Assembly (NCBI RefSeq): GCF_000510645.1 | Contig: NZ_KI783301.1 | Span: 379,104-443,103, forward strand | Length of the DNA stretch: 64,000 bases | Direction of reading: 5' to 3' | Source of the DNA: Thermicanus aegyptius DSM 12793 | Lineage (GTDB): Bacteria > Bacillota > Bacilli > Thermicanales > Thermicanaceae | Part shown: positions 1 through 64,000 of the stretch, piece after piece | How the letters are laid out: each line of letters opens with the position of its first letter | How positions within the stretch are numbered: the stretch's first letter is position 1 | Notes under the pieces: generated by a model | Told to the model about the DNA's origin: nothing | The model's input: only the letters and a program-made list of their open reading frames with translations | Database searches by the model: none | Made by a program: the position numbers and the translations under genes

Positions 1-76
1 ACGAGGTAGATCGGTCCGGGGTGGAAGTGCAGCAATGCATGGAGCTGACGGATACGAATCGGTCGACCCCTTAACC
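1..76 (+). rRNA. 23S ribosomal RNA, 3' end only
   Basis: The first bases match the conserved 3' terminus of bacterial 23S rRNA (GAGGTAGAT.GGTCCGGGGTG, then GAGCTGACGGATAC.AATCGGTCGA and CTTAACC). The rest of the gene lies left of the window. The 3' boundary near 76 is estimated from the family consensus. The next 50 bases hold no 5S rRNA; tRNA-Thr follows directly. Confidence 0.9.
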
Positions 77-126
77 ATAGAGGAGCAATCTTCGCTCTTT
101 CCTGATCCGGTTTTGAGGGAATAGCC

Positions 127-202
<76 letters not shown>

Positions 203-211
203 CCTGCTCAT

Positions 212-286
212 TCCGCAGTAGCTCAATGGTAGAGCAACCGGCTGTTAACCGGTAGGTTACAGGTTCGAGTCCTGTCTGCGGAGCCA
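212..286 (+). tRNA. tRNA-Asn (anticodon GTT)
   Basis: Acceptor TCCGCAG pairs with CTGCGGA, the anticodon loop CTGTTAA gives GTT, the T-arm is GGTTCGAGTCC, and CCA is encoded. It lies 9 nt after tRNA-Thr in the same array. Confidence 0.97.
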
Positions 287-319
287 TAAAAAAGCTGACG
301 GACGAGATTCCTTTGTAAT

Positions 320-394
320 GGCCCGTTGGTCAAGTGGTTAAGACACCGCCCTTTCACGGCGGTAACAGGGGTTCGAATCCCCTACGGGTCACCA
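320..394 (+). tRNA. tRNA-Glu (anticodon TTC)
   Basis: Acceptor GGCCCGT pairs with ACGGGTC, anticodon stem CCGCC/GGCGG encloses TTC, and CCA is encoded. Third tRNA of the first array. Confidence 0.97.
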
Positions 395-401
395 TTTTCA
401 C

Positions 402-476
402 GGACGATTAGCTCAGTGGGAGAGCGCTTGCTTCACACGCAAGAGGTCGACGGTTCGAAACCGCCATCGTCCACCA
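402..476 (+). tRNA. tRNA-Val (anticodon CAC)
   Basis: Acceptor GGACGAT pairs with ATCGTCC; anticodon stem CTTGC/GCAAG holds the loop TTCACAC, giving anticodon CAC, which reads GTG. CCA is encoded. Many Bacilli rely on the TAC isoacceptor, so the CAC form is a slightly uncommon extra. Confidence 0.95.
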
Positions 477-566
477 TCTTTTTTTCTTTATAAGGCTTTT
501 TTCAATGAGAGATGCCCTCCTATTTGCAAGGTGGGGAATTCCGATACTTGAAATTAGACAGATTGT

Positions 567-642
567 GGTGCTGTGGTGTAGGGGTCAACATGCCGGTCTG
601 TCACACCGGAGATCGCGGGTTCAAATCCCGTCAGCACCGCCA
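567..642 (+). tRNA. tRNA-Asp (anticodon GTC)
   Basis: Acceptor GGTGCTG pairs with CAGCACC, the anticodon GTC sits in stem CCGGT/ACCGG, and discriminator G is followed by encoded CCA. About 90 nt of AT-rich spacer separate it from tRNA-Val. Confidence 0.97.
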
Positions 643-655
643 TGTTTAAATCCAT

Positions 656-731
656 GAGCCATTAGCTCAGTAGGTAGAGCACCTGACTTTTAATCAGGGT
701 GTCACAGGTTCGAATCCTGTATGGCTCACCA
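656..731 (+). tRNA. tRNA-Lys (anticodon TTT)
   Basis: Acceptor GAGCCAT pairs with ATGGCTC; anticodon loop CTTTTAA lies in stem CCTGA/TCAGG; CCA is encoded. Confidence 0.97.
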
Positions 732-737
732 TATCAT

Positions 738-821
738 GCGGGTGTGGCGGAATTGGCAGACGCACTAGACTTAGGATCTAGCGCCTCGTGCGTGGGGGTT
801 CAAGTCCCTCCACCCGCACCA
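738..821 (+). tRNA. tRNA-Leu (anticodon TAG)
   Basis: An 84-nt class II tRNA with a long variable arm. Acceptor GCGGGTG pairs with CACCCGC, anticodon stem CTAGA/TCTAG holds TAG, and CCA is encoded. Last tRNA of the first array; a terminator follows directly. Confidence 0.97.
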
Positions 822-824
822 TCA

Positions 825-855
825 AAAGCCTTGATAAATAAGGCTTTTTTATTTT
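825..855 (+). terminator. Rho-independent terminator of rRNA/tRNA operon
   Basis: The inverted repeat AAAGCCTT / AAGGCTTT encloses a 7-nt loop and is followed by a T-rich run. It ends the first tRNA array. Confidence 0.85.
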
Positions 856-1765
856 GTCTTTTTTCACTCTAGTGGGACATGGTTCTAATTGGGAGCAGTT
901 TGGGGGTAGTCAGCTAGATGGGGGCAGGCGATATTTCCGATAGTGTCAAGGCACCGAAAACATGCATCTTCATTTTGCCCCCAATTTGCGCCTTCAACAA
1001 CCATGAGTACATAAAAATCTTTTCATTTAAAAGTGTTTCATTGAGTTTTTTTCCGTTTATGACTTCTGTTAAAAGTTGATCACAGTCTAAAAATAATAGT
1101 GTACCGTCAAGTGATGAAAATTACATTCGATTCTTACTACGTAACATTTTAAGTTTTGGAATTAAATATCTTAGCCCATAAGGGCTTTCACTGCTGTTAG
1201 AGTTAGAAACTTCGTTTACGATCTCTAACAAAAGGCAAAACTTATTTCTGCAGTATCGTCCCTTGTGCTAACAAAAGATGTTCATTTCAAGTTAACTTGG
1301 CCATCGATTCAAGATTAAATATCTCCGGATACACTCCATTCACATGCTTTCTGACATGAGGCTCCACCCACTTCAAAGTTTAATAGGATGTAAATCAAAA
1401 ATTTTTTTGAAAAAGAAGGAAAAAGCTGATAAATATCGAAATATAAAATATAACTAGTTGAAACTGGTAAAATGTAAAATATCATATGTCGTTTAGAAGG
1501 AGAAAAACTCAGTTGGCACATCGTCATTACGTCTTTTTTACGTCTAAAGTCATCTTATGGTCTTTATTTAAGACCAACTATAGTTGAGTGGATGATAGGA
1601 AAAACATTTGAACCTCAATGATTTGAATGAGATTGCTCGTTATTTTGGCAATTACTATGTGCATGATCGCATTTCCCTTTCTATCAAGGATAGAGATTCA
1701 TTTTATGCCGAACATGCTGTCATTCACTGGTAGATTGCTGAGGGGAACTAAGGTGGGAATGAAAA
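856..1765. other. AT-rich intergenic region upstream of cas3, no gene seen
   Basis: About 900 bp without a convincing gene. Short open frames on either strand are AT-rich, have no ribosome binding site and match no family I recognise. A 41-codon frame at 1608-1733 starting with TTG may be a decayed gene remnant. A perfect 6-bp inverted repeat (1559-1575) and a TATAGT hexamer (1579-1584) near the right end could belong to the cas promoter. The region probably holds the promoter of the cas operon and debris from integration. Confidence 0.5.
1559..1575. promoter_or_regulatory. 17-bp palindrome upstream of cas3 (possible operator)
   Basis: The sequence is GGTCTT, five bases (TATTT), then AAGACC, a perfect 6-bp inverted repeat. 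A TATAGT hexamer four bases downstream could be a -10 element, though no good -35 lies 17 bp before it. It may be a repressor site for the cas operon or a chance hairpin. Confidence 0.25.
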
Positions 1766-3955
1766 ATGGAAAATTTCTATGCTCATACACCTTCTGAAGA
1801 AGGGCGGAAGTGGCACGATCTCAACGATCATTTGCTGAACGTCGCCCGTTTGGCGCGTGATTTTGCCAATCCCTATCAGGGTGGAGATGCAGCATATTTG
1901 TGTGGGCTTTTGCATGATATTGGCAAGTTTCATCCTGAGTTTCAGGAATATTTGGAGAAGCAGGCAAAGGGAGAGAATGGGATGAGTGTGCCGCATGCCA
2001 TATGGGGAGCAGCTTTGGCATATCAAATTATTTGGAGAAAGATGAGGCATCCCGAGCTATGGAAACCTTTTGCGCTTCCTGTTGCCGGTCACCACGCTGG
2101 ATTAAATTCATCGGGCAGCTTATCTCTCATTTTGGAGGAGCGGATCGAGAAGCAGAAGTCGCATTTTCTTGAAGTATTAAAACATGCCGAGCCTTTTTTG
2201 CGCGAGTATGTGTTTCCGTACATACAAAAGGAATGGGAGCTGCCGGCGTTGGCCAAAACGGAACGGGAGATGTGGATCCGGATGGTGTTTTCAGCTCTTG
2301 TCGATGCCGATTACCTGGATACGGAACGTCATTTTCAGCCCACACTTGCTTTGGCGCGACGACAGCTAAATTCTGTGGAAGATTTATGGAACCGCTTTGC
2401 GGCTGATCAGCAACAATTGATTGACAAAGCGGAAAATACGCTCGTCAATCGGGTACGGAAGCAGGTTTATGAGGCGTGTGTCGAATCGGCGGCAAAACCA
2501 CAAGGCGTGTTCAGGTTGACGGTGCCAACCGGTGGGGGAAAGACACGAAGCGGCCTGGCTTTTGCGCTCAAGCATGTGGCAGAACACCAGTTGGATCGCG
2601 TGATCGTGGCAATTCCGTACACCAGCATTATTGAGCAGACGGCAGGTGTGTACCGCGAGATTTTCGGTGACGAAGCGGTGCTTGAGCATCACAGCCAAGT
2701 AGATATGGAAGATGACGAGGAGCAAAACGAACATGTGATCAGACAACGTCTTGCGACTGAAAACTGGGATGCACCGCTTGTAGTCACGACAACGATGCAA
2801 TTATTCGACAGCCTGTTCAGCAATCGCCCCGGAAAAGTGCGCAAATTGCACAATTTATCCCGGAGTGTCATTTTATTGGATGAAGTCCAAACATTACCCC
2901 CTGAACTGTTAAGACCGACGCTGGATGCGCTTGCGATGCTGGTGAAGCACTGTCGTTCCACGGTGGTTTTGTCGACTGCCACGCAACCGGTTTTTGAAGA
3001 AAGCCGTTTCCTTGAGGCATTCTCCGATTTGGCGGTAGAAGAGATTCTTCCCCAGGAATTGGTGAACGATCACTTTAGACAACTAAGGCGAGTCGAGTAT
3101 GAGGTATGGAAAGGACCTGCTTTATTGGAGGAATTGGTGGACTTTATTCGTGAGCAGCGCCAGGTTTTGGTGGTATTTAACACGCGAAAGGAAGCAAAGA
3201 AATGTGTCGATCTTCTCAAGGAAGATGGGGACGTATTGCATCTTTCATCCCTTCTATGCGGTGCTCATCGCCGCAAAATTCTTGCTGAGGTGCGTTCGCG
3301 CCTGACCGAAAACCGTCCTGTGCGATTGATTAGCACACAGGTGGTGGAGGCCGGGGTGGATCTGGATTTTCCGCTTGTTATGCGACAAATCGGACCGCTG
3401 GATCGCATGGTTCAGGCGGCTGGCCGCTGCAACCGCGAAGGCAAATTAAACCGAGGCCGGGTGATCATTTTTGAAACGCAGGAGGGTGGAAGTCCGCGCG
3501 GACCATACCGGGTGGCACTGGAAGTGGCCCGCGCCATGCTAGCGCGCATACAGGCGGAGGATTTGCACCAGCACCATCTCTTTCGAGACTACTTTCAACA
3601 ACTTTTTGCTTCGGTTGATCTGGATCAGAGGAAAATTCAGACTGACCGGGAGGTGATGGATTATCCACGTGTGGCAGAGAAGTACAGGTTGATTGATCAG
3701 GATACGGTTCCGGTGGTGGTTCCATATGAAGACAGTCAAAAGTACCTGCGTAACTGGGAAAAGGAGCCTTCGCGAAAGAACCTTCGCCTCCTGCAGCCAT
3801 ACATCATCCAATTGTATCAGTGGGAAGTGCAGAAAAAGGAAAGGGAAGGATGGTTGCGATGGGTGTCAGGGAATTTGTATCAGTGGCTGGGGGGATATGA
3901 CGAGTTGGTGGGGATGACAGAAGAATTTTATGACCCATACGATTTGATGGGGTAA
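1766..3955 (+). CDS. cas3: CRISPR-associated helicase/nuclease Cas3 (type I-C)
   Basis: 729 aa. Cas3 is the ssDNA nuclease-helicase recruited by Cascade to destroy invading DNA. The N-terminal HD domain is visible (HD near residue 18, LLHDIGKFH near 49-57). The SF2 helicase core follows: Walker A VPTGGGKT near residue 253, DEVQ box, STATQP (motif III), then the C-terminal helicase motifs with VVEAGVDLDF and QAAGRCNREG. HD and helicase are fused in one chain, as usual for I-C. ATG at 1766 has AGGTGGG 8 bases upstream. It is the first gene of the cas operon; cas5 starts 38 nt after its stop. Confidence 0.96.
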   Translation: MENFYAHTPSEEGRKWHDLNDHLLNVARLARDFANPYQGGDAAYLCGLLHDIGKFHPEFQEYLEKQAKGENGMSVPHAIWGAALAYQIIWRKMRHPELWKPFALPVAGHHAGLNSSGSLSLILEERIEKQKSHFLEVLKHAEPFLREYVFPYIQKEWELPALAKTEREMWIRMVFSALVDADYLDTERHFQPTLALARRQLNSVEDLWNRFAADQQQLIDKAENTLVNRVRKQVYEACVESAAKPQGVFRLTVPTGGGKTRSGLAFALKHVAEHQLDRVIVAIPYTSIIEQTAGVYREIFGDEAVLEHHSQVDMEDDEEQNEHVIRQRLATENWDAPLVVTTTMQLFDSLFSNRPGKVRKLHNLSRSVILLDEVQTLPPELLRPTLDALAMLVKHCRSTVVLSTATQPVFEESRFLEAFSDLAVEEILPQELVNDHFRQLRRVEYEVWKGPALLEELVDFIREQRQVLVVFNTRKEAKKCVDLLKEDGDVLHLSSLLCGAHRRKILAEVRSRLTENRPVRLISTQVVEAGVDLDFPLVMRQIGPLDRMVQAAGRCNREGKLNRGRVIIFETQEGGSPRGPYRVALEVARAMLARIQAEDLHQHHLFRDYFQQLFASVDLDQRKIQTDREVMDYPRVAEKYRLIDQDTVPVVVPYEDSQKYLRNWEKEPSRKNLRLLQPYIIQLYQWEVQKKEREGWLRWVSGNLYQWLGGYDELVGMTEEFYDPYDLMG

Positions 3956-3993
3956 ACAAATGTGTGAGTTTTGTAGGGGAATGGAGGGTCAAG

Positions 3994-4695
3994 ATGCAAC
4001 AACGCGCGCGCGTGCAGGTGAAGATTTGGGGAGAATATGCTTGTTTTACCCGGCCCGAGTTTAAGGTGGAACGGATCAGTTATCCGCTGATCACGCCTAG
4101 CGCAGCAAGGGGAGTGCTGGAATCCATCTTTTGGAAGCCCGAATTTCGCTATGAGATCCGTAGAATCGGCGTGCTGCAACTTGGCAAACAGGAAGCCATC
4201 TTGCGCAATGAGTTGATGAGCAAGCAAGGCAGAAACCCGATTTTGATAGAAAATGACCGCGCGCAGAGGACAAGCCTGATTCTAAAGGATGTAGCTTATC
4301 TGATCACAGCGGATATTGTTCTCAAGCCGCGGGCGGCCGATCCGGTATTTAAATACCGCGATCAGTTCAACCGGAGGGTGGAGCGAGGGCAGTATCATCA
4401 CACGCCCTATTTGGGAACACGCGAATTTGCCGCTTATTTTTCCCCGGTGGAGGCTGATACCGCAACACAATCAATTGACTTAGACGTGGGAACCATGCTG
4501 TTTGATTTTGCTTTCATTGAGGATGAGTCGCGAAGGGAGGTGGATTTCCTACGGCATGATGGAACAGGAACGCGAGTAGCTTCCGGGTTTGCGCAACCGC
4601 TGTTTTTCGAGGCGCGGGTCGAAGAGGGCTGGCTGAATGTGCCGCAGGATAAATATATGGAGTTGTACCGATTGGAGGGAAAAGATGCTTTATGA
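3994..4695 (+). CDS. cas5c: Type I-C Cas5 (Cas5c/Cas5d) crRNA endonuclease
   Basis: 233 aa from ATG 3994, which has GGAGGG six bases upstream; an upstream in-frame GTG at 3964 lacks a site. In type I-C systems there is no Cas6, and Cas5 cuts the repeat RNA and then stays in Cascade bound to the crRNA 5' handle. The N-terminus has the typical Cas5c look (VQVKIWGEYACFTRPEF, then ISYPLITPSAARGVLE). The stop overlaps the start of cas8c, indicating translational coupling. No second Cas6-like gene is present, in keeping with Cas5 being the processing enzyme. Confidence 0.94.
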   Translation: MQQRARVQVKIWGEYACFTRPEFKVERISYPLITPSAARGVLESIFWKPEFRYEIRRIGVLQLGKQEAILRNELMSKQGRNPILIENDRAQRTSLILKDVAYLITADIVLKPRAADPVFKYRDQFNRRVERGQYHHTPYLGTREFAAYFSPVEADTATQSIDLDVGTMLFDFAFIEDESRREVDFLRHDGTGTRVASGFAQPLFFEARVEEGWLNVPQDKYMELYRLEGKDAL

Positions 4696-6427
4696 ACTGA
4701 TCGAATTGGCTACAAAACTGCAGAAGGATCAAAAGTTGCCACCCGCCTCTTATAAATCGAAATCAGTAACCTGGGTGATTGATTTGAGCGGGGACAAGCC
4801 TTACCTTAAAGGGCCATTTAAGAAAGGAGAGTATCGGAGCGTTGAGGCACCGGATCGTCAGCGCTCAGGAAGAGTATCATTGGATAATTTGAAGCCTTAC
4901 TTGTTATTAGACGATGCCCGGTACGTGTTGGGCATTCCGGAAAATCCGGAAAATAAAACAAAAGTGGATGAATCGGAGTTGATGCATCAAGGATATGTCC
5001 AGCTTCTACAAGAGGCTTATGCCAAAACCGGTGTTGGAGAGCTGGCCAAGATCTTGGAGTTTTTAAACCAACCGCTTCCAGAGGAGTTTCGACAGAAAAT
5101 CAAGGCAAAAGATATCGTTACATTTCAGACAAACCAAGAGATGCTTCCTTTTGAAAGGCCGGATATACAACGATTTTGGTCGGAATACCTGGCAGAGAAT
5201 CTGCTTTCCGACGATGAAGCTGAGTGTTCCATCTGTGGTAAGAAAAAGGCATATGTGCGCTATATACCTAATCCTGTTATGGTGTTTGGTCAATCGTGCC
5301 AACTGACTTCGTTTAACAGCGCATCTTTTAAATCAATGGGTAAAGACCAGACGAACAATGTGCCTGTCTGTTTTTCCTGTGCCACTCTAACCGTGGACAC
5401 ATTCAATTATTTATTGCGAGAGACTCATCATCACACGGTCCTACTTCGAAATGAAAGAGATCCTTTGCGATCGCAGATCGCGGTGTATTGGTTGAAGCAA
5501 CCAACAAAAATGGATTGGAACGGGATCGTCGTAGACCAGAAGTTATTGGCAGCCCCGATCCAAAACCTGGTTTTTGACGAAGAAGTAAAGCGGCGGGTTC
5601 CTCCACCGGAGCTTGGCCAATTGCAAGAGTTGGTCAAAATTCCTTGGACAAGCCGTGAGCAAGCATTACGAATTGATGAAGCCTCTTTTTATATGGCTAT
5701 CCTCTCTGCCAACAAGGGCCGCCTTGTGGTCAGGGAATGGATTCATACGTCGGTCTTGCGATTGTTGGACAGCTTGGGTCAATACTTGGACGCGATACGC
5801 ATCATTCATCCAAATGGGGAGCAGGATAAGTTGCTGCCGTTGCCTGCTATTCTTCAGGCGTTAGAGGTTTCTGACGCCAATCTGGTCAGGCAATTTATGC
5901 ATACAATTTATCAGGGATACGCCCCTCCAAATCAATTGTTGATTGCCGCTCACCAGCGCTTTCGTTTGCCGCAAGTCTTGACAGATAAAACGGAAACGTG
6001 GAGATACCACGCTCTGGCCAGTGTTTTCAAATTGGTACTCACATACGGAAAGGAGGAAGCGAAAACGATGGAATCTCTCAACCCTGGGTATTTGAAACCG
6101 TCCTATCTTTGCGGTCGCCTGTTGGCTGTCCTGGAGGAAATCCAACAGAGGGCTTCTGGTTTTAAAGTGGGTTCTACCATTGTCCAACGCTTTTATGGTG
6201 CGGCATCCACCGCGCCGGCGTCCACTTTTGGTCCCCTCTTGAGGCTTGCGACAACGGCGCATTTGCCGAAAGTGTCATCCGAAATGGCGCGATTGTTGGA
6301 AGAGGTGATCCGGCATCTGGATGAAGCGGGGGGTTTTCCTTCCACGCTCAGTATGAAACAACAGGCGGAATTTGGGCTAGGCTTTTATCATCAACGGGCA
6401 GAGTTTAGCAGCAAAAGGAAAAAATAA
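4685..6427 (+). CDS. cas8c: Type I-C Cascade large subunit Cas8c (Csd1)
   Basis: 580 aa from ATG 4685, which overlaps the end of cas5 by 11 nt and follows GGAGGGAAAAG. Cas8c recognises the PAM and helps recruit Cas3. The N-terminus MLYELIELATKLQ is typical of the Csd1 family, and a zinc-binding type pair of motifs is visible mid-protein (CSICGKKK near residue 181 and CFSC near 230). Length fits the family (about 570-640 aa). cas7 follows after 25 nt. Confidence 0.95.
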   Translation: MLYELIELATKLQKDQKLPPASYKSKSVTWVIDLSGDKPYLKGPFKKGEYRSVEAPDRQRSGRVSLDNLKPYLLLDDARYVLGIPENPENKTKVDESELMHQGYVQLLQEAYAKTGVGELAKILEFLNQPLPEEFRQKIKAKDIVTFQTNQEMLPFERPDIQRFWSEYLAENLLSDDEAECSICGKKKAYVRYIPNPVMVFGQSCQLTSFNSASFKSMGKDQTNNVPVCFSCATLTVDTFNYLLRETHHHTVLLRNERDPLRSQIAVYWLKQPTKMDWNGIVVDQKLLAAPIQNLVFDEEVKRRVPPPELGQLQELVKIPWTSREQALRIDEASFYMAILSANKGRLVVREWIHTSVLRLLDSLGQYLDAIRIIHPNGEQDKLLPLPAILQALEVSDANLVRQFMHTIYQGYAPPNQLLIAAHQRFRLPQVLTDKTETWRYHALASVFKLVLTYGKEEAKTMESLNPGYLKPSYLCGRLLAVLEEIQQRASGFKVGSTIVQRFYGAASTAPASTFGPLLRLATTAHLPKVSSEMARLLEEVIRHLDEAGGFPSTLSMKQQAEFGLGFYHQRAEFSSKRKK

Positions 6428-6452
6428 ACTCATAAGCATGGAGGAATCTGTA

Positions 6453-7571
6453 ATGACGAAACATTATTTGGACCCGAAAAAGCGACATGAGTTTGTCTTG
6501 TTTTACGATGTCAAGGATGGAAACCCGAATGGCGATCCCGACGCGGGGAACCTGCCGCGCGTAGATCCCGAAACGATGCATGGTATTGTCACCGATGTGG
6601 CGATCAAGCGGAAGATACGCGACTATGTGGCCAATGTTCTTAACAGGAAGATCTTTATCCAAAGCCAATCAGCACTAAATTCGCTCATTTTCAAGGCTTA
6701 TCAAGAAATTGGTGTCGAATTGGCAGAGATATCGCTTAGTGAGGAAGAACAAGAGAATACGTTGCTCATCGAGTGGTTGTTCGGTTTAGAAGAGGCTGGA
6801 ATTACATTGGAAGAGGATAAATTGATTTATGCGGCTGAAGATGTCAAAGAAAAGGATATCCGGAATAAATTGCTTGAAGGACTTGAAGAGGCAGGCTTTA
6901 AGCAGGAGTTAGAATCGATCTTGAAAAATATTGCGAAACGTTTGGCACAGGCAGCCAATAACATGAAAATTGACGAGGAAACACGACGAAACGCACAAAA
7001 CACATTGTGCAAAAAATACTTTGACATTCGCGTATTTGGGGCTGTTATGTCGACAGGTCTCAACGCGGGACAAGTTCGAGGGCCTGTGCAATTGACTTTT
7101 TCCCGATCCATAGATCCGGTTTTCCCTTGGGATTTGACAGTTACCCGGATTGCCATTACCAAAGAGTCGGATCGTCGCAGAAAGAAAACGGAGATGGGGA
7201 GAAAGCCTTTGATCCCATACGGATTGTACCGCACCCATGGTTTTTTCAATCCATTTTTGGCGGAGAAAACAGGTGTCACTTCGGAAGACTTGGAGGACTT
7301 GTGGGATGCTTTGACAAATTTATTTGATTTTGACCGTTCGGCGGCGCGTGGAGAGATGAATGTGCGCGGGTTGTTTATATTTACACATGAGAATGGAAAA
7401 GGAGCTGCTCCGGCACACCAGTTGTTTGAGCTGGTAAAGGCGGAACGTCGTATGGATGTACAAGTACCGCGTTCTTTTGAGGATTACGTGATCCAGGGAC
7501 CTGTGTCCAAAAGGGAGATTGATGTCCCGTTGGAAGGATTTCCTGGGATAACAGTGACTCGGCTGGTATAG
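6453..7571 (+). CDS. cas7c: Type I-C Cascade backbone subunit Cas7 (Csd2), enlarged
   Basis: 372 aa from ATG 6453, with GGAGG 8 bases upstream. Cas7 forms the helical filament that holds the crRNA. Family landmarks are FVLFYDVKDGNPNGDPDAGNLPR near the N-terminus, MHGIVTDVAIKRKIRDYV, then YFDIRVFGAVMSTG and RGPVQLTFSRSIDP. Typical Csd2 proteins are about 280-300 aa. Here roughly 80 extra, charged, helix-like residues lie between the first RAMP strands and the FGAVMSTG motif (about residues 75-170). The frame is open throughout, so this is an insertion rather than a frameshift. Confidence 0.95.
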   Translation: MTKHYLDPKKRHEFVLFYDVKDGNPNGDPDAGNLPRVDPETMHGIVTDVAIKRKIRDYVANVLNRKIFIQSQSALNSLIFKAYQEIGVELAEISLSEEEQENTLLIEWLFGLEEAGITLEEDKLIYAAEDVKEKDIRNKLLEGLEEAGFKQELESILKNIAKRLAQAANNMKIDEETRRNAQNTLCKKYFDIRVFGAVMSTGLNAGQVRGPVQLTFSRSIDPVFPWDLTVTRIAITKESDRRRKKTEMGRKPLIPYGLYRTHGFFNPFLAEKTGVTSEDLEDLWDALTNLFDFDRSAARGEMNVRGLFIFTHENGKGAAPAHQLFELVKAERRMDVQVPRSFEDYVIQGPVSKREIDVPLEGFPGITVTRLV

Positions 7572-7596
7572 GTTTAAAGCAGAAGGAGAAAAGGGA

Positions 7597-8211
7597 ATGG
7601 ATTGGGCGGATGATGGGTGGATCATGCTTTCTGCTTTGCAGCATTACGTGTATTGCCCACGACAGTGTGCTTTGATCCATCTGGAACAAACTTTTGAAGA
7701 AAATATTTTTACATTGCGGGGCAACCGAGTACATGAGCGGGTAGATACCCCAGACGATGAACAGTTGCCCGACAGGCGAGTTGAGCGTGCGTTGCCGATT
7801 TGGTCCGAACGGCTAGGGCTTATCGGCCGTGCCGATTGTGTTGAATTCCTCTCGGATGGAACGCCGTATCCGGTAGAATACAAAATAGGGAAGCGGGCAT
7901 CCAAACAAGCGGATCAGGTACAACTTTGTGCCCAAGCGCTTTGCCTAGAGGAAATGTTTGGATTACCTGTACCGAAAGGAGCTTTATACTATTACCAGTC
8001 AAGACGGCGCTTGGAAGTGGAAATGACAAGAACTCTTCGAAATTTGGTGGAGCAGACAGTCAGCCATGTGCGGGAGATGTTGCAGATGCAGCATCTTCCT
8101 CCGCCGGTCAATGATACCAGGTGCCGTGACTGTTCGCTGCAAGAGGTGTGTCTGCCGCAAGTATCTGCTTCCTTGAATATTTCCGCGTGGTTAAGTGAGG
8201 ACGGATCATGA
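7597..8211 (+). CDS. cas4: CRISPR adaptation nuclease Cas4
   Basis: 204 aa. Cas4 is a RecB-like, Fe-S-containing nuclease that trims prespacers and checks the PAM during spacer acquisition. Four cysteines for a [4Fe-4S] cluster are visible: the first in YCPRQCALI near residue 19 and the C-terminal set in CRDCSLQEVC. The nuclease core shows GRADCVEF and PVEYKIG (D and E/K of motifs II and III). AAGGAG lies 9 nt before the ATG. The stop overlaps the cas1 start (ATGA). Confidence 0.95.
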   Translation: MDWADDGWIMLSALQHYVYCPRQCALIHLEQTFEENIFTLRGNRVHERVDTPDDEQLPDRRVERALPIWSERLGLIGRADCVEFLSDGTPYPVEYKIGKRASKQADQVQLCAQALCLEEMFGLPVPKGALYYYQSRRRLEVEMTRTLRNLVEQTVSHVREMLQMQHLPPPVNDTRCRDCSLQEVCLPQVSASLNISAWLSEDGS

Positions 8212-9236
8212 TCAAAACAATACTCAATACCTTATATGTCCAGACACAGGGATCCTATTTGCATCTAGATCATGAAACGGTGATTGTTGAACAAGAAGGA
8301 GAAAAAGCATTGCAAGTACCTCTACACCATATTGGTACAATTGTGATGTTCGGAAATGTTTTGATTAGTCCATATTTGCTGGGTAGGTGTACTGATCAAG
8401 GTATTAGTGTGATTTGGTATGACGTTTATGGACGTTTTTCCGCTCGTGCGGTTGGGAGAACTAATGGGAATGTGTTGTTAAGACGAGCACAGCATCAGGT
8501 TTTGAATGATGAAAAGCGGGCATTAAAACTCGCATCACGTTTTGTTATTGGCAAACTCAGAAACAGTCGGTCAGTAGTGCAACGAGCGATCCGTGATTAT
8601 CCGGATAGCAAAACGTCGCTAGAGAAAGCAGCTAAGCAGTTGAACCAATGTATACGCGATGTGGACAAGCAGGTTACAATAGACGAATTACGAGGGGTGG
8701 AAGGGTACGGTTCTTCTGTTTACTTTGAAGCTTTTTCCTCTTTGCTAAGGACGGATGATGATTTTTTCGTTTTTGAACTTCGCTCTAGACGCCCGCCTCG
8801 TGATCCGATCAATGCCTGCTTATCTTTTGCGTATAGCATGTTGACCCAGGATTGTATTTCAGCCTTGGAAGGGGTGGGATTGGATCCTCAGATTGGATAT
8901 CTGCATACGCTTCGTCCGGGCAGGCCGGCCTTGGCCTTGGATTTAATTGAAGAGTTTCGGGCATATTTGGCAGATCGTTTCGTACTCACTTTGATAAATC
9001 GAAAGCAATTGTCAAAAAGTGATTTCGACATGCGCCCTGGTGGCGCTGTACTTTTAAATGAAAAAGGACGCCGAACTTTTTTGGCGGCATATCAAAAGCG
9101 TAAACAAGAAGAAATTCATCATCCAATTATCAATCAAAGGGTACCATTGGGGCTTCTTCCTCATGTACATGCTCGTTTGCTTGCAAGGTATTTGCGAGGA
9201 GATGTTGCCGATTATGTACCATTTATCATGAGGTGA
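8208..9236 (+). CDS. cas1: CRISPR integrase Cas1 (type I-C)
   Basis: 342 aa. Cas1 with Cas2 inserts new spacers at the leader end of the array. Features of I-C Cas1 are visible: N-terminal LNTLYVQTQGSYLHLDHETV, DQGISVIWYDVYGRF, and in the C-terminal helical domain GVEGYGSSVYFEAF (catalytic Glu region), then LHTLRPGRPALALDLIEEFR (His and Asp/Glu metal ligands). Its ATG overlaps the cas4 stop, and its own stop lies just before the cas2 start, so adaptation genes are translationally coupled. Confidence 0.97.
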   Translation: MIKTILNTLYVQTQGSYLHLDHETVIVEQEGEKALQVPLHHIGTIVMFGNVLISPYLLGRCTDQGISVIWYDVYGRFSARAVGRTNGNVLLRRAQHQVLNDEKRALKLASRFVIGKLRNSRSVVQRAIRDYPDSKTSLEKAAKQLNQCIRDVDKQVTIDELRGVEGYGSSVYFEAFSSLLRTDDDFFVFELRSRRPPRDPINACLSFAYSMLTQDCISALEGVGLDPQIGYLHTLRPGRPALALDLIEEFRAYLADRFVLTLINRKQLSKSDFDMRPGGAVLLNEKGRRTFLAAYQKRKQEEIHHPIINQRVPLGLLPHVHARLLARYLRGDVADYVPFIMR

Positions 9237-9241
9237 GTAGC

Positions 9242-9532
9242 TTGGATATTCTGGTTACTTATGATGTTGAAACCCAGGAGAAAAGTGGACAAAGAAGACT
9301 TAGGAAAGTGGCAACTATTTGTCAAAACTATGGACAAAGAGTACAAAAATCGGTGTTTGAGTGTAGGGTCACACAATCGCAACTTGAAGATATGGAGCAC
9401 CAACTGTTAAAAGTTATTGATAAGGAAAGAGACAGTTTGCGGATCTATCTGCTATATGGGGATCGGAACAGGGTAACCCGAGTCTATGGTAGGGATGACT
9501 ACATTGATTATGATGCTCCTATTATTTTATAA
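9242..9532 (+). CDS. cas2: CRISPR adaptation protein Cas2
   Basis: 96 aa from TTG 9242. The protein begins DILVTYDVET and contains YGQRVQKSVFEC and RIYLLYG, the Cas2 ferredoxin-like fold. I chose TTG 9242 because AGGTGAG lies 4-5 bases upstream and because family members start two or three residues before ILVTYDV. An in-frame GTG at 9233 would add three residues and overlap cas1. Cas2 dimerises and bridges two Cas1 dimers. It ends the operon; the CRISPR leader follows. Confidence 0.94.
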   Translation: MDILVTYDVETQEKSGQRRLRKVATICQNYGQRVQKSVFECRVTQSQLEDMEHQLLKVIDKERDSLRIYLLYGDRNRVTRVYGRDDYIDYDAPIIL

Positions 9533-9769
9533 TCGTAAACATTGTAGGAGACTTGTAGAAGATGATTCTTGGCGTTTGGAAATCGACATATGTGCGAACG
9601 TGGAGCAATGATGAAAGAAGGGGGGGTTCGCAATGGCGCAAAATACTAGTAATTATGCATTGGTTATTATGCGTGTCTGTTTAGATGCCAACAATATTAT
9701 GAGCAGAAAATTGAGTTTCGCGTTTTTGTCTTGTAAGTTCCAGACCTGTTAAAGGATTTGAACGCGAGT
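9533..9769 (+). promoter_or_regulatory. CRISPR leader
   Basis: The 237 bp between cas2 and the first repeat contain no gene. The stretch before repeat 1 is AT-rich, as expected for a leader that carries the array promoter and the integration signal. Position at the intact end of the array, opposite the degenerate terminal repeat, supports this as the acquiring end. Confidence 0.8.
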
Positions 9770-11750
9770 GTTGCACCCAGCCAACAGGCTGGGTGAGGAT
9801 TGAAACAGAAAGAGATTAGCTAAACGTTATGATACAATGCAAGTTGCACCCAGCCAACAGGCTGGGTGAGGATTGAAACAGCAGAGTTTGCACCAACAAA
9901 TACAACAGAACTAACGTTGCACCCAGCCAACAGGCTGGGTGAGGATTGAAACTTCCACTACCGGGAGTGCCCGTATAACACACGATGTTGCACCCAGCCA
10001 ACAGGCTGGGTGAGGATTGAAACAAAAGGAGATCCTCCCAAACGGTTAGGGAGACAATGTTGCACCCAGCCAACAGGCTGGGTGAGGATTGAAACTTCTA
10101 TATCTGTTTTAATACTATAGAAACATTTGTCGTTGCACCCAGCCAACAGGCTGGGTGAGGATTGAAACAGTTGCACCAGGATGGTGAGAGGGAATTAATC
10201 ACGTTGCACCCAGCCAACAGGCTGGGTGAGGATTGAAACCTAAACTGGCTAATAAACGCTCTTGCGGTTGTTGTTGTTGCACCCAGCCAACAGGCTGGGT
10301 GAGGATTGAAACAATTAAGGACCTTATCTGACGATCGACCATTCTCGTTGCACCCAGCCAACAGGCTGGGTGAGGATTGAAACAGTTTCAAGGTATTCAC
10401 GGAGTTTCTTTTTTGATTTGTTGCACCCAGCCAACAGGCTGGGTGAGGATTGAAACCCCATACAGGGTGGAGTATACCACATCCGGTGGGCGTTGCACCC
10501 AGCCAACAGGCTGGGTGAGGATTGAAACGTGAGAACCTGGAAGGTGTGCTGCGGGCAAGACGCGTTGCACCCAGCCAACAGGCTGGGTGAGGATTGAAAC
10601 AGTTAGGCACGCAAGAAGAATGACATCTAGCCTGGTTGCACCCAGCCAACAGGCTGGGTGAGGATTGAAACCGTATACTCCTGAAAGAAGCGTAACTGAT
10701 TTAAATGTTGCACCCAGCCAACAGGCTGGGTGAGGATTGAAACAATCCGTGTCTAGTAAATCCGCCTGATCAAGAAGGTGTTGCACCCAGCCAACAGGCT
10801 GGGTGAGGATTGAAACCATCATCAAGATACCAATCCACTACATCTAATTGGTTGCACCCAGCCAACAGGCTGGGTGAGGATTGAAACACTATATACTAAA
10901 GTCAGGAGGTGAAATCAAAGTGTTGCACCCAGCCAACAGGCTGGGTGAGGATTGAAACATCAACAAATCCTTGAGTGCTGCTGGGTGTAAATCTGTTGCA
11001 CCCAGCCAACAGGCTGGGTGAGGATTGAAACCAGATGGAAAAGTGATGACGGGGAGAAATATCAACGTGTTGCACCCAGCCAACAGGCTGGGTGAGGATT
11101 GAAACAGAAGGAAAACGTCTTGCACGACAAAGATAATAAGTTGCACCCAGCCAACAGGCTGGGTGAGGATTGAAACATCACCACCTCACTCATTGGCTGC
11201 AAACTCCATGAGTTGCACCCAGCCAACAGGCTGGGTGAGGATTGAAACTTCAATCTCAGTGGACAGCGCTTTTCCGCGAAGGGTTGCACCCAGCCAACAG
11301 GCTGGGTGAGGATTGAAACTTCAATCTCAGTGGACAGCGCTTTTCCGCGAAGGGTTGCACCCAGCCAACAGGCTGGGTGAGGATTGAAACAGTTATCAAT
11401 TGAAAAGGGGTTTTATGGCAAAGAGTTGCACCCAGCCAACAGGCTGGGTGAGGATTGAAACATAATTGGGATGACCTTTAACGATGGTTTCTATGGGTTG
11501 CACCCAGCCAACAGGCTGGGTGAGGATTGAAACAATACCAGTCGATTGGCAACCGATGCAGTCGGTTGCGTTGCACCCAGCCAACAGGCTGGGTGAGGAT
11601 TGAAACATGTATCACGCACAGGATAAGACGATCAACACCCCCGTTGCACCCAGCCAATAGGCTGGGTGAGGATTGAAACTCTAAAAGAAGTGTGGCAGCA
11701 GCGGGATCGTATCATTGCACCCAGCCGACTGGGCAGGTTCAATTGTTTCG
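9770..11750 (+). CRISPR. CRISPR array, 27 full repeats plus a degenerate terminal one
   Basis: The 37-nt repeat begins GTTGCACCCAGCC and ends GAGGATTGAAAC. It contains a perfect 9-bp inverted repeat (CACCCAGCC / GGCTGGGTG) around a 4-nt loop. Repeat starts occur at 9770, 9843, 9916, 9987, 10059, 10132, 10203 and so on to 11643. Spacers are 34-37 nt. Two adjacent spacers (11249-11282 and 11320-11353) are identical. The repeat at 11643 has one C-to-T change in the loop, and the last copy at about 11714 has lost its 3' half. Polarity is therefore leader-proximal at the cas2 side. The 11 nt at the 3' end of the repeat would form the crRNA 5' handle if Cas5 cuts as in other I-C systems. Confidence 0.99.
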
Positions 11751-11847
11751 ATTTTTCGTTCAATTATGACTACACATCATGTTATTTTTATACCAAATAT
11801 TGGTATGCATGAATATTAGGTTTACAGAAACTACCGGGAAAAAGTGA

Positions 11848-11876
11848 TTGCAAAACGATAGAAGTCATGATACAAT
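11848..11876 (+). promoter_or_regulatory. Sigma-A promoter of second tRNA operon
   Basis: TTGCAA, a 17-bp gap, then TACAAT. It lies about 80 bp before tRNA-Gly, the first gene of the second tRNA cluster, and matches the housekeeping consensus well. Confidence 0.7.
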
Positions 11877-11958
11877 ACCTATCGTCGCCAAAATCCACAC
11901 CTGAATTACACCATATATTTTGATCAATCATCGAAGATGACTGGTGCCTCCCCAACTT

Positions 11959-12032
11959 GCGGGCGTAGTTCAATGGTAGAACTCCAGCCTTCCAAGCTGG
12001 TAGCGTGGGTTCGATTCCCATCGCCCGCTCCA
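11959..12032 (+). tRNA. tRNA-Gly (anticodon TCC)
   Basis: Acceptor GCGGGCG pairs with CGCCCGC; anticodon stem CCAGC/GCTGG encloses TCC; CCA is encoded. First gene of the second tRNA cluster. Confidence 0.97.
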
Positions 12033-12043
12033 TTTCGATATGT

Positions 12044-12120
12044 CGGGATTTAGCTCAGCTTGGTAGAGCGCTTGGTTCGGGACCAAGAGGTCGCAGGTTC
12101 GAATCCTGTAATCCCGACCA
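12044..12120 (+). tRNA. tRNA-Pro (anticodon CGG)
   Basis: Acceptor CGGGATT pairs with AATCCCG; anticodon stem CTTGG/CCAAG holds loop TTCGGGA, giving CGG, which reads CCG. CCA is encoded. Confidence 0.95.
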
Positions 12121-12127
12121 TGTTTAT

Positions 12128-12204
12128 GGCGGTGTAGCTCAGCTGGCTAGAGCGTACGGTTCATACCCGTGAGGTCGTGGGTTCGAGCCCCTCCACCGCT
12201 ACCA
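12128..12204 (+). tRNA. tRNA-Met (anticodon CAT), elongator type
   Basis: Acceptor GGCGGTG faces CACCGCT with a G-T first pair; anticodon loop TTCATAC gives CAT; CCA is encoded. The sequence closely follows Bacillus elongator tRNA-Met and lacks the CCC/GGG anticodon-stem pairs of the initiator. Confidence 0.93.
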
Positions 12205-12251
12205 TCTTAACTGAAGCGTTGACCCACTTCATTTGTCAGGTCACATTTTAT

Positions 12252-12327
<76 letters not shown>

Positions 12328-12390
12328 TCAAAACGACAGATTTTATCCTTTCTGACATCTTGTTTCTGATGTCCGGTTTTATTGGTATTC

Positions 12391-12475
12391 GGAGGGGTAG
12401 CGAAGTGGCTAAACGCGGCAGACTGTAAATCTGTTCCCTCTGGGTTCGGCGGTTCGAATCCGTCCCCCTCCACCA
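12391..12475 (+). tRNA. tRNA-Tyr (anticodon GTA)
   Basis: 85-nt class II tRNA. Acceptor GGAGGGG pairs with CCCCTCC; anticodon GTA lies in stem CAGA/TCTG; long variable arm; CCA is encoded. Confidence 0.97.
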
Positions 12476-12482
12476 TTCCCAT

Positions 12483-12559
12483 GGCGGTCGTGGCGAAGTG
12501 GCTAACGCACCGGATTGTGGCTCCGGCATTCGTGGGTTCGATTCCCATCGACCGCCCCA
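12483..12559 (+). tRNA. tRNA-His (anticodon GTG)
   Basis: Shows the extra 5' G (G-1) opposite discriminator C that marks tRNA-His. Acceptor GCGGTCG pairs with CGACCGC; anticodon stem CCGGA/TCCGG holds GTG; CCA is encoded. Last tRNA of the cluster. Confidence 0.96.
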
Positions 12560-12611
12560 TGTAACGAAGGCAGATAAAGATGATATACAAACTGTGCAAG
12601 ATGTCAGGCAA

Positions 12612-12640
12612 GAAGAACCTTAATGCGAGGTTCTTTTTTT
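12612..12640 (+). terminator. Rho-independent terminator of second tRNA operon
   Basis: AAGAACCT and AGGTTCTT form a hairpin around TAATGCG and are followed by a run of seven T residues. Confidence 0.88.
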
Positions 12641-12745
12641 ATGCTCTAAATTGCACATTGGCCCAAACTCCCCAGAAAGAACATTTTATTTGAAGGATAG
12701 CGACCAACGAGAAGTACTCCAAGGGAGTTTACGGTTTCTCCAAAC

Positions 12746-12780
12746 CCCGAAGTTCCCCTGAGGATCTTCGGGCTTCTTTA
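12746..12780 (+). terminator. Hairpin with short T-rich tail before the immunity operon
   Basis: CCCGAAG and CTTCGGG form a 7-bp stem with a 13-nt loop, followed by CTTCTTTA. It could be a second weak terminator or an attenuator in the leader of the ABC transporter operon. The rest of 12641-12861 shows nothing recognisable. Confidence 0.35.
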
Positions 12781-12861
12781 TGATTTCTTTAGAATTGCCC
12801 TCTATCGTGTGAGTGTAGACGAGATTCAAATATTCACACATGAATGGAGGGGCTGAAAAGG

Positions 12862-13560
12862 ATGCCGGAGGTTATTCTGGAAACGAAAGGCTTGAAAAAA
12901 TATTATGGGCGTCAGCTTGCGGTGAATCAGGTTTCATTACGAATTCCAAGGGGTTCCATCTATGGACTGCTTGGTCCCAATGGAGCCGGGAAATCAACGA
13001 TACTAAAGATGCTTACAGGATTGTTACGCCCATCGGGAGGCGAGATCTACGTGTTTGGGGAGCCCTGGCAGCGAAAGCATCTGGAACGAATCGGTGCACT
13101 CATCGAGTCCCCGGCCTTGTATGGCAATCTGACGGCGGTTGAGAATCTCCTCGTTCACACCCGATTGATGGGCCTTCCCAAGGAAAGGATTAAGGAAGTT
13201 CTGGAGACGGTCGATTTGAAAGATACGGGGAAAAAACCGGCTTCCCGGTTTTCCATGGGCATGAAACAGAGGCTGGGAATCGCCATCGCTCTTCTGGGAA
13301 ATCCCGAATTATTGATTCTGGATGAGCCCACCAATGGTCTCGATCCCGTAGGGATTCAGGAATTGAGGGAATTGATTCGTTCCTTCCCCGAGCGAGGGAT
13401 GACCGTCATCTTATCAAGCCATATCTTGTCGGAAGTGTCACAGCTTGCGGACCATATCGGCATCCTCAGCGATGGAGAGCTCAAACATCAGAGCAAAATA
13501 AGCCATGATATCAACCTTGAGGAATTATTCATGGACGTGATTAGGGGGGAGAAGAGATGA
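12862..13560 (+). CDS. Lantibiotic-immunity type ABC transporter, ATP-binding protein
   Basis: 232 aa from ATG 12862; GGAGGGG lies 9 bases upstream, whereas the in-frame ATG at 12844 has no site. All ABC ATPase motifs are present: Walker A GPNGAGKST, signature FSMGMKQR, Walker B LLILDEPTNGLDP, and the switch His in SSHILSE. The sequence resembles MutF/BcrA/SpaF-type ATPases that, with two small permeases, expel antimicrobial peptides from the membrane. The gene overlaps the first permease by 4 nt (ATGA). No lantibiotic precursor or modification gene lies nearby, so it is more likely a defence against foreign peptides. Confidence 0.88.
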   Translation: MPEVILETKGLKKYYGRQLAVNQVSLRIPRGSIYGLLGPNGAGKSTILKMLTGLLRPSGGEIYVFGEPWQRKHLERIGALIESPALYGNLTAVENLLVHTRLMGLPKERIKEVLETVDLKDTGKKPASRFSMGMKQRLGIAIALLGNPELLILDEPTNGLDPVGIQELRELIRSFPERGMTVILSSHILSEVSQLADHIGILSDGELKHQSKISHDINLEELFMDVIRGEKR

Positions 13561-14315
13561 TGAAGATCCTGCGGGCGGAGAGCGTGAAATATAGGCGGAC
13601 TTTTACCAGACGTCTGGTCTTTTTTGCTCCCCTCTTTTTTATCCTTATCGCATTATTACAAAAATTATTCATGCCGGTGAATTATTTAAAACCATGGCGG
13701 CTTCTTCTCGTTCAGGCTTATAATTGGTGGCCGGTTCTATTTATTCCCCTTGGGATCGCGCTCTTTGCCGTCTTGGTGGCGTCCCAGGAAAAAAGGGCGG
13801 GCAACTATCGCAATGTAAAAGTGCATCCGCTCTCTCCTTCGCTGATCTGGGCAGGTAAAATGATCATGATGGCCTTTCACACCTTGCTGGCAACCCTGGT
13901 ACTGATCGCAGCCGTTCTCATCTCCGGTCTGATCACCGCAGAAGGAGAGGTGCCATGGACGGAGGTTTTTGCCGGAGGGTTCATCCTATGGGTTACCTCG
14001 CTCGTGCTCATACCGATTCAATTATGGGCGGCTACTTGGAAAGGGACTCTTCTCAGCATGGGCGTCGGATTGATCGGAATGATCGCCGGAGTAGTGGCTG
14101 CACCGGAAACGTATTGGATCTATGTCCCATGGAGCTGGCCGACGAGGCTTATGGCTCCGATCATTGGGGTTCATCCCAACGGAGTTCCCTTGGAAGCGTC
14201 GGACCCCCTGCGTGATCCTTCCGCCATCCCCATCGGGATCGGTTTGTCATTGGCGGCTTTTATTCTCTTTACGCTTATGACTTCCATGTGGTTTCACAGG
14301 AGGGAGATTCGATGA
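13557..14315 (+). CDS. ABC transporter permease, lantibiotic immunity MutE/EpiE-like
   Basis: 252 aa. About six hydrophobic segments, beginning with FFAPLFFILIALLQKLF near residue 25; the spacing fits the six-helix permeases of antimicrobial-peptide immunity transporters (SpaE/MutE/CprB type). Conserved landmark YIYVPWSWPTRLM-like text (here WIYVPWSWPTRLMAPI) recurs in the next gene. It starts inside the ATPase stop codon and its own stop overlaps the next start, so the three genes form one coupled unit. The substrate is inferred from family resemblance only. Confidence 0.82.
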   Translation: MMKILRAESVKYRRTFTRRLVFFAPLFFILIALLQKLFMPVNYLKPWRLLLVQAYNWWPVLFIPLGIALFAVLVASQEKRAGNYRNVKVHPLSPSLIWAGKMIMMAFHTLLATLVLIAAVLISGLITAEGEVPWTEVFAGGFILWVTSLVLIPIQLWAATWKGTLLSMGVGLIGMIAGVVAAPETYWIYVPWSWPTRLMAPIIGVHPNGVPLEASDPLRDPSAIPIGIGLSLAAFILFTLMTSMWFHRREIR

Positions 14316-15100
14316 TGGAAATCATGATATCGGAGTGGATGAAGACGAAACGAACAACCATACGGTGGCTAACATTTTTACCCCCTTTTCTTTTGTTTGC
14401 CTCGTTTTTATGGTATTTTTCTCGAAGGGTGATCACCTTAGAAACGCAAATTTCCATGTTTCAAGCCTTTTTTCAGGTTTGGACCGCTCTGGTGATCCCG
14501 CTGGGCGCCGGATTGCTATCCGGGCTTTTGGTCCATCAGGAAGAACTGGCCGGCAGATTCGTCGGCTTTCTCATCAATAAGTATCCGCGACGGGATCTCT
14601 ACCTTGGGAAGCTCACCTTGATCGTCTTATTGGCATCCGTGAGCACTCTGCTGGCAACATTGATCCTTGTCATGGGATTCGATCTCATATCGGATATACC
14701 GATCTCTTATTCACCTTTTTTCGCAGCCGCGATCATGGCGATCATCGGTAGCCTTCCGCTGCTGGCTTTTCATCTATGGGTCAGCTTTGCGTGGGGCATG
14801 GGTGCCTCGATCGGAATAGGCGGTGGGGGAATGCTCCTCTCCGCACTGATGGCGACCAATCTGGGCAATTCGATCTGGCCCTATGTGCCTTGGGGATGGC
14901 CCATACGGTTAGCGGGTTTAACGGGAGCCTATCTACTCTATGTCCCCGGCATGAAATCCCCGCCTGAAATGATCTCTTCCGGTTTTATACGGGATCAAAT
15001 GATCAAAGGATTGGTTCCGGCGGTTCTGGTTCTCATCGCGATGGTGGTGGGCGGGGTCATCTGGTTTCAAAGGTGGGAAGGCAGAAAAGCATATGAATAG
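14312..15100 (+). CDS. ABC transporter permease, lantibiotic immunity MutG-like
   Basis: 262 aa from ATG 14312, with AGGAGGG about 8 bases upstream; an earlier in-frame start at 14288 is less likely. Six membrane segments are visible. It is a paralogue of the preceding permease, sharing the pattern ...IWPYVPWGWPIRL. The two permeases presumably form a heterodimer with the upstream ATPase. A response regulator follows 26 nt after the stop, as in CprABC-RK and SpaFEG-RK operons. Confidence 0.82.
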   Translation: MMEIMISEWMKTKRTTIRWLTFLPPFLLFASFLWYFSRRVITLETQISMFQAFFQVWTALVIPLGAGLLSGLLVHQEELAGRFVGFLINKYPRRDLYLGKLTLIVLLASVSTLLATLILVMGFDLISDIPISYSPFFAAAIMAIIGSLPLLAFHLWVSFAWGMGASIGIGGGGMLLSALMATNLGNSIWPYVPWGWPIRLAGLTGAYLLYVPGMKSPPEMISSGFIRDQMIKGLVPAVLVLIAMVVGGVIWFQRWEGRKAYE

Positions 15101-15126
15101 AGGAAAATTGAAGTGAGCGTGATTCT

Positions 15127-15828
15127 ATGAGTCGGATTCTTATCATCGATGATGAGGAAGATCTGGTCCATTTGTTGAAAGATTCCTTGGAGGGGAAAGG
15201 GCATCAGGTATTCACAGCGTACGATGGGGAGACCGGGGTTAAAAAGGCCCGGGTACAACAACCGGATCTCATTATTCTCGACATTATGATGCCCGGCATG
15301 GACGGATATGAAGTATGCCGGAAAATAAGGGATGAGGTTCTTTGCCCAATCCTATTTTTAAGCGCAAAACAGTCGGAGGCCGATAAGCTGAGGGGGCTGG
15401 CCCTTGGAGGAGACGACTTTTTAATCAAGCCCTTCAGCCTGAAAGAACTGATGGCTAGAATTGAAGCCCATTTAAGAAGAGAGATGAGGGCCATTTTCCT
15501 GAATCAATCCCATCAAAGGGTATGGATACACATCGGAAAGCTCTCGGTCGATTTGAAGTCAAGGCAAGCGAAGATCGATGGGAATGACCTGCCGCTCACC
15601 AGACGGGAATTTGACATTTTGGAGTTGTTGCTCATGCATCCGGGTCAGGTCTTTTCAAGGGAGCAGATTTATGAGAAGGTGTGGGGATGCGATGCGGAAG
15701 GGGATTCATCCACCGTCACCGAACATATGAAAAACTTGAGGGCAAAGATTGCGGCTTTTGATCCCGATACGGAGTATATCTCCACGGTGTGGGGCATTGG
15801 GTATCGATTTGAGAAGGTGATGGGATGA
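15127..15828 (+). CDS. Two-component response regulator, OmpR family
   Basis: 233 aa. N-terminal receiver domain: acidic pair in IIDDEEDL, phospho-Asp in LIILDIMMPGMDGYE near residue 53, and the conserved Lys in FLIKPFSLKEL. C-terminal winged-helix DNA-binding domain ends with the classical VWG.GYRFE text. It probably controls the upstream peptide-immunity transporter together with the kinase that follows after 37 nt. Similarity to SpaR/CprR-type regulators is judged from context. Confidence 0.93.
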   Translation: MSRILIIDDEEDLVHLLKDSLEGKGHQVFTAYDGETGVKKARVQQPDLIILDIMMPGMDGYEVCRKIRDEVLCPILFLSAKQSEADKLRGLALGGDDFLIKPFSLKELMARIEAHLRREMRAIFLNQSHQRVWIHIGKLSVDLKSRQAKIDGNDLPLTRREFDILELLLMHPGQVFSREQIYEKVWGCDAEGDSSTVTEHMKNLRAKIAAFDPDTEYISTVWGIGYRFEKVMG

Positions 15829-15865
15829 TTGTATACAAAATCAGGTATGTTGCGGGTGAATCATC

Positions 15866-17341
15866 ATGTTGGAAAAAATGTCGCTCAAGTCCCAATTTAT
15901 CCTCTCATTTGTTTTAATCATGACATTAAGCCTCATCGCCACCATCGTCACGTATTTTGGGGGCTATCTTCTTTTTTTAAAATTGCAATATGAAAAAATC
16001 TATCCGGCCAACTACTATGAGAAGCAAATCCCCGCCATGGAAGAGGAGATCAAGAAAAAAGGAGTATCCCTTTTCAATGAAACGGAAAAACCATCCCTGG
16101 AAATGCTGATCCCTTCCGAAGGAGTTTTGTATCAGATTATGGATGAAAATGGAAGTCGGCTTTATGGGACAGAGGAGGGAAAACTGATAAAGAGCAAAGA
16201 GGATCTCTATGATAAAATCAACACGACCTTTGCGATGAACGGGAGGTATGTGAAAATCGTCCCCATCTTCGATTCCCAGGGTACGTTAAAGGGAGCCGCC
16301 TCCTTTTCCTACACGTTAACCCCTCACTACGCAAGGGAACAGGATAAAATGTGGATCATGCCTCTCTTTATTCTCATCGCGTTTTCTCCGTTCCTTTATA
16401 TCCTCCTCTTTACATGGCTCTTTTCCAAAAAATTATCCGAAAATATCCGCAAACCGGTGATGATGCTGATCGATGCCTCCCGAAAAGTGAGGGAAAAAGA
16501 TCTCGACTTCCACATCGAGTATACGGCAAATAATGAAGTGGGCAGGCTTTGCCAATCGTTTAATGAGATGAAAAACGAGCTTAAAAACTCTTTACTCGCC
16601 CAATGGAGAGCGGAGCAGGAAAGGCAGGAGATGGTTCAGGCACTCGCCCATGATTTGAAAACCCCGCTCTCGGTCATCCAGGGTTATGCGGAATCCCTTC
16701 TTGATGAACCCTCCGGGGACTTACGGAAGAGGGAGAAATATTTGCGGATCATAACGGATCATGCAAGGAAAGGGTTGAAGCTGATCCAAGAGATGCTTTA
16801 CGCATCTGAGATGGAAAGGCCCACGGCAACCCTTCGCATCACCCCCGTAGACCTCTCCTCTTTTTTAATGGAGAAGAAGGAGAGTTATGAGATGATCGGA
16901 AAAGGGAAAGAGATCCATTTCAACGTGGAGGTCGTCTATGAAAAACCGGATCAGGCGATCTGCCCGGTTGATGTGGAGAAACTGGATCGCATTTTGGACA
17001 ATATTGTGGGGAACAGCATTCGGTACACGCCGGAAGGTGGAACGATTACCATTCGTGCCCAGGTTACCCATGATCATGTCCGATTTACGATTTGTGATAC
17101 AGGAAAGGGGTTCAGTAAGAAAGATCTTTCCAATCTCTTTCAGAAATTTTACCGAGGCGATCAATCCCGTTCTACCAAGGAAGGGCATGCGGGCCTCGGT
17201 CTTTATGTGGCCAAGAAAATGGTCGAAATGCACGGGGGGAATATGACCGCCTTTAATGCAGACAAAGGAGGGGCATGCGTCGAATTCGAACTGTATTTTA
17301 ACGGGGGGCTATACACAAGCAAAAAGTTGCCGAAGACATGA
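15866..17341 (+). CDS. Sensor histidine kinase of the immunity operon
   Basis: 491 aa. Two membrane segments (about residues 10-36 and 168-190) flank an extracellular domain of roughly 130 aa. A HAMP-like linker (FNEMKNEL) is followed by the H-box ALAHDLKTPLSVIQGYAE, N-box DNIVGNSIRYTPEGG, and G boxes DTGKGF and GHAGLGLYVAKKM. It should sense a peptide or envelope stress and phosphorylate the regulator just upstream. An extracellular domain of this size is typical of kinases that detect lantibiotics, unlike the short-loop BceS type. Confidence 0.93.
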   Translation: MLEKMSLKSQFILSFVLIMTLSLIATIVTYFGGYLLFLKLQYEKIYPANYYEKQIPAMEEEIKKKGVSLFNETEKPSLEMLIPSEGVLYQIMDENGSRLYGTEEGKLIKSKEDLYDKINTTFAMNGRYVKIVPIFDSQGTLKGAASFSYTLTPHYAREQDKMWIMPLFILIAFSPFLYILLFTWLFSKKLSENIRKPVMMLIDASRKVREKDLDFHIEYTANNEVGRLCQSFNEMKNELKNSLLAQWRAEQERQEMVQALAHDLKTPLSVIQGYAESLLDEPSGDLRKREKYLRIITDHARKGLKLIQEMLYASEMERPTATLRITPVDLSSFLMEKKESYEMIGKGKEIHFNVEVVYEKPDQAICPVDVEKLDRILDNIVGNSIRYTPEGGTITIRAQVTHDHVRFTICDTGKGFSKKDLSNLFQKFYRGDQSRSTKEGHAGLGLYVAKKMVEMHGGNMTAFNADKGGACVEFELYFNGGLYTSKKLPKT

Positions 17342-17430
17342 CGAACATAACGAATGCGGGTATAATGGGCGGAGGGAGTATTCACCATGATGGGATCATA
17401 CGAATCAGAGCAATGGAAGGGTGTGAGAGG

Positions 17431-18567
17431 ATGAACCGATGGGAGGAGAGGGCTTTAGAATTGGCGAAAAGATGGGGGGAAAGGGCGGGGGAGTATGACC
17501 GCACCGGTTCTTTCCCCTTTCAGAATTTTGAGGAACTGAAAAAGGAAGGTTTCCTTACCCTTACCGTTCCGAAAGAATATGGCGGGGAAGATTTCTCCCT
17601 GTCGCAATTGATTCGGATTCTGGAAATATTGGCCCAAGGGGATGCCTCCACCGCCCTTGGGCTGGGTTGGCATTTGGGAATCATCATGAAACTGAGGGAT
17701 TCCCGCCTGTGGCCGGAAGAGAAATTTCAGCGGCTTTGTCATGAAGTGGTAGAATCCGGTGCGATGATCAATTCCATCGCCACCGAACCGGCGACGGGCA
17801 GCCCCAGCCGGGGAGGAAAGCCAACCACCAAGGCGGTGAAGGATGAAGGGGGATGGCGGATTATCGGGCATAAAACCTGGGGAACCTTAAGCCCCATCCT
17901 TACCTATTTCATCATTACCGCCTCCATTGAAGGAGAAGAGGAGGTGGGAGAATTTCTCGTTCATCGGGACCGGGAGGGATTGATGATTGAAGAGACCTGG
18001 GATAGCTTAGGCATGCGGGCGACAGGTAGCCATGACCTCTTCTTCCGGAACCTTTTTCTTCCCGATGAGGACCTCGTGTTCCGTAAAGGACCGAATCGTC
18101 CTTCCCCAGGAAGAGAGGATTACGGGGGATGGCTTTTGCACATACCGGCTACGTACTTGGGAATTGCGGAAGCAGCCCGGAATTTCATCCTTCAATATGT
18201 TAAGGAATATAGACCGAACAGCATCGGTCAGCCGATTGCAACGCTCCCATCCGTCAGGGAGAAAATCGGAGAGATGGAGCTTAAGCTCTTTACGGCCCGG
18301 ACGGTTCTTTATGCCACGGCCCGGGAATGGGATGAGAATCCGGAAGAAAGGAAAGGACTGGTAGGGAGGCTTTCCGCCACGAAGATGGTTGTTACCAACG
18401 CGGCCATCGAAGGGGTCGATTTGGCGATGCGGATCATGGGGGGGCATTCCCTCTTGAAGAAATACCCCTTGGAGAGGTATTATCGGGATGTCCGGGCAGG
18501 ATTGCATAATCCTCCCATGGATGATTCGACGATTCGGTTATTGGCCCAGGAGGCATTGGGGGATTAG
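17431..18567 (+). CDS. Acyl-CoA dehydrogenase family protein (YdbM-like)
   Basis: 378 aa from ATG 17431 (an upstream ATG at 17413 is possible). It is an FAD/FMN-dependent acyl-CoA dehydrogenase-like enzyme. Landmarks are the N-terminal FPFQNFEELKKEGFLTLTVPKEYGGE, GDASTALGLGWHLG, ATEPATGSPSRGGKP, WDSLGMRATGSHDLFFRNL and the C-terminal MRIMGGHSLLKKYPLERYYRDVRAG. The text is close to B. subtilis YdbM. The usual catalytic Glu position of true fatty-acyl enzymes could not be placed with certainty, so the substrate is open. It follows the histidine kinase by 89 nt and precedes an ene-reductase on the same strand, so the two redox enzymes may share a transcript. Confidence 0.85.
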   Translation: MNRWEERALELAKRWGERAGEYDRTGSFPFQNFEELKKEGFLTLTVPKEYGGEDFSLSQLIRILEILAQGDASTALGLGWHLGIIMKLRDSRLWPEEKFQRLCHEVVESGAMINSIATEPATGSPSRGGKPTTKAVKDEGGWRIIGHKTWGTLSPILTYFIITASIEGEEEVGEFLVHRDREGLMIEETWDSLGMRATGSHDLFFRNLFLPDEDLVFRKGPNRPSPGREDYGGWLLHIPATYLGIAEAARNFILQYVKEYRPNSIGQPIATLPSVREKIGEMELKLFTARTVLYATAREWDENPEERKGLVGRLSATKMVVTNAAIEGVDLAMRIMGGHSLLKKYPLERYYRDVRAGLHNPPMDDSTIRLLAQEALGD

Positions 18568-18616
18568 GCAATTTTTAAAAAGACTGTTTAGCTGAGAACC
18601 CAAGGAGGGATAGAAC

Positions 18617-19648
18617 GTGAGCTTGTTATTTACCCCGTTTGCCATAAGGAATGTGACGTTAAAGAACCGCATCGTGATGTCCCCCATGTGCATGTATTCC
18701 TGCTATGCGAAGGATGGGAAGGTGACGCCGTTTCACATCACCCATTATGTGAGCCGAGCCGTGGGACAGGTGGGACTCATCGTGCAAGAGGCGACCGCCG
18801 TACTTCCGGAAGGGAGAATTTCTGAGGAGGATTTGGGGATTTGGGAGGAGGATCAACTGCCGGGCCTCACCCAATTGGTAGAAGAGATTCACCGATATGG
18901 AGCAAAGGCAGGAATTCAGCTTGCCCATGCCGGGAGAAAGGCGGAGGTCAGGGGGACCATCTATGCCCCCTCGGCGATTCGTTTTAATGAGAGATATGCC
19001 GTTCCCGAGGCGTTAACCCTTGAGGGGATTCAAAAGGTGATTGATGCGTTCCGGGCAGGAGCGGAGCGAGCGAAGAGGGTAGGCTATGATGTGATCGAGA
19101 TTCATGCCGCCCACGGGTATCTGCTCAATCAATTTCTTTCCCCGTTAGCCAATCGTCGGGAGGACGAATACGGGGGAAGCGCGGAAAACCGCTTCCGCCT
19201 CCTCGGAGAGGTGATTACGGCGGTGCGTGACGTATGGCAAGGTCCCCTTTTCGTCCGCGTCTCCGCCGACGAGTATCATGAAAAGGGAAACCGGGTGAAA
19301 GATTGGGTCCGTTTCAGCGGCTGGATGAAGGAGAAAGGGGTTGACCTGATCGACGTAAGCTCCGGAGGGGTGATTCCCGGAAACGAGGCGAAACCGATTC
19401 CCCTAGGCCCCGGGTATCAGGTGCCTTATGCCAGGGAAATCAGGGAGAAAGGGGAGATTCCCACAGGGGCGGTGGGACTCATCACCTCGGGCCGGCAGGC
19501 GGAGGAGATTTTGGAGAAGGGAGAGGCCGATCTTATTTTCATCGCCCGGGAGCTTTTACGGGATCCCTATTTCCCCCGGAGAGCGGCCCTCGAGTTGGGG
19601 GAGAGCATTGAAGCGCCTGTGCAGTATAGGCGGGGCTGGAACTTTTAA
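18617..19648 (+). CDS. namA: NADPH dehydrogenase NamA, old yellow enzyme family (YqjM-like)
   Basis: 343 aa from GTG 18617 with AAGGAGGG upstream. This is an FMN ene-reductase that reduces activated C=C bonds. It matches B. subtilis YqjM over its full length: [10 protein letters not shown] (Cys that tunes the flavin), [42 protein letters not shown], the TDEYGG-type [20 protein letters not shown] and [14 protein letters not shown]. The role is probably detoxification of electrophilic enals, quinones or nitro compounds. Confidence 0.93.
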
Positions 19649-19857
19649 AGGCAACCGCTTCGTTTTCCTCGGGATAAGGGACACCGATTCTGAAAATGGC
19701 CGTCCCTTGGGGTGGCACTTACATCGGTTCGACTTTTTTGCTCGCGGCAAAAGCGGGCTCCATGGGGTTTTTGGCATGACGTGTGGCCATGCCATAGGCC
19801 TTGGCAGGACACTGGACCTACAGCGTGTTATAGATGAAGGGGATTGGACAAGGGGGC
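19649..19857. other. Convergent intergenic region between namA and rpoN
   Basis: Here namA and rpoN run toward each other. No convincing gene or strong T-tailed terminator is visible. The open frame on the plus strand that covers part of it is the antisense shadow of namA and rpoN. Confidence 0.4.
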
Positions 19858-21210
19858 TTACCGACCGGTCCGCCCCTTCTTTTTTCTTTTTCGTTTAGAG
19901 GTAGACGGAATGCCCAGCTCCTCCCGGTATTTTGTGATGGTCCTCCGGGAAATCTCAATCCCTTCCGATGCCAATTGATCCGCAATGTGTTGGTCGGAGA
20001 GGGGTTTTTCTTTATTTTCTTTCTCGATCAGTTCCTTGATCTTTTTCTTTACAGAGTCGCTGGTCAGAGCAATCCCTTCTTTGCTCGTAAAACCGGAAGG
20101 GAAGAAGTATTTCAGCTCAAAGGTTCCAAAGGGGGTCTCCACATACTTCCCCTGAGTCGCCCGGCTTACGGTGGACTCATGAACACCGATCTCTTCCGCA
20201 ATCTCTTTTAGGGTGAGGGGGATTAGGTTTCGCCCTTCGAAGAAGGCGGACTGACGGGAGAGAATCGCCTTCATGACCGCATAGAGGGTGGTTTTTCGCT
20301 GCTCCAGGCTGCGGATAATCCCCTGAGCTTCCTGGAGCATCGTCGAGAGATAACGTCCCGTCTCCGGATCGGGTATGCCTTCGTGGAGAAGTTTTTCATA
20401 TTCCCGATTGAGGTGTATCCGGGGAAAGAGTCTCTCGTTTATCTGAAGGACCCATTCTCCTTCGATCCTTTGAAGGAAAAGGTCCGGATAGATGTAATGG
20501 GGAGGTTCGGCGTAAGCCCCCGTCAAGGGGCGGGGACTTAGGTTTTCTTGGATATATTTGGACCACTCTTCGATTCTTCGAACAGGTAGATGCAGAGATT
20601 GGGCGATCTCCTCATACGCGTGCTGAGCCAAGTCTTCCAGATGTTCGGAAACCAAGCGGTAAAGGCCCTCTTCCTCCACGCCCAAACGCTTTAGCTGAAG
20701 GAGGAGGGATTCTTTTAGATTCCTGGCCCCTACCCCCGGAGGCTCCAAGCTCTTAAGGAGGATTACCGCTTCTTCCACCTTTTCTTCCTCAATCCCCAGG
20801 CGGGAGGCGATCTCATCTGGTTCTAAACGAAGATAGCCCCCTTCTTCCAAATTGCCGATCAGATAGAAAAGGATCTTCTCTTTTTCAGGAGGAAGACGCA
20901 GGAAACGTACTTGCTCCATGAGATCGAACAAAGGGGAGTACTCTCTTTCGGGAATCCTTTCCCATACGGGGACTTTCTCTTCGTCCCATGCAGCGTGTGA
21001 ACGAAGCTTCCTTTCAGGAGATCGAAGGGGAATCTCGATTCCACTCACCCAGTGCTCCACCTCAAGCAGGGGATTCTCCGCCGCCTTTTGGGATAGATAT
21101 TGAATCATCTCAACCGCAGGGATTTGCAGGAGGTTGATGGTGGTGAGGATCTGGGGAGATAACGTCTGTTTTTGGGCAGGAATTTGGCTCAATCCTTGTT
21201 GATAGCGCAT
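19858..21210 (-). CDS. rpoN: RNA polymerase sigma-54 factor RpoN
   Basis: 450 aa from the ATG at 21210, preceded by GGGAGGGAGGGAG; the open frame extends further upstream but without a site. Sigma-54 directs polymerase to -24/-12 promoters and needs an AAA+ activator. Visible parts are the Gln/Leu-rich region I (LSPQILTTINLLQIPAVEMIQYL), the core-binding region with EEKVEEAVILLKSLEPPGVGARNLKE, the HTH with GVHESTVSRATQGKYVETPFG, and the RpoN box SRRTITKYREELGIP close to the C-terminus. It is divergent from an operon with a sigma-54 promoter whose activator is encoded 10 kb downstream. Confidence 0.97.
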   Translation of the reverse strand: MRYQQGLSQIPAQKQTLSPQILTTINLLQIPAVEMIQYLSQKAAENPLLEVEHWVSGIEIPLRSPERKLRSHAAWDEEKVPVWERIPEREYSPLFDLMEQVRFLRLPPEKEKILFYLIGNLEEGGYLRLEPDEIASRLGIEEEKVEEAVILLKSLEPPGVGARNLKESLLLQLKRLGVEEEGLYRLVSEHLEDLAQHAYEEIAQSLHLPVRRIEEWSKYIQENLSPRPLTGAYAEPPHYIYPDLFLQRIEGEWVLQINERLFPRIHLNREYEKLLHEGIPDPETGRYLSTMLQEAQGIIRSLEQRKTTLYAVMKAILSRQSAFFEGRNLIPLTLKEIAEEIGVHESTVSRATQGKYVETPFGTFELKYFFPSGFTSKEGIALTSDSVKKKIKELIEKENKEKPLSDQHIADQLASEGIEISRRTITKYREELGIPSTSKRKRKKKGRTGR

Positions 21211-21324
21211 ACATGACTCCCTCCCTCCCCTCTTTTCTTTATATCTTATCATATGGCGGAGAGATCGTGGAGCTTCCCCAGTTTTGTAAAAAGGACAAAG
21301 GGGATGACAAATTGACATGCCTAT

Positions 21325-21357
21325 GCGTTCGAAAAATGACAAAAACCATCCGAACGC
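21325..21357. promoter_or_regulatory. Possible enhancer (UAS) for the sigma-54 activator
   Basis: A perfect 7-bp inverted repeat (GCGTTCG at 21325-21331 and CGAACGC at 21351-21357) separated by 19 bp, centred about 80 bp upstream of the predicted transcription start. Position and dyad symmetry suit an NtrC-type activator site, probably for the regulator at 31297-32844. This is inference; the gap is long for one dimer site. Confidence 0.45.
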
Positions 21358-21393
21358 GCGCGAGGAACGCTTTCATAGGAGAAGATTTGTGTT

Positions 21394-21411
21394 TTGGCAT
21401 GAAACTTGCAT
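21394..21411 (+). promoter_or_regulatory. Sigma-54 (-24/-12) promoter of molybdoenzyme operon
   Basis: TTGGCATGAAACTTGCAT carries GG and GC with exactly 10 bases between them, and keeps the TGGCA and TTGCA blocks of the sigma-54 consensus. The predicted start is near 21421, about 34 bases before the ATG at 21455. rpoN itself starts about 180 bp away on the opposite strand. Confidence 0.85.
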
Positions 21412-21454
21412 GGGAGAGGGGTGAGAGAAAAATGATGGCAAGGGAGGATCCGTG

Positions 21455-24400
21455 ATGAAATGGGAATTGTCGAAAGAGGAGCATAAAATCAGTCGAAGGC
21501 AATTCTTAAAAGTTTCGGGGGTGATCGGCTCACTCAGTATCTTCGGCTTGGGATTGGGGAAGGTGGTGACCGACAAAACTTTCTCCCCCCTTTCCCGGCG
21601 GGTTGAAAACTCTACGAAGACGAGCCAGGAGCCGGAGGCCCGGGTGGATCTGGTCACCGGGAAGGTGGAACAAAACCCGAACTATGTGATGCGGAACAGC
21701 GTCTGCCTAGGCTGCTTTAGCAACTGCGGGAATCGGCTTAAGATCGACAAGAGAACGGGGAAGATTGTGAAAGTATTTGGCAACCCTTATCATCCCAATT
21801 CGGCCCAGGAGCCCCTTCCCTATGAAACCCCTCTCCTTGAAGCTTATCTTGCCGGAAGCCGTTATCAGGATAAAGGCATAACCCATCGGGCCACCGTCTG
21901 TCCCCGTGGAAACAGCGCCTTTGAGACCACCTACGATCCCCAGCGCATCCTGGTTCCCTTAAAGAGAAACGGAGAGCGGGGTTCGGGGAAATGGAAACCG
22001 ATCTCCTATGAGGATCTTCTGAACGAAACCGTAAATGGGGGCGTGCTGTTTAAGGAGTTGGGAGAAGAGCAGGTGATCGAAGGATTTAAGCAGGTGCATG
22101 ATGTAAAAAACCTCATCGATCCCACCCGGCCAGAACTGGGGCCGAAGGCAAACCAACTTGTGGTGCTTAGCGGAAGATATGACGGGAGAACGGAATTCCT
22201 GAAGCGGTTTCCCTCTGCCTTCGGAACGGTCAACCTATACGGCCATACAGGGATCTGCGGGGGATCGAGAAGGGTGGCCTATCAAGCCTTTACCGACGAG
22301 TGGCGGAAGAGTCCCCACATGAAGCCCGACTTTGATGAAGCCGACTTTATCCTCTTTTTTGGGACAGCCCCAGGCCAGGCGGGAAACCCTTATCAACCCA
22401 TTTCCCGAAAGACGGGAACGGCGGCAGCGGACGGCAATCTGCAATTTGTGGTGATTGATCCCGTCCTTCCCAACCTGGCGGGGACGAAAGGAAAATGGAT
22501 CCCCATCCGTCCCGGAACCGATGGCGCCCTGGTGATGGGGATGATGCGCTGGATCTTTGAAAAAAAGCGGTATAATGAAGCCTATCTTTCTGCTGCCAAT
22601 CCGAAGGCGGCCGCTGCCAAAGGCTATCCCAGTTGGACCAATGCCACTTATTTCATCGTGGATGATCCGAAACATCCACTGTACCGTAAGTTCCTGCGGG
22701 CCTCCGATGTGGGATTGGGGGGAGAGGAGGAGTACGTCCTTTTGGACAAAACGAGCCACACCCTGACCACTTCCAAGAATGGAAGTGTTGGAGAGATCCT
22801 GTATAAGGGGGAGATCGAAGGAGCAAATGGCGCCAAAATCTTGGTGAAAACGGCCCTCATGGCCCTGAAGGAAAATGCGGAAAAGAGGACGTTGAAGGAA
22901 TATAGCGACATTTCCGGAGTTCCGGTGGAGAAAATGATCTGGCTCGCCGATCAGTTTACCCGCCATGGGACCCGGGTGGGAACCGACCATCACGGCGGGG
23001 TGATGCACCCCAACGGCTTTTATACCAGTTACGCGGTGATCCTCCTAAACGCTTTGGTCGGAAATGTGAACAAAAGAGGGGGAATGAGCAAGAGTGCAGG
23101 AGGCTATCTAACTTTTGACCCGGGCCCCCGCTATGACCTCCTCAACATCCCGGGCAGTCCCAAAGGGAAAGGGATGCGGATCTCCAGGGACAAATTCGCC
23201 TATGAAAAGACGCGGGAGTATAAGGAGAAGGTGGATAGAGGAGAGAATCCTTATCCTGCCGAGGCGCCTTATTATCCCTTCGCCCAAGAGATGATGCAGG
23301 AGGTCCTCCCCAACGCGCTAAGAGGGGATCCCTATCGGGTGAAGATTCTCCTGAATCACCAAATGAATCCCCTTTACACCGTCCCGGGTCTTTACCAAAA
23401 AGATGTGATCGAAGCACTCAAGGATCCGAAGCGACTTCCCCTCATCATCTCCATTGATGTGGTGATGGGGGAAACGACCTCTTTCGCCGATTATATCCTG
23501 CCCGATACCGTCTTTTATGAAAGCTGGGGGATGCCCAGCGTCTGGAACGGGATGGTGAATAAGGTTTCGGCGACCCGCTGGCCGGTGGTTGCTCCCAGGA
23601 CGCCGAAGCTGGCCGATGGCCGTTATGTCAACATGGAAACCTATCTCATCGATGTGGCCAAACGGTTGGGCCTACCAGGGTATGGGGAAGGGGCCATTCC
23701 GGGGAGCGACGGAATGCGTTATCCCCTGCACCGGCAGGAGGATTTCTACCTCCGGGCGGCGGCCAATATCGCTTACGACGGTGAACCGGTTCCCGATGTG
23801 GATCCGGCTGAGGTGAAGCTTACCGGCATTGACGAGATGCTTAAGGGAGCAGAGGGGGTTTTATCCCAGGAGGAATGGCGCAAAGTTCTCTATGTCCTGG
23901 TGCGGGGTGGAAGGTTTGAACCCAGGGAAGCGGCTTACGTAGGGGATGATCTGAAATATAAATTTCCGCGCATGCTTCACATTTATAACGAAGCGGTGGC
24001 GATGACCAAAAACGCCATCACCGGAGAGTTTTTTGAGGGGACGGCCACCTATGTAGAACCGGCCTTTATCGACGGGAAACGGATCACCGACCATTATTCG
24101 CCGACGGAGTGGCCCTTTACCCTCATATCCTACAAATCCCGCTACCGGAGCGTCTCTACGCTGGCGAACATCAGTCGGCTTCAAGATCTGAAAGAGGCGA
24201 ACCATATCGAAATCGCCGGGGAAGATGCCCGCCGCTTGGGAATTAAGGATGACGACCCGGTAAAGCTCATTACCCCCAGCGGCGAGGCGACAGGTCGGGC
24301 AAAGGTTCGGGAAGGACTGATGCCCGGAACCGTGGCCATTGCCTTCGGATATGGGCATTGGGAATATGGTGCGAAAGATCGGGAGATTGGCGGGAAGATA

Positions 24401-24541
24401 CTTCCAGGGAATAAGAAAATCGCCGCAGGGATCGCTTTAAATCCCCTCGTCTTCCGGGATCCCCAGGGAAGGATCGTTAACGATCCGGTAAGCGGCGCCG
24501 TCTCCAGAAATGATACCCGGGCAAAGCTTGTGAAACTGTGA
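21455..24541 (+). CDS. ttrA: Molybdopterin oxidoreductase, tetrathionate reductase TtrA-like catalytic subunit
   Basis: 1028 aa from ATG 21455 (GGGAGG 7 bases upstream). It has a Tat signal (SRRQFLKVSG, residues 13-22), so the folded enzyme is exported. A [4Fe-4S] site follows: C84-x2-C87-x3-C91 and a fourth Cys in TVCPRGN. A likely molybdenum-ligand Cys lies in HTGICGGSRR near residue 268. Length and signatures such as GPKANQLVV, ADFILFFGTAPGQAGNPYQP, IDVVMGETTSFADYILPDT and the C-terminal IAFGYGHWEYGA track Salmonella TtrA closely. Expected reaction: tetrathionate + 2 e- to two thiosulfate. Selenate (Srd-type), polysulfide or arsenate reductase are alternatives within the same family; the substrate is inferred. 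Confidence 0.85.
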   Translation: MKWELSKEEHKISRRQFLKVSGVIGSLSIFGLGLGKVVTDKTFSPLSRRVENSTKTSQEPEARVDLVTGKVEQNPNYVMRNSVCLGCFSNCGNRLKIDKRTGKIVKVFGNPYHPNSAQEPLPYETPLLEAYLAGSRYQDKGITHRATVCPRGNSAFETTYDPQRILVPLKRNGERGSGKWKPISYEDLLNETVNGGVLFKELGEEQVIEGFKQVHDVKNLIDPTRPELGPKANQLVVLSGRYDGRTEFLKRFPSAFGTVNLYGHTGICGGSRRVAYQAFTDEWRKSPHMKPDFDEADFILFFGTAPGQAGNPYQPISRKTGTAAADGNLQFVVIDPVLPNLAGTKGKWIPIRPGTDGALVMGMMRWIFEKKRYNEAYLSAANPKAAAAKGYPSWTNATYFIVDDPKHPLYRKFLRASDVGLGGEEEYVLLDKTSHTLTTSKNGSVGEILYKGEIEGANGAKILVKTALMALKENAEKRTLKEYSDISGVPVEKMIWLADQFTRHGTRVGTDHHGGVMHPNGFYTSYAVILLNALVGNVNKRGGMSKSAGGYLTFDPGPRYDLLNIPGSPKGKGMRISRDKFAYEKTREYKEKVDRGENPYPAEAPYYPFAQEMMQEVLPNALRGDPYRVKILLNHQMNPLYTVPGLYQKDVIEALKDPKRLPLIISIDVVMGETTSFADYILPDTVFYESWGMPSVWNGMVNKVSATRWPVVAPRTPKLADGRYVNMETYLIDVAKRLGLPGYGEGAIPGSDGMRYPLHRQEDFYLRAAANIAYDGEPVPDVDPAEVKLTGIDEMLKGAEGVLSQEEWRKVLYVLVRGGRFEPREAAYVGDDLKYKFPRMLHIYNEAVAMTKNAITGEFFEGTATYVEPAFIDGKRITDHYSPTEWPFTLISYKSRYRSVSTLANISRLQDLKEANHIEIAGEDARRLGIKDDDPVKLITPSGEATGRAKVREGLMPGTVAIAFGYGHWEYGAKDREIGGKILPGNKKIAAGIALNPLVFRDPQGRIVNDPVSGAVSRNDTRAKLVKL

Positions 24542-24558
24542 GAAAGGAGTGGGGGCGG

Positions 24559-25212
24559 GTGCTGAACCGAAGTGAAATTACGATGCGCGAGGAGATGTAT
24601 CAATTTTTTGCTTCCTTTTTTTTGAAGGAGCCTAGCGAAGGGTTGTTGGAAGGGCTGCGCATCGTTCTTCCTTCATTGAAGGAAGATTTCCAGGGGGAGG
24701 AGGCGATTCTTCAATTGGAGCGATTGCTTACCACCTATACCGAAAAAGGGAGGAGACTGGAGGATTTTCAACAAGACTTTTATGATCTTTTTTTCGTTCC
24801 CATATCGGGACGGTATGCCCCTGCGGTAGAGTCGGTGCTACTCCATCATCAGTTTTGGGGTGAAGCGGAAAGGGATCTGGCGGAGAGATATCGGCGGGCT
24901 TGGTTTTACCCGGATGATTTGGAGATTTACCCTCCCTTGAAACAATTGGGAATGGCCGATTATCTCGGCTTTGAGCTGGCCTACATGGCGCATCTTTGCA
25001 ATATGGAGACTTATTCGGGGATGGGGATAAGAAAACGGGTGGAGCAGGAAGAGGCGGAGATCCTGGATCTTCATCTTCTCCTTTTTGTAAACCGGTACCT
25101 CCCGAAGCTTCAGGAAGCGGGAGAGGAGACCCTCTATTTTCCCATGCTTCAGCTCTTGCAGCGGTTTATCGAGAAAGATCGACAACTCTTATCATGCGAC
25201 GGAGGGATGTAG
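24559..25212 (+). CDS. TorD/DmsD-family molybdoenzyme chaperone
   Basis: 217 aa from GTG 24559, with AAAGGAG 9 nt upstream. Members bind the Tat signal and apo-enzyme of their partner molybdoprotein until the cofactor is inserted. The all-helical TorD fold is suggested by MYQFFASFFLKEPSE, the FYDLFFVPISGRYAPAVESVLL stretch (compare YxxLF.....PYASVY in TorD) and the FVNRYLPKLQEAG segment. It sits between catalytic and Fe-S subunit genes, so its client is almost certainly the TtrA-like protein. Confidence 0.85.
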   Translation: MLNRSEITMREEMYQFFASFFLKEPSEGLLEGLRIVLPSLKEDFQGEEAILQLERLLTTYTEKGRRLEDFQQDFYDLFFVPISGRYAPAVESVLLHHQFWGEAERDLAERYRRAWFYPDDLEIYPPLKQLGMADYLGFELAYMAHLCNMETYSGMGIRKRVEQEEAEILDLHLLLFVNRYLPKLQEAGEETLYFPMLQLLQRFIEKDRQLLSCDGGM

Positions 25213-25213
25213 G

Positions 25214-25837
25214 ATGGAAGAAAACGGGACGGAGACCAAAAGGAAGAAACGATATGCCATGGTGATTGACCTCCGGAAATGCATTGGGTGTGGGGCGTGT
25301 ACCGTGGCATGTAAAGTGGAAAATCAAGTGCCCGATGGGGTTTACCGCACTTGGGTGAAGGAGATGGAGGTGGGTCTATTCCCCGATGTGAAGCGGGTAA
25401 AGCTGCCCAGGATGTGCAACCATTGTGAGGAAGCCCCTTGTGTGAAGGTTTGCCCCGTCCAAGCGACATGGCAGGCGGAGGATGGAACGGTCCTCATCGA
25501 TTATGACCGTTGTATCGGCTGCAAGTATTGTATGGCAGCCTGTCCCTATGAAGCCCGTTATGTTAATCCGGTCACCCGGACGGCCGATAAATGCACCTTC
25601 TGCTACCACCGGGTGGAGGAGGGATTGGAACCGGCCTGCGTCGCCACCTGTGTGGGAGGAGCACGAGTATTCGGGGACCTGAACGATCCGAAGAGCTTGG
25701 TTCATCAATTGGTCGCCACCTGCAACACCCAGGTTCTGAAGGCGGAGATGGGAACGAAACCGCAAGTTTATTACATCGACGCCGACGGAACCCTCATGAG
25801 CAATGATTATGATCTTTTGAAGAGAGGAGAGAAATAG
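25214..25837 (+). CDS. ttrB: Four-cluster ferredoxin subunit (TtrB/PsrB-like)
   Basis: 207 aa. Sixteen cysteines form four [4Fe-4S] sites: CIGCGACTVAC near residue 17, CNHCEEAPCVKVCP, CIGCKYCMAACP, and CTFC...CVATC. The chain resembles TtrB (PRMCNHCEEAPCVKVCPVQATW; ADKCTFCYHRVEEGLEPACVATCVGGARVFGD). It transfers electrons from the membrane subunit to the catalytic subunit. It has no signal peptide of its own, so it may travel with TtrA through Tat. Spacing to neighbours is 1 nt on each side, so the genes are tightly coupled. Confidence 0.9.
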   Translation: MEENGTETKRKKRYAMVIDLRKCIGCGACTVACKVENQVPDGVYRTWVKEMEVGLFPDVKRVKLPRMCNHCEEAPCVKVCPVQATWQAEDGTVLIDYDRCIGCKYCMAACPYEARYVNPVTRTADKCTFCYHRVEEGLEPACVATCVGGARVFGDLNDPKSLVHQLVATCNTQVLKAEMGTKPQVYYIDADGTLMSNDYDLLKRGEK

Positions 25838-25838
25838 T

Positions 25839-27050
25839 ATGGGTGAATATGTGCCGCTTCACTATCTCTATAACGTCCAACATGAAGTTCCCCTAGGATA
25901 TCTCATCGCCGTCTATTTCTTCTATACGGGGCTTAGCGCCGGTTCTTTCCTTCTATCCAGCCTAAGTTCCGTCCTGGGCATGAAGAAGTATAAGCCGATT
26001 TCCAAGATCGGCACGGTGATGGCCCTTACCCTCCTCGCCATCGCCCCGCTCCACCTCATCGTCGATCTGGAGCAGCCGGCTCGGTTCTGGCACCTTTTCG
26101 TATACTTTAATCCCAGTTCCCCCATCACGTACGGGTCGTTTCTCCTCACCCTCTATCCCCTCATGACGGCCATCTACGGTTGGTTCATGTTTCGGAAGGA
26201 TTTCGCGTTAGGGGCGAAAAGCTTAACCAACTGGCGGGGAAAGCTATACCGTTTTCTCTCCTTCGGATTTCAGGAGACCAGCGAGGAATCCTTTAAGAAG
26301 GATGAAAAGAGGGTGAAACAGCTGGGGATGATCACCGTCCCCCTGGCCCTGATGGTGCACGGCTATACCGGTTTCATTCTGGCCAATGTTCAGGCCCGGG
26401 GGTTATGGAACACCGCCCTCATGCCCTATATCTTCCTGATGTCGGCGGTGGTCTCCGGGACCGGCCTCCTCCTCATCCTTACCATGATCGCCGAGCGCTT
26501 TTTTAGCACCAAGAAGAAAATTACCCCGGAGAGGAAAGCTTTAATCGTAGAGATCGCCGGAATGATGGTCTGGTTTATTTTGATCGATGCGGTTCTCCTG
26601 ATCACCGCCTTTATTGTCCTCTACTACGCCGGAACCAATGCCCATGAGACGGCTTGGCAAATGCTTTATGGCGAACATCAAATTTCTTTCTTGGTCTATG
26701 AGGTTCTGATCGGCCTCCTTCTCCCCTTTATCCTTTTTTCCATCCGCAAGGTACGGGAGAGTTATGCGGGGATTACCATCGCTTCGCTCATGACCCTCTT
26801 TGGGGTGATGGCCATGCGGATGAATTTCGTCGTCGGCGGACAGCAGCTGCAATTGGACGGGAACGGATGGACCGAGTATATTCCCAAGGTTTCACATCTC
26901 CGGTTTATCTTTGGTTTTGCGCTTCTCGAGATTTTACTCTTGTTCCTCCTCTTCTATCTCTTGCCGGTAACTGATGAAAAGGAGCGCTATTCGTCGGAGA
27001 AAAGGGAGGAGTCCTCCATTCTTCAAGGAACACATCCCGTACAGGGGTAA
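25839..27050 (+). CDS. ttrC: NrfD/PsrC-type membrane subunit (TtrC-like quinol oxidase)
   Basis: 403 aa with about nine to ten membrane segments; begins with PLHYLYNVQHEVPLGYLIAVYFFYTGLSAGSFLLSSL and contains LHLIVDLEQPARFWHLFVYFNPSSPITYGSF, the typical NrfD family signature. It anchors the complex and oxidises menaquinol. Family members such as TtrC are near 340 aa; here an extra soluble segment lies around residues 125-165 and a charged tail at the C-terminus. The end of the gene is followed 25 nt later by the composite ferredoxin. Confidence 0.9.
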   Translation: MGEYVPLHYLYNVQHEVPLGYLIAVYFFYTGLSAGSFLLSSLSSVLGMKKYKPISKIGTVMALTLLAIAPLHLIVDLEQPARFWHLFVYFNPSSPITYGSFLLTLYPLMTAIYGWFMFRKDFALGAKSLTNWRGKLYRFLSFGFQETSEESFKKDEKRVKQLGMITVPLALMVHGYTGFILANVQARGLWNTALMPYIFLMSAVVSGTGLLLILTMIAERFFSTKKKITPERKALIVEIAGMMVWFILIDAVLLITAFIVLYYAGTNAHETAWQMLYGEHQISFLVYEVLIGLLLPFILFSIRKVRESYAGITIASLMTLFGVMAMRMNFVVGGQQLQLDGNGWTEYIPKVSHLRFIFGFALLEILLLFLLFYLLPVTDEKERYSSEKREESSILQGTHPVQG

Positions 27051-27075
27051 GGAGAGCGGAAAGGGGCTAAGATCG

Positions 27076-28020
27076 ATGCTTACGACACTCTTCCGGTTGG
27101 GCATCATCTGGTCGAAGGAGCAAGATCCCATCCTTTTTCATCCGGAGCGATGTACCCATGCCCGCCATCAGGCCTCCACCTGTACCCGCTGCATTGAAAG
27201 CTGCCCCCATGGGGCGATTACCCTTGCGGGGAGAGGGGTGGAGATCTCCCCCGCTTGCCGGGACTGCGGATTGTGCGTTTCCTCCTGCCCTGTTGATGCC
27301 TTGGAACGAAGAGAAAGGGGACTGGAGCAGTACTACAGCCGCCTAGAGGAATCGTCAAAAGGGAAAAAAGAGCTTCTCTTCGTCTGCTCCCGGGCAAAAA
27401 AGGGAGGGGGAGGATTTCCCCTCCAATGCTTGGGGGAATTGGAGGAAGTTGCGATCCATGTGGCGATGGGGGAAGGAGTGTCGGAGTTCCTCTTCCTTGG
27501 CGGGACGTGTGAGGGGTGTCCATGGCGGAAAGGGGGAGAGAGGCTGAAGGAGAGAACGAAAGCATGGGAAAAGAAGTATCCGAAGTGCCGTTTTGTCTGG
27601 ATCGAGGATGCGGAACGTAAAAACGAAGGTGGGAAAGGGGGCGAGTTCGGCAGGGAGAAAAAAGGGCATGATAGGCAGTCGGAAGTAGAACGGATGGACC
27701 GGAGAACCTTTTTTAAGCGCATGGCTGCGGGGACGAAAGACCTGGTCCTGAAAAGCATCGCCCCGGAAAAAGAGATTTTCCCGTGGGAAAAGGGGGAACT
27801 GAAACGAACGGATCTCGTGCGGTTAAAAGTGAGGAAGGATGAACCGAAGCTTTCCATCACCGAAAAATGCACCTTTTGTGGAATCTGTGAGAAGGTATGC
27901 CCTACCGGGGCGATTCAATTGAACCGGGAGCATGGAACGGGGGAAATCAATCCGGCTCTATGCGTAGACTGCCGTCTTTGCCGGGATGTCTGCTACCGGG
28001 AGGCGGTGGTGGCAAGGTGA
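27076..28020 (+). CDS. Composite ferredoxin with a central Cys-rich domain
   Basis: 314 aa from ATG 27076. The N-terminal part has two cluster motifs (CTRCIESCPHGAI and CRDCGLCVSSCPVDAL). A central domain (about residues 95-190) carries isolated cysteines (LLFVCSR, PLQCLGELEEVAI, GGTCEGCPW). A Lys/Glu-rich linker leads to a second pair of C-terminal motifs (CTFCGICEKVCPTGAI, CVDCRLCRDVCYREAV). No membrane segment or signal is evident. The central block is reminiscent of the MvhD/FlpD hydrogenase-delta domain, but I am unsure. It probably links the Ttr-like complex to a cytoplasmic donor, or helps in its maturation. It closes the structural operon. Confidence 0.75.
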   Translation: MLTTLFRLGIIWSKEQDPILFHPERCTHARHQASTCTRCIESCPHGAITLAGRGVEISPACRDCGLCVSSCPVDALERRERGLEQYYSRLEESSKGKKELLFVCSRAKKGGGGFPLQCLGELEEVAIHVAMGEGVSEFLFLGGTCEGCPWRKGGERLKERTKAWEKKYPKCRFVWIEDAERKNEGGKGGEFGREKKGHDRQSEVERMDRRTFFKRMAAGTKDLVLKSIAPEKEIFPWEKGELKRTDLVRLKVRKDEPKLSITEKCTFCGICEKVCPTGAIQLNREHGTGEINPALCVDCRLCRDVCYREAVVAR

Positions 28021-28102
28021 GCTATGTTAAACAATTGTAACAAGTGGCGCTCAAACCCCGTGGTAGAATAGAAGGAGAAGAATTGAAATTTTCGGAGGCG
28101 TG

Positions 28103-29125
28103 ATGAAACAAAAACCGGGCTTACTCTTCTTCATAGGACTTCTCCTTCTCTCCCTTTTTTCCTTTTTTTTGCTTTCTTTTCTCTTTAAATCTACCATTCC
28201 ACAGGGGGAGATGTATCGAATCGGGATCTTATTGAGCGGACCGGAGAGGTTGGATAAGGTTAGAGGATTTATTGATGGGATGAGGGCATTAGGATTCGTA
28301 GAGGGTGTAGACTACCGGGTGATTTTGAGAGATTCGCAGAACGACCAGGAAAAGATGAAGGAGGATGCCGACGAACTGGATGGCATGGGGCTTGATCTCA
28401 TCGCGACCGGCGGGGCGATCGAAACCCAGGCATTTCAAGGGAAAAAAGAGGGGAAGACGCCGATCCTCTTCATGGGTGCAGCCGATGCGGTCCAGCTGAA
28501 GTTGGTCGAACGGTATGGGTGCCCGGGGGGAAGGATCACGGGGTTGGAGAACGGCCATGTGGATCTATCCGGGAAACGCCTGCAGCTTCTAAAACTTCTC
28601 CTTCCCTCCGTACGGCGGGTCGTCGTCCTCTATGATAAACGGGTTGATGCGAGTCTTCTTGCCCTCAAAAAGGTACAAGAGGTGGCGGAACGGGAAAGCA
28701 TTCCCCTCTTCCCCATTTCCATTTCTAACGAACAACAGTTAAAACGTTTCCAAGATGACACGTTCAAAAATGGAGATGCTCTTCTCCTCTTACCCAGCTA
28801 CTATTTGGAGGAGATCAGCCCGCAATTGGCGGAAATCGCCCTGAAGAAAGGTCTTCCCCTCTTTGGCCTCTACGAGAACGACGTGAGAAACGGCTTTCTT
28901 CTCTCCTACGGCATCTCCTATTACGATCAAGGGTACCAATGTGCCAGGATGGCGAGCCAGCTCCTTCATGGCCAAGATCCGTCCACCCTCCCGGTGGAGA
29001 CTCCGGAGACGGTGAAACTTTTGGTCAATCCGGAGACGGAACAAGCTCTCCATCTCACCTTTTCCCCAGCCGGGGAGGCTTTCGTAGAGCGAATCCGGAT
29101 GGATCAGGAAAAGGGAGGGGAGTAG
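28103..29125 (+). CDS. Membrane-anchored ABC-substrate-binding-like sensor protein (PF04392-like)
   Basis: 340 aa from ATG 28103 (GGAGG upstream; an in-frame GTG at 28100 is also possible). One N-terminal membrane anchor (residues 7-29) with no lipobox Cys precedes a periplasmic-binding-protein fold: YRIGILLSGPERLDKVRGFIDGMRALGF, then LIATGGAIETQAF, KTPILFMGAADAV, VVVLYDKR, and FGLYENDVRNGFLLSYGISYYDQG. This is the family of uncharacterised TrpX-like binding proteins. No permease or ATPase is adjacent. It abuts a sensor kinase gene (stop 29123-29125, ATG 29126), so it probably presents a ligand to that kinase. Confidence 0.78.
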   Translation: MKQKPGLLFFIGLLLLSLFSFFLLSFLFKSTIPQGEMYRIGILLSGPERLDKVRGFIDGMRALGFVEGVDYRVILRDSQNDQEKMKEDADELDGMGLDLIATGGAIETQAFQGKKEGKTPILFMGAADAVQLKLVERYGCPGGRITGLENGHVDLSGKRLQLLKLLLPSVRRVVVLYDKRVDASLLALKKVQEVAERESIPLFPISISNEQQLKRFQDDTFKNGDALLLLPSYYLEEISPQLAEIALKKGLPLFGLYENDVRNGFLLSYGISYYDQGYQCARMASQLLHGQDPSTLPVETPETVKLLVNPETEQALHLTFSPAGEAFVERIRMDQEKGGE

Positions 29126-31300
29126 ATGGCTTGGTGGAACCGCATTAAAATCCGACTCCTCCTTTTCGGGGTAACGATGTCGATCCTCCCGATTTTGATC
29201 ATCGGCTGGTATAACGTAAGCGTGGTAAAGGGATGGTTAGAGGAAGGGGTGAAAGAGAAAGAGGTTACGATCGTGGAACGGGCGGCCGGGGAAGTGGAGC
29301 GGAGGATCGAGGGTCTGATGCAACGAATGAAATTCCTGAGCGATTTAAACGGAAGAATAGGCGAGGAACCCTTAAATCTCTCCCGCTGGGAAGTGGCCTT
29401 TTACGCCTTTCTAAAGCAGAATCAGGAAGTGGAGAATCTCTATCTCTTTGATCTAAAGGGAAGGGTACTCCTTCATGCCCAACGGTTTGAAGTGATACCT
29501 CCCCAGGAGATCTCCCCTATTCTTCTCCAGCGACTTCGAGAAAGCCGCTCGGAGGAACCTCAAATCGGCAGTCTCCACTATGCCAAGGATGGGACTCCTT
29601 ATCTCTATGTCGCTCTTCCTTACTTTTCTAAAACAGGGGCATTCACCGGGGGATTCCTGGTAGAAGTAAATTTCAAAGGTACTTTTAGTCGGATTTCCGC
29701 CATCCATATGGGGGAGACAGGCTATCTTTATCTGATCGACGGTGATCGCCATCTCCTGGCCCATACGGAACATAGCCAGGTTTTGCAGAAAAGGGAAGTG
29801 ATACAGGCGAAAGCGCTGCAAGACATGGTGAATAAACGCTGCAACATTCCTGTTCCTGCCGTTTATACCAGCTATACCGGAGAAAAGGTCATTGGCGTAT
29901 ATGCTCCCATCTCCATCTCCAGTTGGGGGGTGGTGGTGGAGCAACCCCTGCAGGAGGTGTATACCCCCATCCGGCGTCTCCTCCAACGCCTTCTTTTGGT
30001 GATGCTCATGATCATGGGCGCGGTGGCGGGAACCAGCATTTTCTTCGGCATCCGGTTTACTCGCCCCATCGAGAAGATGGAAAGGGCGGTTCGGAAAGTA
30101 ACGGATGGAGAGCTAACGACGAAGATCGAGCATCCCTCCTCCGATGAATTTGGGCGATTGGCCAAAGCCTTTAACCGCATGATGGAACAGCTGAAAGAGA
30201 ATCAAGAACGGTTGGAACAGGAAAAGGAAAGGCTGGATACCATCATCAATGGGAGCGGAGCAGGATTTGCCCTGGTTCGGGATGATTTCTCCGTCACCTG
30301 GATGAATGATCGGTTAAAAGAATGGCTTGGAAGGGATGAGGGGACCTTCCCTTGTTATCATCTTTTCGCCGGGGGAAACTTACCTTGCCAGGATTGTCCC
30401 CTTCTCCCCGGAGAGATCGTTCCGAAGCAGAATGAAGTTGTCACCAAGTTGGAGAAGGGAAGAGAGACCTCCATTTATCGCCATCGCATCTATCCTCTGG
30501 AGAGGGTGATGGAAGGGGACCCCCAATTCCTGGTGGTGGTAGAGGATATTACGGAACAGAAGAAGATGGAGGAGATGGTGATCCAAGCGGATAAGCTTTC
30601 CGCATTGGGGATGATGGCTTCCGGGTTTGCCCATGAGGTGAATAACCCCCTCGCCTCCATCAGCGCCTATGCGGAAGACCTGAAAGAGCGATTGGAGTCT
30701 GAAGGGGAAGGGGCCATTTCCTCACAAGAGGTGGGTAGATATCTTGGGATCATCCAGCAAAATGTGGCCCGCTGCAAGAAGATTATCGACTCCCTTCTCC
30801 ATTTTTCCAGGAAGTCCTCCTTGGAACAGGGAGAGGTTGATCTGGAAGAGCTCATTCAGGAGAGCCTCCTTCTCATGGGACATGTGCTGAAACGAAAAGA
30901 GATTAAGGTGGTGAATCGGGTGGAGGAGGTCCCCCTGCTTCAGGGGGATCCCCTTCAGATTCAACAGGTTTTCATGAACATTTTCCAGAATGCCGTTGAT
31001 GCCATGGAACCGGGAAAGAAACTTCTCCTTCAATCTGATCTCGATGGGGAGCACCTGAAGATCCAGGTGATCGATGAGGGGACGGGGATGAGTGAAGAAG
31101 AAATGAGCCGGGCTTTCGATCCTTTCTATACCACGAAGCCTGTGGGGAAGGGAACAGGATTGGGGCTCTATATCGCGTATCAGGTGATGAAGAAGATGGG
31201 CGGGGAGATTCGATTGGCCAGCAAAAAGGGAGAAGGGACGACGGTTACTCTTCTTTTCCCCTTGTTTAAAAGCGGTGAGAAAGAGGAGGGCACAGGATGA
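29126..31300 (+). CDS. Sensor histidine kinase with Cache, HAMP and cysteine-motif PAS domains (NtrB-like)
   Basis: 724 aa. TM1 (about 11-32), a large extracellular double Cache domain (35-290, with YLYVALPYFSKTGAFTGGFLVEVNF and GETGYLYLIDGDRHLLAH), TM2 (about 290-312), HAMP (FTRPIEKMERAV...), then a PAS domain with C410 and C421-x2-C424, a cysteine pattern seen in some metal- or redox-binding PAS domains. The kinase core has H-box GMMASGFAHEVNNPLASISAYAE, N-box NIFQNAVDAM, and G boxes DEGTGM and GKGTGLGLYIAYQVM. It should phosphorylate the NtrC-type regulator whose gene overlaps it by 4 nt, to control the upstream reductase operon. Confidence 0.93.
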   Translation: MAWWNRIKIRLLLFGVTMSILPILIIGWYNVSVVKGWLEEGVKEKEVTIVERAAGEVERRIEGLMQRMKFLSDLNGRIGEEPLNLSRWEVAFYAFLKQNQEVENLYLFDLKGRVLLHAQRFEVIPPQEISPILLQRLRESRSEEPQIGSLHYAKDGTPYLYVALPYFSKTGAFTGGFLVEVNFKGTFSRISAIHMGETGYLYLIDGDRHLLAHTEHSQVLQKREVIQAKALQDMVNKRCNIPVPAVYTSYTGEKVIGVYAPISISSWGVVVEQPLQEVYTPIRRLLQRLLLVMLMIMGAVAGTSIFFGIRFTRPIEKMERAVRKVTDGELTTKIEHPSSDEFGRLAKAFNRMMEQLKENQERLEQEKERLDTIINGSGAGFALVRDDFSVTWMNDRLKEWLGRDEGTFPCYHLFAGGNLPCQDCPLLPGEIVPKQNEVVTKLEKGRETSIYRHRIYPLERVMEGDPQFLVVVEDITEQKKMEEMVIQADKLSALGMMASGFAHEVNNPLASISAYAEDLKERLESEGEGAISSQEVGRYLGIIQQNVARCKKIIDSLLHFSRKSSLEQGEVDLEELIQESLLLMGHVLKRKEIKVVNRVEEVPLLQGDPLQIQQVFMNIFQNAVDAMEPGKKLLLQSDLDGEHLKIQVIDEGTGMSEEEMSRAFDPFYTTKPVGKGTGLGLYIAYQVMKKMGGEIRLASKKGEGTTVTLLFPLFKSGEKEEGTG

Positions 31301-32844
31301 ATGAGGAAGCCCATGTCTTGATCGTAGACGATGAAACGGATCTCTTAGGCCTGTTGGTGGAACGTTTGCAGAGAAAGAAATACCGGGTGGAAGGCTATGC
31401 GTCCCCTTTGGAAGCCCTGGAGAAAGCCGATCTCTCCTCTTGTGATGTGGGGATATTCGACATTAAGATGCCTGGGATGGATGGGATTGCCCTCTTAAAG
31501 GAAGCGAAGCGGCGAAATCCTCTCATGGAGATTATCATGCTTACAGGTCACGGAACGATAGAAACGGCGATCGAGGCGATGAAGGGGGGAGCCTATGATT
31601 ATTTGACGAAGCCTTATCACTTGCAGGAACTGGAGGTCATCCTGCAAAAGGCGATGGAGAAAAAACGCCTTTTCGAGGAAAATCAGAGATTAAGAGAAGC
31701 CTTGCAGATGGAAGGGGCTCAGTTCCAAATCATCGGCGAAGATCCGGCCATGAAACGGATTCTCCACATGACGAGGCGGGTGGCGCAAAGCCAGGCTTCC
31801 GTCCTTATCGAGGGGGAGAGCGGGACAGGGAAAGAGTTGATCGCCCGGGCGATTCATGCTTGGAGTGATCGGAATGGGCAACCTTTTATTGCCATCAACT
31901 CCGGTTCCTTGATGGAGAGCTTACTGGAGAGTGAACTCTTCGGCCATTCGAAGGGGGCCTTTACAGGAGCGACGTCGGAGAAAAAGGGATTGGTTGAGAT
32001 GGCGCATAAGGGAACCCTCTTCCTCGATGAGATCGGGGAAATGCCTTTCTCGCTGCAAGTTAAGCTTCTCCGCTTTTTGGAAAGCGGGGAGTTTCGTAGA
32101 GTGGGGGAAACGAAGCTTCGCACCGTCGATGTCCGGGTGGTGGCCGCCACCAACCGGAACCTGGAGGAGGAGATTGGAAAAGGAAATTTCCGGGAGGATC
32201 TCTATTACCGCTTAAATGTATTGAAGCTCACCGTTCCTCCCCTTCGCGAACGCCTCTCCGATATCCCGCTCCTTGCCCAATATTTTCTGGATCGCTTTCA
32301 AGCCAGCTATGGAAAGAAATCATTCACCGAGGAGGCCTTCCACCTTCTCCTCTCCCATTCTTATCCTGGAAATGTCCGTGAATTGGCCCATATCGTGGAG
32401 CGGGGAGTTCTCCTCTCCCAAGGCGAGTGGATCCGGGGCGAGGACCTCTTTCCCCAGGGGATTTCCTCCATCGGATCGGCTCAACGGAAGACGGGAGGAG
32501 AGAAGATGGGAGAGAAAGAGAGTGGAGGGAGAAAGAGGGAAGAAGGGACCGGGTTGGGAGGAGAAAAGGTGCCTAAGGAGGAAGAAGAGTTGGAAGAGAG
32601 AGGGGAGGGAAGCGCAATCGGAGAGGGTGGAGCGAAGGAAGAGGAGGTAGGAAAGAAAAGAGAACCGGAAGAGCATGCAGGGGAAGATCTTCTCCTCCCC
32701 TTGGAGGAGATGGAAAAACGACATATCCTCCGCGTTTTAAAAGAGTGCCGCGGGAATAAAAGCAAGGCGGCCCAGATCCTCCGCATCAGCCTGCGAAATC
32801 TTTATCGGAAGTTGGAGGCTTATGGGGTGAAGGAGGAGAGGTGA
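31297..32844 (+). CDS. NtrC-family sigma-54-dependent response regulator
   Basis: 515 aa. Receiver domain (phospho-Asp in FDIKMPGMDG near residue 54; Lys in YLTKPYH), AAA+ domain with Walker A GESGTGKE, the sigma-54-contacting GAFTGA loop, FLDEIGEMP and the arginine-finger region PLRERLSDIP. A Fis-type HTH closes the chain (KRHILRVLKECRGNKSKAAQILRIS). Between AAA+ and HTH lies an unusual 75-residue Glu/Lys/Gly-rich linker (about 388-465). The GAFTGA motif shows that it needs sigma-54; the nearest -24/-12 promoter is the one at 21394, so this is the likely activator of the TtrA-like operon. Confidence 0.95.
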   Translation: MNEEAHVLIVDDETDLLGLLVERLQRKKYRVEGYASPLEALEKADLSSCDVGIFDIKMPGMDGIALLKEAKRRNPLMEIIMLTGHGTIETAIEAMKGGAYDYLTKPYHLQELEVILQKAMEKKRLFEENQRLREALQMEGAQFQIIGEDPAMKRILHMTRRVAQSQASVLIEGESGTGKELIARAIHAWSDRNGQPFIAINSGSLMESLLESELFGHSKGAFTGATSEKKGLVEMAHKGTLFLDEIGEMPFSLQVKLLRFLESGEFRRVGETKLRTVDVRVVAATNRNLEEEIGKGNFREDLYYRLNVLKLTVPPLRERLSDIPLLAQYFLDRFQASYGKKSFTEEAFHLLLSHSYPGNVRELAHIVERGVLLSQGEWIRGEDLFPQGISSIGSAQRKTGGEKMGEKESGGRKREEGTGLGGEKVPKEEEELEERGEGSAIGEGGAKEEEVGKKREPEEHAGEDLLLPLEEMEKRHILRVLKECRGNKSKAAQILRISLRNLYRKLEAYGVKEER

Positions 32845-32856
32845 ATCTCCTCACCC
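32825..32856. terminator. Possible hairpin at convergent gene ends
   Basis: GGGTGA plus GGAG pair with CTCC plus TCACCC across the end of the regulator gene and the end of the metallophosphoesterase gene. There is no T run on either side, so terminator activity is uncertain. Confidence 0.3.
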
Positions 32857-33480
32857 CCATTTCATGATCCGTATATCCCCATTGAGATTCCCTTTTGACG
32901 TGGAGAGGGAATAGGAGAGACGATGGGTCAGGTCCACCAGAGTAAGACGTAAGCCGTGCTTAGCCCCGGTATCGATTCCCAATTTTCCAGGGACATGCCA
33001 CAACTCCCCCGGTAGAGCTCCCAGATGATGGGTAGGCGTATGGCCAAAGACCACGGTATAGGGCATGTGCTCTGAGCTGTTCCAGAAATCCTCTCGAATT
33101 CCCGTTAAATCGGAGATCCTCTGATTTTCCAACGAGATTCCAGGTCTGATCCCGGCGTGGACAAATAAATAGGAATCTTGCAGAAGGTAGAAAGGTAACG
33201 ATTTTAGAAAGTTAAGATCAGCCTGTGAAATGAAGGAAGAATTCACCTTGTCCAATTTATTTATCAGCCAAAGTTCCATATTTCCCGCAATTGCTTTGGC
33301 GCCATGCTGAAACAAATCCCGGATGTATGTGATTCCTTCCCAGGTGGAGGGAGAATAATCAATAAAGTCTCCTAACAGATATAAATCATCGGTTCCAGGG
33401 AGATACCCTGCTTTTTCCAGCAGGATACGCACTCCTTCTGAAAACCCATGAATATCGGAAATGACTAAGATGCGTCTCAT
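32851..33480 (-). CDS. Metallophosphoesterase coupled to the ABC importer
   Basis: 209 aa. Calcineurin-like fold: metal ligands in ISDIHG (residues 7-12), LLGDFIDYS, AGNMEL (GNxE in place of GNHE), and a C-terminal FGHTPTHH plus IDTGA, as in bacterial PP2A-like phosphatases and Ap4A hydrolases. The ATG overlaps the stop of the upstream transporter ATPase (ATGA), so both are made from one mRNA. A role in releasing phosphate from an imported or internal phosphoester is a reasonable guess. No signal peptide, so it acts in the cytoplasm. Confidence 0.85.
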   Translation of the reverse strand: MRRILVISDIHGFSEGVRILLEKAGYLPGTDDLYLLGDFIDYSPSTWEGITYIRDLFQHGAKAIAGNMELWLINKLDKVNSSFISQADLNFLKSLPFYLLQDSYLFVHAGIRPGISLENQRISDLTGIREDFWNSSEHMPYTVVFGHTPTHHLGALPGELWHVPGKLGIDTGAKHGLRLTLVDLTHRLSYSLSTSKGNLNGDIRIMKWG

Positions 33481-34598
33481 AAAATCGACCTTTCATCATC
33501 AAGGGAATAGAGAAATGCGTTTTTTGGTGGGATCCATATCCACCCCTTCTGCTCCGTTTCTAAGGGATGGAGATGGAAAAAGGAAAGGGACTGCCCATCT
33601 AGGGTTTCGGCGAGGATCCGATAACGGCTCCCTTCGAAAGCGCTCAAGACCACCCGAACGGGTAATCGATTACTATTCAAGGGCTCTCCGCCAAAAGATG
33701 CGTTCTCTTTTCCCTCCTCCACCCAGACGACATCGTCAGGGCGAAAGAGAAGCTGAAGGGAGCGGGGAGACATGTTTCCGTTTAAACCGGGCATCTTCCC
33801 AAGAATGGTTTCCTCTCCGACACGGATTCCGGTTCCTTCATGGAGGGATACTCTCCGACCGGTGAGGTGATTGCTCGCTCCCAGGAGAGAAGCGATGGAA
33901 GGTGTGGATGGGTTTGCATAACAAATCTCCGGGCGATCCATCTGATCGATTTTTCCTTGGCCCATGATGATGAGCCGGTTTGCCATGGCGAAGGCTTCCG
34001 CAGGGTCATGGGTGACATGTAACACGGTGGTTTGCAGCTTACGGAACAGATAGGCCATCTCTGTTCGCATCTCGATGCGAAGGCGCATATCCAAATTGGA
34101 TAGGGGTTCATCCAGCAAGATGAGATCCGGTTGAGTGGCCAAAGCTCTGGCGATGGCGACCCGTTGTTGTTGCCCGCCGGATAATTGTGAAGGAAGCCTG
34201 TTCTCCAGTCCATCGAGATGAAGCAGGGAGACCAATTCGGAAACTCTTTTTTTCATCTCGAGAGGGGAGACCTTTTGCCGACGCAGTCCATAGGCAATAT
34301 TCTCATACACATTCATATGCGGCCAAAGGGCGTAGTCCTGGAACACCATATTGATTCTCCGCTTTTCGGGAGGGATAAAACGAGAGGGCGAGGAAACGAC
34401 CTCTCCCCGAAAGCGAATGGAACCGGCATCTGGTTGTTGCAATCCGGCGATCAGTTGTAGTAGCGTAGATTTTCCACAACCGGAAGGGCCAAGGACGCTG
34501 ATGATTTCCCCCGCATGAACCGAGAAACTTACCCCTTTTAATGCGTGAAAAGAACCGTATGACTTATGAAGATCTTCAACCTCTAAGAAAGGATTCAT
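33477..34598 (-). CDS. ABC importer ATP-binding protein (iron/2-aminoethylphosphonate class)
   Basis: 373 aa. N-terminal ATPase: Walker A GPSGCGKST, signature QLSGGQQQRVAIARAL, Walker B LILLDEPLSNLD, switch His in VLHVTHDPAEA. The C-terminal 130 residues form the TOBE-type regulatory domain found in importers of Fe3+, sulfate, spermidine and 2-aminoethylphosphonate. Start overlaps the permease stop by 4 nt. Third gene of a four-gene operon. Confidence 0.92.
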   Translation of the reverse strand: MNPFLEVEDLHKSYGSFHALKGVSFSVHAGEIISVLGPSGCGKSTLLQLIAGLQQPDAGSIRFRGEVVSSPSRFIPPEKRRINMVFQDYALWPHMNVYENIAYGLRRQKVSPLEMKKRVSELVSLLHLDGLENRLPSQLSGGQQQRVAIARALATQPDLILLDEPLSNLDMRLRIEMRTEMAYLFRKLQTTVLHVTHDPAEAFAMANRLIIMGQGKIDQMDRPEICYANPSTPSIASLLGASNHLTGRRVSLHEGTGIRVGEETILGKMPGLNGNMSPRSLQLLFRPDDVVWVEEGKENASFGGEPLNSNRLPVRVVLSAFEGSRYRILAETLDGQSLSFFHLHPLETEQKGWIWIPPKNAFLYSLDDERSIL

Positions 34599-36295
34599 TC
34601 CATTCCCCTTCCTCCGTGGAACCTATTTTCTTTGAAAATGAGTTGAACGATAAGGATGATGAGGATGACCAATCCTCCCCCCGTTAACGTCACTGCGGAG
34701 GCATATCCGAATTGTAAATTTTCAAAGGCTTTATTGATCGATACCGGTAATGTGATGAAGTTAGGGGGATAAAGTATGGAAGTGATCGCAAGATCAAAAA
34801 CAGTGGTTCCAAAGGCTGCCAGGACGGAAGAAAGAAATGCTGCTCTTAAAAGCGGAAAAAGGATGGAAACCATACGTTGAATGCCCCCTGCTCCCTGAAC
34901 CTGTGCCGCATGGAGCAATGTTTTAGGAATTTTGGCCATCCCTCCGACCATGATTCGAGTGGTGATCGGAATCGCACCGGCAATACCGGCTAAAACAAGG
35001 ATCCAGGGAGTGCCGTAGAGAAGAAGTCCCACGGATTTAAGCCACGCTTGGTTCCAGATAAAAATATATCCAATTCCAAGGACAACACCGGGTACAGCGA
35101 AGGAGATCAAGGAGATCACATCGATCACCTGTCGGTACGGAAATAGGGAATAGGTTAATACGTAAGCCACAAGAAAACCTAAAATTACGCCCACAAGAGC
35201 TGCGATCGAAGCGATGCCTATGGAATGTTGAATGCTTTCCAAAAGAGGGCCTCCGTTTCGGAACAACTGTTCATAATGCTGTAGAGTGAGCCCTTTTATG
35301 CCGGATGTCGTCGTTGAATCGGACAAAGACATCAGCAGATTAGATCCAAATGGGATGCCCAATACAATCGCCAGGAAAAAAAGATTTCCGGTAGTGAGCA
35401 GCATGGCGAACCGTTTTGGTTTTTGCGGTTCGTATCGGGTTGCCCGAGCGGTTAAAAAATCGTAGCGGGATTTACGCAATACATAGAATTGCAAACCCAT
35501 TGCCAGAGCAATCAGGAGAACCAGATAAAAGGATAAAACGCCTGCCATATCGAAGCGAATCGGCGAGGTATAAAGGGCCGTGTAAATCGAATAGGGAAGC
35601 GTAGGGAAGCGAAATACCGCCGCAATCGAAGCGGGCATACCAAAGTCTCCGACCGTATCCATGAAGATGAGCAGGGCGCCGGAGAAATAAGCGGGAAGAA
35701 GTAAGGGCATATCCACGGTCCTTAATACCGCCCAAGCTGAACCCCCATTGAGCCGAGCCGCATCATGTAAACGCTTCTCCTTCCATTCCAAGGCGGCATA
35801 GACCGTTAAATAGGCGAGTGGGAACTTACTCAGCGTCATGATGGCAATAAGGCCTAGAGGATTAAAAACCAGGGAATGGAACCATCCCCAACCGAACCAC
35901 TCCGCAGCAATTCCTCCGGAGGAGGCGAACATCACCCACCCTTGAGCCAAAATGAAGGAGGGGGTGATGATCAGTAACCAATTGGCCACATCAAGCCATC
36001 TTGCGGTGGGAAAAGACCACTTGGCTCGTACCATGGCCAATGCACCGCCCAATAACGCGGCGAATAAAGTGGTGCCGATCCCAAGCAATAGGGAATTTTT
36101 AAGGGATAATAACCAAAGGGGTCTGCGAAAGACCTCGAACAGAAGGGAAAGATCACCTACCGTCAGTTTCCCAAAGAAGATTCCAGGCAATAAAACTTGG
36201 AGGATCACTGCAGCCAAGGGAAGAAGAATAAGAAGGAACAGGATGGCCAGCACAAACCAGCCCATCCTATCCTCTTTTCCGGATACTCTACACAT
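34595..36295 (-). CDS. ABC importer permease, fused two-domain (FbpB/PhnV class)
   Basis: 566 aa with about twelve membrane segments. Two copies of the binding-protein-dependent permease domain lie in tandem; EAA-type loops are visible around LTVYAALEWKEKRLHDAARLNGGSAW and in the second half around IPKTLLHAAQVQGAGGIQRM. Fused permeases of this size are typical of Fe(III) and 2-aminoethylphosphonate importers. The start could be ATG 36295 or ATG 36265; the latter has a GAGGA site close by. The gene begins 5 nt after the binding protein stop. Confidence 0.9.
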   Translation of the reverse strand: MCRVSGKEDRMGWFVLAILFLLILLPLAAVILQVLLPGIFFGKLTVGDLSLLFEVFRRPLWLLSLKNSLLLGIGTTLFAALLGGALAMVRAKWSFPTARWLDVANWLLIITPSFILAQGWVMFASSGGIAAEWFGWGWFHSLVFNPLGLIAIMTLSKFPLAYLTVYAALEWKEKRLHDAARLNGGSAWAVLRTVDMPLLLPAYFSGALLIFMDTVGDFGMPASIAAVFRFPTLPYSIYTALYTSPIRFDMAGVLSFYLVLLIALAMGLQFYVLRKSRYDFLTARATRYEPQKPKRFAMLLTTGNLFFLAIVLGIPFGSNLLMSLSDSTTTSGIKGLTLQHYEQLFRNGGPLLESIQHSIGIASIAALVGVILGFLVAYVLTYSLFPYRQVIDVISLISFAVPGVVLGIGYIFIWNQAWLKSVGLLLYGTPWILVLAGIAGAIPITTRIMVGGMAKIPKTLLHAAQVQGAGGIQRMVSILFPLLRAAFLSSVLAAFGTTVFDLAITSILYPPNFITLPVSINKAFENLQFGYASAVTLTGGGLVILIILIVQLIFKENRFHGGRGME

Positions 36296-36299
36296 GGCA

Positions 36300-37409
36300 T
36301 TACTTCACCGCTTGATCGGCAAACCATTGTTTGATTTCTGCTTCATGCTGTGCGGCCCAATCGGCTTCCGCCACGACCAGCTTGGCTTGACCGGCCCGAT
36401 CTTTTTTAGGCGTTGCCCCTTTTGCTGAGGGCTCGAAGTAAGCTTCTTCTCCTTGGTCGATCAGTTTTTGTTGCGTTTTTGGGTCGAGGAGAAATTCAAC
36501 GAAGGCTTTGGCCGCCTCCAAATGCTTCGTTTGTTTTTGAATGGCCACCACCCGAACGGATGCCGGTGCGCCTTCTTCCGGCCAGACGATCTCCACCGGT
36601 TCATTTTGATTTTTTAGGGTATAGGCGTTGCTTTCTTGAAGAGCCGCCACTTTAATCTCCCCGCCGGTTAAAGCCTTAGCAACATTGGGGTTTTTCGGAT
36701 AAACTTTGGCACCATTCTTAAAAAGGGCATCGAAATATGCTTTTCCACCGTCCATTCCTTTGTTTTGAAAAAACCAGGCCACGAACGGGTAAGCCGGGGC
36801 AGCGACCGCTGGGTCGGCCATGCCAAGACTTCCCTTAAACGCAGGTTTTGTTAAGTCATCCCACGATTTAGGCGCCGTTTCACGGGTAAAGGCTTTTGTG
36901 TTGTAAACCAGAACGGCTGCGGCATGGGCACCGGTCGGATAATAGGAATGATTTTCCGGAACGAAGGCTTTGGCGAAGTCGGTTAAGTTTTCATAGTTTT
37001 TCGGGATCCAACCCTCCAACAATTGTCCGGATTTACCCAATTGATGAATGGAGGGCATCGCATCCATCCAAACCACATCCCAATGCGGATTTCCCTTTTC
37101 CGCCTCGATGCGGGACATGATCTCGGCGCCGTTTCCGGTGACGAGTTCCAGCTTATACCCGGTGGCTTCTTCAAACAAGGGTTTGATCATTTCATCAAAG
37201 TCATTCAGGTAAACCACAAGAGGCTCGTCCGATTGGGGTTTATCCTTAGTAGACCCGTCAAGTGACGTTGTCTGCCCGGATTGGCCGGTTCCGGTGGACC
37301 GGGCCGGCGTGGCTTCAGAACTCGAATTCTTTCCACAGCCGACGGTAAGAAACAAGAGACTTAGAACCAGAGCGAACAGCATAAACAGATTCCGGCTTCT
37401 ATTGATCAT
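36300..37409 (-). CDS. Lipoprotein substrate-binding protein of the importer
   Basis: 369 aa. Lipoprotein signal with lipobox LTVGC (Cys near residue 25) and a Ser/Thr-rich linker, then a type-1/type-2 binding fold of the iron/AEP class: VVYLNDFDEMIKPLFEEATGYKLELVTGNGAEIMSRIEAEKGNPHWDVVWMDAMPSI, VLVYNTKAF, SWDDLTKPAFKGSLGMADP and VAIQKQTKHLEAAKAFVEFLLDP. The paired Tyr residues typical of ferric-binding proteins are not obvious, which slightly favours an organic ligand such as an aminophosphonate. GGGAGGGTG precedes the ATG by 8 nt. First gene of the operon. Confidence 0.9.
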   Translation of the reverse strand: MINRSRNLFMLFALVLSLLFLTVGCGKNSSSEATPARSTGTGQSGQTTSLDGSTKDKPQSDEPLVVYLNDFDEMIKPLFEEATGYKLELVTGNGAEIMSRIEAEKGNPHWDVVWMDAMPSIHQLGKSGQLLEGWIPKNYENLTDFAKAFVPENHSYYPTGAHAAAVLVYNTKAFTRETAPKSWDDLTKPAFKGSLGMADPAVAAPAYPFVAWFFQNKGMDGGKAYFDALFKNGAKVYPKNPNVAKALTGGEIKVAALQESNAYTLKNQNEPVEIVWPEEGAPASVRVVAIQKQTKHLEAAKAFVEFLLDPKTQQKLIDQGEEAYFEPSAKGATPKKDRAGQAKLVVAEADWAAQHEAEIKQWFADQAVK

Positions 37410-37498
37410 CCATACACCCTCCCAATTTCAATTTGTACATTTTCTATTCTAAGGGAGGATTGTGAGAGGAACGTAAACCGGGAGTAAAGGTTATGTTA

Positions 37499-37517
37499 AA
37501 TAATTTATATAATTATT
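37499..37517. promoter_or_regulatory. Perfect 19-bp AT-rich palindrome (possible LysR operator)
   Basis: AATAATT, five bases (TATAT), then AATTATT. It lies between the divergent LysR gene and the importer operon and fits the T-N11-A style dyad of LysR binding sites. Confidence 0.5.
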
Positions 37518-37525
37518 GATGTTTA

Positions 37526-37542
37526 TATAGATAAAATCTATA
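37526..37542. promoter_or_regulatory. Perfect 17-bp palindrome next to the LysR start
   Basis: TATAGAT, AAA, ATCTATA; located directly before the ribosome binding site of the LysR gene. It may serve autoregulation. Nine bases separate it from the other palindrome. Confidence 0.45.
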
Positions 37543-37564
37543 GTTGAAAGGGGGGGATGTTGGG

Positions 37565-38470
37565 ATGAATCTTCAACAATTGCGCGTTTTCGTAACCCTG
37601 GCACGGAAGAGATCATTGACGGCGGTTGCCGCCGAGTTACATTTGAGACAACCAACCGTGAGCTTCCATGTAAAAAAATTGGAGGAAGAACTGGGCGTCG
37701 CATTGTTTCAGAGAAAGAACCGCTATTTTCGCCTGACGGATGCGGGAGAGGACTTGCTTCCTTACGCCCGGCGGATGATCGCTTTGGAGGAGGAAGCGGA
37801 ACAACGGATGAAAGAGTATCGGGAGCAAGGGAGGGGAAAATTAAAGATCGGGGCAAGTTATACTCCGGCTACCTATTTCTTACCCACCTATTTAGAGTCC
37901 TTTCAGAAACAATTTCCAAACATTCTTCCTTTGCTAACGGTGAAAAAGGCGGGAACGATTCTGGAGATGTTGAAGGAGTATGAGGTCGATGTGGCCGTAA
38001 TCTCGCTTTCGGATGAAAAGAGGGAAGGAATGGAAATCATTCCCCTCATTGAGGACGAATTGAAGCTCCTTCTATCAACTCAACATCCTTTGGCAGAGAA
38101 AGAAAAGATCACTATAGAAGATTTGCAGGATGAGTCGTTCTTAATTCATGAAAAAGGCTCTACATCCCGAGAACTTTCCGAAGCTTGGGCCAAGGAGAAT
38201 GGGCTTCAATGGAACGTTCGCATGGAATTAGGAGCCATTGAAACGATCAAAGAATCGGTAAAACATAACATAGGCATTGGGATTCTGCCCAAGCGAAGCG
38301 TGGAGCGTGACATCGCCCTGGGTGAATTGGTGATGCGGGATCTTCCCGGCTATGTGAATCGACGTTATATTAGTCTGGCCTATCGTAAAGGAGATGAAAC
38401 GGTCTTTCCTGCGAAGAAATTTATAGAGTTTTTGAAAAAAAGTGTGGAGAACGGAACCTTCTCGCCTTGA
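37565..38470 (+). CDS. LysR-family transcriptional regulator
   Basis: 301 aa from ATG 37565, which has a run of G residues 8 nt upstream. The N-terminal HTH is clear (LQQLRVFVTLARKRSLTAVAAELHLRQPTVSFHVKKLEEELGVALFQR), followed by the two-lobed effector domain (LKIGASYTPATYFLPTYL, IGIGILPKRSVERD). It is divergent from the importer operon, and two palindromes lie between them, so it likely controls uptake in response to the imported compound or a derivative. Confidence 0.95.
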   Translation: MNLQQLRVFVTLARKRSLTAVAAELHLRQPTVSFHVKKLEEELGVALFQRKNRYFRLTDAGEDLLPYARRMIALEEEAEQRMKEYREQGRGKLKIGASYTPATYFLPTYLESFQKQFPNILPLLTVKKAGTILEMLKEYEVDVAVISLSDEKREGMEIIPLIEDELKLLLSTQHPLAEKEKITIEDLQDESFLIHEKGSTSRELSEAWAKENGLQWNVRMELGAIETIKESVKHNIGIGILPKRSVERDIALGELVMRDLPGYVNRRYISLAYRKGDETVFPAKKFIEFLKKSVENGTFSP

Positions 38471-38577
38471 CAAGGGGAAGAGGGGAAGGATATCCTTTTA
38501 GTGCAAATACCCAAGCTGGTATGATGGATGAATCGATTTGAACGGGACAATATTAGGAGTAAAGGAGGAAGGATGAG

Positions 38578-38964
38578 ATGATTGACTACACGGTGACCAC
38601 CACGAAGACGGTGGATGAAGCGGTCAACGCCTTGGCGGAAAGCTTAAAGAAGCGGAAGTTCGGTGTGCTCTGGGATCTCAACATGACGGAGACCCTGCGG
38701 AATAAAGGGGTGGAATTTGAACACCCATACCGGATTTTGGAGGTATGTAACCCTCAGGAGGCGAAGAGGGTTCTCGGCGAAACCCTGATGGTGGGTTATT
38801 TCCTTCCCTGCAAAATCGTGGTCTATGAAAAAGATGGGATGACCCATATCGGAATGCCGAAGCCGACGGAAATCATGAAGATGATCGGAAATGAGCGGAT
38901 TGCGGAGACAGCGGCAAAGGTTGAGGCCGAACTAGTGGCTGCCATCCAAGAGGCGAAATCGTAA
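38578..38964 (+). CDS. DUF302 domain protein
   Basis: 128 aa. The whole chain is one DUF302 domain: DYTVTTTKTVDEAVNALAESLKKRKFGVLWDLNMTETLRNKGVEF, ILEVCNPQEAKRVL, GYFLPCKIVVYEKDGMTHIGMPKPTEIM. No signal or membrane segment. The biochemical role of this family is not established; members are often found near redox or sulfur genes. The ATG directly follows an AGGAGGAAGGATG region. It stands alone, 107 nt after the LysR gene. Confidence 0.85.
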   Translation: MIDYTVTTTKTVDEAVNALAESLKKRKFGVLWDLNMTETLRNKGVEFEHPYRILEVCNPQEAKRVLGETLMVGYFLPCKIVVYEKDGMTHIGMPKPTEIMKMIGNERIAETAAKVEAELVAAIQEAKS

Positions 38965-39169
38965 ATCGGGGAGACGTTCCACCACTTATATGCGCCGCCG
39001 GTAGCAGAGGGAGGATCATGATCCGTTTCATCCATTTAGGATAAAGTAAATAGAAAAAGAGCGGATCAAACGGTTTAGGCGTTTATCCTGAAAAGAAAAT
39101 GTCCATAATTGTGCTAGACGAGCCCAGATCCACCAGCATAAGAGGCATGTATGGAAAGGGGGGAAAGAA

Positions 39170-39457
39170 GTGAACAAAAGCGAATTGGTCGCACGCGTAG
39201 CCGAGATGACGGGATTTACGAAAAAGGATTCCTCAAAGGCTGTAGATGCGGTTTTAGATGCGATCACCGATGCGCTAAAAACCGGAGAGAAGGTCCAACT
39301 GATCGGTTTCGGGAATTTTGAGATTCGGGAGCGCTCCGCCAGGAAAGGGCGGAACCCCCAGACCGGCGAGGAAATCATGATCTCAGCTTCTAAAGTTCCT
39401 GCCTTTAGACCGGGAAAGGGTTTGAAAGAACAGATTTATCGCAGGACAGTGAGATAA
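39170..39457 (+). CDS. hup: DNA-binding protein HU
   Basis: 95 aa from GTG 39170 with AAAGGGGGG upstream. Histone-like protein that bends and compacts DNA. Full-length match to the family: [59 protein letters not shown], and [10 protein letters not shown] terminator-like hairpin follows. Confidence 0.96.
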
Positions 39458-39500
39458 GATATTTGCTCCATCCGGAAGATGAATGGGAAAGACAATTTTG

Positions 39501-39545
39501 AGGAAGGCGCCTGAAGAGGAAGTCGGCAGCCTTCCTTTTCTGTTG
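39501..39545 (+). terminator. Likely Rho-independent terminator after HU gene
   Basis: AGGAAGGC (39501-39508) and GCCTTCCT (39529-39536) form a perfect 8-bp stem, followed by TTTCTGTT. Confidence 0.5.
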
Positions 39546-39702
39546 CCGATGCCGTGGTTTGTATGGAATGATGAGGGGCGGTATACTTTAAGGGGAGCCC
39601 ATATCCCTTTCCAAAACATAAAATGGGCGAGAAAAAAAGGGATACGACGGGGACCGAAAGCATTGGGCACGAACATGAGAAAAAAGAGAGGAGAAGTAGA
39701 CT

Positions 39703-41409
39703 ATGGAGAGACTCCGTTCCATTCTCACCCGCATCGATGGGAGAGGGTACAAAGCCTATAAAGAGATGGAAGGAAGATATGAGGGAAAGGGATATACCCT
39801 CTTGATTGACCACGTACAGGGGGATCCTTTCGCCGCTCCTTCCCGCATCCGACTCCTTCTCCCTCGGGAGCGGGCCAGGCTATCCAAGGAGATGGATCAA
39901 ACCCCCTGGAGGAAAGTTGCCCTCGCCGATTTTCTCAACCGCTCCGTTCTCATGGCTATACGCCAAGTGGGAAAGAGGAGGGGATCGGGTCGCAGCGGTC
40001 TGATCCGGATCGATACTCCCGGACAGGAGATGCTCATGCGGACGGCGGTTCGGCTCACGGAGGAGCAGGTTGAATTCCGGCTCTCCGTGGGTCTTCCGGC
40101 CCGGGGAAGGACGGTGCTGGGGAGGGAAGCGATCGAGATGTTCCTGGAGGATCTGCCGGAGATTCTTCAAAAAGGCGTATTGGAGAGAGATGAGGCGGCC
40201 CTTCGCCGCCAACTGGAATTGTCGGATCAGCAAGAAGCCATTTATCGCTATCTCGAAGCCCATAAGCTCGTTGCCTTCGTCGGAGACGGAGCCGTTCTTC
40301 CCCGGGAGAGCGGGATTAGCGACAGACCGATGCAAGGGAAAGGAGTGATCCCTTTTTACTCCCCTCCCTCTCTAGCGGTGGAAATTCCGATCCCCCATCG
40401 GGAGAAACCGATTCGTGGCATGGGAATTCCCCAGGGAGTCACCTTAATCGTAGGGGGAGGGTATCACGGGAAAAGCACCCTTCTTAAGGCGATTGAGCGT
40501 GGCGTTTATCCCCACATCCCCGGAGATGGGCGGGAGTACGTCCTCACAGACACTACCGCCGTAAAGATTAGGGCGGAAGATGGGCGTAAGATCACCGGAG
40601 TCAATCTGACTCCCTTTATCCACCAACTTCCATATGGGAAGGAGACCACCTTCTTTACCACGGAAGATGCTTCGGGGAGCACGTCCCAAGCAGCCAATAT
40701 CCTGGAGATGCTGGAGGTAGGGGCACGTCTCCTCCTCATCGATGAAGATACAAGTGCCACCAATTTCATGATCCGGGATGCCCGGATGCAGGCTCTGGTA
40801 GAGAAAGAGAAGGAACCGATCACTCCCTTCATTGACCGAGTTCGAGAGCTTTACGAGGAACAAGGGGTCTCTACCCTTCTCGTCGTAGGCGGAACCGGTG
40901 ATTATCTCGATGTGGCTGATACGGTCATCTTGATGGACGAGTACAAAGCGTATGATGTGACACAGAAGGCAAAAGAGGTGGCGGGACGGTTAAAGAGTAC
41001 TCGTAAACCGGAGACAACCTCCCCTCTCCATCTCACTCCCCGCATCCCTCTCCCAGAAAGTTTCTCTGCTTTAAGGAAAGGGAGGGAGAAGGCGGAGGCA
41101 AAGGGCATTTTTACAATTCTCCTGGGAGAGGAGAGGATTGACCTCTCTTACTGTGAGCAGTTGGTGGATGAAAGCCAGACCCGAGCCATCGCCAACCTTC
41201 TTAGGCTGCTGGGGGAAGAGAGGGAGGTGGGCAGGTGGGAGATGAACCGGCTCCTCGTAGAGGTGGAAAAAAGGCTTCAGGAGAAGGGTTTAGAAGTTCT
41301 CTCTCCCTATCCGCCGGGAAAACATCCCGGCGATATGGCCCTTCCCCGTCGTTTCGAGATCGCGATGGCGGTCAACCGACTCCGCTCTCTTCGCATAAAA
41401 AATCCTTAA
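39703..41409 (+). CDS. ABC-class ATPase of the PF09818 type
   Basis: 568 aa soluble protein. A central nucleotide-binding core has Walker A-like GGGYHGKSTLL near residue 250, a signature-like segment TEDASGSTSQAANI, and Walker B LLLIDEDTSATNF. The N-terminal 240 residues and C-terminal part are as in the group annotated as predicted ATPases of the ABC class. No membrane segments or transporter genes are adjacent. Function in bacteria is not well defined; a role in nucleic acid handling has been proposed for eukaryotic relatives. ATG follows GGAGAAG. Confidence 0.85.
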   Translation: MERLRSILTRIDGRGYKAYKEMEGRYEGKGYTLLIDHVQGDPFAAPSRIRLLLPRERARLSKEMDQTPWRKVALADFLNRSVLMAIRQVGKRRGSGRSGLIRIDTPGQEMLMRTAVRLTEEQVEFRLSVGLPARGRTVLGREAIEMFLEDLPEILQKGVLERDEAALRRQLELSDQQEAIYRYLEAHKLVAFVGDGAVLPRESGISDRPMQGKGVIPFYSPPSLAVEIPIPHREKPIRGMGIPQGVTLIVGGGYHGKSTLLKAIERGVYPHIPGDGREYVLTDTTAVKIRAEDGRKITGVNLTPFIHQLPYGKETTFFTTEDASGSTSQAANILEMLEVGARLLLIDEDTSATNFMIRDARMQALVEKEKEPITPFIDRVRELYEEQGVSTLLVVGGTGDYLDVADTVILMDEYKAYDVTQKAKEVAGRLKSTRKPETTSPLHLTPRIPLPESFSALRKGREKAEAKGIFTILLGEERIDLSYCEQLVDESQTRAIANLLRLLGEEREVGRWEMNRLLVEVEKRLQEKGLEVLSPYPPGKHPGDMALPRRFEIAMAVNRLRSLRIKNP

Positions 41410-41416
41410 TGAGCGA

Positions 41417-41445
41417 TTGACAACATTTGCTACTCCTTTTACAAT
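41417..41445 (+). promoter_or_regulatory. Strong sigma-A promoter before the EAL gene
   Basis: TTGACA, 17-bp spacer, TACAAT. It lies about 110 bp upstream of the PAS-GGDEF-EAL gene and just after the stop of the ABC-class ATPase gene. Confidence 0.75.
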
Positions 41446-41557
41446 AATTGATGAAATAGGATATATTTCGAACCGATTCGACTTTTTTTGTTTATTCCTC
41501 AATCGTAATCCGGGTCAGTAGGCTTTTACAGAAGAAACGGGGGAGGGGAGAGGGATC

Positions 41558-43231
41558 ATGGGTTCATCTGAGGTTGAGGAGAAACTTCCTGCTCTCATTC
41601 TGGACCATTTGGAAGAAGGGGTTCTTCTCACCAATCCCAAAGCAGAAATCATCTATGTAAACACGCATTTTACTCGCGTGACGGGATATGGGAAGGAAGA
41701 AGTAACGGGCAAAAACCCGAACATCTTAAGCTCCGGGATTCATGGAGAAGATTTTTATCGCCAGATGTGGCAAAAGATTCTCACCCTTGGAAGATGGGAA
41801 GGGGAGATTTGGAATCGAAGGAAAAATGGCGAGCTTTATCTGGAAGGAGCCATGATTCAATCGATCCAGGATATGGAGGGAAATCCCCGCTATTTTATGG
41901 CTGTCTTTCGGGACATCACCGAAAAGAAACGACTGGAAGAGAAGATTCACCAATTGGCCCATTACGACCCGGTCACTCATCTACCCAATGAATCTTTTTT
42001 AACGATGACCTTAGATCGTCTCATTCAGGAAAGAAAGGATACCGGGCAGAAGATCGCTATCGTCCATCTCAGCGTTCTCCAGTTTAAACAAATTGCCGAA
42101 TCGCTGGGCCGTATATCCGGGAATAAGCTCCTCCGCACGATTGCGGACCAATTAAAGGAAATCATCGGCCAGGAAGGTTTTCTGGGGAAGTGGAACGGAT
42201 CGCAATTTATTCTTCTTCTTCCTATCTCCGATTATGATGAGGTGATTTCCCTCGTTCAAAAAGTATTGGGGGAGTTTCATCGCCATTTTAGTCTCGATCA
42301 TCATCATTTTTACCTCACCCTTCGAGCGGGAATCAGTCTTTATCCCCAGGATGGAGAAGAACCTGAGCTCTTGTTTCAAAAGGCGGAACAAGCTTCTTCC
42401 TTCACCAGAGAAGTTCGAGTCCCTTACCTTCTCTACTCCTCCCAGTTTGAGGAGAAGATCCACATCCGTTTGACGGTCAGAGAGTACCTCAGGAGGGCTT
42501 TGGAAGAAAAACAGTTCTACCTGCATTATCAACCCATTGTTGATTTGCATACAGGGAAATGGATGGGGGCAGAAGCTTTGGTCCGCTGGAACCACCCTGT
42601 CTTAGGTCCTTTGGCTCCGGGTATCTTTATTCCTGTGGCTGAAGAAATGGAGTTCATCGGCCTTCTCGATGAAGAGGTAATGCGTTTGGCTTGCTTAAAA
42701 CTGAGGGAGTGGGAGGAGAGGGTTCCTCCCTCTTTCCGGATGGCGATCAATCTCTCTGTTCAGGAATTTCAGGTGCGGGATCTGGTGGCGAGCGTCGATC
42801 GGATTCTTCAGGAGACCGGAGTAAGCGGTGAACAGATCGATTTGGAGATCACAGAAAGCGCCTTAATGCAGGATGCGGAGAGCTCTTTACAAAAGCTTCA
42901 TGCTTTGAAGGAGCGGGGGATCCGCATCAGCCTCGATGATTTCGGCACCGGTTACTCCTCTCTCCAATATCTGCATCGTCTACCACTGGACAAGCTAAAA
43001 ATCGACCGATCTTTTCTTAAGAATATTAACGGGGATGATCGGGATCGGACGATTGTCAAATCGGTTATTGATCTGGGCCATAATCTGGGATTAAAGGTAC
43101 TGGCAGAGGGAATAGAGGAGGAAGAGCAGTTCCAACTCCTTAAGCGGCTTGGAAGCGATGAGGGGCAGGGAAACCTCTTTAGCCCTCCCATCCCCGGTGA
43201 AGAATGGGAAACCCGTTTCATGCGCCGGTAA
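41558..43231 (+). CDS. PAS-GGDEF-EAL protein, probable c-di-GMP phosphodiesterase
   Basis: 557 aa, soluble. N-terminal PAS (LEEGVLLTNPKAEIIYVNTHFTRVTGYGKEEVTGKNP) plus PAC, then a GGDEF domain whose active-site motif is NGSQF instead of GGDEF, so cyclase activity is unlikely. The EAL domain keeps EALVRW, the metal-binding NLSVQEF, ITES, DDFGTGYSSL, KIDRSFL and AEGIE, so it should cleave c-di-GMP. The C-terminal loop reads GQGNLFSPPI, close to the usual QGY.FS.P. It has its own promoter (41417) and terminator (43302). Confidence 0.93.
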   Translation: MGSSEVEEKLPALILDHLEEGVLLTNPKAEIIYVNTHFTRVTGYGKEEVTGKNPNILSSGIHGEDFYRQMWQKILTLGRWEGEIWNRRKNGELYLEGAMIQSIQDMEGNPRYFMAVFRDITEKKRLEEKIHQLAHYDPVTHLPNESFLTMTLDRLIQERKDTGQKIAIVHLSVLQFKQIAESLGRISGNKLLRTIADQLKEIIGQEGFLGKWNGSQFILLLPISDYDEVISLVQKVLGEFHRHFSLDHHHFYLTLRAGISLYPQDGEEPELLFQKAEQASSFTREVRVPYLLYSSQFEEKIHIRLTVREYLRRALEEKQFYLHYQPIVDLHTGKWMGAEALVRWNHPVLGPLAPGIFIPVAEEMEFIGLLDEEVMRLACLKLREWEERVPPSFRMAINLSVQEFQVRDLVASVDRILQETGVSGEQIDLEITESALMQDAESSLQKLHALKERGIRISLDDFGTGYSSLQYLHRLPLDKLKIDRSFLKNINGDDRDRTIVKSVIDLGHNLGLKVLAEGIEEEEQFQLLKRLGSDEGQGNLFSPPIPGEEWETRFMRR

Positions 43232-43301
43232 GGCTCCAAAGCCACTTTAACCTTAAAAGGTGCTGTTCCATAAGTCATCATAAAATATTGCACAAAAACA
43301 T

Positions 43302-43343
43302 ACATCCCGTTCCACTTTGATGGTGGTTCGGGATGTTTTTTTA
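43302..43343 (+). terminator. Rho-independent terminator of the EAL gene
   Basis: ACATCCCG and CGGGATGT form an 8-bp stem, followed by TTTTTTAT. It lies 70 bp after the stop codon, in front of the convergent formate dehydrogenase gene. Confidence 0.8.
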
Positions 43344-43443
43344 TAAAAATTGGGATCGGTTATTCGATTATACTCTTTTGAGACAGTCCTTTTTCCGATG
43401 ATCGGTCAATTTCTAAGTTTTGCCGTGAAGAACCATTCGTTTC

Positions 43444-45543
43444 CTACAGGATGGTTTCATTCAGGAGAGATGTTGAATTCGTGGCCGTCTCCGAAACTTT
43501 CTCCACCTTTACGGCGCAGGCTTTATACTGGGCTGTTCCCGAAATGGGGTCATATTCATTTAACGTAAGTTGGTTGGTAGGAACCTCGCGCCAATGGAAG
43601 CTCATGAAGAGAAGACCAGGCGCCGATTTCTCGGTAATCTGGGCTTTTACCCTAACCGATCCCCGACGGGAGGAGACCTGTACGAGATCGCCATCCTGAA
43701 TACCGAGGCGAGACGCGTCTTCAGGGTGAATATCCAGGCGCTCCTCCGTCTGTTTTAATTTCACGCCGCTCGCATAATGACGGGTCTGAGTGTGGGTGTT
43801 GTATTGTTCATATCGCCTCCCCGTGGTAAGGATGAAGGGATACTCTTCGTCGGCAGGTTCCGGAGGGGGAAGATAATCGACGGGGACGAACTTTCCTTTC
43901 ATTCCGGTAAAAGTTTCCTGATGGAACCGTTCATGGAGATAGCCGGTGCCTGGATGATCCTCCGTAGGGCAGGGGTATTGAAGCCCCCCCTCCCGATCCA
44001 GACGTTCATAGCTCATCCCTCCATACATCTCCGGAACAAGGGAACGGATTTCATTCCAAATCTCTTCGGCATGGGTGTAATGCATCGGATATCCCAGACG
44101 GGTGGAGAGGTCACAGAGGATCTCCCAATCTTCCCGCGTTCCCGGGGCGGCCTCCACCGCTTTTCGTACCCGCTGCACTCGACGTTCCGTGTTGATAAAT
44201 GTACCTTCGCTTTCCGCCCAGGAACGGGCAGGCAGCACCACATGGGCTAATTCAGCCGTCTCATGCATGAAAATATCTTGTACCACGAGAAGCTCTAATT
44301 GTTCAAAGAGGTGCCTTGTATGGCTCTTGTAAACATCGGCCTGAATGGGATTTTCTCCGATGATATAGACGGCCTTCACCGTCCCTTCTTCAATGCGCTG
44401 GAAGGTGCGGGTCTGGGTATCTCCCACGTGGGGATTAAGCCTTACTCCCCATCTCTCTTCAAACCGTTTTCTCACCGTCTCGTCATAGAGGGGTAACCCC
44501 CCGGTCAACATATTGGGTAAGGCCCCCATATCCCCGGCCCCTTGCACATTATTCTGTCCCCTTAAGGGCATGATTCCGTTGCCGGGTTTTCCGATATGGC
44601 CTGTGAGAAGGGCGAGATTGGCGATGTCGAAAACATTATTCACCCCATGTACATGTTCTGTGATCCCGAGGGTATAGGCGATCATCCCGTTTTCTGCGGT
44701 GGCGAAGGCACGAGCCGTTTCAATGATTTTCTCCTCCGGGATTCCGCAGATCTCAGAGACATGGTTAGGGGTATAAGCCGCCACCTTTTTCTTTAATTCT
44801 TCAAACCCCGTCGTCCGTTCGGCGATGAAGGTGGGGTTGTAGAGCCCCTCTTCGATGATGACATGAATCATCCCGTTGATGAGGGCGATGTCGCTTCCGA
44901 CACGGATTTGAAGGTGATCTGCCGCCACCTTGGTCATCTCAATCTTTCGCGGATCGACGACGATGATCTTAAGACCTTTTTTCACCGCTGCTTTCATGCG
45001 ATTCGCGATGATGGGATGAGCCTCCGTCGTATTGGAACCCATGAGGAGTAGGAGGTTTGCTTTCTCAAAATCGGCGATGGATCCTGTGGGGAATCCGCTG
45101 CCCAACACGGTCGCCAGACCGGCGACGCTGGGAGCGTGTCAAGTCCGATTACAGCCGTCGATATGGTTGCTGCCTATGGCTGCCCGCAGGAATTTCTGGG
45201 AAATATAGTTGGTTTCATTGGTTGACCGGGCGCTGGCAAAAAGGGAGATCGCATCGGCCCCCCAGCGTTCTTTGATGCTCTTTAGTTTCGTCGTGACATA
45301 ATCCATCGCTTCTTGCCATGAAACCGGAACCAATTTTCCCGCTTTGCGGAGGAGGGGTTCTTTCAGTCGATTCTCCGCATGGACGTAGGTGTAGGCAAAG
45401 GCCCCTTTAACGCAAGTTTGTCCTCGGTTTACCGGAGCTTCACGGTCTCCTCGGACTTTCACGATGCGGTTATTTTCCACCTCTAGAACAAGACCGCATC
45501 CTGTCCCGCAATAGCCGCAGATCGTTTTCACTTCCGTGGGCAT
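43444..45543 (-). CDS. fdhF: Selenocysteine-containing formate dehydrogenase, catalytic subunit (FdhF-like)
   Basis: One gene of 699 aa read through an in-frame TGA at 45139-45141. It oxidises formate to CO2 using Mo/W-bis-MGD. The N-terminal part (45543-45142) has the [4Fe-4S] motif CGYCGTGCGL...GQTCVKG and reads DGCNRT up to the TGA; the downstream part continues in frame with HAPSVAGL. That is exactly where FDH-H enzymes carry selenocysteine (compare RV-Sec-HGPS in E. coli). The MGD-binding domains follow (MGSNTTEAHP, LALLTGHIGKPGNGIMPLRGQNNVQGAGDMG, C-terminal GDLVQVSSRRGSVRVKA). A SECIS-like hairpin lies right after the TGA. No partner Fe-S or membrane subunit gene is adjacent. Ordinary stop-codon rules split it into two frames. 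Confidence 0.92.
45110..45141 (-). promoter_or_regulatory. Bacterial SECIS element with UGA selenocysteine codon
   Basis: On the minus strand the TGA (45141-45139) is followed after 12 nt by GTCGCC, loop GGTCT, GGCGAC: a perfect 6-bp stem with the GGUCU apical loop known from the E. coli fdhF SECIS that binds SelB. Placement and loop sequence are those expected for recoding. Confidence 0.85.
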
Positions 45544-45735
45544 CGATCATTCCCCCTTTGTAAATTGTAAACTTTCTCTGCAAGTCTTATGACTCGTCTC
45601 TCCTTTGCAACGGCCACTATATCCATTTTACTCCATACTCCCCATGTTGTCATAGGTGAAACGGTTTGAAGGTCCATTTCCCGGTTCAGTGGATGCAAGA
45701 AACGGGGGATACGAAGGAATTCTCAGTGGATGGGC

Positions 45736-46602
45736 TCATTTGGATTGAGTTTGCAAGGGAGGCAAGACTTCCTCCTTCTTTTTTTCAAAGGAGTTCCGAA
45801 TTTCCAGTGACCTTTTCCAAGCAGAAAGGACGGCTCCTTTTACCGCCTCTTGAAATTTGGACTGATTTAAGAATTCGATGCCTGCGACCGTTGTTCCACC
45901 GGGAGACATGATTTTAGTACGCAGGATCGAAGGTTCTTCACCGGTTTCGATCAACATGTGGGCGGCTCCCAGGAGCGTCTTTAGGGTGAGTTCCCGGGAG
46001 ATTTGCGGACTAAGGCCTACCTCTATCCCTGCTTGTTCCATGGCTTCAACCAAATAATAAATGTAGGCGGGGCCGCTGCCGGAGAGAGCCGTGACGGCAT
46101 CCAGATCCTCTTCCTTCACCCATGTAACGGAACCAATGGCTTTAAAGATCTCCTCCGCATCTTCCACATTCTCTTGGCTGCAATGGGGGCCTACGGCGAT
46201 GGCGGTGGCAGACAAGCCGATGGCGGAAGAAGTATTCGGCATGGTCCGGATGATCGGTAAACGGAAACCCACCAGTCGAAGGAGGTAATCCATCGATACC
46301 CCTGCCATCATGGAGATCATGAGTTGCTTCCGATGGAGATATGCCTTAATAGGAAAGAGTGCTTCCGCCGCATCTTTCGGTTTTATGGCCAGGATGAGGA
46401 TATCCATCTCCTTCAACACGGAGTTATCCGTAACGGGCTCAATTCCATACCTGTCGGACAACTCTTTTAGCCTCTCCTTTCGGGAGCGGTTCGTGACATG
46501 GATTTGCCGGGGAGAGACCTTCCCCTCCTTAACCAGACCTTGAATGAGCGCCTCCGCCATCGACCCTGCACCGATCATGCCGATTTTCTTTTGACGGACC
46601 AT
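45736..46602 (-). CDS. proC: Pyrroline-5-carboxylate reductase
   Basis: 288 aa from ATG 46602, with GGAGGA 8 nt upstream; an upstream in-frame start at 46623 is less likely. Catalyses the last step of proline synthesis with NAD(P)H. Landmarks: Rossmann motif IGMIGAGSMAEALIQGL, ILAIKPKD, IRTMPNTSSAIG, and the C-terminal signature TALSGSGPAYIYYLVEAMEQAG plus SPGGTTVAGIE. Expression is controlled by a T-box leader just upstream. Confidence 0.96.
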   Translation of the reverse strand: MVRQKKIGMIGAGSMAEALIQGLVKEGKVSPRQIHVTNRSRKERLKELSDRYGIEPVTDNSVLKEMDILILAIKPKDAAEALFPIKAYLHRKQLMISMMAGVSMDYLLRLVGFRLPIIRTMPNTSSAIGLSATAIAVGPHCSQENVEDAEEIFKAIGSVTWVKEEDLDAVTALSGSGPAYIYYLVEAMEQAGIEVGLSPQISRELTLKTLLGAAHMLIETGEEPSILRTKIMSPGGTTVAGIEFLNQSKFQEAVKGAVLSAWKRSLEIRNSFEKKKEEVLPPLQTQSK

Positions 46603-46647
46603 GGTGATCCTCCTTCCTCTCAAGGAATTTTTCCATACATATGGAGT

Positions 46648-46934
46648 TTAAATTGAAAGAAATAAAAAAGCCTTCCATCCTCGAAGGACGAAAGGCTTGC
46701 TTCCGTGGTACCACCTTACATGACTGCGGGAGCAGTCACTCATTCTCCTTTTTTAGCACGCTAAAAAAGGTTCTCCAAGATAACAGGGGGGTCTCCCTGG
46801 CCAAGTCATCCCTGGCAGTTCATGGGTGGGTTCAGAAAGGGTTGGGGCGAAGCTTCCAGCCAAGGCTTCGTTCTCTAGAACCTCATTCCTCTCCTACTCT
46901 TCCCAATCATCACTACATAAACATCCATTTTATG
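46648..46934 (-). promoter_or_regulatory. T-box leader (tRNA-Pro-responsive riboswitch) of proC
   Basis: On the minus strand the leader holds the conserved T-box AAGGTGGTACCACGG (46717-46703), followed by a strong terminator (stem GCCTTTCGTCC/GGATGGAAGGC, then TTTTTT, 46696-46664). Upstream a Stem I region carries AGTA and, on its 3' side, GAA-CCC-ACC (46833-46825), making CCC (Pro) the likely specifier. Uncharged tRNA-Pro would stabilise the antiterminator and switch on proC. Fit with the downstream gene is good. Confidence 0.88.
46664..46696 (-). terminator. Regulated terminator of the proC T-box leader
   Basis: GCCTTTCGTCC and GGATGGAAGGC form a stem around a short TTCGA-type loop and are followed by TTTTTTATTT. 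It competes with the T-box antiterminator. Confidence 0.85.
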
Positions 46935-46940
46935 TTCCTT

Positions 46941-46969
46941 ATTATGCATCGTGGGGAGGCCGTTGTCAA
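46941..46969 (-). promoter_or_regulatory. Sigma-A promoter of the proC T-box transcript
   Basis: TTGACA (46969-46964), exactly 17 bp, CATAAT (46946-46941). Predicted start near 46934, about 330 nt before the proC ATG, leaving room for the whole T-box leader. Confidence 0.8.
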
Positions 46970-47090
46970 GAGATCAACGTGTTTATTTCAACATGATCCG
47001 TAAAAAGGCGGCTTATTTTACCAGAAAGATGGATATGAATCTATGCTATGATGGGTCCAAGGGGAGAAACCAAAAAAGGAGAGTGATGAA

Positions 47091-47984
47091 ATGCATTTAA
47101 GGAATCGAAAGAATCCCTTCGTTGTTGCTTTAACCCTGATGCTATTCGCCGCTTCTTTTCTCATTCCGGTGCATGCTCCCTCGGCTGCCCCATTATCGAA
47201 AGCAGATCAGGTCGTCCAGGTGGCCAAAAGCCTTTTGGGGAAGCCATATAAAGCGGGCGCAACCGGCCCGTATGCCTTTGATAACTGGGCGTTTACCAAA
47301 GAAGTTTTTTCCCGCGTGGGCATTTTATTAAACGACTCCGTTACGGCTCAAGCAAAACAAGGGATCCTAATTCCAAAGGGAATATCCCCGAAACCAGGGG
47401 ATCTCGTCTTCTTTGGATACGGCCCATCCCGTGTGATCCACGTAGGGATCTACATGGGAAATAACCAATTGATTGACGCCTATCAATACAGCGGTAAGGT
47501 GGCCGTTCACGATGCAACGGGGATCTACAAAAAATATTATCTTGGCGCAAGACGAGTCATTCAGGAAGAAAATCCTTCCTCCGACTCCCGCGCCCAAGTG
47601 GCAGCCCGAGTGGTGGAGGATGCAAAAAAATATTTAGGGGTGGACTACAAGCTGGGGGCTGATTACGACAAAGACGGCAGCTACAAATTTGATTGCAGCA
47701 GCTTCACTCAGAAGGTCTTCGCCGATGTGGGGATTAAACTTCCCCGAACCGCAACACAGCAGCGAAATGTTACCCGGCTTCTTTCCCCTGGAGAGACGCT
47801 CCAAATCGGGGATCTGGTTTTCTTCGATACCGATTTAAGCGGAGGGATGAACCACGTGGGCATTTACATCGGAAACCAGGAATTTATTCATGCTTCCACC
47901 GCAAAGGGCGGCAAGGTTCAGATCAGCCGTTTGGACCGCCCCTACTGGAAAAAAGTATATCTTTATGCAACACGGGTGTTTTAG
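47091..47984 (+). CDS. Secreted NlpC/P60 protein with one active and one degenerate domain
   Basis: 297 aa. A Sec signal peptide (residues 1-33, ending around APSAA) is followed by two NlpC/P60 domains. NlpC/P60 enzymes are Cys peptidases that cut peptidoglycan peptides. The second domain has the catalytic FDCSSF (Cys202) and MNHVGIYIG (His255). In the first domain the same position reads FDNWAF, so the Cys is replaced by Asn65, while His117 (RVIHVGIYM) is kept. The first domain is therefore probably a binding module. An extended -10 (TATGAT at 47047) lies upstream. A role in spore or vegetative wall remodelling is likely. Confidence 0.9.
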   Translation: MHLRNRKNPFVVALTLMLFAASFLIPVHAPSAAPLSKADQVVQVAKSLLGKPYKAGATGPYAFDNWAFTKEVFSRVGILLNDSVTAQAKQGILIPKGISPKPGDLVFFGYGPSRVIHVGIYMGNNQLIDAYQYSGKVAVHDATGIYKKYYLGARRVIQEENPSSDSRAQVAARVVEDAKKYLGVDYKLGADYDKDGSYKFDCSSFTQKVFADVGIKLPRTATQQRNVTRLLSPGETLQIGDLVFFDTDLSGGMNHVGIYIGNQEFIHASTAKGGKVQISRLDRPYWKKVYLYATRVF

Positions 47985-48004
47985 GGAGGAATAGAAAAAA
48001 GGTG

Positions 48005-49084
48005 TTAAACTCCGACGATCTTCCGACAGAGGAAAAGGTGGTACTCAATGGGCTTTCTGACCGCTTCCTGATAGGCCTCCCGCTGACCTGTTCGCAGAAA
48101 AATTTTACGGTCCGGTTTCGAATTGGCTTCGATCAACCGGAAACTGCCATCGGACAGGATGCCAAGATCCAAACCAAACTCAACAAAGGACCCATACCGT
48201 TCTTCCAATTTTTTTGCAATGAGCAGCGAAATCTTCCGGATCTTTTGGAGAATGGGTTCCGGGTCCCGATGAAGATATGAACGAACAAATTCTTCCGAGC
48301 GAATCGCATTTGCTCCTTTGGCTAAATTGGAGACCACTCGGTGGCTTTTTCCGATTCTTGTTCCCATTCCTGTGAAGCTCCATTCCCCCTTGCCGTCCTT
48401 TTGTACCAATACCCGGGTATCGCAGGTTTTCCCTCCATATTCAATGGGGATTTTTCGTTGAATCAAGTATCGTTCCCGATTGAGATGGGGGAGGATAACT
48501 TGCCTCAGCTCTTCCATTCCTACTATTTTATGGTCCAACCATCTTCCCTCCCGCGTTCTGCCGCTTAAGAGATACCGATTCCCTTTTTTTTCAAGAGCGA
48601 AGATATCCCGGCCCCCTGTTCCGTTGATCGGTTTTAGGATGGATGGGCCGCGTTTAAGAAAACGGGGGATCTCCTCGATACGGGTGAGGGGAATGGTCTC
48701 CGGAATGTACTCGTTTAGTTCCGGGAGGGAAGAGAGGTATTCCATCACGCCCAGTTTGTGAGAATATCCATGATATGAAAAAGGGATGATTCCTGATTTT
48801 CGAAATTCTACATAACGCTTAAATTGTTTCGTAGGATGGTATCGGACATGGTCGTAGACCAAATGGGGGAAAAAAACCCACCTTCTTTCCCACTTCTTTT
48901 GCTTCAGATCATAGCAGAGGGCGCGAATCCGTTCCTTTTTATGATCCACATCATCGACCCCAAAGGCAAAGAGTTCCACCGGGTAGTTTTGAGCCGCTTT
49001 AGTTAAAGCGGCGATATAACTCATTTGGCTGTAGCGGTCCTTGCCCGTTTGATAGGTGAGGACCCCGATTCGGTAAGATTTCAC
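48005..49084 (-). CDS. YheC/YheD family ATP-grasp protein, copy 5
   Basis: 359 aa from GTG 49084, which overlaps the acetyltransferase stop (GTGA) and follows GAAGGAAG; ATG 49105 is an alternative. ATP-grasp signs: ILKPINGTGGRDIFAL (phosphate-binding loop), YLIQRKIP, DTRVLVQKDGKGEWSFTGMGTRIG, and EFGLDLGI...FRLIEANSKPDRKIF (metal ligands). B. subtilis YheC/YheD are spore-coat-associated. The reaction is not known; ATP-grasp enzymes usually ligate a carboxylate to an amine, suggesting a peptide-like modification of the coat. Last of five paralogues read in the same direction. Confidence 0.85.
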   Translation of the reverse strand: MKSYRIGVLTYQTGKDRYSQMSYIAALTKAAQNYPVELFAFGVDDVDHKKERIRALCYDLKQKKWERRWVFFPHLVYDHVRYHPTKQFKRYVEFRKSGIIPFSYHGYSHKLGVMEYLSSLPELNEYIPETIPLTRIEEIPRFLKRGPSILKPINGTGGRDIFALEKKGNRYLLSGRTREGRWLDHKIVGMEELRQVILPHLNRERYLIQRKIPIEYGGKTCDTRVLVQKDGKGEWSFTGMGTRIGKSHRVVSNLAKGANAIRSEEFVRSYLHRDPEPILQKIRKISLLIAKKLEERYGSFVEFGLDLGILSDGSFRLIEANSKPDRKIFLRTGQREAYQEAVRKPIEYHLFLCRKIVGV

Positions 49085-49539
49085 GTCACATCTTCCTTCT
49101 TCCATTGTCCGATTCCCAACCAGAGGGTAGGTTTGCCGGTAGGTCCTTCGATTAATTTAAATCCGACCATACCAATGCCAAGGCACATTTTCAGGCTTGG
49201 CAGGTTGTCTAAAGCGACCCGCCCGTAGAGTGTACCCAGGCTCTCGATTGCCCTTTTCAGCATTTCCTTTCCCAGATTCCGATTCCGGTGCTTTGGATGG
49301 ACCGCAATCAATGATTCCTTGAGGCCAAAATCGGAAACGGCGAACAGGCCAATTAATTTTTTTGCCTCCGTTGCGATCAAGATCAGGGTTCCCTTCTCTT
49401 CCAATTCCTTTCCTTCCATGTTTTTTAACCAGCGGATGGCGCGGTGGGTAATATGCCCCCCACCAAACCGGCGAAGAAAGTGAAGCAGGAAAGGGCGGTA
49501 TGGGTGGAGCTCGTCAGGAGTAAGGGTACGGAATTCCAT
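49081..49539 (-). CDS. GNAT-family acetyltransferase in the ATP-grasp cluster
   Basis: 152 aa. The GNAT core is visible: LIGLFAVSDFGLKESLIAVHPKHRNRNLGKEMLKRAIESLG, where RNRNLGK is the acetyl-CoA-binding motif A (R/Q-x-x-G-x-G/A variant), followed by VALDNLPSLKMCLGIGMVGFKL. It lies between two YheC/YheD paralogues and its stop overlaps the start of the next gene, so it works with the ATP-grasp enzymes. Substrate unknown; a small amine or an amino group on the ATP-grasp product is possible. Confidence 0.82.
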   Translation of the reverse strand: MEFRTLTPDELHPYRPFLLHFLRRFGGGHITHRAIRWLKNMEGKELEEKGTLILIATEAKKLIGLFAVSDFGLKESLIAVHPKHRNRNLGKEMLKRAIESLGTLYGRVALDNLPSLKMCLGIGMVGFKLIEGPTGKPTLWLGIGQWKKEDVT

Positions 49540-49585
49540 CGGTTTTCCTCGTTTCTTCTGGAATTTATCATCGCCGGGAACCTAT

Positions 49586-50710
49586 TCATTCCAGACCGAC
49601 AAGGTATGCGCAATAGTCCCAGCGCCGCTTTAGGGATCGAGCTTGGATGGAAGGTTCATCAAATTTCATCGGTTTGGCATTTGCCTCAAAGAACCAGATT
49701 TTTTTATCCGGAGAAAGGCCTAAATCCATGGACATTTCACCCAGGACCGAACCATATCCTTCGTCAATCGATTGGGCTAACCTTAAGGAGACCTCTTCGA
49801 TGTTTCCATATTCCCTTTTTCTCTCGTTTCTGGTGAAGTAGAGGCTTAACGCCTCTTCCAGGGAGAGGATACTTCCCCCTTGAGGGACGTGTGTGGTAAT
49901 CCGATCCAGACCGGCGAGGCGGACGCCGATTCCCGTTACTCCCCATCTTCCTTTTTCCCCCTTTTGCACGAGCACCCGCAGGTCGAAAGGCCGTCCGGCG
50001 AAGGTGAGACGGGGAATTGCTTTTTGAATCAGATAAGACCTGCCGATGATGAAAGGAGCGAGGCGCCTCCACATTTCGGAATAACCAACCGCGTCCGCGC
50101 TTTGATCCTCTCCGTCGGTGGAACGGAGGCGGTATCGAGTCTCTTCTTTGTTTCCACGGACCGGTTCGACATAAAAGATCCCCTCCCCTGCTTTCCCGTC
50201 GGTCGGCTTGATATAGAGGGGAGTTTCGAGGGAGAGGGCCTCTCTAAGCGTTTTTTCACTTTTGAAGTGGTAGGTAGGGGGGAGATGTTCCTTCCAAGGG
50301 GAGCGGGAGAGAAGTTCATAAAGCTTCCCCTTGTCAAAAAAAGAGGGATTGAAGAATTTTGGGCCAAATGCGGCGCTCAAACGGTTGATGGTTTCGGCGA
50401 TCGGGGGGAGGGCTTCCCATTTCCGGTTGGGAATGCGGTTATAGACCACATCCGGCCATGGAGAACTCATCTCTTGCCATTCATTCTTTTCAGGAAGATA
50501 GTGGAGTCCTCGGATTCTTTGGCCGATCCAATCGATGCCGCCGGGGGTGAAGACGAATACCTTCCCTCCCTGTTGGTCCGCTGTTTTTGTAAAAGCTTTA
50601 AAGAGGGGGAGATTTCCCAAGATACGCCCACGGTGACTTACGGTAAGGATCCCGATCAACGGGGTGGCTCTCTCCATCTGCTCTAAATTCTTTTTTCTCT
50701 TTTTCTCCAT
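49586..50710 (-). CDS. YheC/YheD family ATP-grasp protein, copy 4
   Basis: 374 aa. Starts PLIGILTVSHRGRILGNLPLFKAF; ATP-grasp motifs LYIKPTDGKAGEGIFYV, YLIQKAIPRLTFAGRPFDLRVLVQKGEKGRWGVTGIGVRLAG, and GEMSMDLGLSPDKKIWFFEANAKPMKFDEPS. The final ligand segment reads EANAKP where the others have EANSKP or EVNGKP. Same family as its neighbours; probably acts late in sporulation. Confidence 0.85.
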   Translation of the reverse strand: MEKKRKKNLEQMERATPLIGILTVSHRGRILGNLPLFKAFTKTADQQGGKVFVFTPGGIDWIGQRIRGLHYLPEKNEWQEMSSPWPDVVYNRIPNRKWEALPPIAETINRLSAAFGPKFFNPSFFDKGKLYELLSRSPWKEHLPPTYHFKSEKTLREALSLETPLYIKPTDGKAGEGIFYVEPVRGNKEETRYRLRSTDGEDQSADAVGYSEMWRRLAPFIIGRSYLIQKAIPRLTFAGRPFDLRVLVQKGEKGRWGVTGIGVRLAGLDRITTHVPQGGSILSLEEALSLYFTRNERKREYGNIEEVSLRLAQSIDEGYGSVLGEMSMDLGLSPDKKIWFFEANAKPMKFDEPSIQARSLKRRWDYCAYLVGLE

Positions 50711-50746
50711 CTGATTTCCTCTCCCTCCTGTTCTTTTTCCATAAAA

Positions 50747-52120
50747 CTAACGAAATCTCGCCAAATAGGTCATATATTCGGTGAGAAGATGGATGGGTTT
50801 CAAGCTGATTGCTTTTAATTCGTCTATTTTTTCGAAGATGGAACGCCCCGGCTTTGAATTGGCTTCAAAGAGCCAAATCTTCCCGTTACGATCGATGCCG
50901 AGATCAAGACCCAATTCCCCGATCGGTTTTTGGAACGATCGTTCCAAGGCTTCTCCTACCGCGACGGAGATTCGCCCCAGTTTTCGATAAAACTCTTCCC
51001 CTTGATCGAGGAAAAGATGATCTAAAACTTGCCGAGCGGCCAGGGCTTTTCCCCCCGCCCGTATGTGGGTCGTTACGCTTCCTTTCCCTGCTTTTTTGGC
51101 GCCGATCCCCGTCACAATCCATCGGTTATCCTTATCTTTATTTAAGTGAACACGGAAGTCGACGGGATCTTCTCCCAAACGCATCAGGGATATTCCTTGC
51201 TGCACGAGGTATTTCTTCCTTTTCCGTTCAGGGAACTCCCTTTTCAGCAAAGAGGCGACGGAGGGATAGATGCGGGAAAGATTTCGATCGTGCAGGCGAT
51301 AGCGAACCAGTAATCCTTTCGCTTGCCGCAACACTTGGTAGATGCCTAACCCGAGAAACCCATCGCTCGGTTTCAGATAGACCATGGGATACTTTTTGAG
51401 CATCTCTTCGATTCGTTCAACGGTGGGGTAAGGATAGGTTTCGGGAATGAGGTCTTTTAATTGCTCAAATGTCATAAGGCGCTGGTAGATGTCCCATTTT
51501 TGGAAATAGGATTCATTAAAGATCTGGGCATGGGTATGGGCATAAAGAAGGTTGAAAAAGCGCATCACCTCAGGGGATTCCTCTTTCCTGCGGGAGAGAA
51601 TCTTATTGTAGATCACGTCCGGGAAGGGAACCTTCTTCGTTTCCCATACCGCCTTACTCCCTTGAAGACGATAGAAATATCCCTTTACGGTCAGTTCTTC
51701 CCAATCGACATCTTGGAAGTCAAAGAGAAAGTAGAGTCCACCCGGATGGCCCGGACGGTTTGGGTTTAACAGGGTGCGAAAGGTCCGAAGGAATCTTCGC
51801 TTCTGCAGATGATCCGGGTCCTCGTAGAGGCCGAAGGTGAGGATCCCAACCAGAGGCCCTAAGATGATCTTCCCTTTTTCGAGGCGAAGGAGGAGCGGAT
51901 CCGTATAGGGGATGAATAAATTCTCAAGCAAAGGGTCACTCACTCGAATTTCCCGGAGAGATCCGGAATGGAAACGAAGTTTAGCTTTGACCTCCCGATG
52001 GCCAAATTGTACAAAGGGCGTTGTATTTCCTGCAAATTTTTCCCTCCATCTTCTAGGGAGCGCGATGAGAGGATCTTCTCTCCCCGACATACGTTTTATT
52101 CTCATGGTTTGCGACTGCAT
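50747..52120 (-). CDS. YheC/YheD family ATP-grasp protein, copy 3, long form
   Basis: 457 aa. An extra N-terminal domain (residues 1-90) precedes the common GPLVGILTFGLYEDPDHLQKR start. ATP-grasp motifs: VYLKPSDGFLGLGIYQV, YLVQQGISLMRLGEDPVDFRVHLNKDKDNRWIVTGIGAKKAG, and ELGLDLGIDRNGKIWLFEANSKPGRSIF. The first ATG (52120) overlaps the end of the preceding gene by 68 nt; ATG 52105 or 52090 would reduce this. The extra domain resembles that of copy 1 in layout. Confidence 0.83.
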   Translation of the reverse strand: MQSQTMRIKRMSGREDPLIALPRRWREKFAGNTTPFVQFGHREVKAKLRFHSGSLREIRVSDPLLENLFIPYTDPLLLRLEKGKIILGPLVGILTFGLYEDPDHLQKRRFLRTFRTLLNPNRPGHPGGLYFLFDFQDVDWEELTVKGYFYRLQGSKAVWETKKVPFPDVIYNKILSRRKEESPEVMRFFNLLYAHTHAQIFNESYFQKWDIYQRLMTFEQLKDLIPETYPYPTVERIEEMLKKYPMVYLKPSDGFLGLGIYQVLRQAKGLLVRYRLHDRNLSRIYPSVASLLKREFPERKRKKYLVQQGISLMRLGEDPVDFRVHLNKDKDNRWIVTGIGAKKAGKGSVTTHIRAGGKALAARQVLDHLFLDQGEEFYRKLGRISVAVGEALERSFQKPIGELGLDLGIDRNGKIWLFEANSKPGRSIFEKIDELKAISLKPIHLLTEYMTYLARFR

Positions 52121-53210
52121 CGCCCTTTTCCCCCTTTTTCAGTTTCAAAAGATAGAGTGCATAGCGGACCGGACCAGAATAAACCCATTTCATTCCCTCC
52201 AAGTCTCCCAATTGGGCGAAGATATCCCTTCCCGGTTTCCCGTTCACTTCGAGAATCCATATCCGGTTTTGCCGATCGATCCCGATATCAATTCCCATTT
52301 CAAAAAGGGGTGAATATTCTTTTTCCAGGGTGGCGGCCACTTCAATCCCTAAAGGGGTTAGGATTTGATCCAGATTCTCCCCGATCCGTCCTTTTTCCCA
52401 CTCTTTGAACCGGTCGAGGGATAGGGTTATCCCTCCCCCATGCAGGTTGGAGGTAAGATGATGGGGCTTGCCGATGCGTACTCCCAGGCCTGCCCGACGC
52501 CATACCCCTTCTTCATCTTTCTGCATAAAGAGGCGGATGTCGAAGGGCCGGTCCTCCAGGGTGGTTAACGAAAGATAGCGCTGAATCAGGTATCGGGAGG
52601 TGAGGCGGGGAACGACGAGACGGAAAGCTTTTTCAGATGAGGGAAACGTTTTACGAAAGTAGCGATTCTCCCTCGTTCGCCCTTCCAAGAGGGCGGGCGT
52701 ACCGGGAACGAGATGCAAAACACCCTGACCAAATCCCCCGGAGAGGGGTTTTAAGATCACTTCTCCTTCTTGTGCCCATTTTCGCAGTTGCTCCCCATTT
52801 GCATATCTCTCTTGAGGGGGGAGGTGCTGTACCAAGCGGGGATTTTTCCTCAGGCACCAAAATTGTTTCCATTTGTCGGGTAGCCCCCGGTTGAGAAAAG
52901 TTGTACCCGGCTGATTCCGTAAGTCGGCTACTTTCCAACGCGTTCTGTTTAAGGAAGAAGCGGTATAGAAAACCCTGTCGTAAACGAAGGTCGGATACGG
53001 AAAGATTCCCTTCTTCCATTTCCCTTCGTGCCAAACGAACCCATTGATTTTTCTAGAATAGGGATTGATCTCTTCGGGGAAAAAGGTAAAGACCATAAGG
53101 CCTTTCTCCTTTCCTATGCGAGCCAATTCAGCATAAAATTTCTCCTCCGGGAAAGGGGAGAAGCGGGGAGAGCGGGTGGTCATAATCCCTAACGAAATTC
53201 TTTCGTTCAT
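52053..53210 (-). CDS. YheC/YheD family ATP-grasp protein, copy 2
   Basis: 385 aa. Begins ISLGIMTTRSPRFSPFPEEKFYAELARIG. ATP-grasp motifs: VILKPLSGGFGQGVLHLV, YLIQRYLSLTTLEDRPFDIRLFMQKDEEGVWRRAGLGVRIG, and EMGIDIGIDRQNRIWILEVNGKPGRDIF. A short Lys/Arg-rich tail (about 25 residues) extends into the next gene. Starts 4 nt before the stop of copy 1 (ATGA overlap). Confidence 0.84.
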   Translation of the reverse strand: MNERISLGIMTTRSPRFSPFPEEKFYAELARIGKEKGLMVFTFFPEEINPYSRKINGFVWHEGKWKKGIFPYPTFVYDRVFYTASSLNRTRWKVADLRNQPGTTFLNRGLPDKWKQFWCLRKNPRLVQHLPPQERYANGEQLRKWAQEGEVILKPLSGGFGQGVLHLVPGTPALLEGRTRENRYFRKTFPSSEKAFRLVVPRLTSRYLIQRYLSLTTLEDRPFDIRLFMQKDEEGVWRRAGLGVRIGKPHHLTSNLHGGGITLSLDRFKEWEKGRIGENLDQILTPLGIEVAATLEKEYSPLFEMGIDIGIDRQNRIWILEVNGKPGRDIFAQLGDLEGMKWVYSGPVRYALYLLKLKKGEKGDAVANHENKTYVGERRSSHRAP

Positions 53211-54607
53211 CCGACTCCCTTCCCTCCCTCTTTTTGATGAAGCGAAAAATGAAGGTAGTAAAATAGCGTATCAAAAAGGTGCTGCACGGAAGGGCGGGGG
53301 CCCGTCACCGGGGTGAGGGTCGCCTCTTCTTTTTTCGAAGGCTTTGAGTTTACCTCGATGAGCCAAACTTCCCCTGCTTGGCTAACGCCCAGATCGATGC
53401 CGAATTCCCCATAATAACCGCTTAATTTTCCATCCAATCTTCGAGCCACTTCTCTAGCCAGGGCTTTTAACCGGTGAATGGTTGGAAGAGCGGGGTGGCT
53501 TTCGCGAAGTTCCGAGAGAATGTGAGAGGCTCTTTCCATCCTTCCCCCCTGTGCCACATTGGAAACGAAGGCGCCCGGCTTGCCAATCCGGGCCACTAGG
53601 GAGACCACTTTCCATTCTCCATTTCTTCCTTTTTGGACGAGGACTCTAAAATCGGTCGTTCTCCTTTCCACTTCAAGGAGAGGAATGCCCTTCTGCAGGA
53701 GATACCGTTTCCGTTTGATTTTTTGCCTCAAACTGTGCAACAATGAGGGGAGAGTCGAGTAGAATTTTGTCTCCATTTGTTCACCGATCATCTCATCGGT
53801 CAAATAACCATCTCCCGTTTTCCGCACGCGGATGATTCCTGTTCCTTCACTCCCGTGAAGAGGTTTAAGGAAAAGGACAGACGTGTGAACGAGCATCTCT
53901 TTAATCATGGAAAGTTTTACCGCAGGCAGACTGAGGGGAAGATGCGGGAGAAGGTCTACTTCCCCTTGGAGGAGCTCGACCACCTCCCATTTATTTAGAA
54001 ATTTATCATTAAAGAGGACTCCGTTTTTCTCCCGCAGCGATTGTTGCAAGGAGGAGAAAAGAGGAGAGCGTTCCTGACTTCGAACGGAGAGGCGATTGTA
54101 AAGAATGGTTGGGATCGGCATGGGATACGGTCTCCATCCCTCTTTCTCCTTCACCCACCCCTCCACCCGGTTTTCCTTTACCATTAGGCTCCGGAAAGGG
54201 ATCACATAGCAGAGAACGTTGAAAGAACGGGAAAGGGCCCAAGCTTCCTCACAAAACCGGGTATAAAGACCGAAGGGATCCTCCTTTTCCCCCTTTACTC
54301 CAGAGAGGAGGATACCAAAGGTAGGCCCAAAGAGGATCTCTTTTTCCGGGGTAAGCCACCCATAAATCTTTACCGGGAAGGGAAGAAGCAGGCGGTTTGC
54401 AAACCTTTTTCTCATGCGAAGCAATCCTTTTTTATGCGCTTCCCCCCCGATGTTCCCGATCTCCCTCTTTAGGCCAAGCCGGATCGGCAAGGAAGTGCCG
54501 GGAGGGAGATTCCACTTGGTTAGTACTTCATGATGGAAGAGGAGATCGATTCCCGGAGGGAAGTGCACCTCTTCCTCAATGCGAATCTCAAAAGGGGTCG
54601 CTTTCAT
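53207..54607 (-). CDS. YheC/YheD family ATP-grasp protein, copy 1, long form
   Basis: 466 aa from ATG 54607; the open frame reaches 54715, but that region carries a TATAAC-like -10 and the extra residues do not resemble the family. N-terminal extra domain as in copy 3, then LFGPTFGILLSG. ATP-grasp motifs: LFLKPLHGSEGTGIIRV, YLLQKGIPLLEVERRTTDFRVLVQKGRNGEWKVVSLVARIG, and EFGIDLGVSQAGEVWLIEVNSKPSKKEE. First gene of the five-paralogue run; yheB lies divergently 129 bp away. Confidence 0.83.
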   Translation of the reverse strand: MKATPFEIRIEEEVHFPPGIDLLFHHEVLTKWNLPPGTSLPIRLGLKREIGNIGGEAHKKGLLRMRKRFANRLLLPFPVKIYGWLTPEKEILFGPTFGILLSGVKGEKEDPFGLYTRFCEEAWALSRSFNVLCYVIPFRSLMVKENRVEGWVKEKEGWRPYPMPIPTILYNRLSVRSQERSPLFSSLQQSLREKNGVLFNDKFLNKWEVVELLQGEVDLLPHLPLSLPAVKLSMIKEMLVHTSVLFLKPLHGSEGTGIIRVRKTGDGYLTDEMIGEQMETKFYSTLPSLLHSLRQKIKRKRYLLQKGIPLLEVERRTTDFRVLVQKGRNGEWKVVSLVARIGKPGAFVSNVAQGGRMERASHILSELRESHPALPTIHRLKALAREVARRLDGKLSGYYGEFGIDLGVSQAGEVWLIEVNSKPSKKEEATLTPVTGPRPSVQHLFDTLFYYLHFSLHQKEGGKGVG

Positions 54608-54735
54608 CTTCGTCCCTACTTCAATGGTTTGGTTATACCCGTCTTTCACATCGTATGTACAGTGGGGCACCTGTGTGAAGAGAAGGGGCTTGACTGCCCA
54701 TAGAGTTTCGCCCACCGCATAAAGGAGGAACCCCT

Positions 54736-55869
54736 GTGGTTTTCACATTATTGGGTATGATTTTTATCGGCGCCGTTATCGGCAGCTTTACCAACTATAT
54801 TGCGATTAAAATGCTCTTCCGCCCTTACCGCTCCATCACATGGGGTCCCTTTCATCTTCCCTTTACTCCTGGGCTGATCCCGAAGCGAAAGGAGGAGATC
54901 GCCCATCAGTTCGGGAGAATGGTGGAGGAATATCTCATGACGGAAAAAACGGTGAAGGAAGCTTTCCTCTCTCCCCGGATGGAGAGGGAACTTCGGGTTC
55001 GGATGCGCATCACTCTACGTCGAATGTTAAAGAGCAAAGAGAGTCCGGCTCAATTGGGGAGTTCCCTCGGTCTACCGGAGTGGGAAGCGTGGGTAGAGAA
55101 GTTAACTACACCCCATTTGGATGAAAATAGGCTGGTTCGCCTGATCGCCGAACAGATGGATCGGTATCGGGGGATCCCCATCGGCCACTTCCTTCATCTA
55201 CCTTCCGAATCGCTCGATCGGTTCAGCTCTTACCTGGCCGGTGAAATGGTGAATGAGCTTCATGCTTTCCTCCTTTCATCCCAGGGGAGAAGGTGGGTGA
55301 TGGAGGCCCTTGACCGGATTTTGGCGGGGAGAAATCCCATGTGGCAGTGGGCGGCGGCTCTCTTTGTGAGGGAGGATCGGATCGAGGAGATGCTTATTCT
55401 TCCCCTCGCACGCTACCTGGGAAGCCCTCATGTGGCCAAAGAATGGGAGGGGAAGATCAAGGGATATTTGGAAGGGTTTCTGGGAAAAAGCCTTCAGGAA
55501 TTAACCGGGACAGAAACCTCGATTCCTTTGGCCTCTTTTTTGGTCAAAACCTTAGGCCTTCAGGAAGGGGTTTTCCGGATTTTTCATCGTCCGGCGGGGG
55601 ACTGGGGGAAACGCCTCTACACCTTCCTTCTTCCTTTACTACCGAAGGTGAGCCAATGGATCCTGAGGCAACTGAACGAAGAAATCAGCGCCATCTACCG
55701 CTCCTTACACATATCCCGGTTGGTGGAAAAGGAGGTAGCCTCTTTTCCGCTGCCGAAGCTGGAACAGATGATCCTGGAAGTGACGCGCAGGGAACTGAAG
55801 GCCATCACTCTTCTGGGCGGTCTATTGGGAGGGTTGATCGGCCTGTTTCAGTTTTTGATTATGGGCTGA
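54736..55869 (+). CDS. yheB: DUF445 family membrane protein YheB
   Basis: 377 aa from GTG 54736 with AAAGGAGG upstream. Family landmarks: N-terminal IFIGAVIGSFTNYIAIKMLFRPYRSITWGPFHLPFTPGLIPKRKEEIAHQFGRMVEEYLMT and a hydrophobic C-terminal helix (LLGGLLGGLIGLFQFLIMG). In B. subtilis yheB neighbours yheA, yheC and yheD, and the same neighbourhood recurs here. Function unknown; an envelope or spore role is inferred from context. Confidence 0.9.
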   Translation: MVFTLLGMIFIGAVIGSFTNYIAIKMLFRPYRSITWGPFHLPFTPGLIPKRKEEIAHQFGRMVEEYLMTEKTVKEAFLSPRMERELRVRMRITLRRMLKSKESPAQLGSSLGLPEWEAWVEKLTTPHLDENRLVRLIAEQMDRYRGIPIGHFLHLPSESLDRFSSYLAGEMVNELHAFLLSSQGRRWVMEALDRILAGRNPMWQWAAALFVREDRIEEMLILPLARYLGSPHVAKEWEGKIKGYLEGFLGKSLQELTGTETSIPLASFLVKTLGLQEGVFRIFHRPAGDWGKRLYTFLLPLLPKVSQWILRQLNEEISAIYRSLHISRLVEKEVASFPLPKLEQMILEVTRRELKAITLLGGLLGGLIGLFQFLIMG

Positions 55870-55945
55870 TTCCCCCTTTAGCCCCTTGCCCATTTTTGGT
55901 AAGATGATAAGTAGGGATCAAGGATTTTTTTAGAAGGAGGTACGT

Positions 55946-56287
55946 ATGGAATATTCGTTGGCCTATTCATTGGCGAGAAAGATTGAAGAGAGCGAGGAAT
56001 ATCGCGCCTTAAAGGAAGCGTATGAAGAGATCGGGAAAGATCCGGAAGCGAAGCGGATGCTCCTCGATTTTAGACAGAGGGAGCGGGAGTTGCAGGAGAA
56101 GCAATTGGCAGGGGAGGAACCGGACAACGAAGAGGTGGAGAAGTTGCAGCGCCTCTTTGATACCATCCGTCTCCATCAGGGGATAAGCCGTCTCATGGAA
56201 CAGGAATCCCGCCTCATGCTCCTATATGAAGACATCCAAAGGATCTTGGCGGAACCTTTGGGAAAATTGGCGGACATCATCGAGTAG
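55946..56287 (+). CDS. yheA: YlbF/YmcA-family protein YheA
   Basis: 113 aa, all-helical: SLARKIEESEEYRALKEAYEEIGKDPEAKRMLLDFRQRERELQEKQLAGEE, as in the YheA/UPF0342 branch of the YlbF/YmcA family. AGAAGGAGGT lies 8 nt before the ATG. It follows yheB on the same strand, matching the B. subtilis order. Relatives YlbF and YmcA form a regulator of competence and sporulation; YheA itself is uncharacterised. Confidence 0.9.
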   Translation: MEYSLAYSLARKIEESEEYRALKEAYEEIGKDPEAKRMLLDFRQRERELQEKQLAGEEPDNEEVEKLQRLFDTIRLHQGISRLMEQESRLMLLYEDIQRILAEPLGKLADIIE

Positions 56288-56344
56288 GGACTTTATACCG
56301 ATGGTGAGCTGCATCTTCACATCATAACGGAAGGAGAGATCCGA

Positions 56345-57034
56345 ATGAAAGTTACGTATCACGGACATGCGACCGTCATGGTGGAAACGGGGGGGAAAAA
56401 GATTCTCTTCGATCCCTTTTTCACGGGAAATCCGAAAGCGGACGTGAAGGCGGAGGATGTGCGGCCCGATTATATTCTTCTTACCCACGGACATGGGGAT
56501 CACACCGCCGACGCGGTAAGCATCGCGAAGCGGACGGGAGCCACCATCGTCGCCGTCTATGAATTGGCCACCCTCCTAGGATGGCGGGGGGCGAGGACCC
56601 ATGGCGTAGGATTGGGGGGATCTTACGACATGGGGGGCATCAAGGCGAAGTTTACCCTTGCCTTCCATAGTTCATCCCTGGAAGATCAGGAACACCGCAC
56701 CCTCCACTATGCGGGCATGCCGGCAGGGATTCTTCTCATGGCGGAGGGAAAAACGATCTATCATGCCGGAGATACCGCCCTCTTCTCCGATATGAAGGTG
56801 ATCGGGGAGCGGCATCGCCCCGATCTCGCCCTCCTTCCCATCGGCGACAATTTCACCATGGGTCCGGAGGATGCACTTTTAGCGGCCGAATGGCTCAAAG
56901 CGAAGCAGGTGGTCCCCATCCACTATAACACCTTCCCCCTGATCGCCCAGGATGGGGATGCGTTCGTGGCGAAACTGAAGGAAAGAGGGATTGGGGGCGC
57001 CGCCTTAAAACCGGGAGAGTCCATTGAGGTTTAA
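56345..57034 (+). CDS. Metal-dependent hydrolase, UPF0173 (beta-lactamase fold)
   Basis: 229 aa. Metallo-beta-lactamase fold with the metal-binding THGHGDH at about residue 47-53, further ligands in [10 protein letters not shown] and PIHYNTFP. N-terminal [14 protein letters not shown] is typical of the UPF0173/YtkL group. Soluble; substrate not known. GGAGAG precedes the ATG. A hairpin at 57151 probably ends the transcript. Confidence 0.9.
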
Positions 57035-57150
57035 CTCCGTTCCTTTCACTGGTTGGGATGATGAGAGTCTTAAGTAACATCCCCCCCCTGGAGGATGAGG
57101 TCAGGCGGGATGATGACTTTTCCATTCAGTTCGCAAGTGAAAAAAGAAAT

Positions 57151-57180
57151 GACCCCGGAATGTACCCGGGGTCTGTCTTT
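57151..57180. terminator. Probable bidirectional terminator
   Basis: GACCCCGG and CCGGGGTC form an 8-bp stem with a 7-nt loop. T-rich sequence follows on the plus strand (TGTCTTTG) and A-rich sequence precedes it, giving a T run on the minus strand. The rest of 57035-57363 shows no gene. Confidence 0.5.
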
Positions 57181-57363
57181 GTGTCCAATGATTTCACTTT
57201 TTCCCGTTTTCCGCAAAATTCCGTATGGAAGTCCACAATTTTGCATGGTAAAATGAAGAAAGGGAAGAAAATATTACGATCTACAGATTCGTATTGAGTC
57301 GCGTTAGAGAAGCATGATGTGAACGAATGGGGATCGAATGATAGAAACAAGGGAGCGAGAAGA

Positions 57364-57720
57364 ATGAAAAAGATATCTATGGTACTTTCGCTGGTTCTGA
57401 TTTTCCTTTTTATGCCCATTGGTTTAATAGCAAGTTCAAACGAGGTTCAAAATCCTCAACTAACGTATGGGGATGGGGTGATTGAGTTTGTTTTAAAAAA
57501 TCGGTCGATGTATCTAGGGAAAAATAGGGATGGTACGATCTTTGTAAAGCGTGCGATTTATGGGATAAATGCGTCGTCGGAGGCCATAAGGGACTTTTTA
57601 AAATCCGTTTCAAAACTTAATGAAGGGGTAAAGCGAGGGATCATTTATTTTGATGAGAATTTAATTCCCCACGCCGTAGATCGATCAAAATCACATGGGA
57701 TAAACACTCACCTTCCATGA
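57364..57720 (+). CDS. Small secreted protein of unknown function
   Basis: 118 aa from ATG 57364 with GGGAG upstream; the open frame extends to 57319 but without a start site. Signal peptide MKKISMVLSLVLIFLFMPIGLIASS, then a short mature part containing GDGVIEFVLKNRSMYLGKNRDGTIFVKRAIYGINASSEAIRDFLKSV. I recognise no family. It may be truncated: the next 30 bases lead directly into an IS3-type remnant. Confidence 0.55.
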   Translation: MKKISMVLSLVLIFLFMPIGLIASSNEVQNPQLTYGDGVIEFVLKNRSMYLGKNRDGTIFVKRAIYGINASSEAIRDFLKSVSKLNEGVKRGIIYFDENLIPHAVDRSKSHGINTHLP

Positions 57721-57743
57721 TGTACAATCTCTGAGGAGTATAA

Positions 57744-57866
57744 TGGCCCCAGTCTCAAATCGCCTCAGAATATGGAATGCACGTAAATCAACTTCGGCAA
57801 TGGCGTGACAAAAGCGGCCAAGCCTCTTTTATGTACCTGTCGGCCCTTCCTAAAAAAATGTCTTGA
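57744..57866 (+). pseudogene. IS3-family OrfA transposase fossil
   Basis: One frame reads SQIASEYGMHVNQLRQWRDK, the helix-turn-helix signature of IS3-group OrfA proteins (compare A.EYGVHPNQI.QWK). A stop codon lies directly before it and the coding text ends at 57866, so only about 40 codons remain, with no OrfB or terminal repeats. It is a decayed remnant. Confidence 0.7.
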
Positions 57867-57897
57867 CAATGGGGTCCACTTTCAGATCTCTTAACTA

Positions 57898-57926
57898 CTC
57901 CTCTCGATATCGATGAGGATTTTTCT
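57898..57926 (+). terminator. Weak hairpin with T-rich tail
   Basis: CCTC.CGAT and ATCGATGAGG form an imperfect stem with one bulge, followed by ATTTTTCTT. It lies 20 bp before the ribosome binding site of the next gene and could be an attenuator. Confidence 0.3.
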
Positions 57927-57946
57927 TGCTTAAGGAGTGATCGATT

Positions 57947-58348
57947 ATGGGCGAGAGTGGAAAAAGTTCTTTTCCTTTGCTTTTGGGCGGCTGTTTACTT
58001 CCAATCCTTATTCCTGTACTCATCATTATCTTTATCATTCTAAATAATACCTTTTCGATTCCCAGCATTCCCAGAGGGGAACTTTTATTTACATCAAATT
58101 CTCCCAACAATACATACACCTTGGAAATATATAGGATGAATGGCGGAGCAACGACCTCGTATGCGATCCGTGGAGAAATCATTAACCACAAAACAGGAAT
58201 AAGAAAAAAGATCTATTATCAATATCGTGAAGGGGCAGCCACGGTTTCATGGATCGATGAACACACGGTGATGATCAACGGTAAAAAATTGGACGTGCGA
58301 AAAGATGTTTTTGATTCAAGAAAAGAGGGTTCGAGTAAAAAAGAATGA
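57947..58348 (+). CDS. Membrane-anchored DUF5412-like protein
   Basis: 133 aa. One N-terminal membrane helix (LLPILIPVLIIIFIILNN), then an extracellular beta-rich domain: LFTSNSPNNTYTLEIYRMNGGATTSYAIRGEI, KKIYYQYREGAATVSWIDEHTVMINGKKLDVRKDVFD. The N/GGATTSYA.RGE and VSW.D..TV.INGKKL patterns recall the DUF5412 family of Bacillus. Function unknown. AAGGAG precedes the ATG. Confidence 0.75.
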   Translation: MGESGKSSFPLLLGGCLLPILIPVLIIIFIILNNTFSIPSIPRGELLFTSNSPNNTYTLEIYRMNGGATTSYAIRGEIINHKTGIRKKIYYQYREGAATVSWIDEHTVMINGKKLDVRKDVFDSRKEGSSKKE

Positions 58349-58392
58349 AGGGAAAATCCGGCGGGATATCAATTTTTCCGTTTTCCTCTCGA

Positions 58393-59283
58393 TTAGTCCC
58401 CACTTTGACGAGACCCTGCGACAAAATCCCAAAAGAGGTGCGCGATAAAAGAAGGGAAAGGGCCGTTCCGACGAACGATGTGCAAGGGGCGATCGTGAGA
58501 TGAGGGTTGCGTATGGATTCGGATCAGGCTTCCATCCCGTAACTCCTTCTCAATGGTACGCCGTGGGAGAAGGCCAACGCCTAATCCGTTCTTAATGCTT
58601 TGTTTCAAGAGGTGATTATTATTCATCGATAGAATATGAAGGCGTTCGACGGGTAAACCAATGGTTTGGATAAAGGATTCGGCATGCAGGCGCATCATGC
58701 ATCCTTCTTCTCTCATCACCCAAGTAGCTTCTGCGAGCTCTACGAGCGTCGCATTTTGGGTGAGAGGATAGGTGGAGGCTGCGACCGGCAGCATCTCATC
58801 TTGGGCAAACACAGCATAGGTGAAAACCGGATCACTTACCTTTCCTTCGATCAGAGCGATGTCACATTCTCCCTTCTCGACGGAGTCGAGCGCTTCCTTT
58901 GTCGTCATGACGCGTGCATTTAAGCGATCGTAGGGAAGACGTTCTTGGGATAAAAAACTGCGAATGAGATCGGCCAGCATATATTCACCGATGGTATTGC
59001 TGGCTGCGATGGAGAGGGGGGGCTTATCCTCTCTTAACGAAAAGGATTCCAATTCTTGATAAAGTTCTAACAGCTTTTCTACCCGAGGAAGGAGCCTCTC
59101 CGAGAAAGGAGTTAATAGAATCTCGCGGGGGCGCCGATCAAAGAGAGGTGCTTTAAAATAGTCCTCCAATGAATGTATATGATGGCTAATGGCGGGCTGA
59201 GACAAATGCAGGATTTTCGCAGCCCGAGAAAAATGACGGGTTCGCGCGACGGTGACGAATGTACGTAAATGGTCGATATTCAA
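58393..59283 (-). CDS. LysR-family regulator of the cytochrome operon
   Basis: 296 aa from TTG 59283, which has AGGAGGGG five bases upstream and gives the normal LysR start NIDHLRTFVTVART; the open frame reaches 59346. HTH: HFSRAAKILHLSQPAISHHIHSLEDYFKAPLFDRRPRE. Effector domain: LSIAASNTIGEYMLADLI and GLGVGLLPRRTIEKELRDG. It is divergent from the TsdA-like gene, so it likely controls that operon in response to a sulfur compound or related signal. Confidence 0.93.
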   Translation of the reverse strand: MNIDHLRTFVTVARTRHFSRAAKILHLSQPAISHHIHSLEDYFKAPLFDRRPREILLTPFSERLLPRVEKLLELYQELESFSLREDKPPLSIAASNTIGEYMLADLIRSFLSQERLPYDRLNARVMTTKEALDSVEKGECDIALIEGKVSDPVFTYAVFAQDEMLPVAASTYPLTQNATLVELAEATWVMREEGCMMRLHAESFIQTIGLPVERLHILSMNNNHLLKQSIKNGLGVGLLPRRTIEKELRDGSLIRIHTQPSSHDRPLHIVRRNGPFPSFIAHLFWDFVAGSRQSGD

Positions 59284-59457
59284 AGTGACCCCTCCTATCG
59301 CCATAGAACCAACCTCCCGGGATAACGAGACGGTATGAATCCTCATTACCCCCCGCCGTATCTATTTTAAAAGAAATGCGTAGTCGGCGCAATTCTTTCT
59401 TCCATTTACCCTATTAACACGATAAAAAAGGTAGATATCATTCGGCCATTCTTTAAA

Positions 59458-59474
59458 TTTATCGAGGCGATTAA
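59458..59474. promoter_or_regulatory. Candidate LysR operator between regulator and cytochrome operon
   Basis: TTTATCGAGGCGATTAA contains the dyad ATCG-AGG-CGAT in a T/A-flanked setting. It sits midway in the 273-bp divergent intergenic region. A TATAGT hexamer near 59509 may be the -10 of the cytochrome operon. Confidence 0.35.
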
Positions 59475-59556
59475 TAATAAGAATTAGAATAAATAAAAAA
59501 TGGGTGGTATAGTATAGCTGCAATATCGATGACTTCCTTATGCTATGAGGTGAAAC

Positions 59557-60570
59557 ATGATGGGAAAGAAACCAAAACCGCTTCTTTATCTTAGTCTTCT
59601 TGCTCTCATCGTTCTCTTTTATTTAGGATGGAAAGCGCTTGCATATCCGGTTCAAACCGTCCCAGTTATATCACAGTTGGACAGCATGCCGCCGGTACCC
59701 GGCATGGAGGAGGTACCCCAAGGTCCGGAAGGGGATTTGATTAAAAAGGGATACCTGTATATGGTGGATACGGCCAATCAACTGCCACAATATGTGGGGA
59801 ATAAACTCTCCTGCTCCAGTTGTCATGCCGATGGAGGAACGGGAGCCAATCTGAACCTGGTGGGGGTGAATCGCATCTTTCCCCAGTATAATTCCAGGTC
59901 GGGGCAGAATATCGTCCTGGAAGATCGAATCCAACAATGTTTCGAACGGAGCATGGCCGGTACCGCCCCGGCAAAAGACAGCGAAGAGATGAAGGCGATG
60001 GTGGCTTATATCAATTATATCTCGAAGAATGTGCCGGAAGGGACGAAAAAACGGCCATGGGTGGTAGCACCCGCCATCAAAGGGCAGCTCCCCAGCCCAA
60101 ATCTGGCGAATGGGGAGAAATTGTACCAATTGGGGTGTGCATCCTGCCATGGAGTGGACGGGGCGGGGAATGGCGGAGGCCCTACGGTGGGTCCTGCACT
60201 ATGGGGTGAGGATTCCTTTAATATCGGTGCCGGAATGGGGCGCATCAGAACGGCTGCAGGTTACATTCAGCGGTATATGCCGAAAATTCAAATGGGGGTT
60301 CATGCGCCCGGTACGCTTACCACCCAGGAGGCCGTCGATCTCGCTGCCTATATTCTTTCAAAACCGCGGCCCGATCTGGCAAAGAAAGAGAAGGATTGGC
60401 CGAAGAACGAACAACCCGATGATGTGGCTTACATGACCTTGGCCATGAGAAAAGCGGGCATGGATGAGAAGTCGTTACCTTGGTATACCGCTTACGCGGA
60501 GCGGGCGATGAAGAAAGCGGCCCAACCTGTCGATTCACCCTCCTCAGATTCAGAAAGCCCGCAAAAGTAG
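59557..60570 (+). CDS. tsdA: TsdA-like diheme cytochrome c (thiosulfate dehydrogenase family)
   Basis: 337 aa. An uncleaved-looking N-terminal membrane helix (PLLYLSLLALIVLFYLGWKAL) anchors it outside the membrane. Two haem c sites: LSCSSCH near residue 86 and CASCH near residue 193. The TsdA-specific block is present: NLVGVNRIFPQYNSRSGQNIVLEDRIQQCFERSMAG, where the Cys before FERSM corresponds to the distal haem ligand of TsdA. The reaction is 2 thiosulfate to tetrathionate + 2 e-, which some relatives run in reverse. It opens an operon with two bd-like membrane proteins. Length and motifs fit TsdA well; direction is unknown. Confidence 0.85.
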   Translation: MMGKKPKPLLYLSLLALIVLFYLGWKALAYPVQTVPVISQLDSMPPVPGMEEVPQGPEGDLIKKGYLYMVDTANQLPQYVGNKLSCSSCHADGGTGANLNLVGVNRIFPQYNSRSGQNIVLEDRIQQCFERSMAGTAPAKDSEEMKAMVAYINYISKNVPEGTKKRPWVVAPAIKGQLPSPNLANGEKLYQLGCASCHGVDGAGNGGGPTVGPALWGEDSFNIGAGMGRIRTAAGYIQRYMPKIQMGVHAPGTLTTQEAVDLAAYILSKPRPDLAKKEKDWPKNEQPDDVAYMTLAMRKAGMDEKSLPWYTAYAERAMKKAAQPVDSPSSDSESPQK

Positions 60571-60708
60571 ATGAATGCGGGTGAGAGATTCTTAAGAACG
60601 ATAAGTGGTCGATGGAAGGGCGGTTCCTAGAATGAGAGAGGTCGAATCGCCGTAAACGGAGATCTTTAGATTGATCGGTGATCGCATGATCGAAGGAGGT
60701 TGTGATCT
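60571..60708 (+). other. Spacer between tsdA-like gene and bd-like subunit
   Basis: 138 bp without a gene or clear terminator; AAGGAGGT stands 8 bases before the next start (GTG 60709). The genes are probably cotranscribed. Confidence 0.4.
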
Positions 60709-62118
60709 GTGCTGGATATTTTGGGGTTTTATCCGCAGTGGTACGTACCCAACTTTGGGTCCGGTTATGTGGTTGCGTTAATCGCCTCCACGCACGTCCT
60801 GTTTTCCCATATTTCCGTGGGTGCTTCATTCTTACTAGCCTATTTGCTTTATAAAGCGTATCGGGGGAATCATGAGGAACTTTATGGTTATGTAAAAAAA
60901 TATCTGTTCACGCTTCTTCTCACCTCGTATATTATGGGGTCGCTCACGGGGCCGGGCATCTGGTTTTCTACGACCGTTTCGAACCCGCGTGGAATCTCTA
61001 CCCTCATCCATAATTTCGTTTGGGTTTGGGCGTCGGAATGGGTCTGGTTTGTGACGGAAGTGGCGATGGTTTATATTTTATATTACATCTTCGACAAAAT
61101 TGACCGACGCACCTATATGCATCTCTCTTGGATCTTTGCCATGGTCTCTTGGGGAACGCTTCTTCTCATCGTCGGCATTCTTGCTTTCATGATGTCTCCC
61201 GGCAGTGAGAAATGGTTTACCACCGGCAACGTGATGGATGCCTTCTTTAATCCGAACTACTTCCCCCAGGTGGGGGTCAGAACCGCCTTTACCGTGGCGC
61301 TGGCTGCTCTGATGGGTCTTGCCGTGGCGACACGGGTCAAGGAAGAGGGCTTAAGAAAAGATTTGGTGCAAACCCTCTCCCTCTGGGGGATCGGTGGGCT
61401 TATTTTCGGCGGCATGTTCTTGCTCTGGTACCTGAACACGCTTCCCATACGAGCCCTCACAACATTAGACTTCGCTATTCCCATGAACTTTAAGCTAACC
61501 ATTTTTGCTTCAATTCTGCTTCTGATTTTCGTTTTCGCTTTCTTTTATATGCTCCCCAAAAGAAATAAGTATGTCTCCTTTACCATCCTGCTCATGGTTG
61601 TCGTTTTAGGACTTACCATCTATCCGCAGGAGCGCATTCGCGAATGGATGCGCAAGCCGTATATCGCCGGAGATTTTGTCTATGTAAATCAAATCATCGC
61701 ACGAGATGTACCGGGGAAGGGGATTCAAAGTGAGATTCCCACGATCGACCGGCAGGGATTTTTAAAAAGCCATCCTTTTGTCCCCGATAAAGTCCGCACC
61801 ATTACTCCGGAGAATGAGCTGGAAGCGGGACGTGCCATGGCCATGGTCTCCTGTGCTGCTTGCCACAGCCTGGATCCCAATGGTCCTCGTCCTCTCGTGA
61901 AAAAGATGGAGGGCGTCACCCGTCCGGAGTTAATCTATCAGTTTCTGATTACCCGCATGAGCGGTGATCCTGCGAAGGGGGCTTCCCCCTATATGCCGAA
62001 GTTAGCCGGAACCGAGGAAGAGAAACGGGCTCTTGCCCTCTATCTGGCGGAACTGAATAAAGAGTATTTGGCTTCGATCCATCGAGATCAACCCATACAG
62101 CAAACCCAAGGAAAGTAG
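60709..62118 (+). CDS. Cytochrome bd superfamily membrane protein with C-terminal haem-c domain
   Basis: 469 aa from GTG 60709. About eight to nine membrane segments. The first resembles CydA around its haem ligand: ASTHVLFSHISVGASFLLA lines up with AMYHFLFVPLTLGLAFLLA of E. coli CydA (His19 equals His29 here). SEWVWFVTEVAMV keeps the Glu pair of CydA TM3. The CydA His186 position (FVHTV) reads VRTAF, so the b558 site looks lost. The Q-loop is missing; instead residues 375-469 hold a cytochrome c with SCAACH near residue 383. This is the layout of outlying bd-family clades with attached haem c. Likely role: electron exchange between TsdA and quinone, or oxygen reduction. Confidence 0.75.
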   Translation: MLDILGFYPQWYVPNFGSGYVVALIASTHVLFSHISVGASFLLAYLLYKAYRGNHEELYGYVKKYLFTLLLTSYIMGSLTGPGIWFSTTVSNPRGISTLIHNFVWVWASEWVWFVTEVAMVYILYYIFDKIDRRTYMHLSWIFAMVSWGTLLLIVGILAFMMSPGSEKWFTTGNVMDAFFNPNYFPQVGVRTAFTVALAALMGLAVATRVKEEGLRKDLVQTLSLWGIGGLIFGGMFLLWYLNTLPIRALTTLDFAIPMNFKLTIFASILLLIFVFAFFYMLPKRNKYVSFTILLMVVVLGLTIYPQERIREWMRKPYIAGDFVYVNQIIARDVPGKGIQSEIPTIDRQGFLKSHPFVPDKVRTITPENELEAGRAMAMVSCAACHSLDPNGPRPLVKKMEGVTRPELIYQFLITRMSGDPAKGASPYMPKLAGTEEEKRALALYLAELNKEYLASIHRDQPIQQTQGK

Positions 62119-62134
62119 AAAAGGAGGATGAAGG

Positions 62135-63358
62135 ATGGGAATCGATGTGACACAGCTCCTGGACCAATTGCGTTACCCCAGCGGAACCGACTTTTTTCCC
62201 ATCGTGACGCAAATCTTAATGGTCGTCACCTGGGCAATACACATGTTTTTTGTGAACCTTGTCATCGGCGGCATGATTCTCAGCATTTACGGGTACTTGA
62301 AAAAAGAGTTGCGCTGGAGGCGTGCCTCTCAGACGTTGGCCAATGTCGCGAAAATATCCTTGTCCCTTGCGATCGTTTTTGGGGTGGCCCCTCTCTTATT
62401 TACCCAAACCATCTATGATAATCTCTGGTATACCGCCAATAACCTGTCTGCCTTCTGGGTGGTTTTGTTCGTCCCGGTAGCCATTGTCGCCTATTATCTA
62501 CTTTACTTCTACTATTTCCGCAATAAAGAAAGAAGCGGAAAATGGGTTCTCTTCTTGGGGATTCCCTCCGTTCTGCTCATCTTGCTGGCAGGGGCAATCA
62601 TGCACATTTTATCGTATCAACAGCTCTTTCCGGATCAATGGGTGAAATGGTACACCAACAATGGAACGACGATGAACACGGATGGATGGCATGTTTATGC
62701 CTTCAATATCCCGCGCTATCTTCTCTTTATCCTGTTATCTTTCTTCGTGACCGGGATCTACATGATGCTCTACGCCTGGTATTTTCGCCAACGCCAAGAT
62801 AAAGATCAGGGAGAGCTTGCTTGGTTTAAAGAGGTGGGAAGAAAGGCAGCGCTTTTTTTCGGGGGATTCCTCATCCTCGATGTGATCCTCTATAATGCCC
62901 TCCAGGGAAGCCTGTTGAACCCCATCATATGGGTGATCGTCGCTTTCTTGCTCCTGAGCTGGTTTCTTTTGATGTTGCTGGGGAAATCGCCTCACGATGG
63001 AGCGGTCCCCACCCTGATCACCTTCGCATTTCTCTCCGTTTTGGCGGTGGGGGTCATGCGGGAAGCAATACGAATGTTTGAACTAAGGAAATTTCAGTAT
63101 TCCGTTTACAATTATCCTCTACGCCTTGATCTCTTTGGTCCTTCCTTTTTCTTTGCCACCCTCTTGGTGGGCATTGCCGTCTTTGTCTTTGTTCTTTACA
63201 TGCTCTATCAAGCGGGGAAGAAAGAAGGCCATTACGATGCGCACCAGAATCAAACGATCGTCTCCCTATGGAAATTTTCTTTCTATGCGCTGGTGATGTG
63301 GCTGATCGTCTTCTGGGGGACCGGTGCCATCGTGGTGGCAAACATCAACCATTTTTAG
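62135..63358 (+). CDS. Second CydA-like membrane subunit
   Basis: 407 aa, about nine to ten membrane helices, no CxxCH. TM1-2 reads VTQILMVVTWAIHMFFVNLVIGGMILSIYGYL, again in the CydA-type pattern of an IH.FFVNL.IGG start, and is followed by GVAPLLFTQTIYDNLWYTANN. It seems to be a diverged paralogue of the preceding protein and may take the place of CydB in a heterodimer. AAGGAGGATGAAGG precedes the ATG, 16 nt after the upstream stop. A strong terminator follows at 63386. Confidence 0.75.
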   Translation: MGIDVTQLLDQLRYPSGTDFFPIVTQILMVVTWAIHMFFVNLVIGGMILSIYGYLKKELRWRRASQTLANVAKISLSLAIVFGVAPLLFTQTIYDNLWYTANNLSAFWVVLFVPVAIVAYYLLYFYYFRNKERSGKWVLFLGIPSVLLILLAGAIMHILSYQQLFPDQWVKWYTNNGTTMNTDGWHVYAFNIPRYLLFILLSFFVTGIYMMLYAWYFRQRQDKDQGELAWFKEVGRKAALFFGGFLILDVILYNALQGSLLNPIIWVIVAFLLLSWFLLMLLGKSPHDGAVPTLITFAFLSVLAVGVMREAIRMFELRKFQYSVYNYPLRLDLFGPSFFFATLLVGIAVFVFVLYMLYQAGKKEGHYDAHQNQTIVSLWKFSFYALVMWLIVFWGTGAIVVANINHF

Positions 63359-63385
63359 GGAGTCGACACAAATCATTTCATTTCG

Positions 63386-63427
63386 CCCTGGGTTGATTCA
63401 TGAAGAGAAACCCAGGGTTTCTTTTTG
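63386..63427 (+). terminator. Rho-independent terminator of the cytochrome operon
   Basis: CCCTGGGTT (63386-63394) and AACCCAGGG (63409-63417) form a 9-bp stem followed by TTTCTTTTT. Confidence 0.88.
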
Positions 63428-63581
63428 TCGATTTCGCTTTTTCATTGGCCTGCAGAGATAAAGATGATAAAATAAGATTGGAAATAATTTGAACGAACGT
63501 CAGGTACGAAGTGGATCGGAAGTGGCTTTTCGCAGTGATATAGAGAAGATTAAACCGAATGGACGGATGGAGGTGTATAGT

Positions 63582-64000
63582 ATGTCCAAGAATCTGATGG
63601 TGGTTGGCACCGCCTCCAATGTGGGAAAGAGCATCTTGGTTACGGCACTCTGCCGGATTTTTGCGCAAGACGGGTTTCGAGTAGCCCCTTTTAAGGCACA
63701 AAATATGTCGCTTAATTCCGCCGCGACCCCCTCCGGACGTGAGATCGGGCGTGCGCAAGCGGCGCAGGCGGAAGCGGCGGGCGTTTTAGCCAATGAACAT
63801 ATGAATCCGGTTCTCCTTAAACCGATGCATGGAATGCGTACTCAGATCATTCTTCAGGGGCGTCTTTATGAGACGGTCACAGCTCGGGATTACTTTCATA
63901 ACCAAAAGCAAGCGCTATGGGAGGCGGTTGTCGATTCGTTCCGATTCTTAAGCGAACGTTATGAAATAATTGTGATGGAAGGGGCGGGCAGCCCTGTAGA
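63582..64000 (+). CDS. cobQ: Cobyric acid synthase CobQ, 5' part
   Basis: 139 codons visible; the gene runs past the window end. It amidates the corrin ring with glutamine and ATP in cobalamin synthesis. The N-terminal P-loop is clear: MVVGTASNVGKSILVTALCRIF, then PFKAQNMSLNSAATPSGREIGRAQAAQAEAAGV, MNPVLLKP, and IVMEGAGSPV at the edge. ATG 63582 follows GGAGGTG. No cobalamin riboswitch is evident in the 150 bp upstream. Confidence 0.95.
   Translation, partial: MSKNLMVVGTASNVGKSILVTALCRIFAQDGFRVAPFKAQNMSLNSAATPSGREIGRAQAAQAEAAGVLANEHMNPVLLKPMHGMRTQIILQGRLYETVTARDYFHNQKQALWEAVVDSFRFLSERYEIIVMEGAGSPV

Follow-up and report, generated by a model that had tools for sequence, protein, structure and literature searches.

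The window, that is, the whole stretch of 64,000 nucleotides of Thermicanus aegyptius DSM 12793 DNA that was analysed, contains a run of five YheC/YheD-like ATP-grasp genes together with an acetyltransferase gene, which raises the question of how such a set arose and what its products would do together. The original prediction suggested an assembly line and implied a local expansion from a pair like that of B. subtilis. All five genes are full-length open reading frames on the minus strand that match the YheC/D-like ATP-grasp family PF14398 with 210–255 bits each (curated cut-off 26.8 bits), and every match spans nearly the full profile. The embedded gene has weak but clear matches to GNAT profiles (E about 1e-5), with both Acetyltransf_1 (25.8 bits, cut-off 20.7) and Acetyltransf_10 above their cut-offs. 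These Pfam matches bear out the composition first proposed for positions 48005–54607 (Table 1), and the copies do overlap or nearly touch, as had been described: copies 1 and 2 overlap by 4 bp, copies 2 and 3 by 68 bp, and gaps of 36 and 46 bp, with none larger, flank copy 4. The start of copy 1 is most likely the ATG at 54607, where it was originally placed; this ATG has AGGGA upstream and is preferred over the GTG at 54715 that opens the longer reading frame. Copy 5 has an alternative GTG start at 49084, in a 4 bp overlap with the GNAT stop.

Table 1. Features of the YheC/D array and its divergent neighbours (positions in the window; group values are supports in the second tree).
Feature	Position	Strand	Description
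Sigma-K-type promoter CACA-N16-CATACGATG	54649..54677 (-35 54677-54674, -10 54657-54649)	-	Predicted; pattern before C1
Copy 1 (group C1)	53207..54607	-	466 aa, N-terminal domain; PF14398 220 bits; C1 group 98
N-terminal beta-barrel domain of copy 1	54344..54607 (approximate limits)	-	hhalign to C3 domain
Copy 2 (group C2, yheC group)	52053..53210	-	385 aa; PF14398 210 bits
Copy 3 (group C3, yheD group)	50747..52120	-	457 aa, N-terminal domain; PF14398 255 bits
N-terminal double-psi beta-barrel of copy 3	51857..52120	-	AlphaFold2 pLDDT 90.4; structure matches
Copy 4 (group C4)	49586..50710	-	374 aa; PF14398 222 bits; C4 group 98
GNAT acetyltransferase, conserved slot after C4	49081..49539	-	GNAT Pfam matches; same-slot homologues in many arrays
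Copy 5 (group C5)	48005..49105	-	366 aa; PF14398 212 bits; C5 group 96
yheB-like DUF445 gene, divergent neighbour	54736..55869	+	PF04286; recurs beside arrays
yheA-like YlbF/YmcA gene	55946..56287	+	PF06133; recurs beside arrays

PF14398 is present in 263 of the 399 genomes sampled from the class, and the relatives that were fetched carry two to five copies in tandem per array. In a first tree, built with 152 copies taken from 40 loci, the groups coincide with array position for complete arrays. A second tree of 80 proteins, calculated with IQ-TREE under a site-mixture model from a sample that also takes in two loci from other classes and one Bacillus-like locus (L085), recovers C1, C4 and C5 with supports of 98, 98 and 96, and has six label changes, compared to a minimum possible of five. 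C2 and C3 account for two label changes only because the separately labelled yheC and yheD of the Bacillus-like locus nest within them. In both trees, copy 2 of the window falls within the C2 region, together with the order relatives. Judged by the two trees, the phylogeny that had been proposed as a check shows the copies to belong to five ancient groups of orthologues, C1–C5, each tied to array position. The copies of the window, described from the outset as diverged, share 23–29% pairwise identity. Recent or local duplication is ruled out by the trees and by this identity, and the expansion from a B. subtilis-like pair does not hold. A lineage-specific duplication for gene dosage, which the tandem arrangement of homologues might suggest, is almost certainly not the explanation: besides their low identity, the copies group with their positional counterparts in other families and not with their neighbours.

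The order C1-C2-C3-C4-(GNAT)-(C5) recurs in Brevibacillus, Paenibacillus, Cohnella, Thermoactinomycetaceae and some Bacillaceae. We examined 80 named loci, which span Brevibacillus, Paenibacillus, Cohnella, Thermoactinomycetaceae, Ammoniphilus, Cytobacillus, Priestia and others. An intact C1-C2-C3-C4 run is found in 74; three more have split reading frames and three are without C1, two of the latter at contig ends. None of the 80 contradicts the order. Similarity to C3 was the basis on which these loci were retrieved, and they inform on order, not on frequency. The loci behind these counts, and behind those for catalytic residues and promoter pattern below, are related and in part selected by that similarity, so the counts are not independent. 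The scan of named genomes returned zero matches with copy 3 as a single-sequence query, and succeeded with an alignment as the query instead. Four loci outside the class also have C1-C2-C3-C4-GNAT; groups C1–C5 do not accommodate the remaining arrays there. In a genome of another class, a single run (L188; G440:C3:95000-114900) comprises about ten diverged YheC/D genes without a clear fit to C1–C5, a different expansion of the family.

The acetyltransferase shares this conservation of position. A homologue follows C4, and precedes C5 where C5 exists, in 38 of the 80 named loci, and the same slot is occupied in over half of the arrays that were fetched first. Among 61 genomes, 25 matches fall below an E-value of 1e-15, one each in 25 genomes, and all of them lie within an array. 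The acetyl-CoA loop is recognizable in the sequence, with Arg85 in a VHPxxR loop; this arginine is invariant among 54 homologues, in which the motif GPTGKPTL is also near-fixed. From its conserved slot, we assign the GNAT protein to the operon as a dedicated member.

The catalytic residues are retained throughout. Lys208, Lys250, Gly254, Gly257, Gln307, Asp321, Arg323, Glu402, Asp406, Glu419 and Asn421 (numbering of copy 3) are conserved at 97–100% in every group and are present in all copies of the window. The last three form a D...E-x-N triad with 13- and 2-residue spacing, which we take to be equivalent to the metal ligands of D-Ala-D-Ala ligase; the roles of the residues are assigned by that comparison. 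The lysine for ATP and the glycine loop expected of ATP-grasp ligases are likewise retained in all window copies (Lys250, Gly254 and Gly257). The loss of metal ligands from several copies, named originally as evidence against the prediction, is thus not observed in any of the five. Dead copies are ruled out by this conservation, and by their residues the copies are enzymes, not relics. A structural role, with the ATP-grasp fold serving ATP-dependent shell assembly instead of ligation, would account for the properties of B. subtilis YheD, which forms a SpoIVA-dependent shell around the spore and interacts strongly with itself, its function being stated as unknown (PMC7911427). We consider this role improbable, as the metal and catalytic residues are fully conserved in all five groups and the linked GNAT protein argues for enzymes.

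Around the conserved catalytic motifs, certain positions are fixed differently by group. Position 352 is Asn in C1, C2 and C5 and His in C3 and C4; Ser338 is found only in C1, Lys342 only in C3 and Ser404 only in C4, and position 426 is also fixed differently by group. Such positions fit different substrates for the predicted enzymes. They also favor the main rival to sequential action, namely parallel action on several acceptors, in which each copy would modify its own coat protein or metabolite and the ligases would work independently, without an assembly line. The persistence of partial sets in lineages such as that of L085 points the same way, whereas the fixed order and the joint retention of C1–C4 across families and classes suggest a linked function. 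Although operon order alone is no proof of sequential steps, we regard independent action as rather unlikely.

The AlphaFold2 model of copy 3 has a mean pLDDT of 92.8. A search for a solved structure by sequence gave chance matches only, and the closest solved folds to residues 87–457 are RimK (Z 21.7, rmsd 3.0 for 278 aligned residues), ArgX (Z 21.2), GshB (Z 20.9) and LysX (Z 20.5). RimK, LysX/ArgX and GshB are carboxylate-amine ligases; RimK is a poly-alpha-glutamate ligase acting on ribosomal protein S6. Despite Z scores of 20–22, they share 14–17% identity with copy 3, have different substrates, and are single genes of other pathways, without an N-terminal beta-barrel and without a tandem set. 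Copy 1 lies below the cut-offs for membership of the RimK and MptN families (rimK_fam 19.4 compared to 143.4 bits, MptN 31.4 compared to 350), and copy 5 below those for glutathione synthase (22 bits compared to 272 and 408). The window copies are thus alike in fold, but are not members of these families. PPIP5K-type kinases are also among the fold matches (PPIP5K2, Z 18.1), so that the copies could be read as kinases of the ATP-grasp type, with a small molecule or a coat component as substrate. This reading is highly improbable, since every higher-scoring fold match is a ligase of peptides or amino acids (RimK, LysX/ArgX and GshB, Z 18–22) and the weak NCBIfam matches are likewise to ligases (MptN, RimK and glutathione synthase).

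Graspetide (microviridin-type) synthetases are ATP-grasp ligases acting on peptides as well; the synthetase PsnB (7drm) matches copy 3 with a Z score of 17.7, and a ligase associated with ribosomally made peptides (RiPPs; 7mgv) is among the best Foldseek matches. The array differs in being linked to sporulation and has no precursor gene inside it, its gaps being at most 46 bp. No graspetide precursor was found among the recurrent array neighbours of 70 aa or more, although a shorter or more remote one may exist.

As originally observed, copies 1 and 3 have an additional N-terminal domain, some 88 residues long, and profile–profile alignment identifies it as the same domain in C1 and C3 (hhalign probability 98.7%, E 3e-16). 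Taken alone, the N-terminal 88 residues of copy 3 match p97/CDC48 N domains and designed double-psi beta-barrels (Z up to 8.4, Foldseek E about 0.003). The score is borderline, and nearly all top matches are double-psi beta-barrels. The barrel differs from that of p97/CDC48 in being attached to an ATP-grasp ligase, and the identity is 10–14%. Homologues of copy 4 often have an N-terminal extension, which copy 4 of the window lacks.

Promoters of the sigma-E and sigma-K types were searched for, as had been proposed. The pattern CAC[AC]-N15/16-CATANNNT[AG] precedes C1 in 85 of 116 arrays, including that of the window (N16). It is absent from the reverse strand (0/116) and occurs once in 388 regions before C2–C5, with a mean of 0.35 in shuffled sequences; the regions before C2–C5 are operon-internal and measure the chance rate of the motif, not other promoters. 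The spacing is identical in 84 of the 85 arrays, and the spacer sequence differs between genera. We take the sigma-K consensus to be CAC[AC] at -35 and CATANNNTA at -10, from which the -10 element of the window, CATACGATG, differs at the last base. The spacing agrees with that of the B. subtilis sigma-K consensus, in which 15 bp (±1) separate a 5-base element from a 10-base one (PMC517825). A sigma-E promoter before C1 is ruled out, as its pattern was found there on the forward strand of none of the 116 arrays.

A second link to sporulation comes from gene content. SpoIVA is encoded in 206 of the 210 genomes with at least four PF14398 copies and in 62 of the 189 others (Fisher p 2e-50), the copies being counted among a limited number of candidates scored per genome; the genome of the window carries spoIVA itself. 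Because 15 genomes have a single PF14398 match without spoIVA, the YheC/D family has other uses too. The predicted sigma-K-type promoter and the co-occurrence with spoIVA speak against expression unrelated to sporulation, and expression of the array probably begins late in the mother cell.

The yheC-yheD pair of B. subtilis belongs to the same family (PF14398, endospore coat-associated proteins) and has the same divergent DUF445 (yheB) and YlbF/YmcA (yheA) neighbours, but consists of two genes only, without the C1, C4, C5 and GNAT genes of the array. L085 also has only two copies; its host is inferred to be a Bacillus from the adjoining yheA, yheB and SspB-like genes. In the second tree, its yheC and yheD join the C2 and C3 sequences of Cytobacillus with a support of 99; the long branch of yheC makes its placement less sure than that of yheD. 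An operon of four to five genes, often with GNAT, is the widespread state, of which the two-gene version of Bacillus looks like a reduced form. The B. subtilis pair is reported to be in the sigma-E regulon (PMC517825), with partial stimulation by SpoIIID, whereas the full operon has the sigma-K-type pattern before C1. The full and reduced forms may therefore differ in the timing of expression. Neither a sigma-K nor a sigma-E pattern was found upstream of the yheC start in L085.

The recurrent neighbours of the arrays are yheB, yheA, metallo-beta-lactamase-fold, regulator-like and NlpC/P60 genes, along with unrelated ones, and no candidate for a coat substrate or acceptor was found among them. 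In the window, the metallo-beta-lactamase-fold gene (56345–57034) follows yheB-yheA, and it recurs beside arrays in 29 loci. A secreted-looking NlpC/P60 protein is encoded at 47091–47984, convergent with the array; its homologues recur close to arrays in 26 loci, where most of them likewise lie downstream and in the opposite orientation. The genome also has a sixth YheC/D copy, 1.9 Mb from the array, which overlaps and precedes a GT4-like glycosyltransferase gene. These two genes (L036:8473-10718; G000:C1:2333472-2335717) sit between ylbJ-like and cotJC-like genes (names assigned by eye) and are a separate small coat-related unit. The sixth copy lacks the proline of the NxKP motif that the array copies have, and neither a sigma-K nor a sigma-E pattern was found upstream of it. 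Adjoining the cotJC-like gene, L036:16803-17513 encodes a protein with tandem repeats like LPHTDHLYWAHPY, which looks like a repetitive coat protein.

The gene order, orthology, catalytic residues, promoter pattern, spoIVA co-occurrence and folds are computed results; the amide-ligase chemistry, sequential action, coat acceptor and role of the GNAT protein are inferred. We somewhat favor a late mother-cell sigma-K operon whose distinct amide ligases and acetyltransferase would act in sequence on a coat acceptor. Sigma-K RNA polymerase would transcribe this ancient sporulation operon late in the mother cell, giving four or five distinct orthologous ATP-grasp enzymes and the presumed acetyltransferase encoded after C4. 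By analogy with RimK, LysX/ArgX and GshB, each ATP-grasp enzyme would most likely convert a carboxylate to an acyl phosphate and join it to an amine. The five ligases would probably act successively on a coat-associated acceptor, which could be a protein tail, a small peptide or a polymer; this succession is suggested by the fixed order and joint retention of the genes. The target of the GNAT protein is probably the product or one of the building blocks, which it would acetylate, and the double-psi beta-barrel of C1 and C3 may be a binding site for the acceptor or for partner proteins. Some lineages retain just part of the operon (C2 and C3 only in L085), so not every step can be essential to the rest. 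An ordered multi-step process, as in the original assembly-line idea, fits the ancient positional orthology; the local expansion tied to it is rejected by the trees. A template-free assembly line for a coat peptide, with five ligases adding defined blocks in order and the GNAT protein capping the product, is a more tentative possibility.

The 2009 amidoligase survey of Iyer and colleagues reportedly predicted spore-wall modification for the YheC/D family, so the general idea may already have been proposed by others; the papers naming the family, within a partial coverage of the literature, contain no functional assignment. If the assembly line is real, it would produce a previously unseen modification or polymer of the coat, one shared by Bacilli and some other Bacillota. 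Earlier work on YheC and YheD used a species from which most of the operon has apparently been lost; with the full set, the fixed order, a dedicated acetyltransferase and the sigma-K-type promoter, Brevibacillus and Paenibacillus would be better suited for study. The prediction is that of an acetylated, multi-step amide modification of the spore coat, which would be made late in the mother cell.
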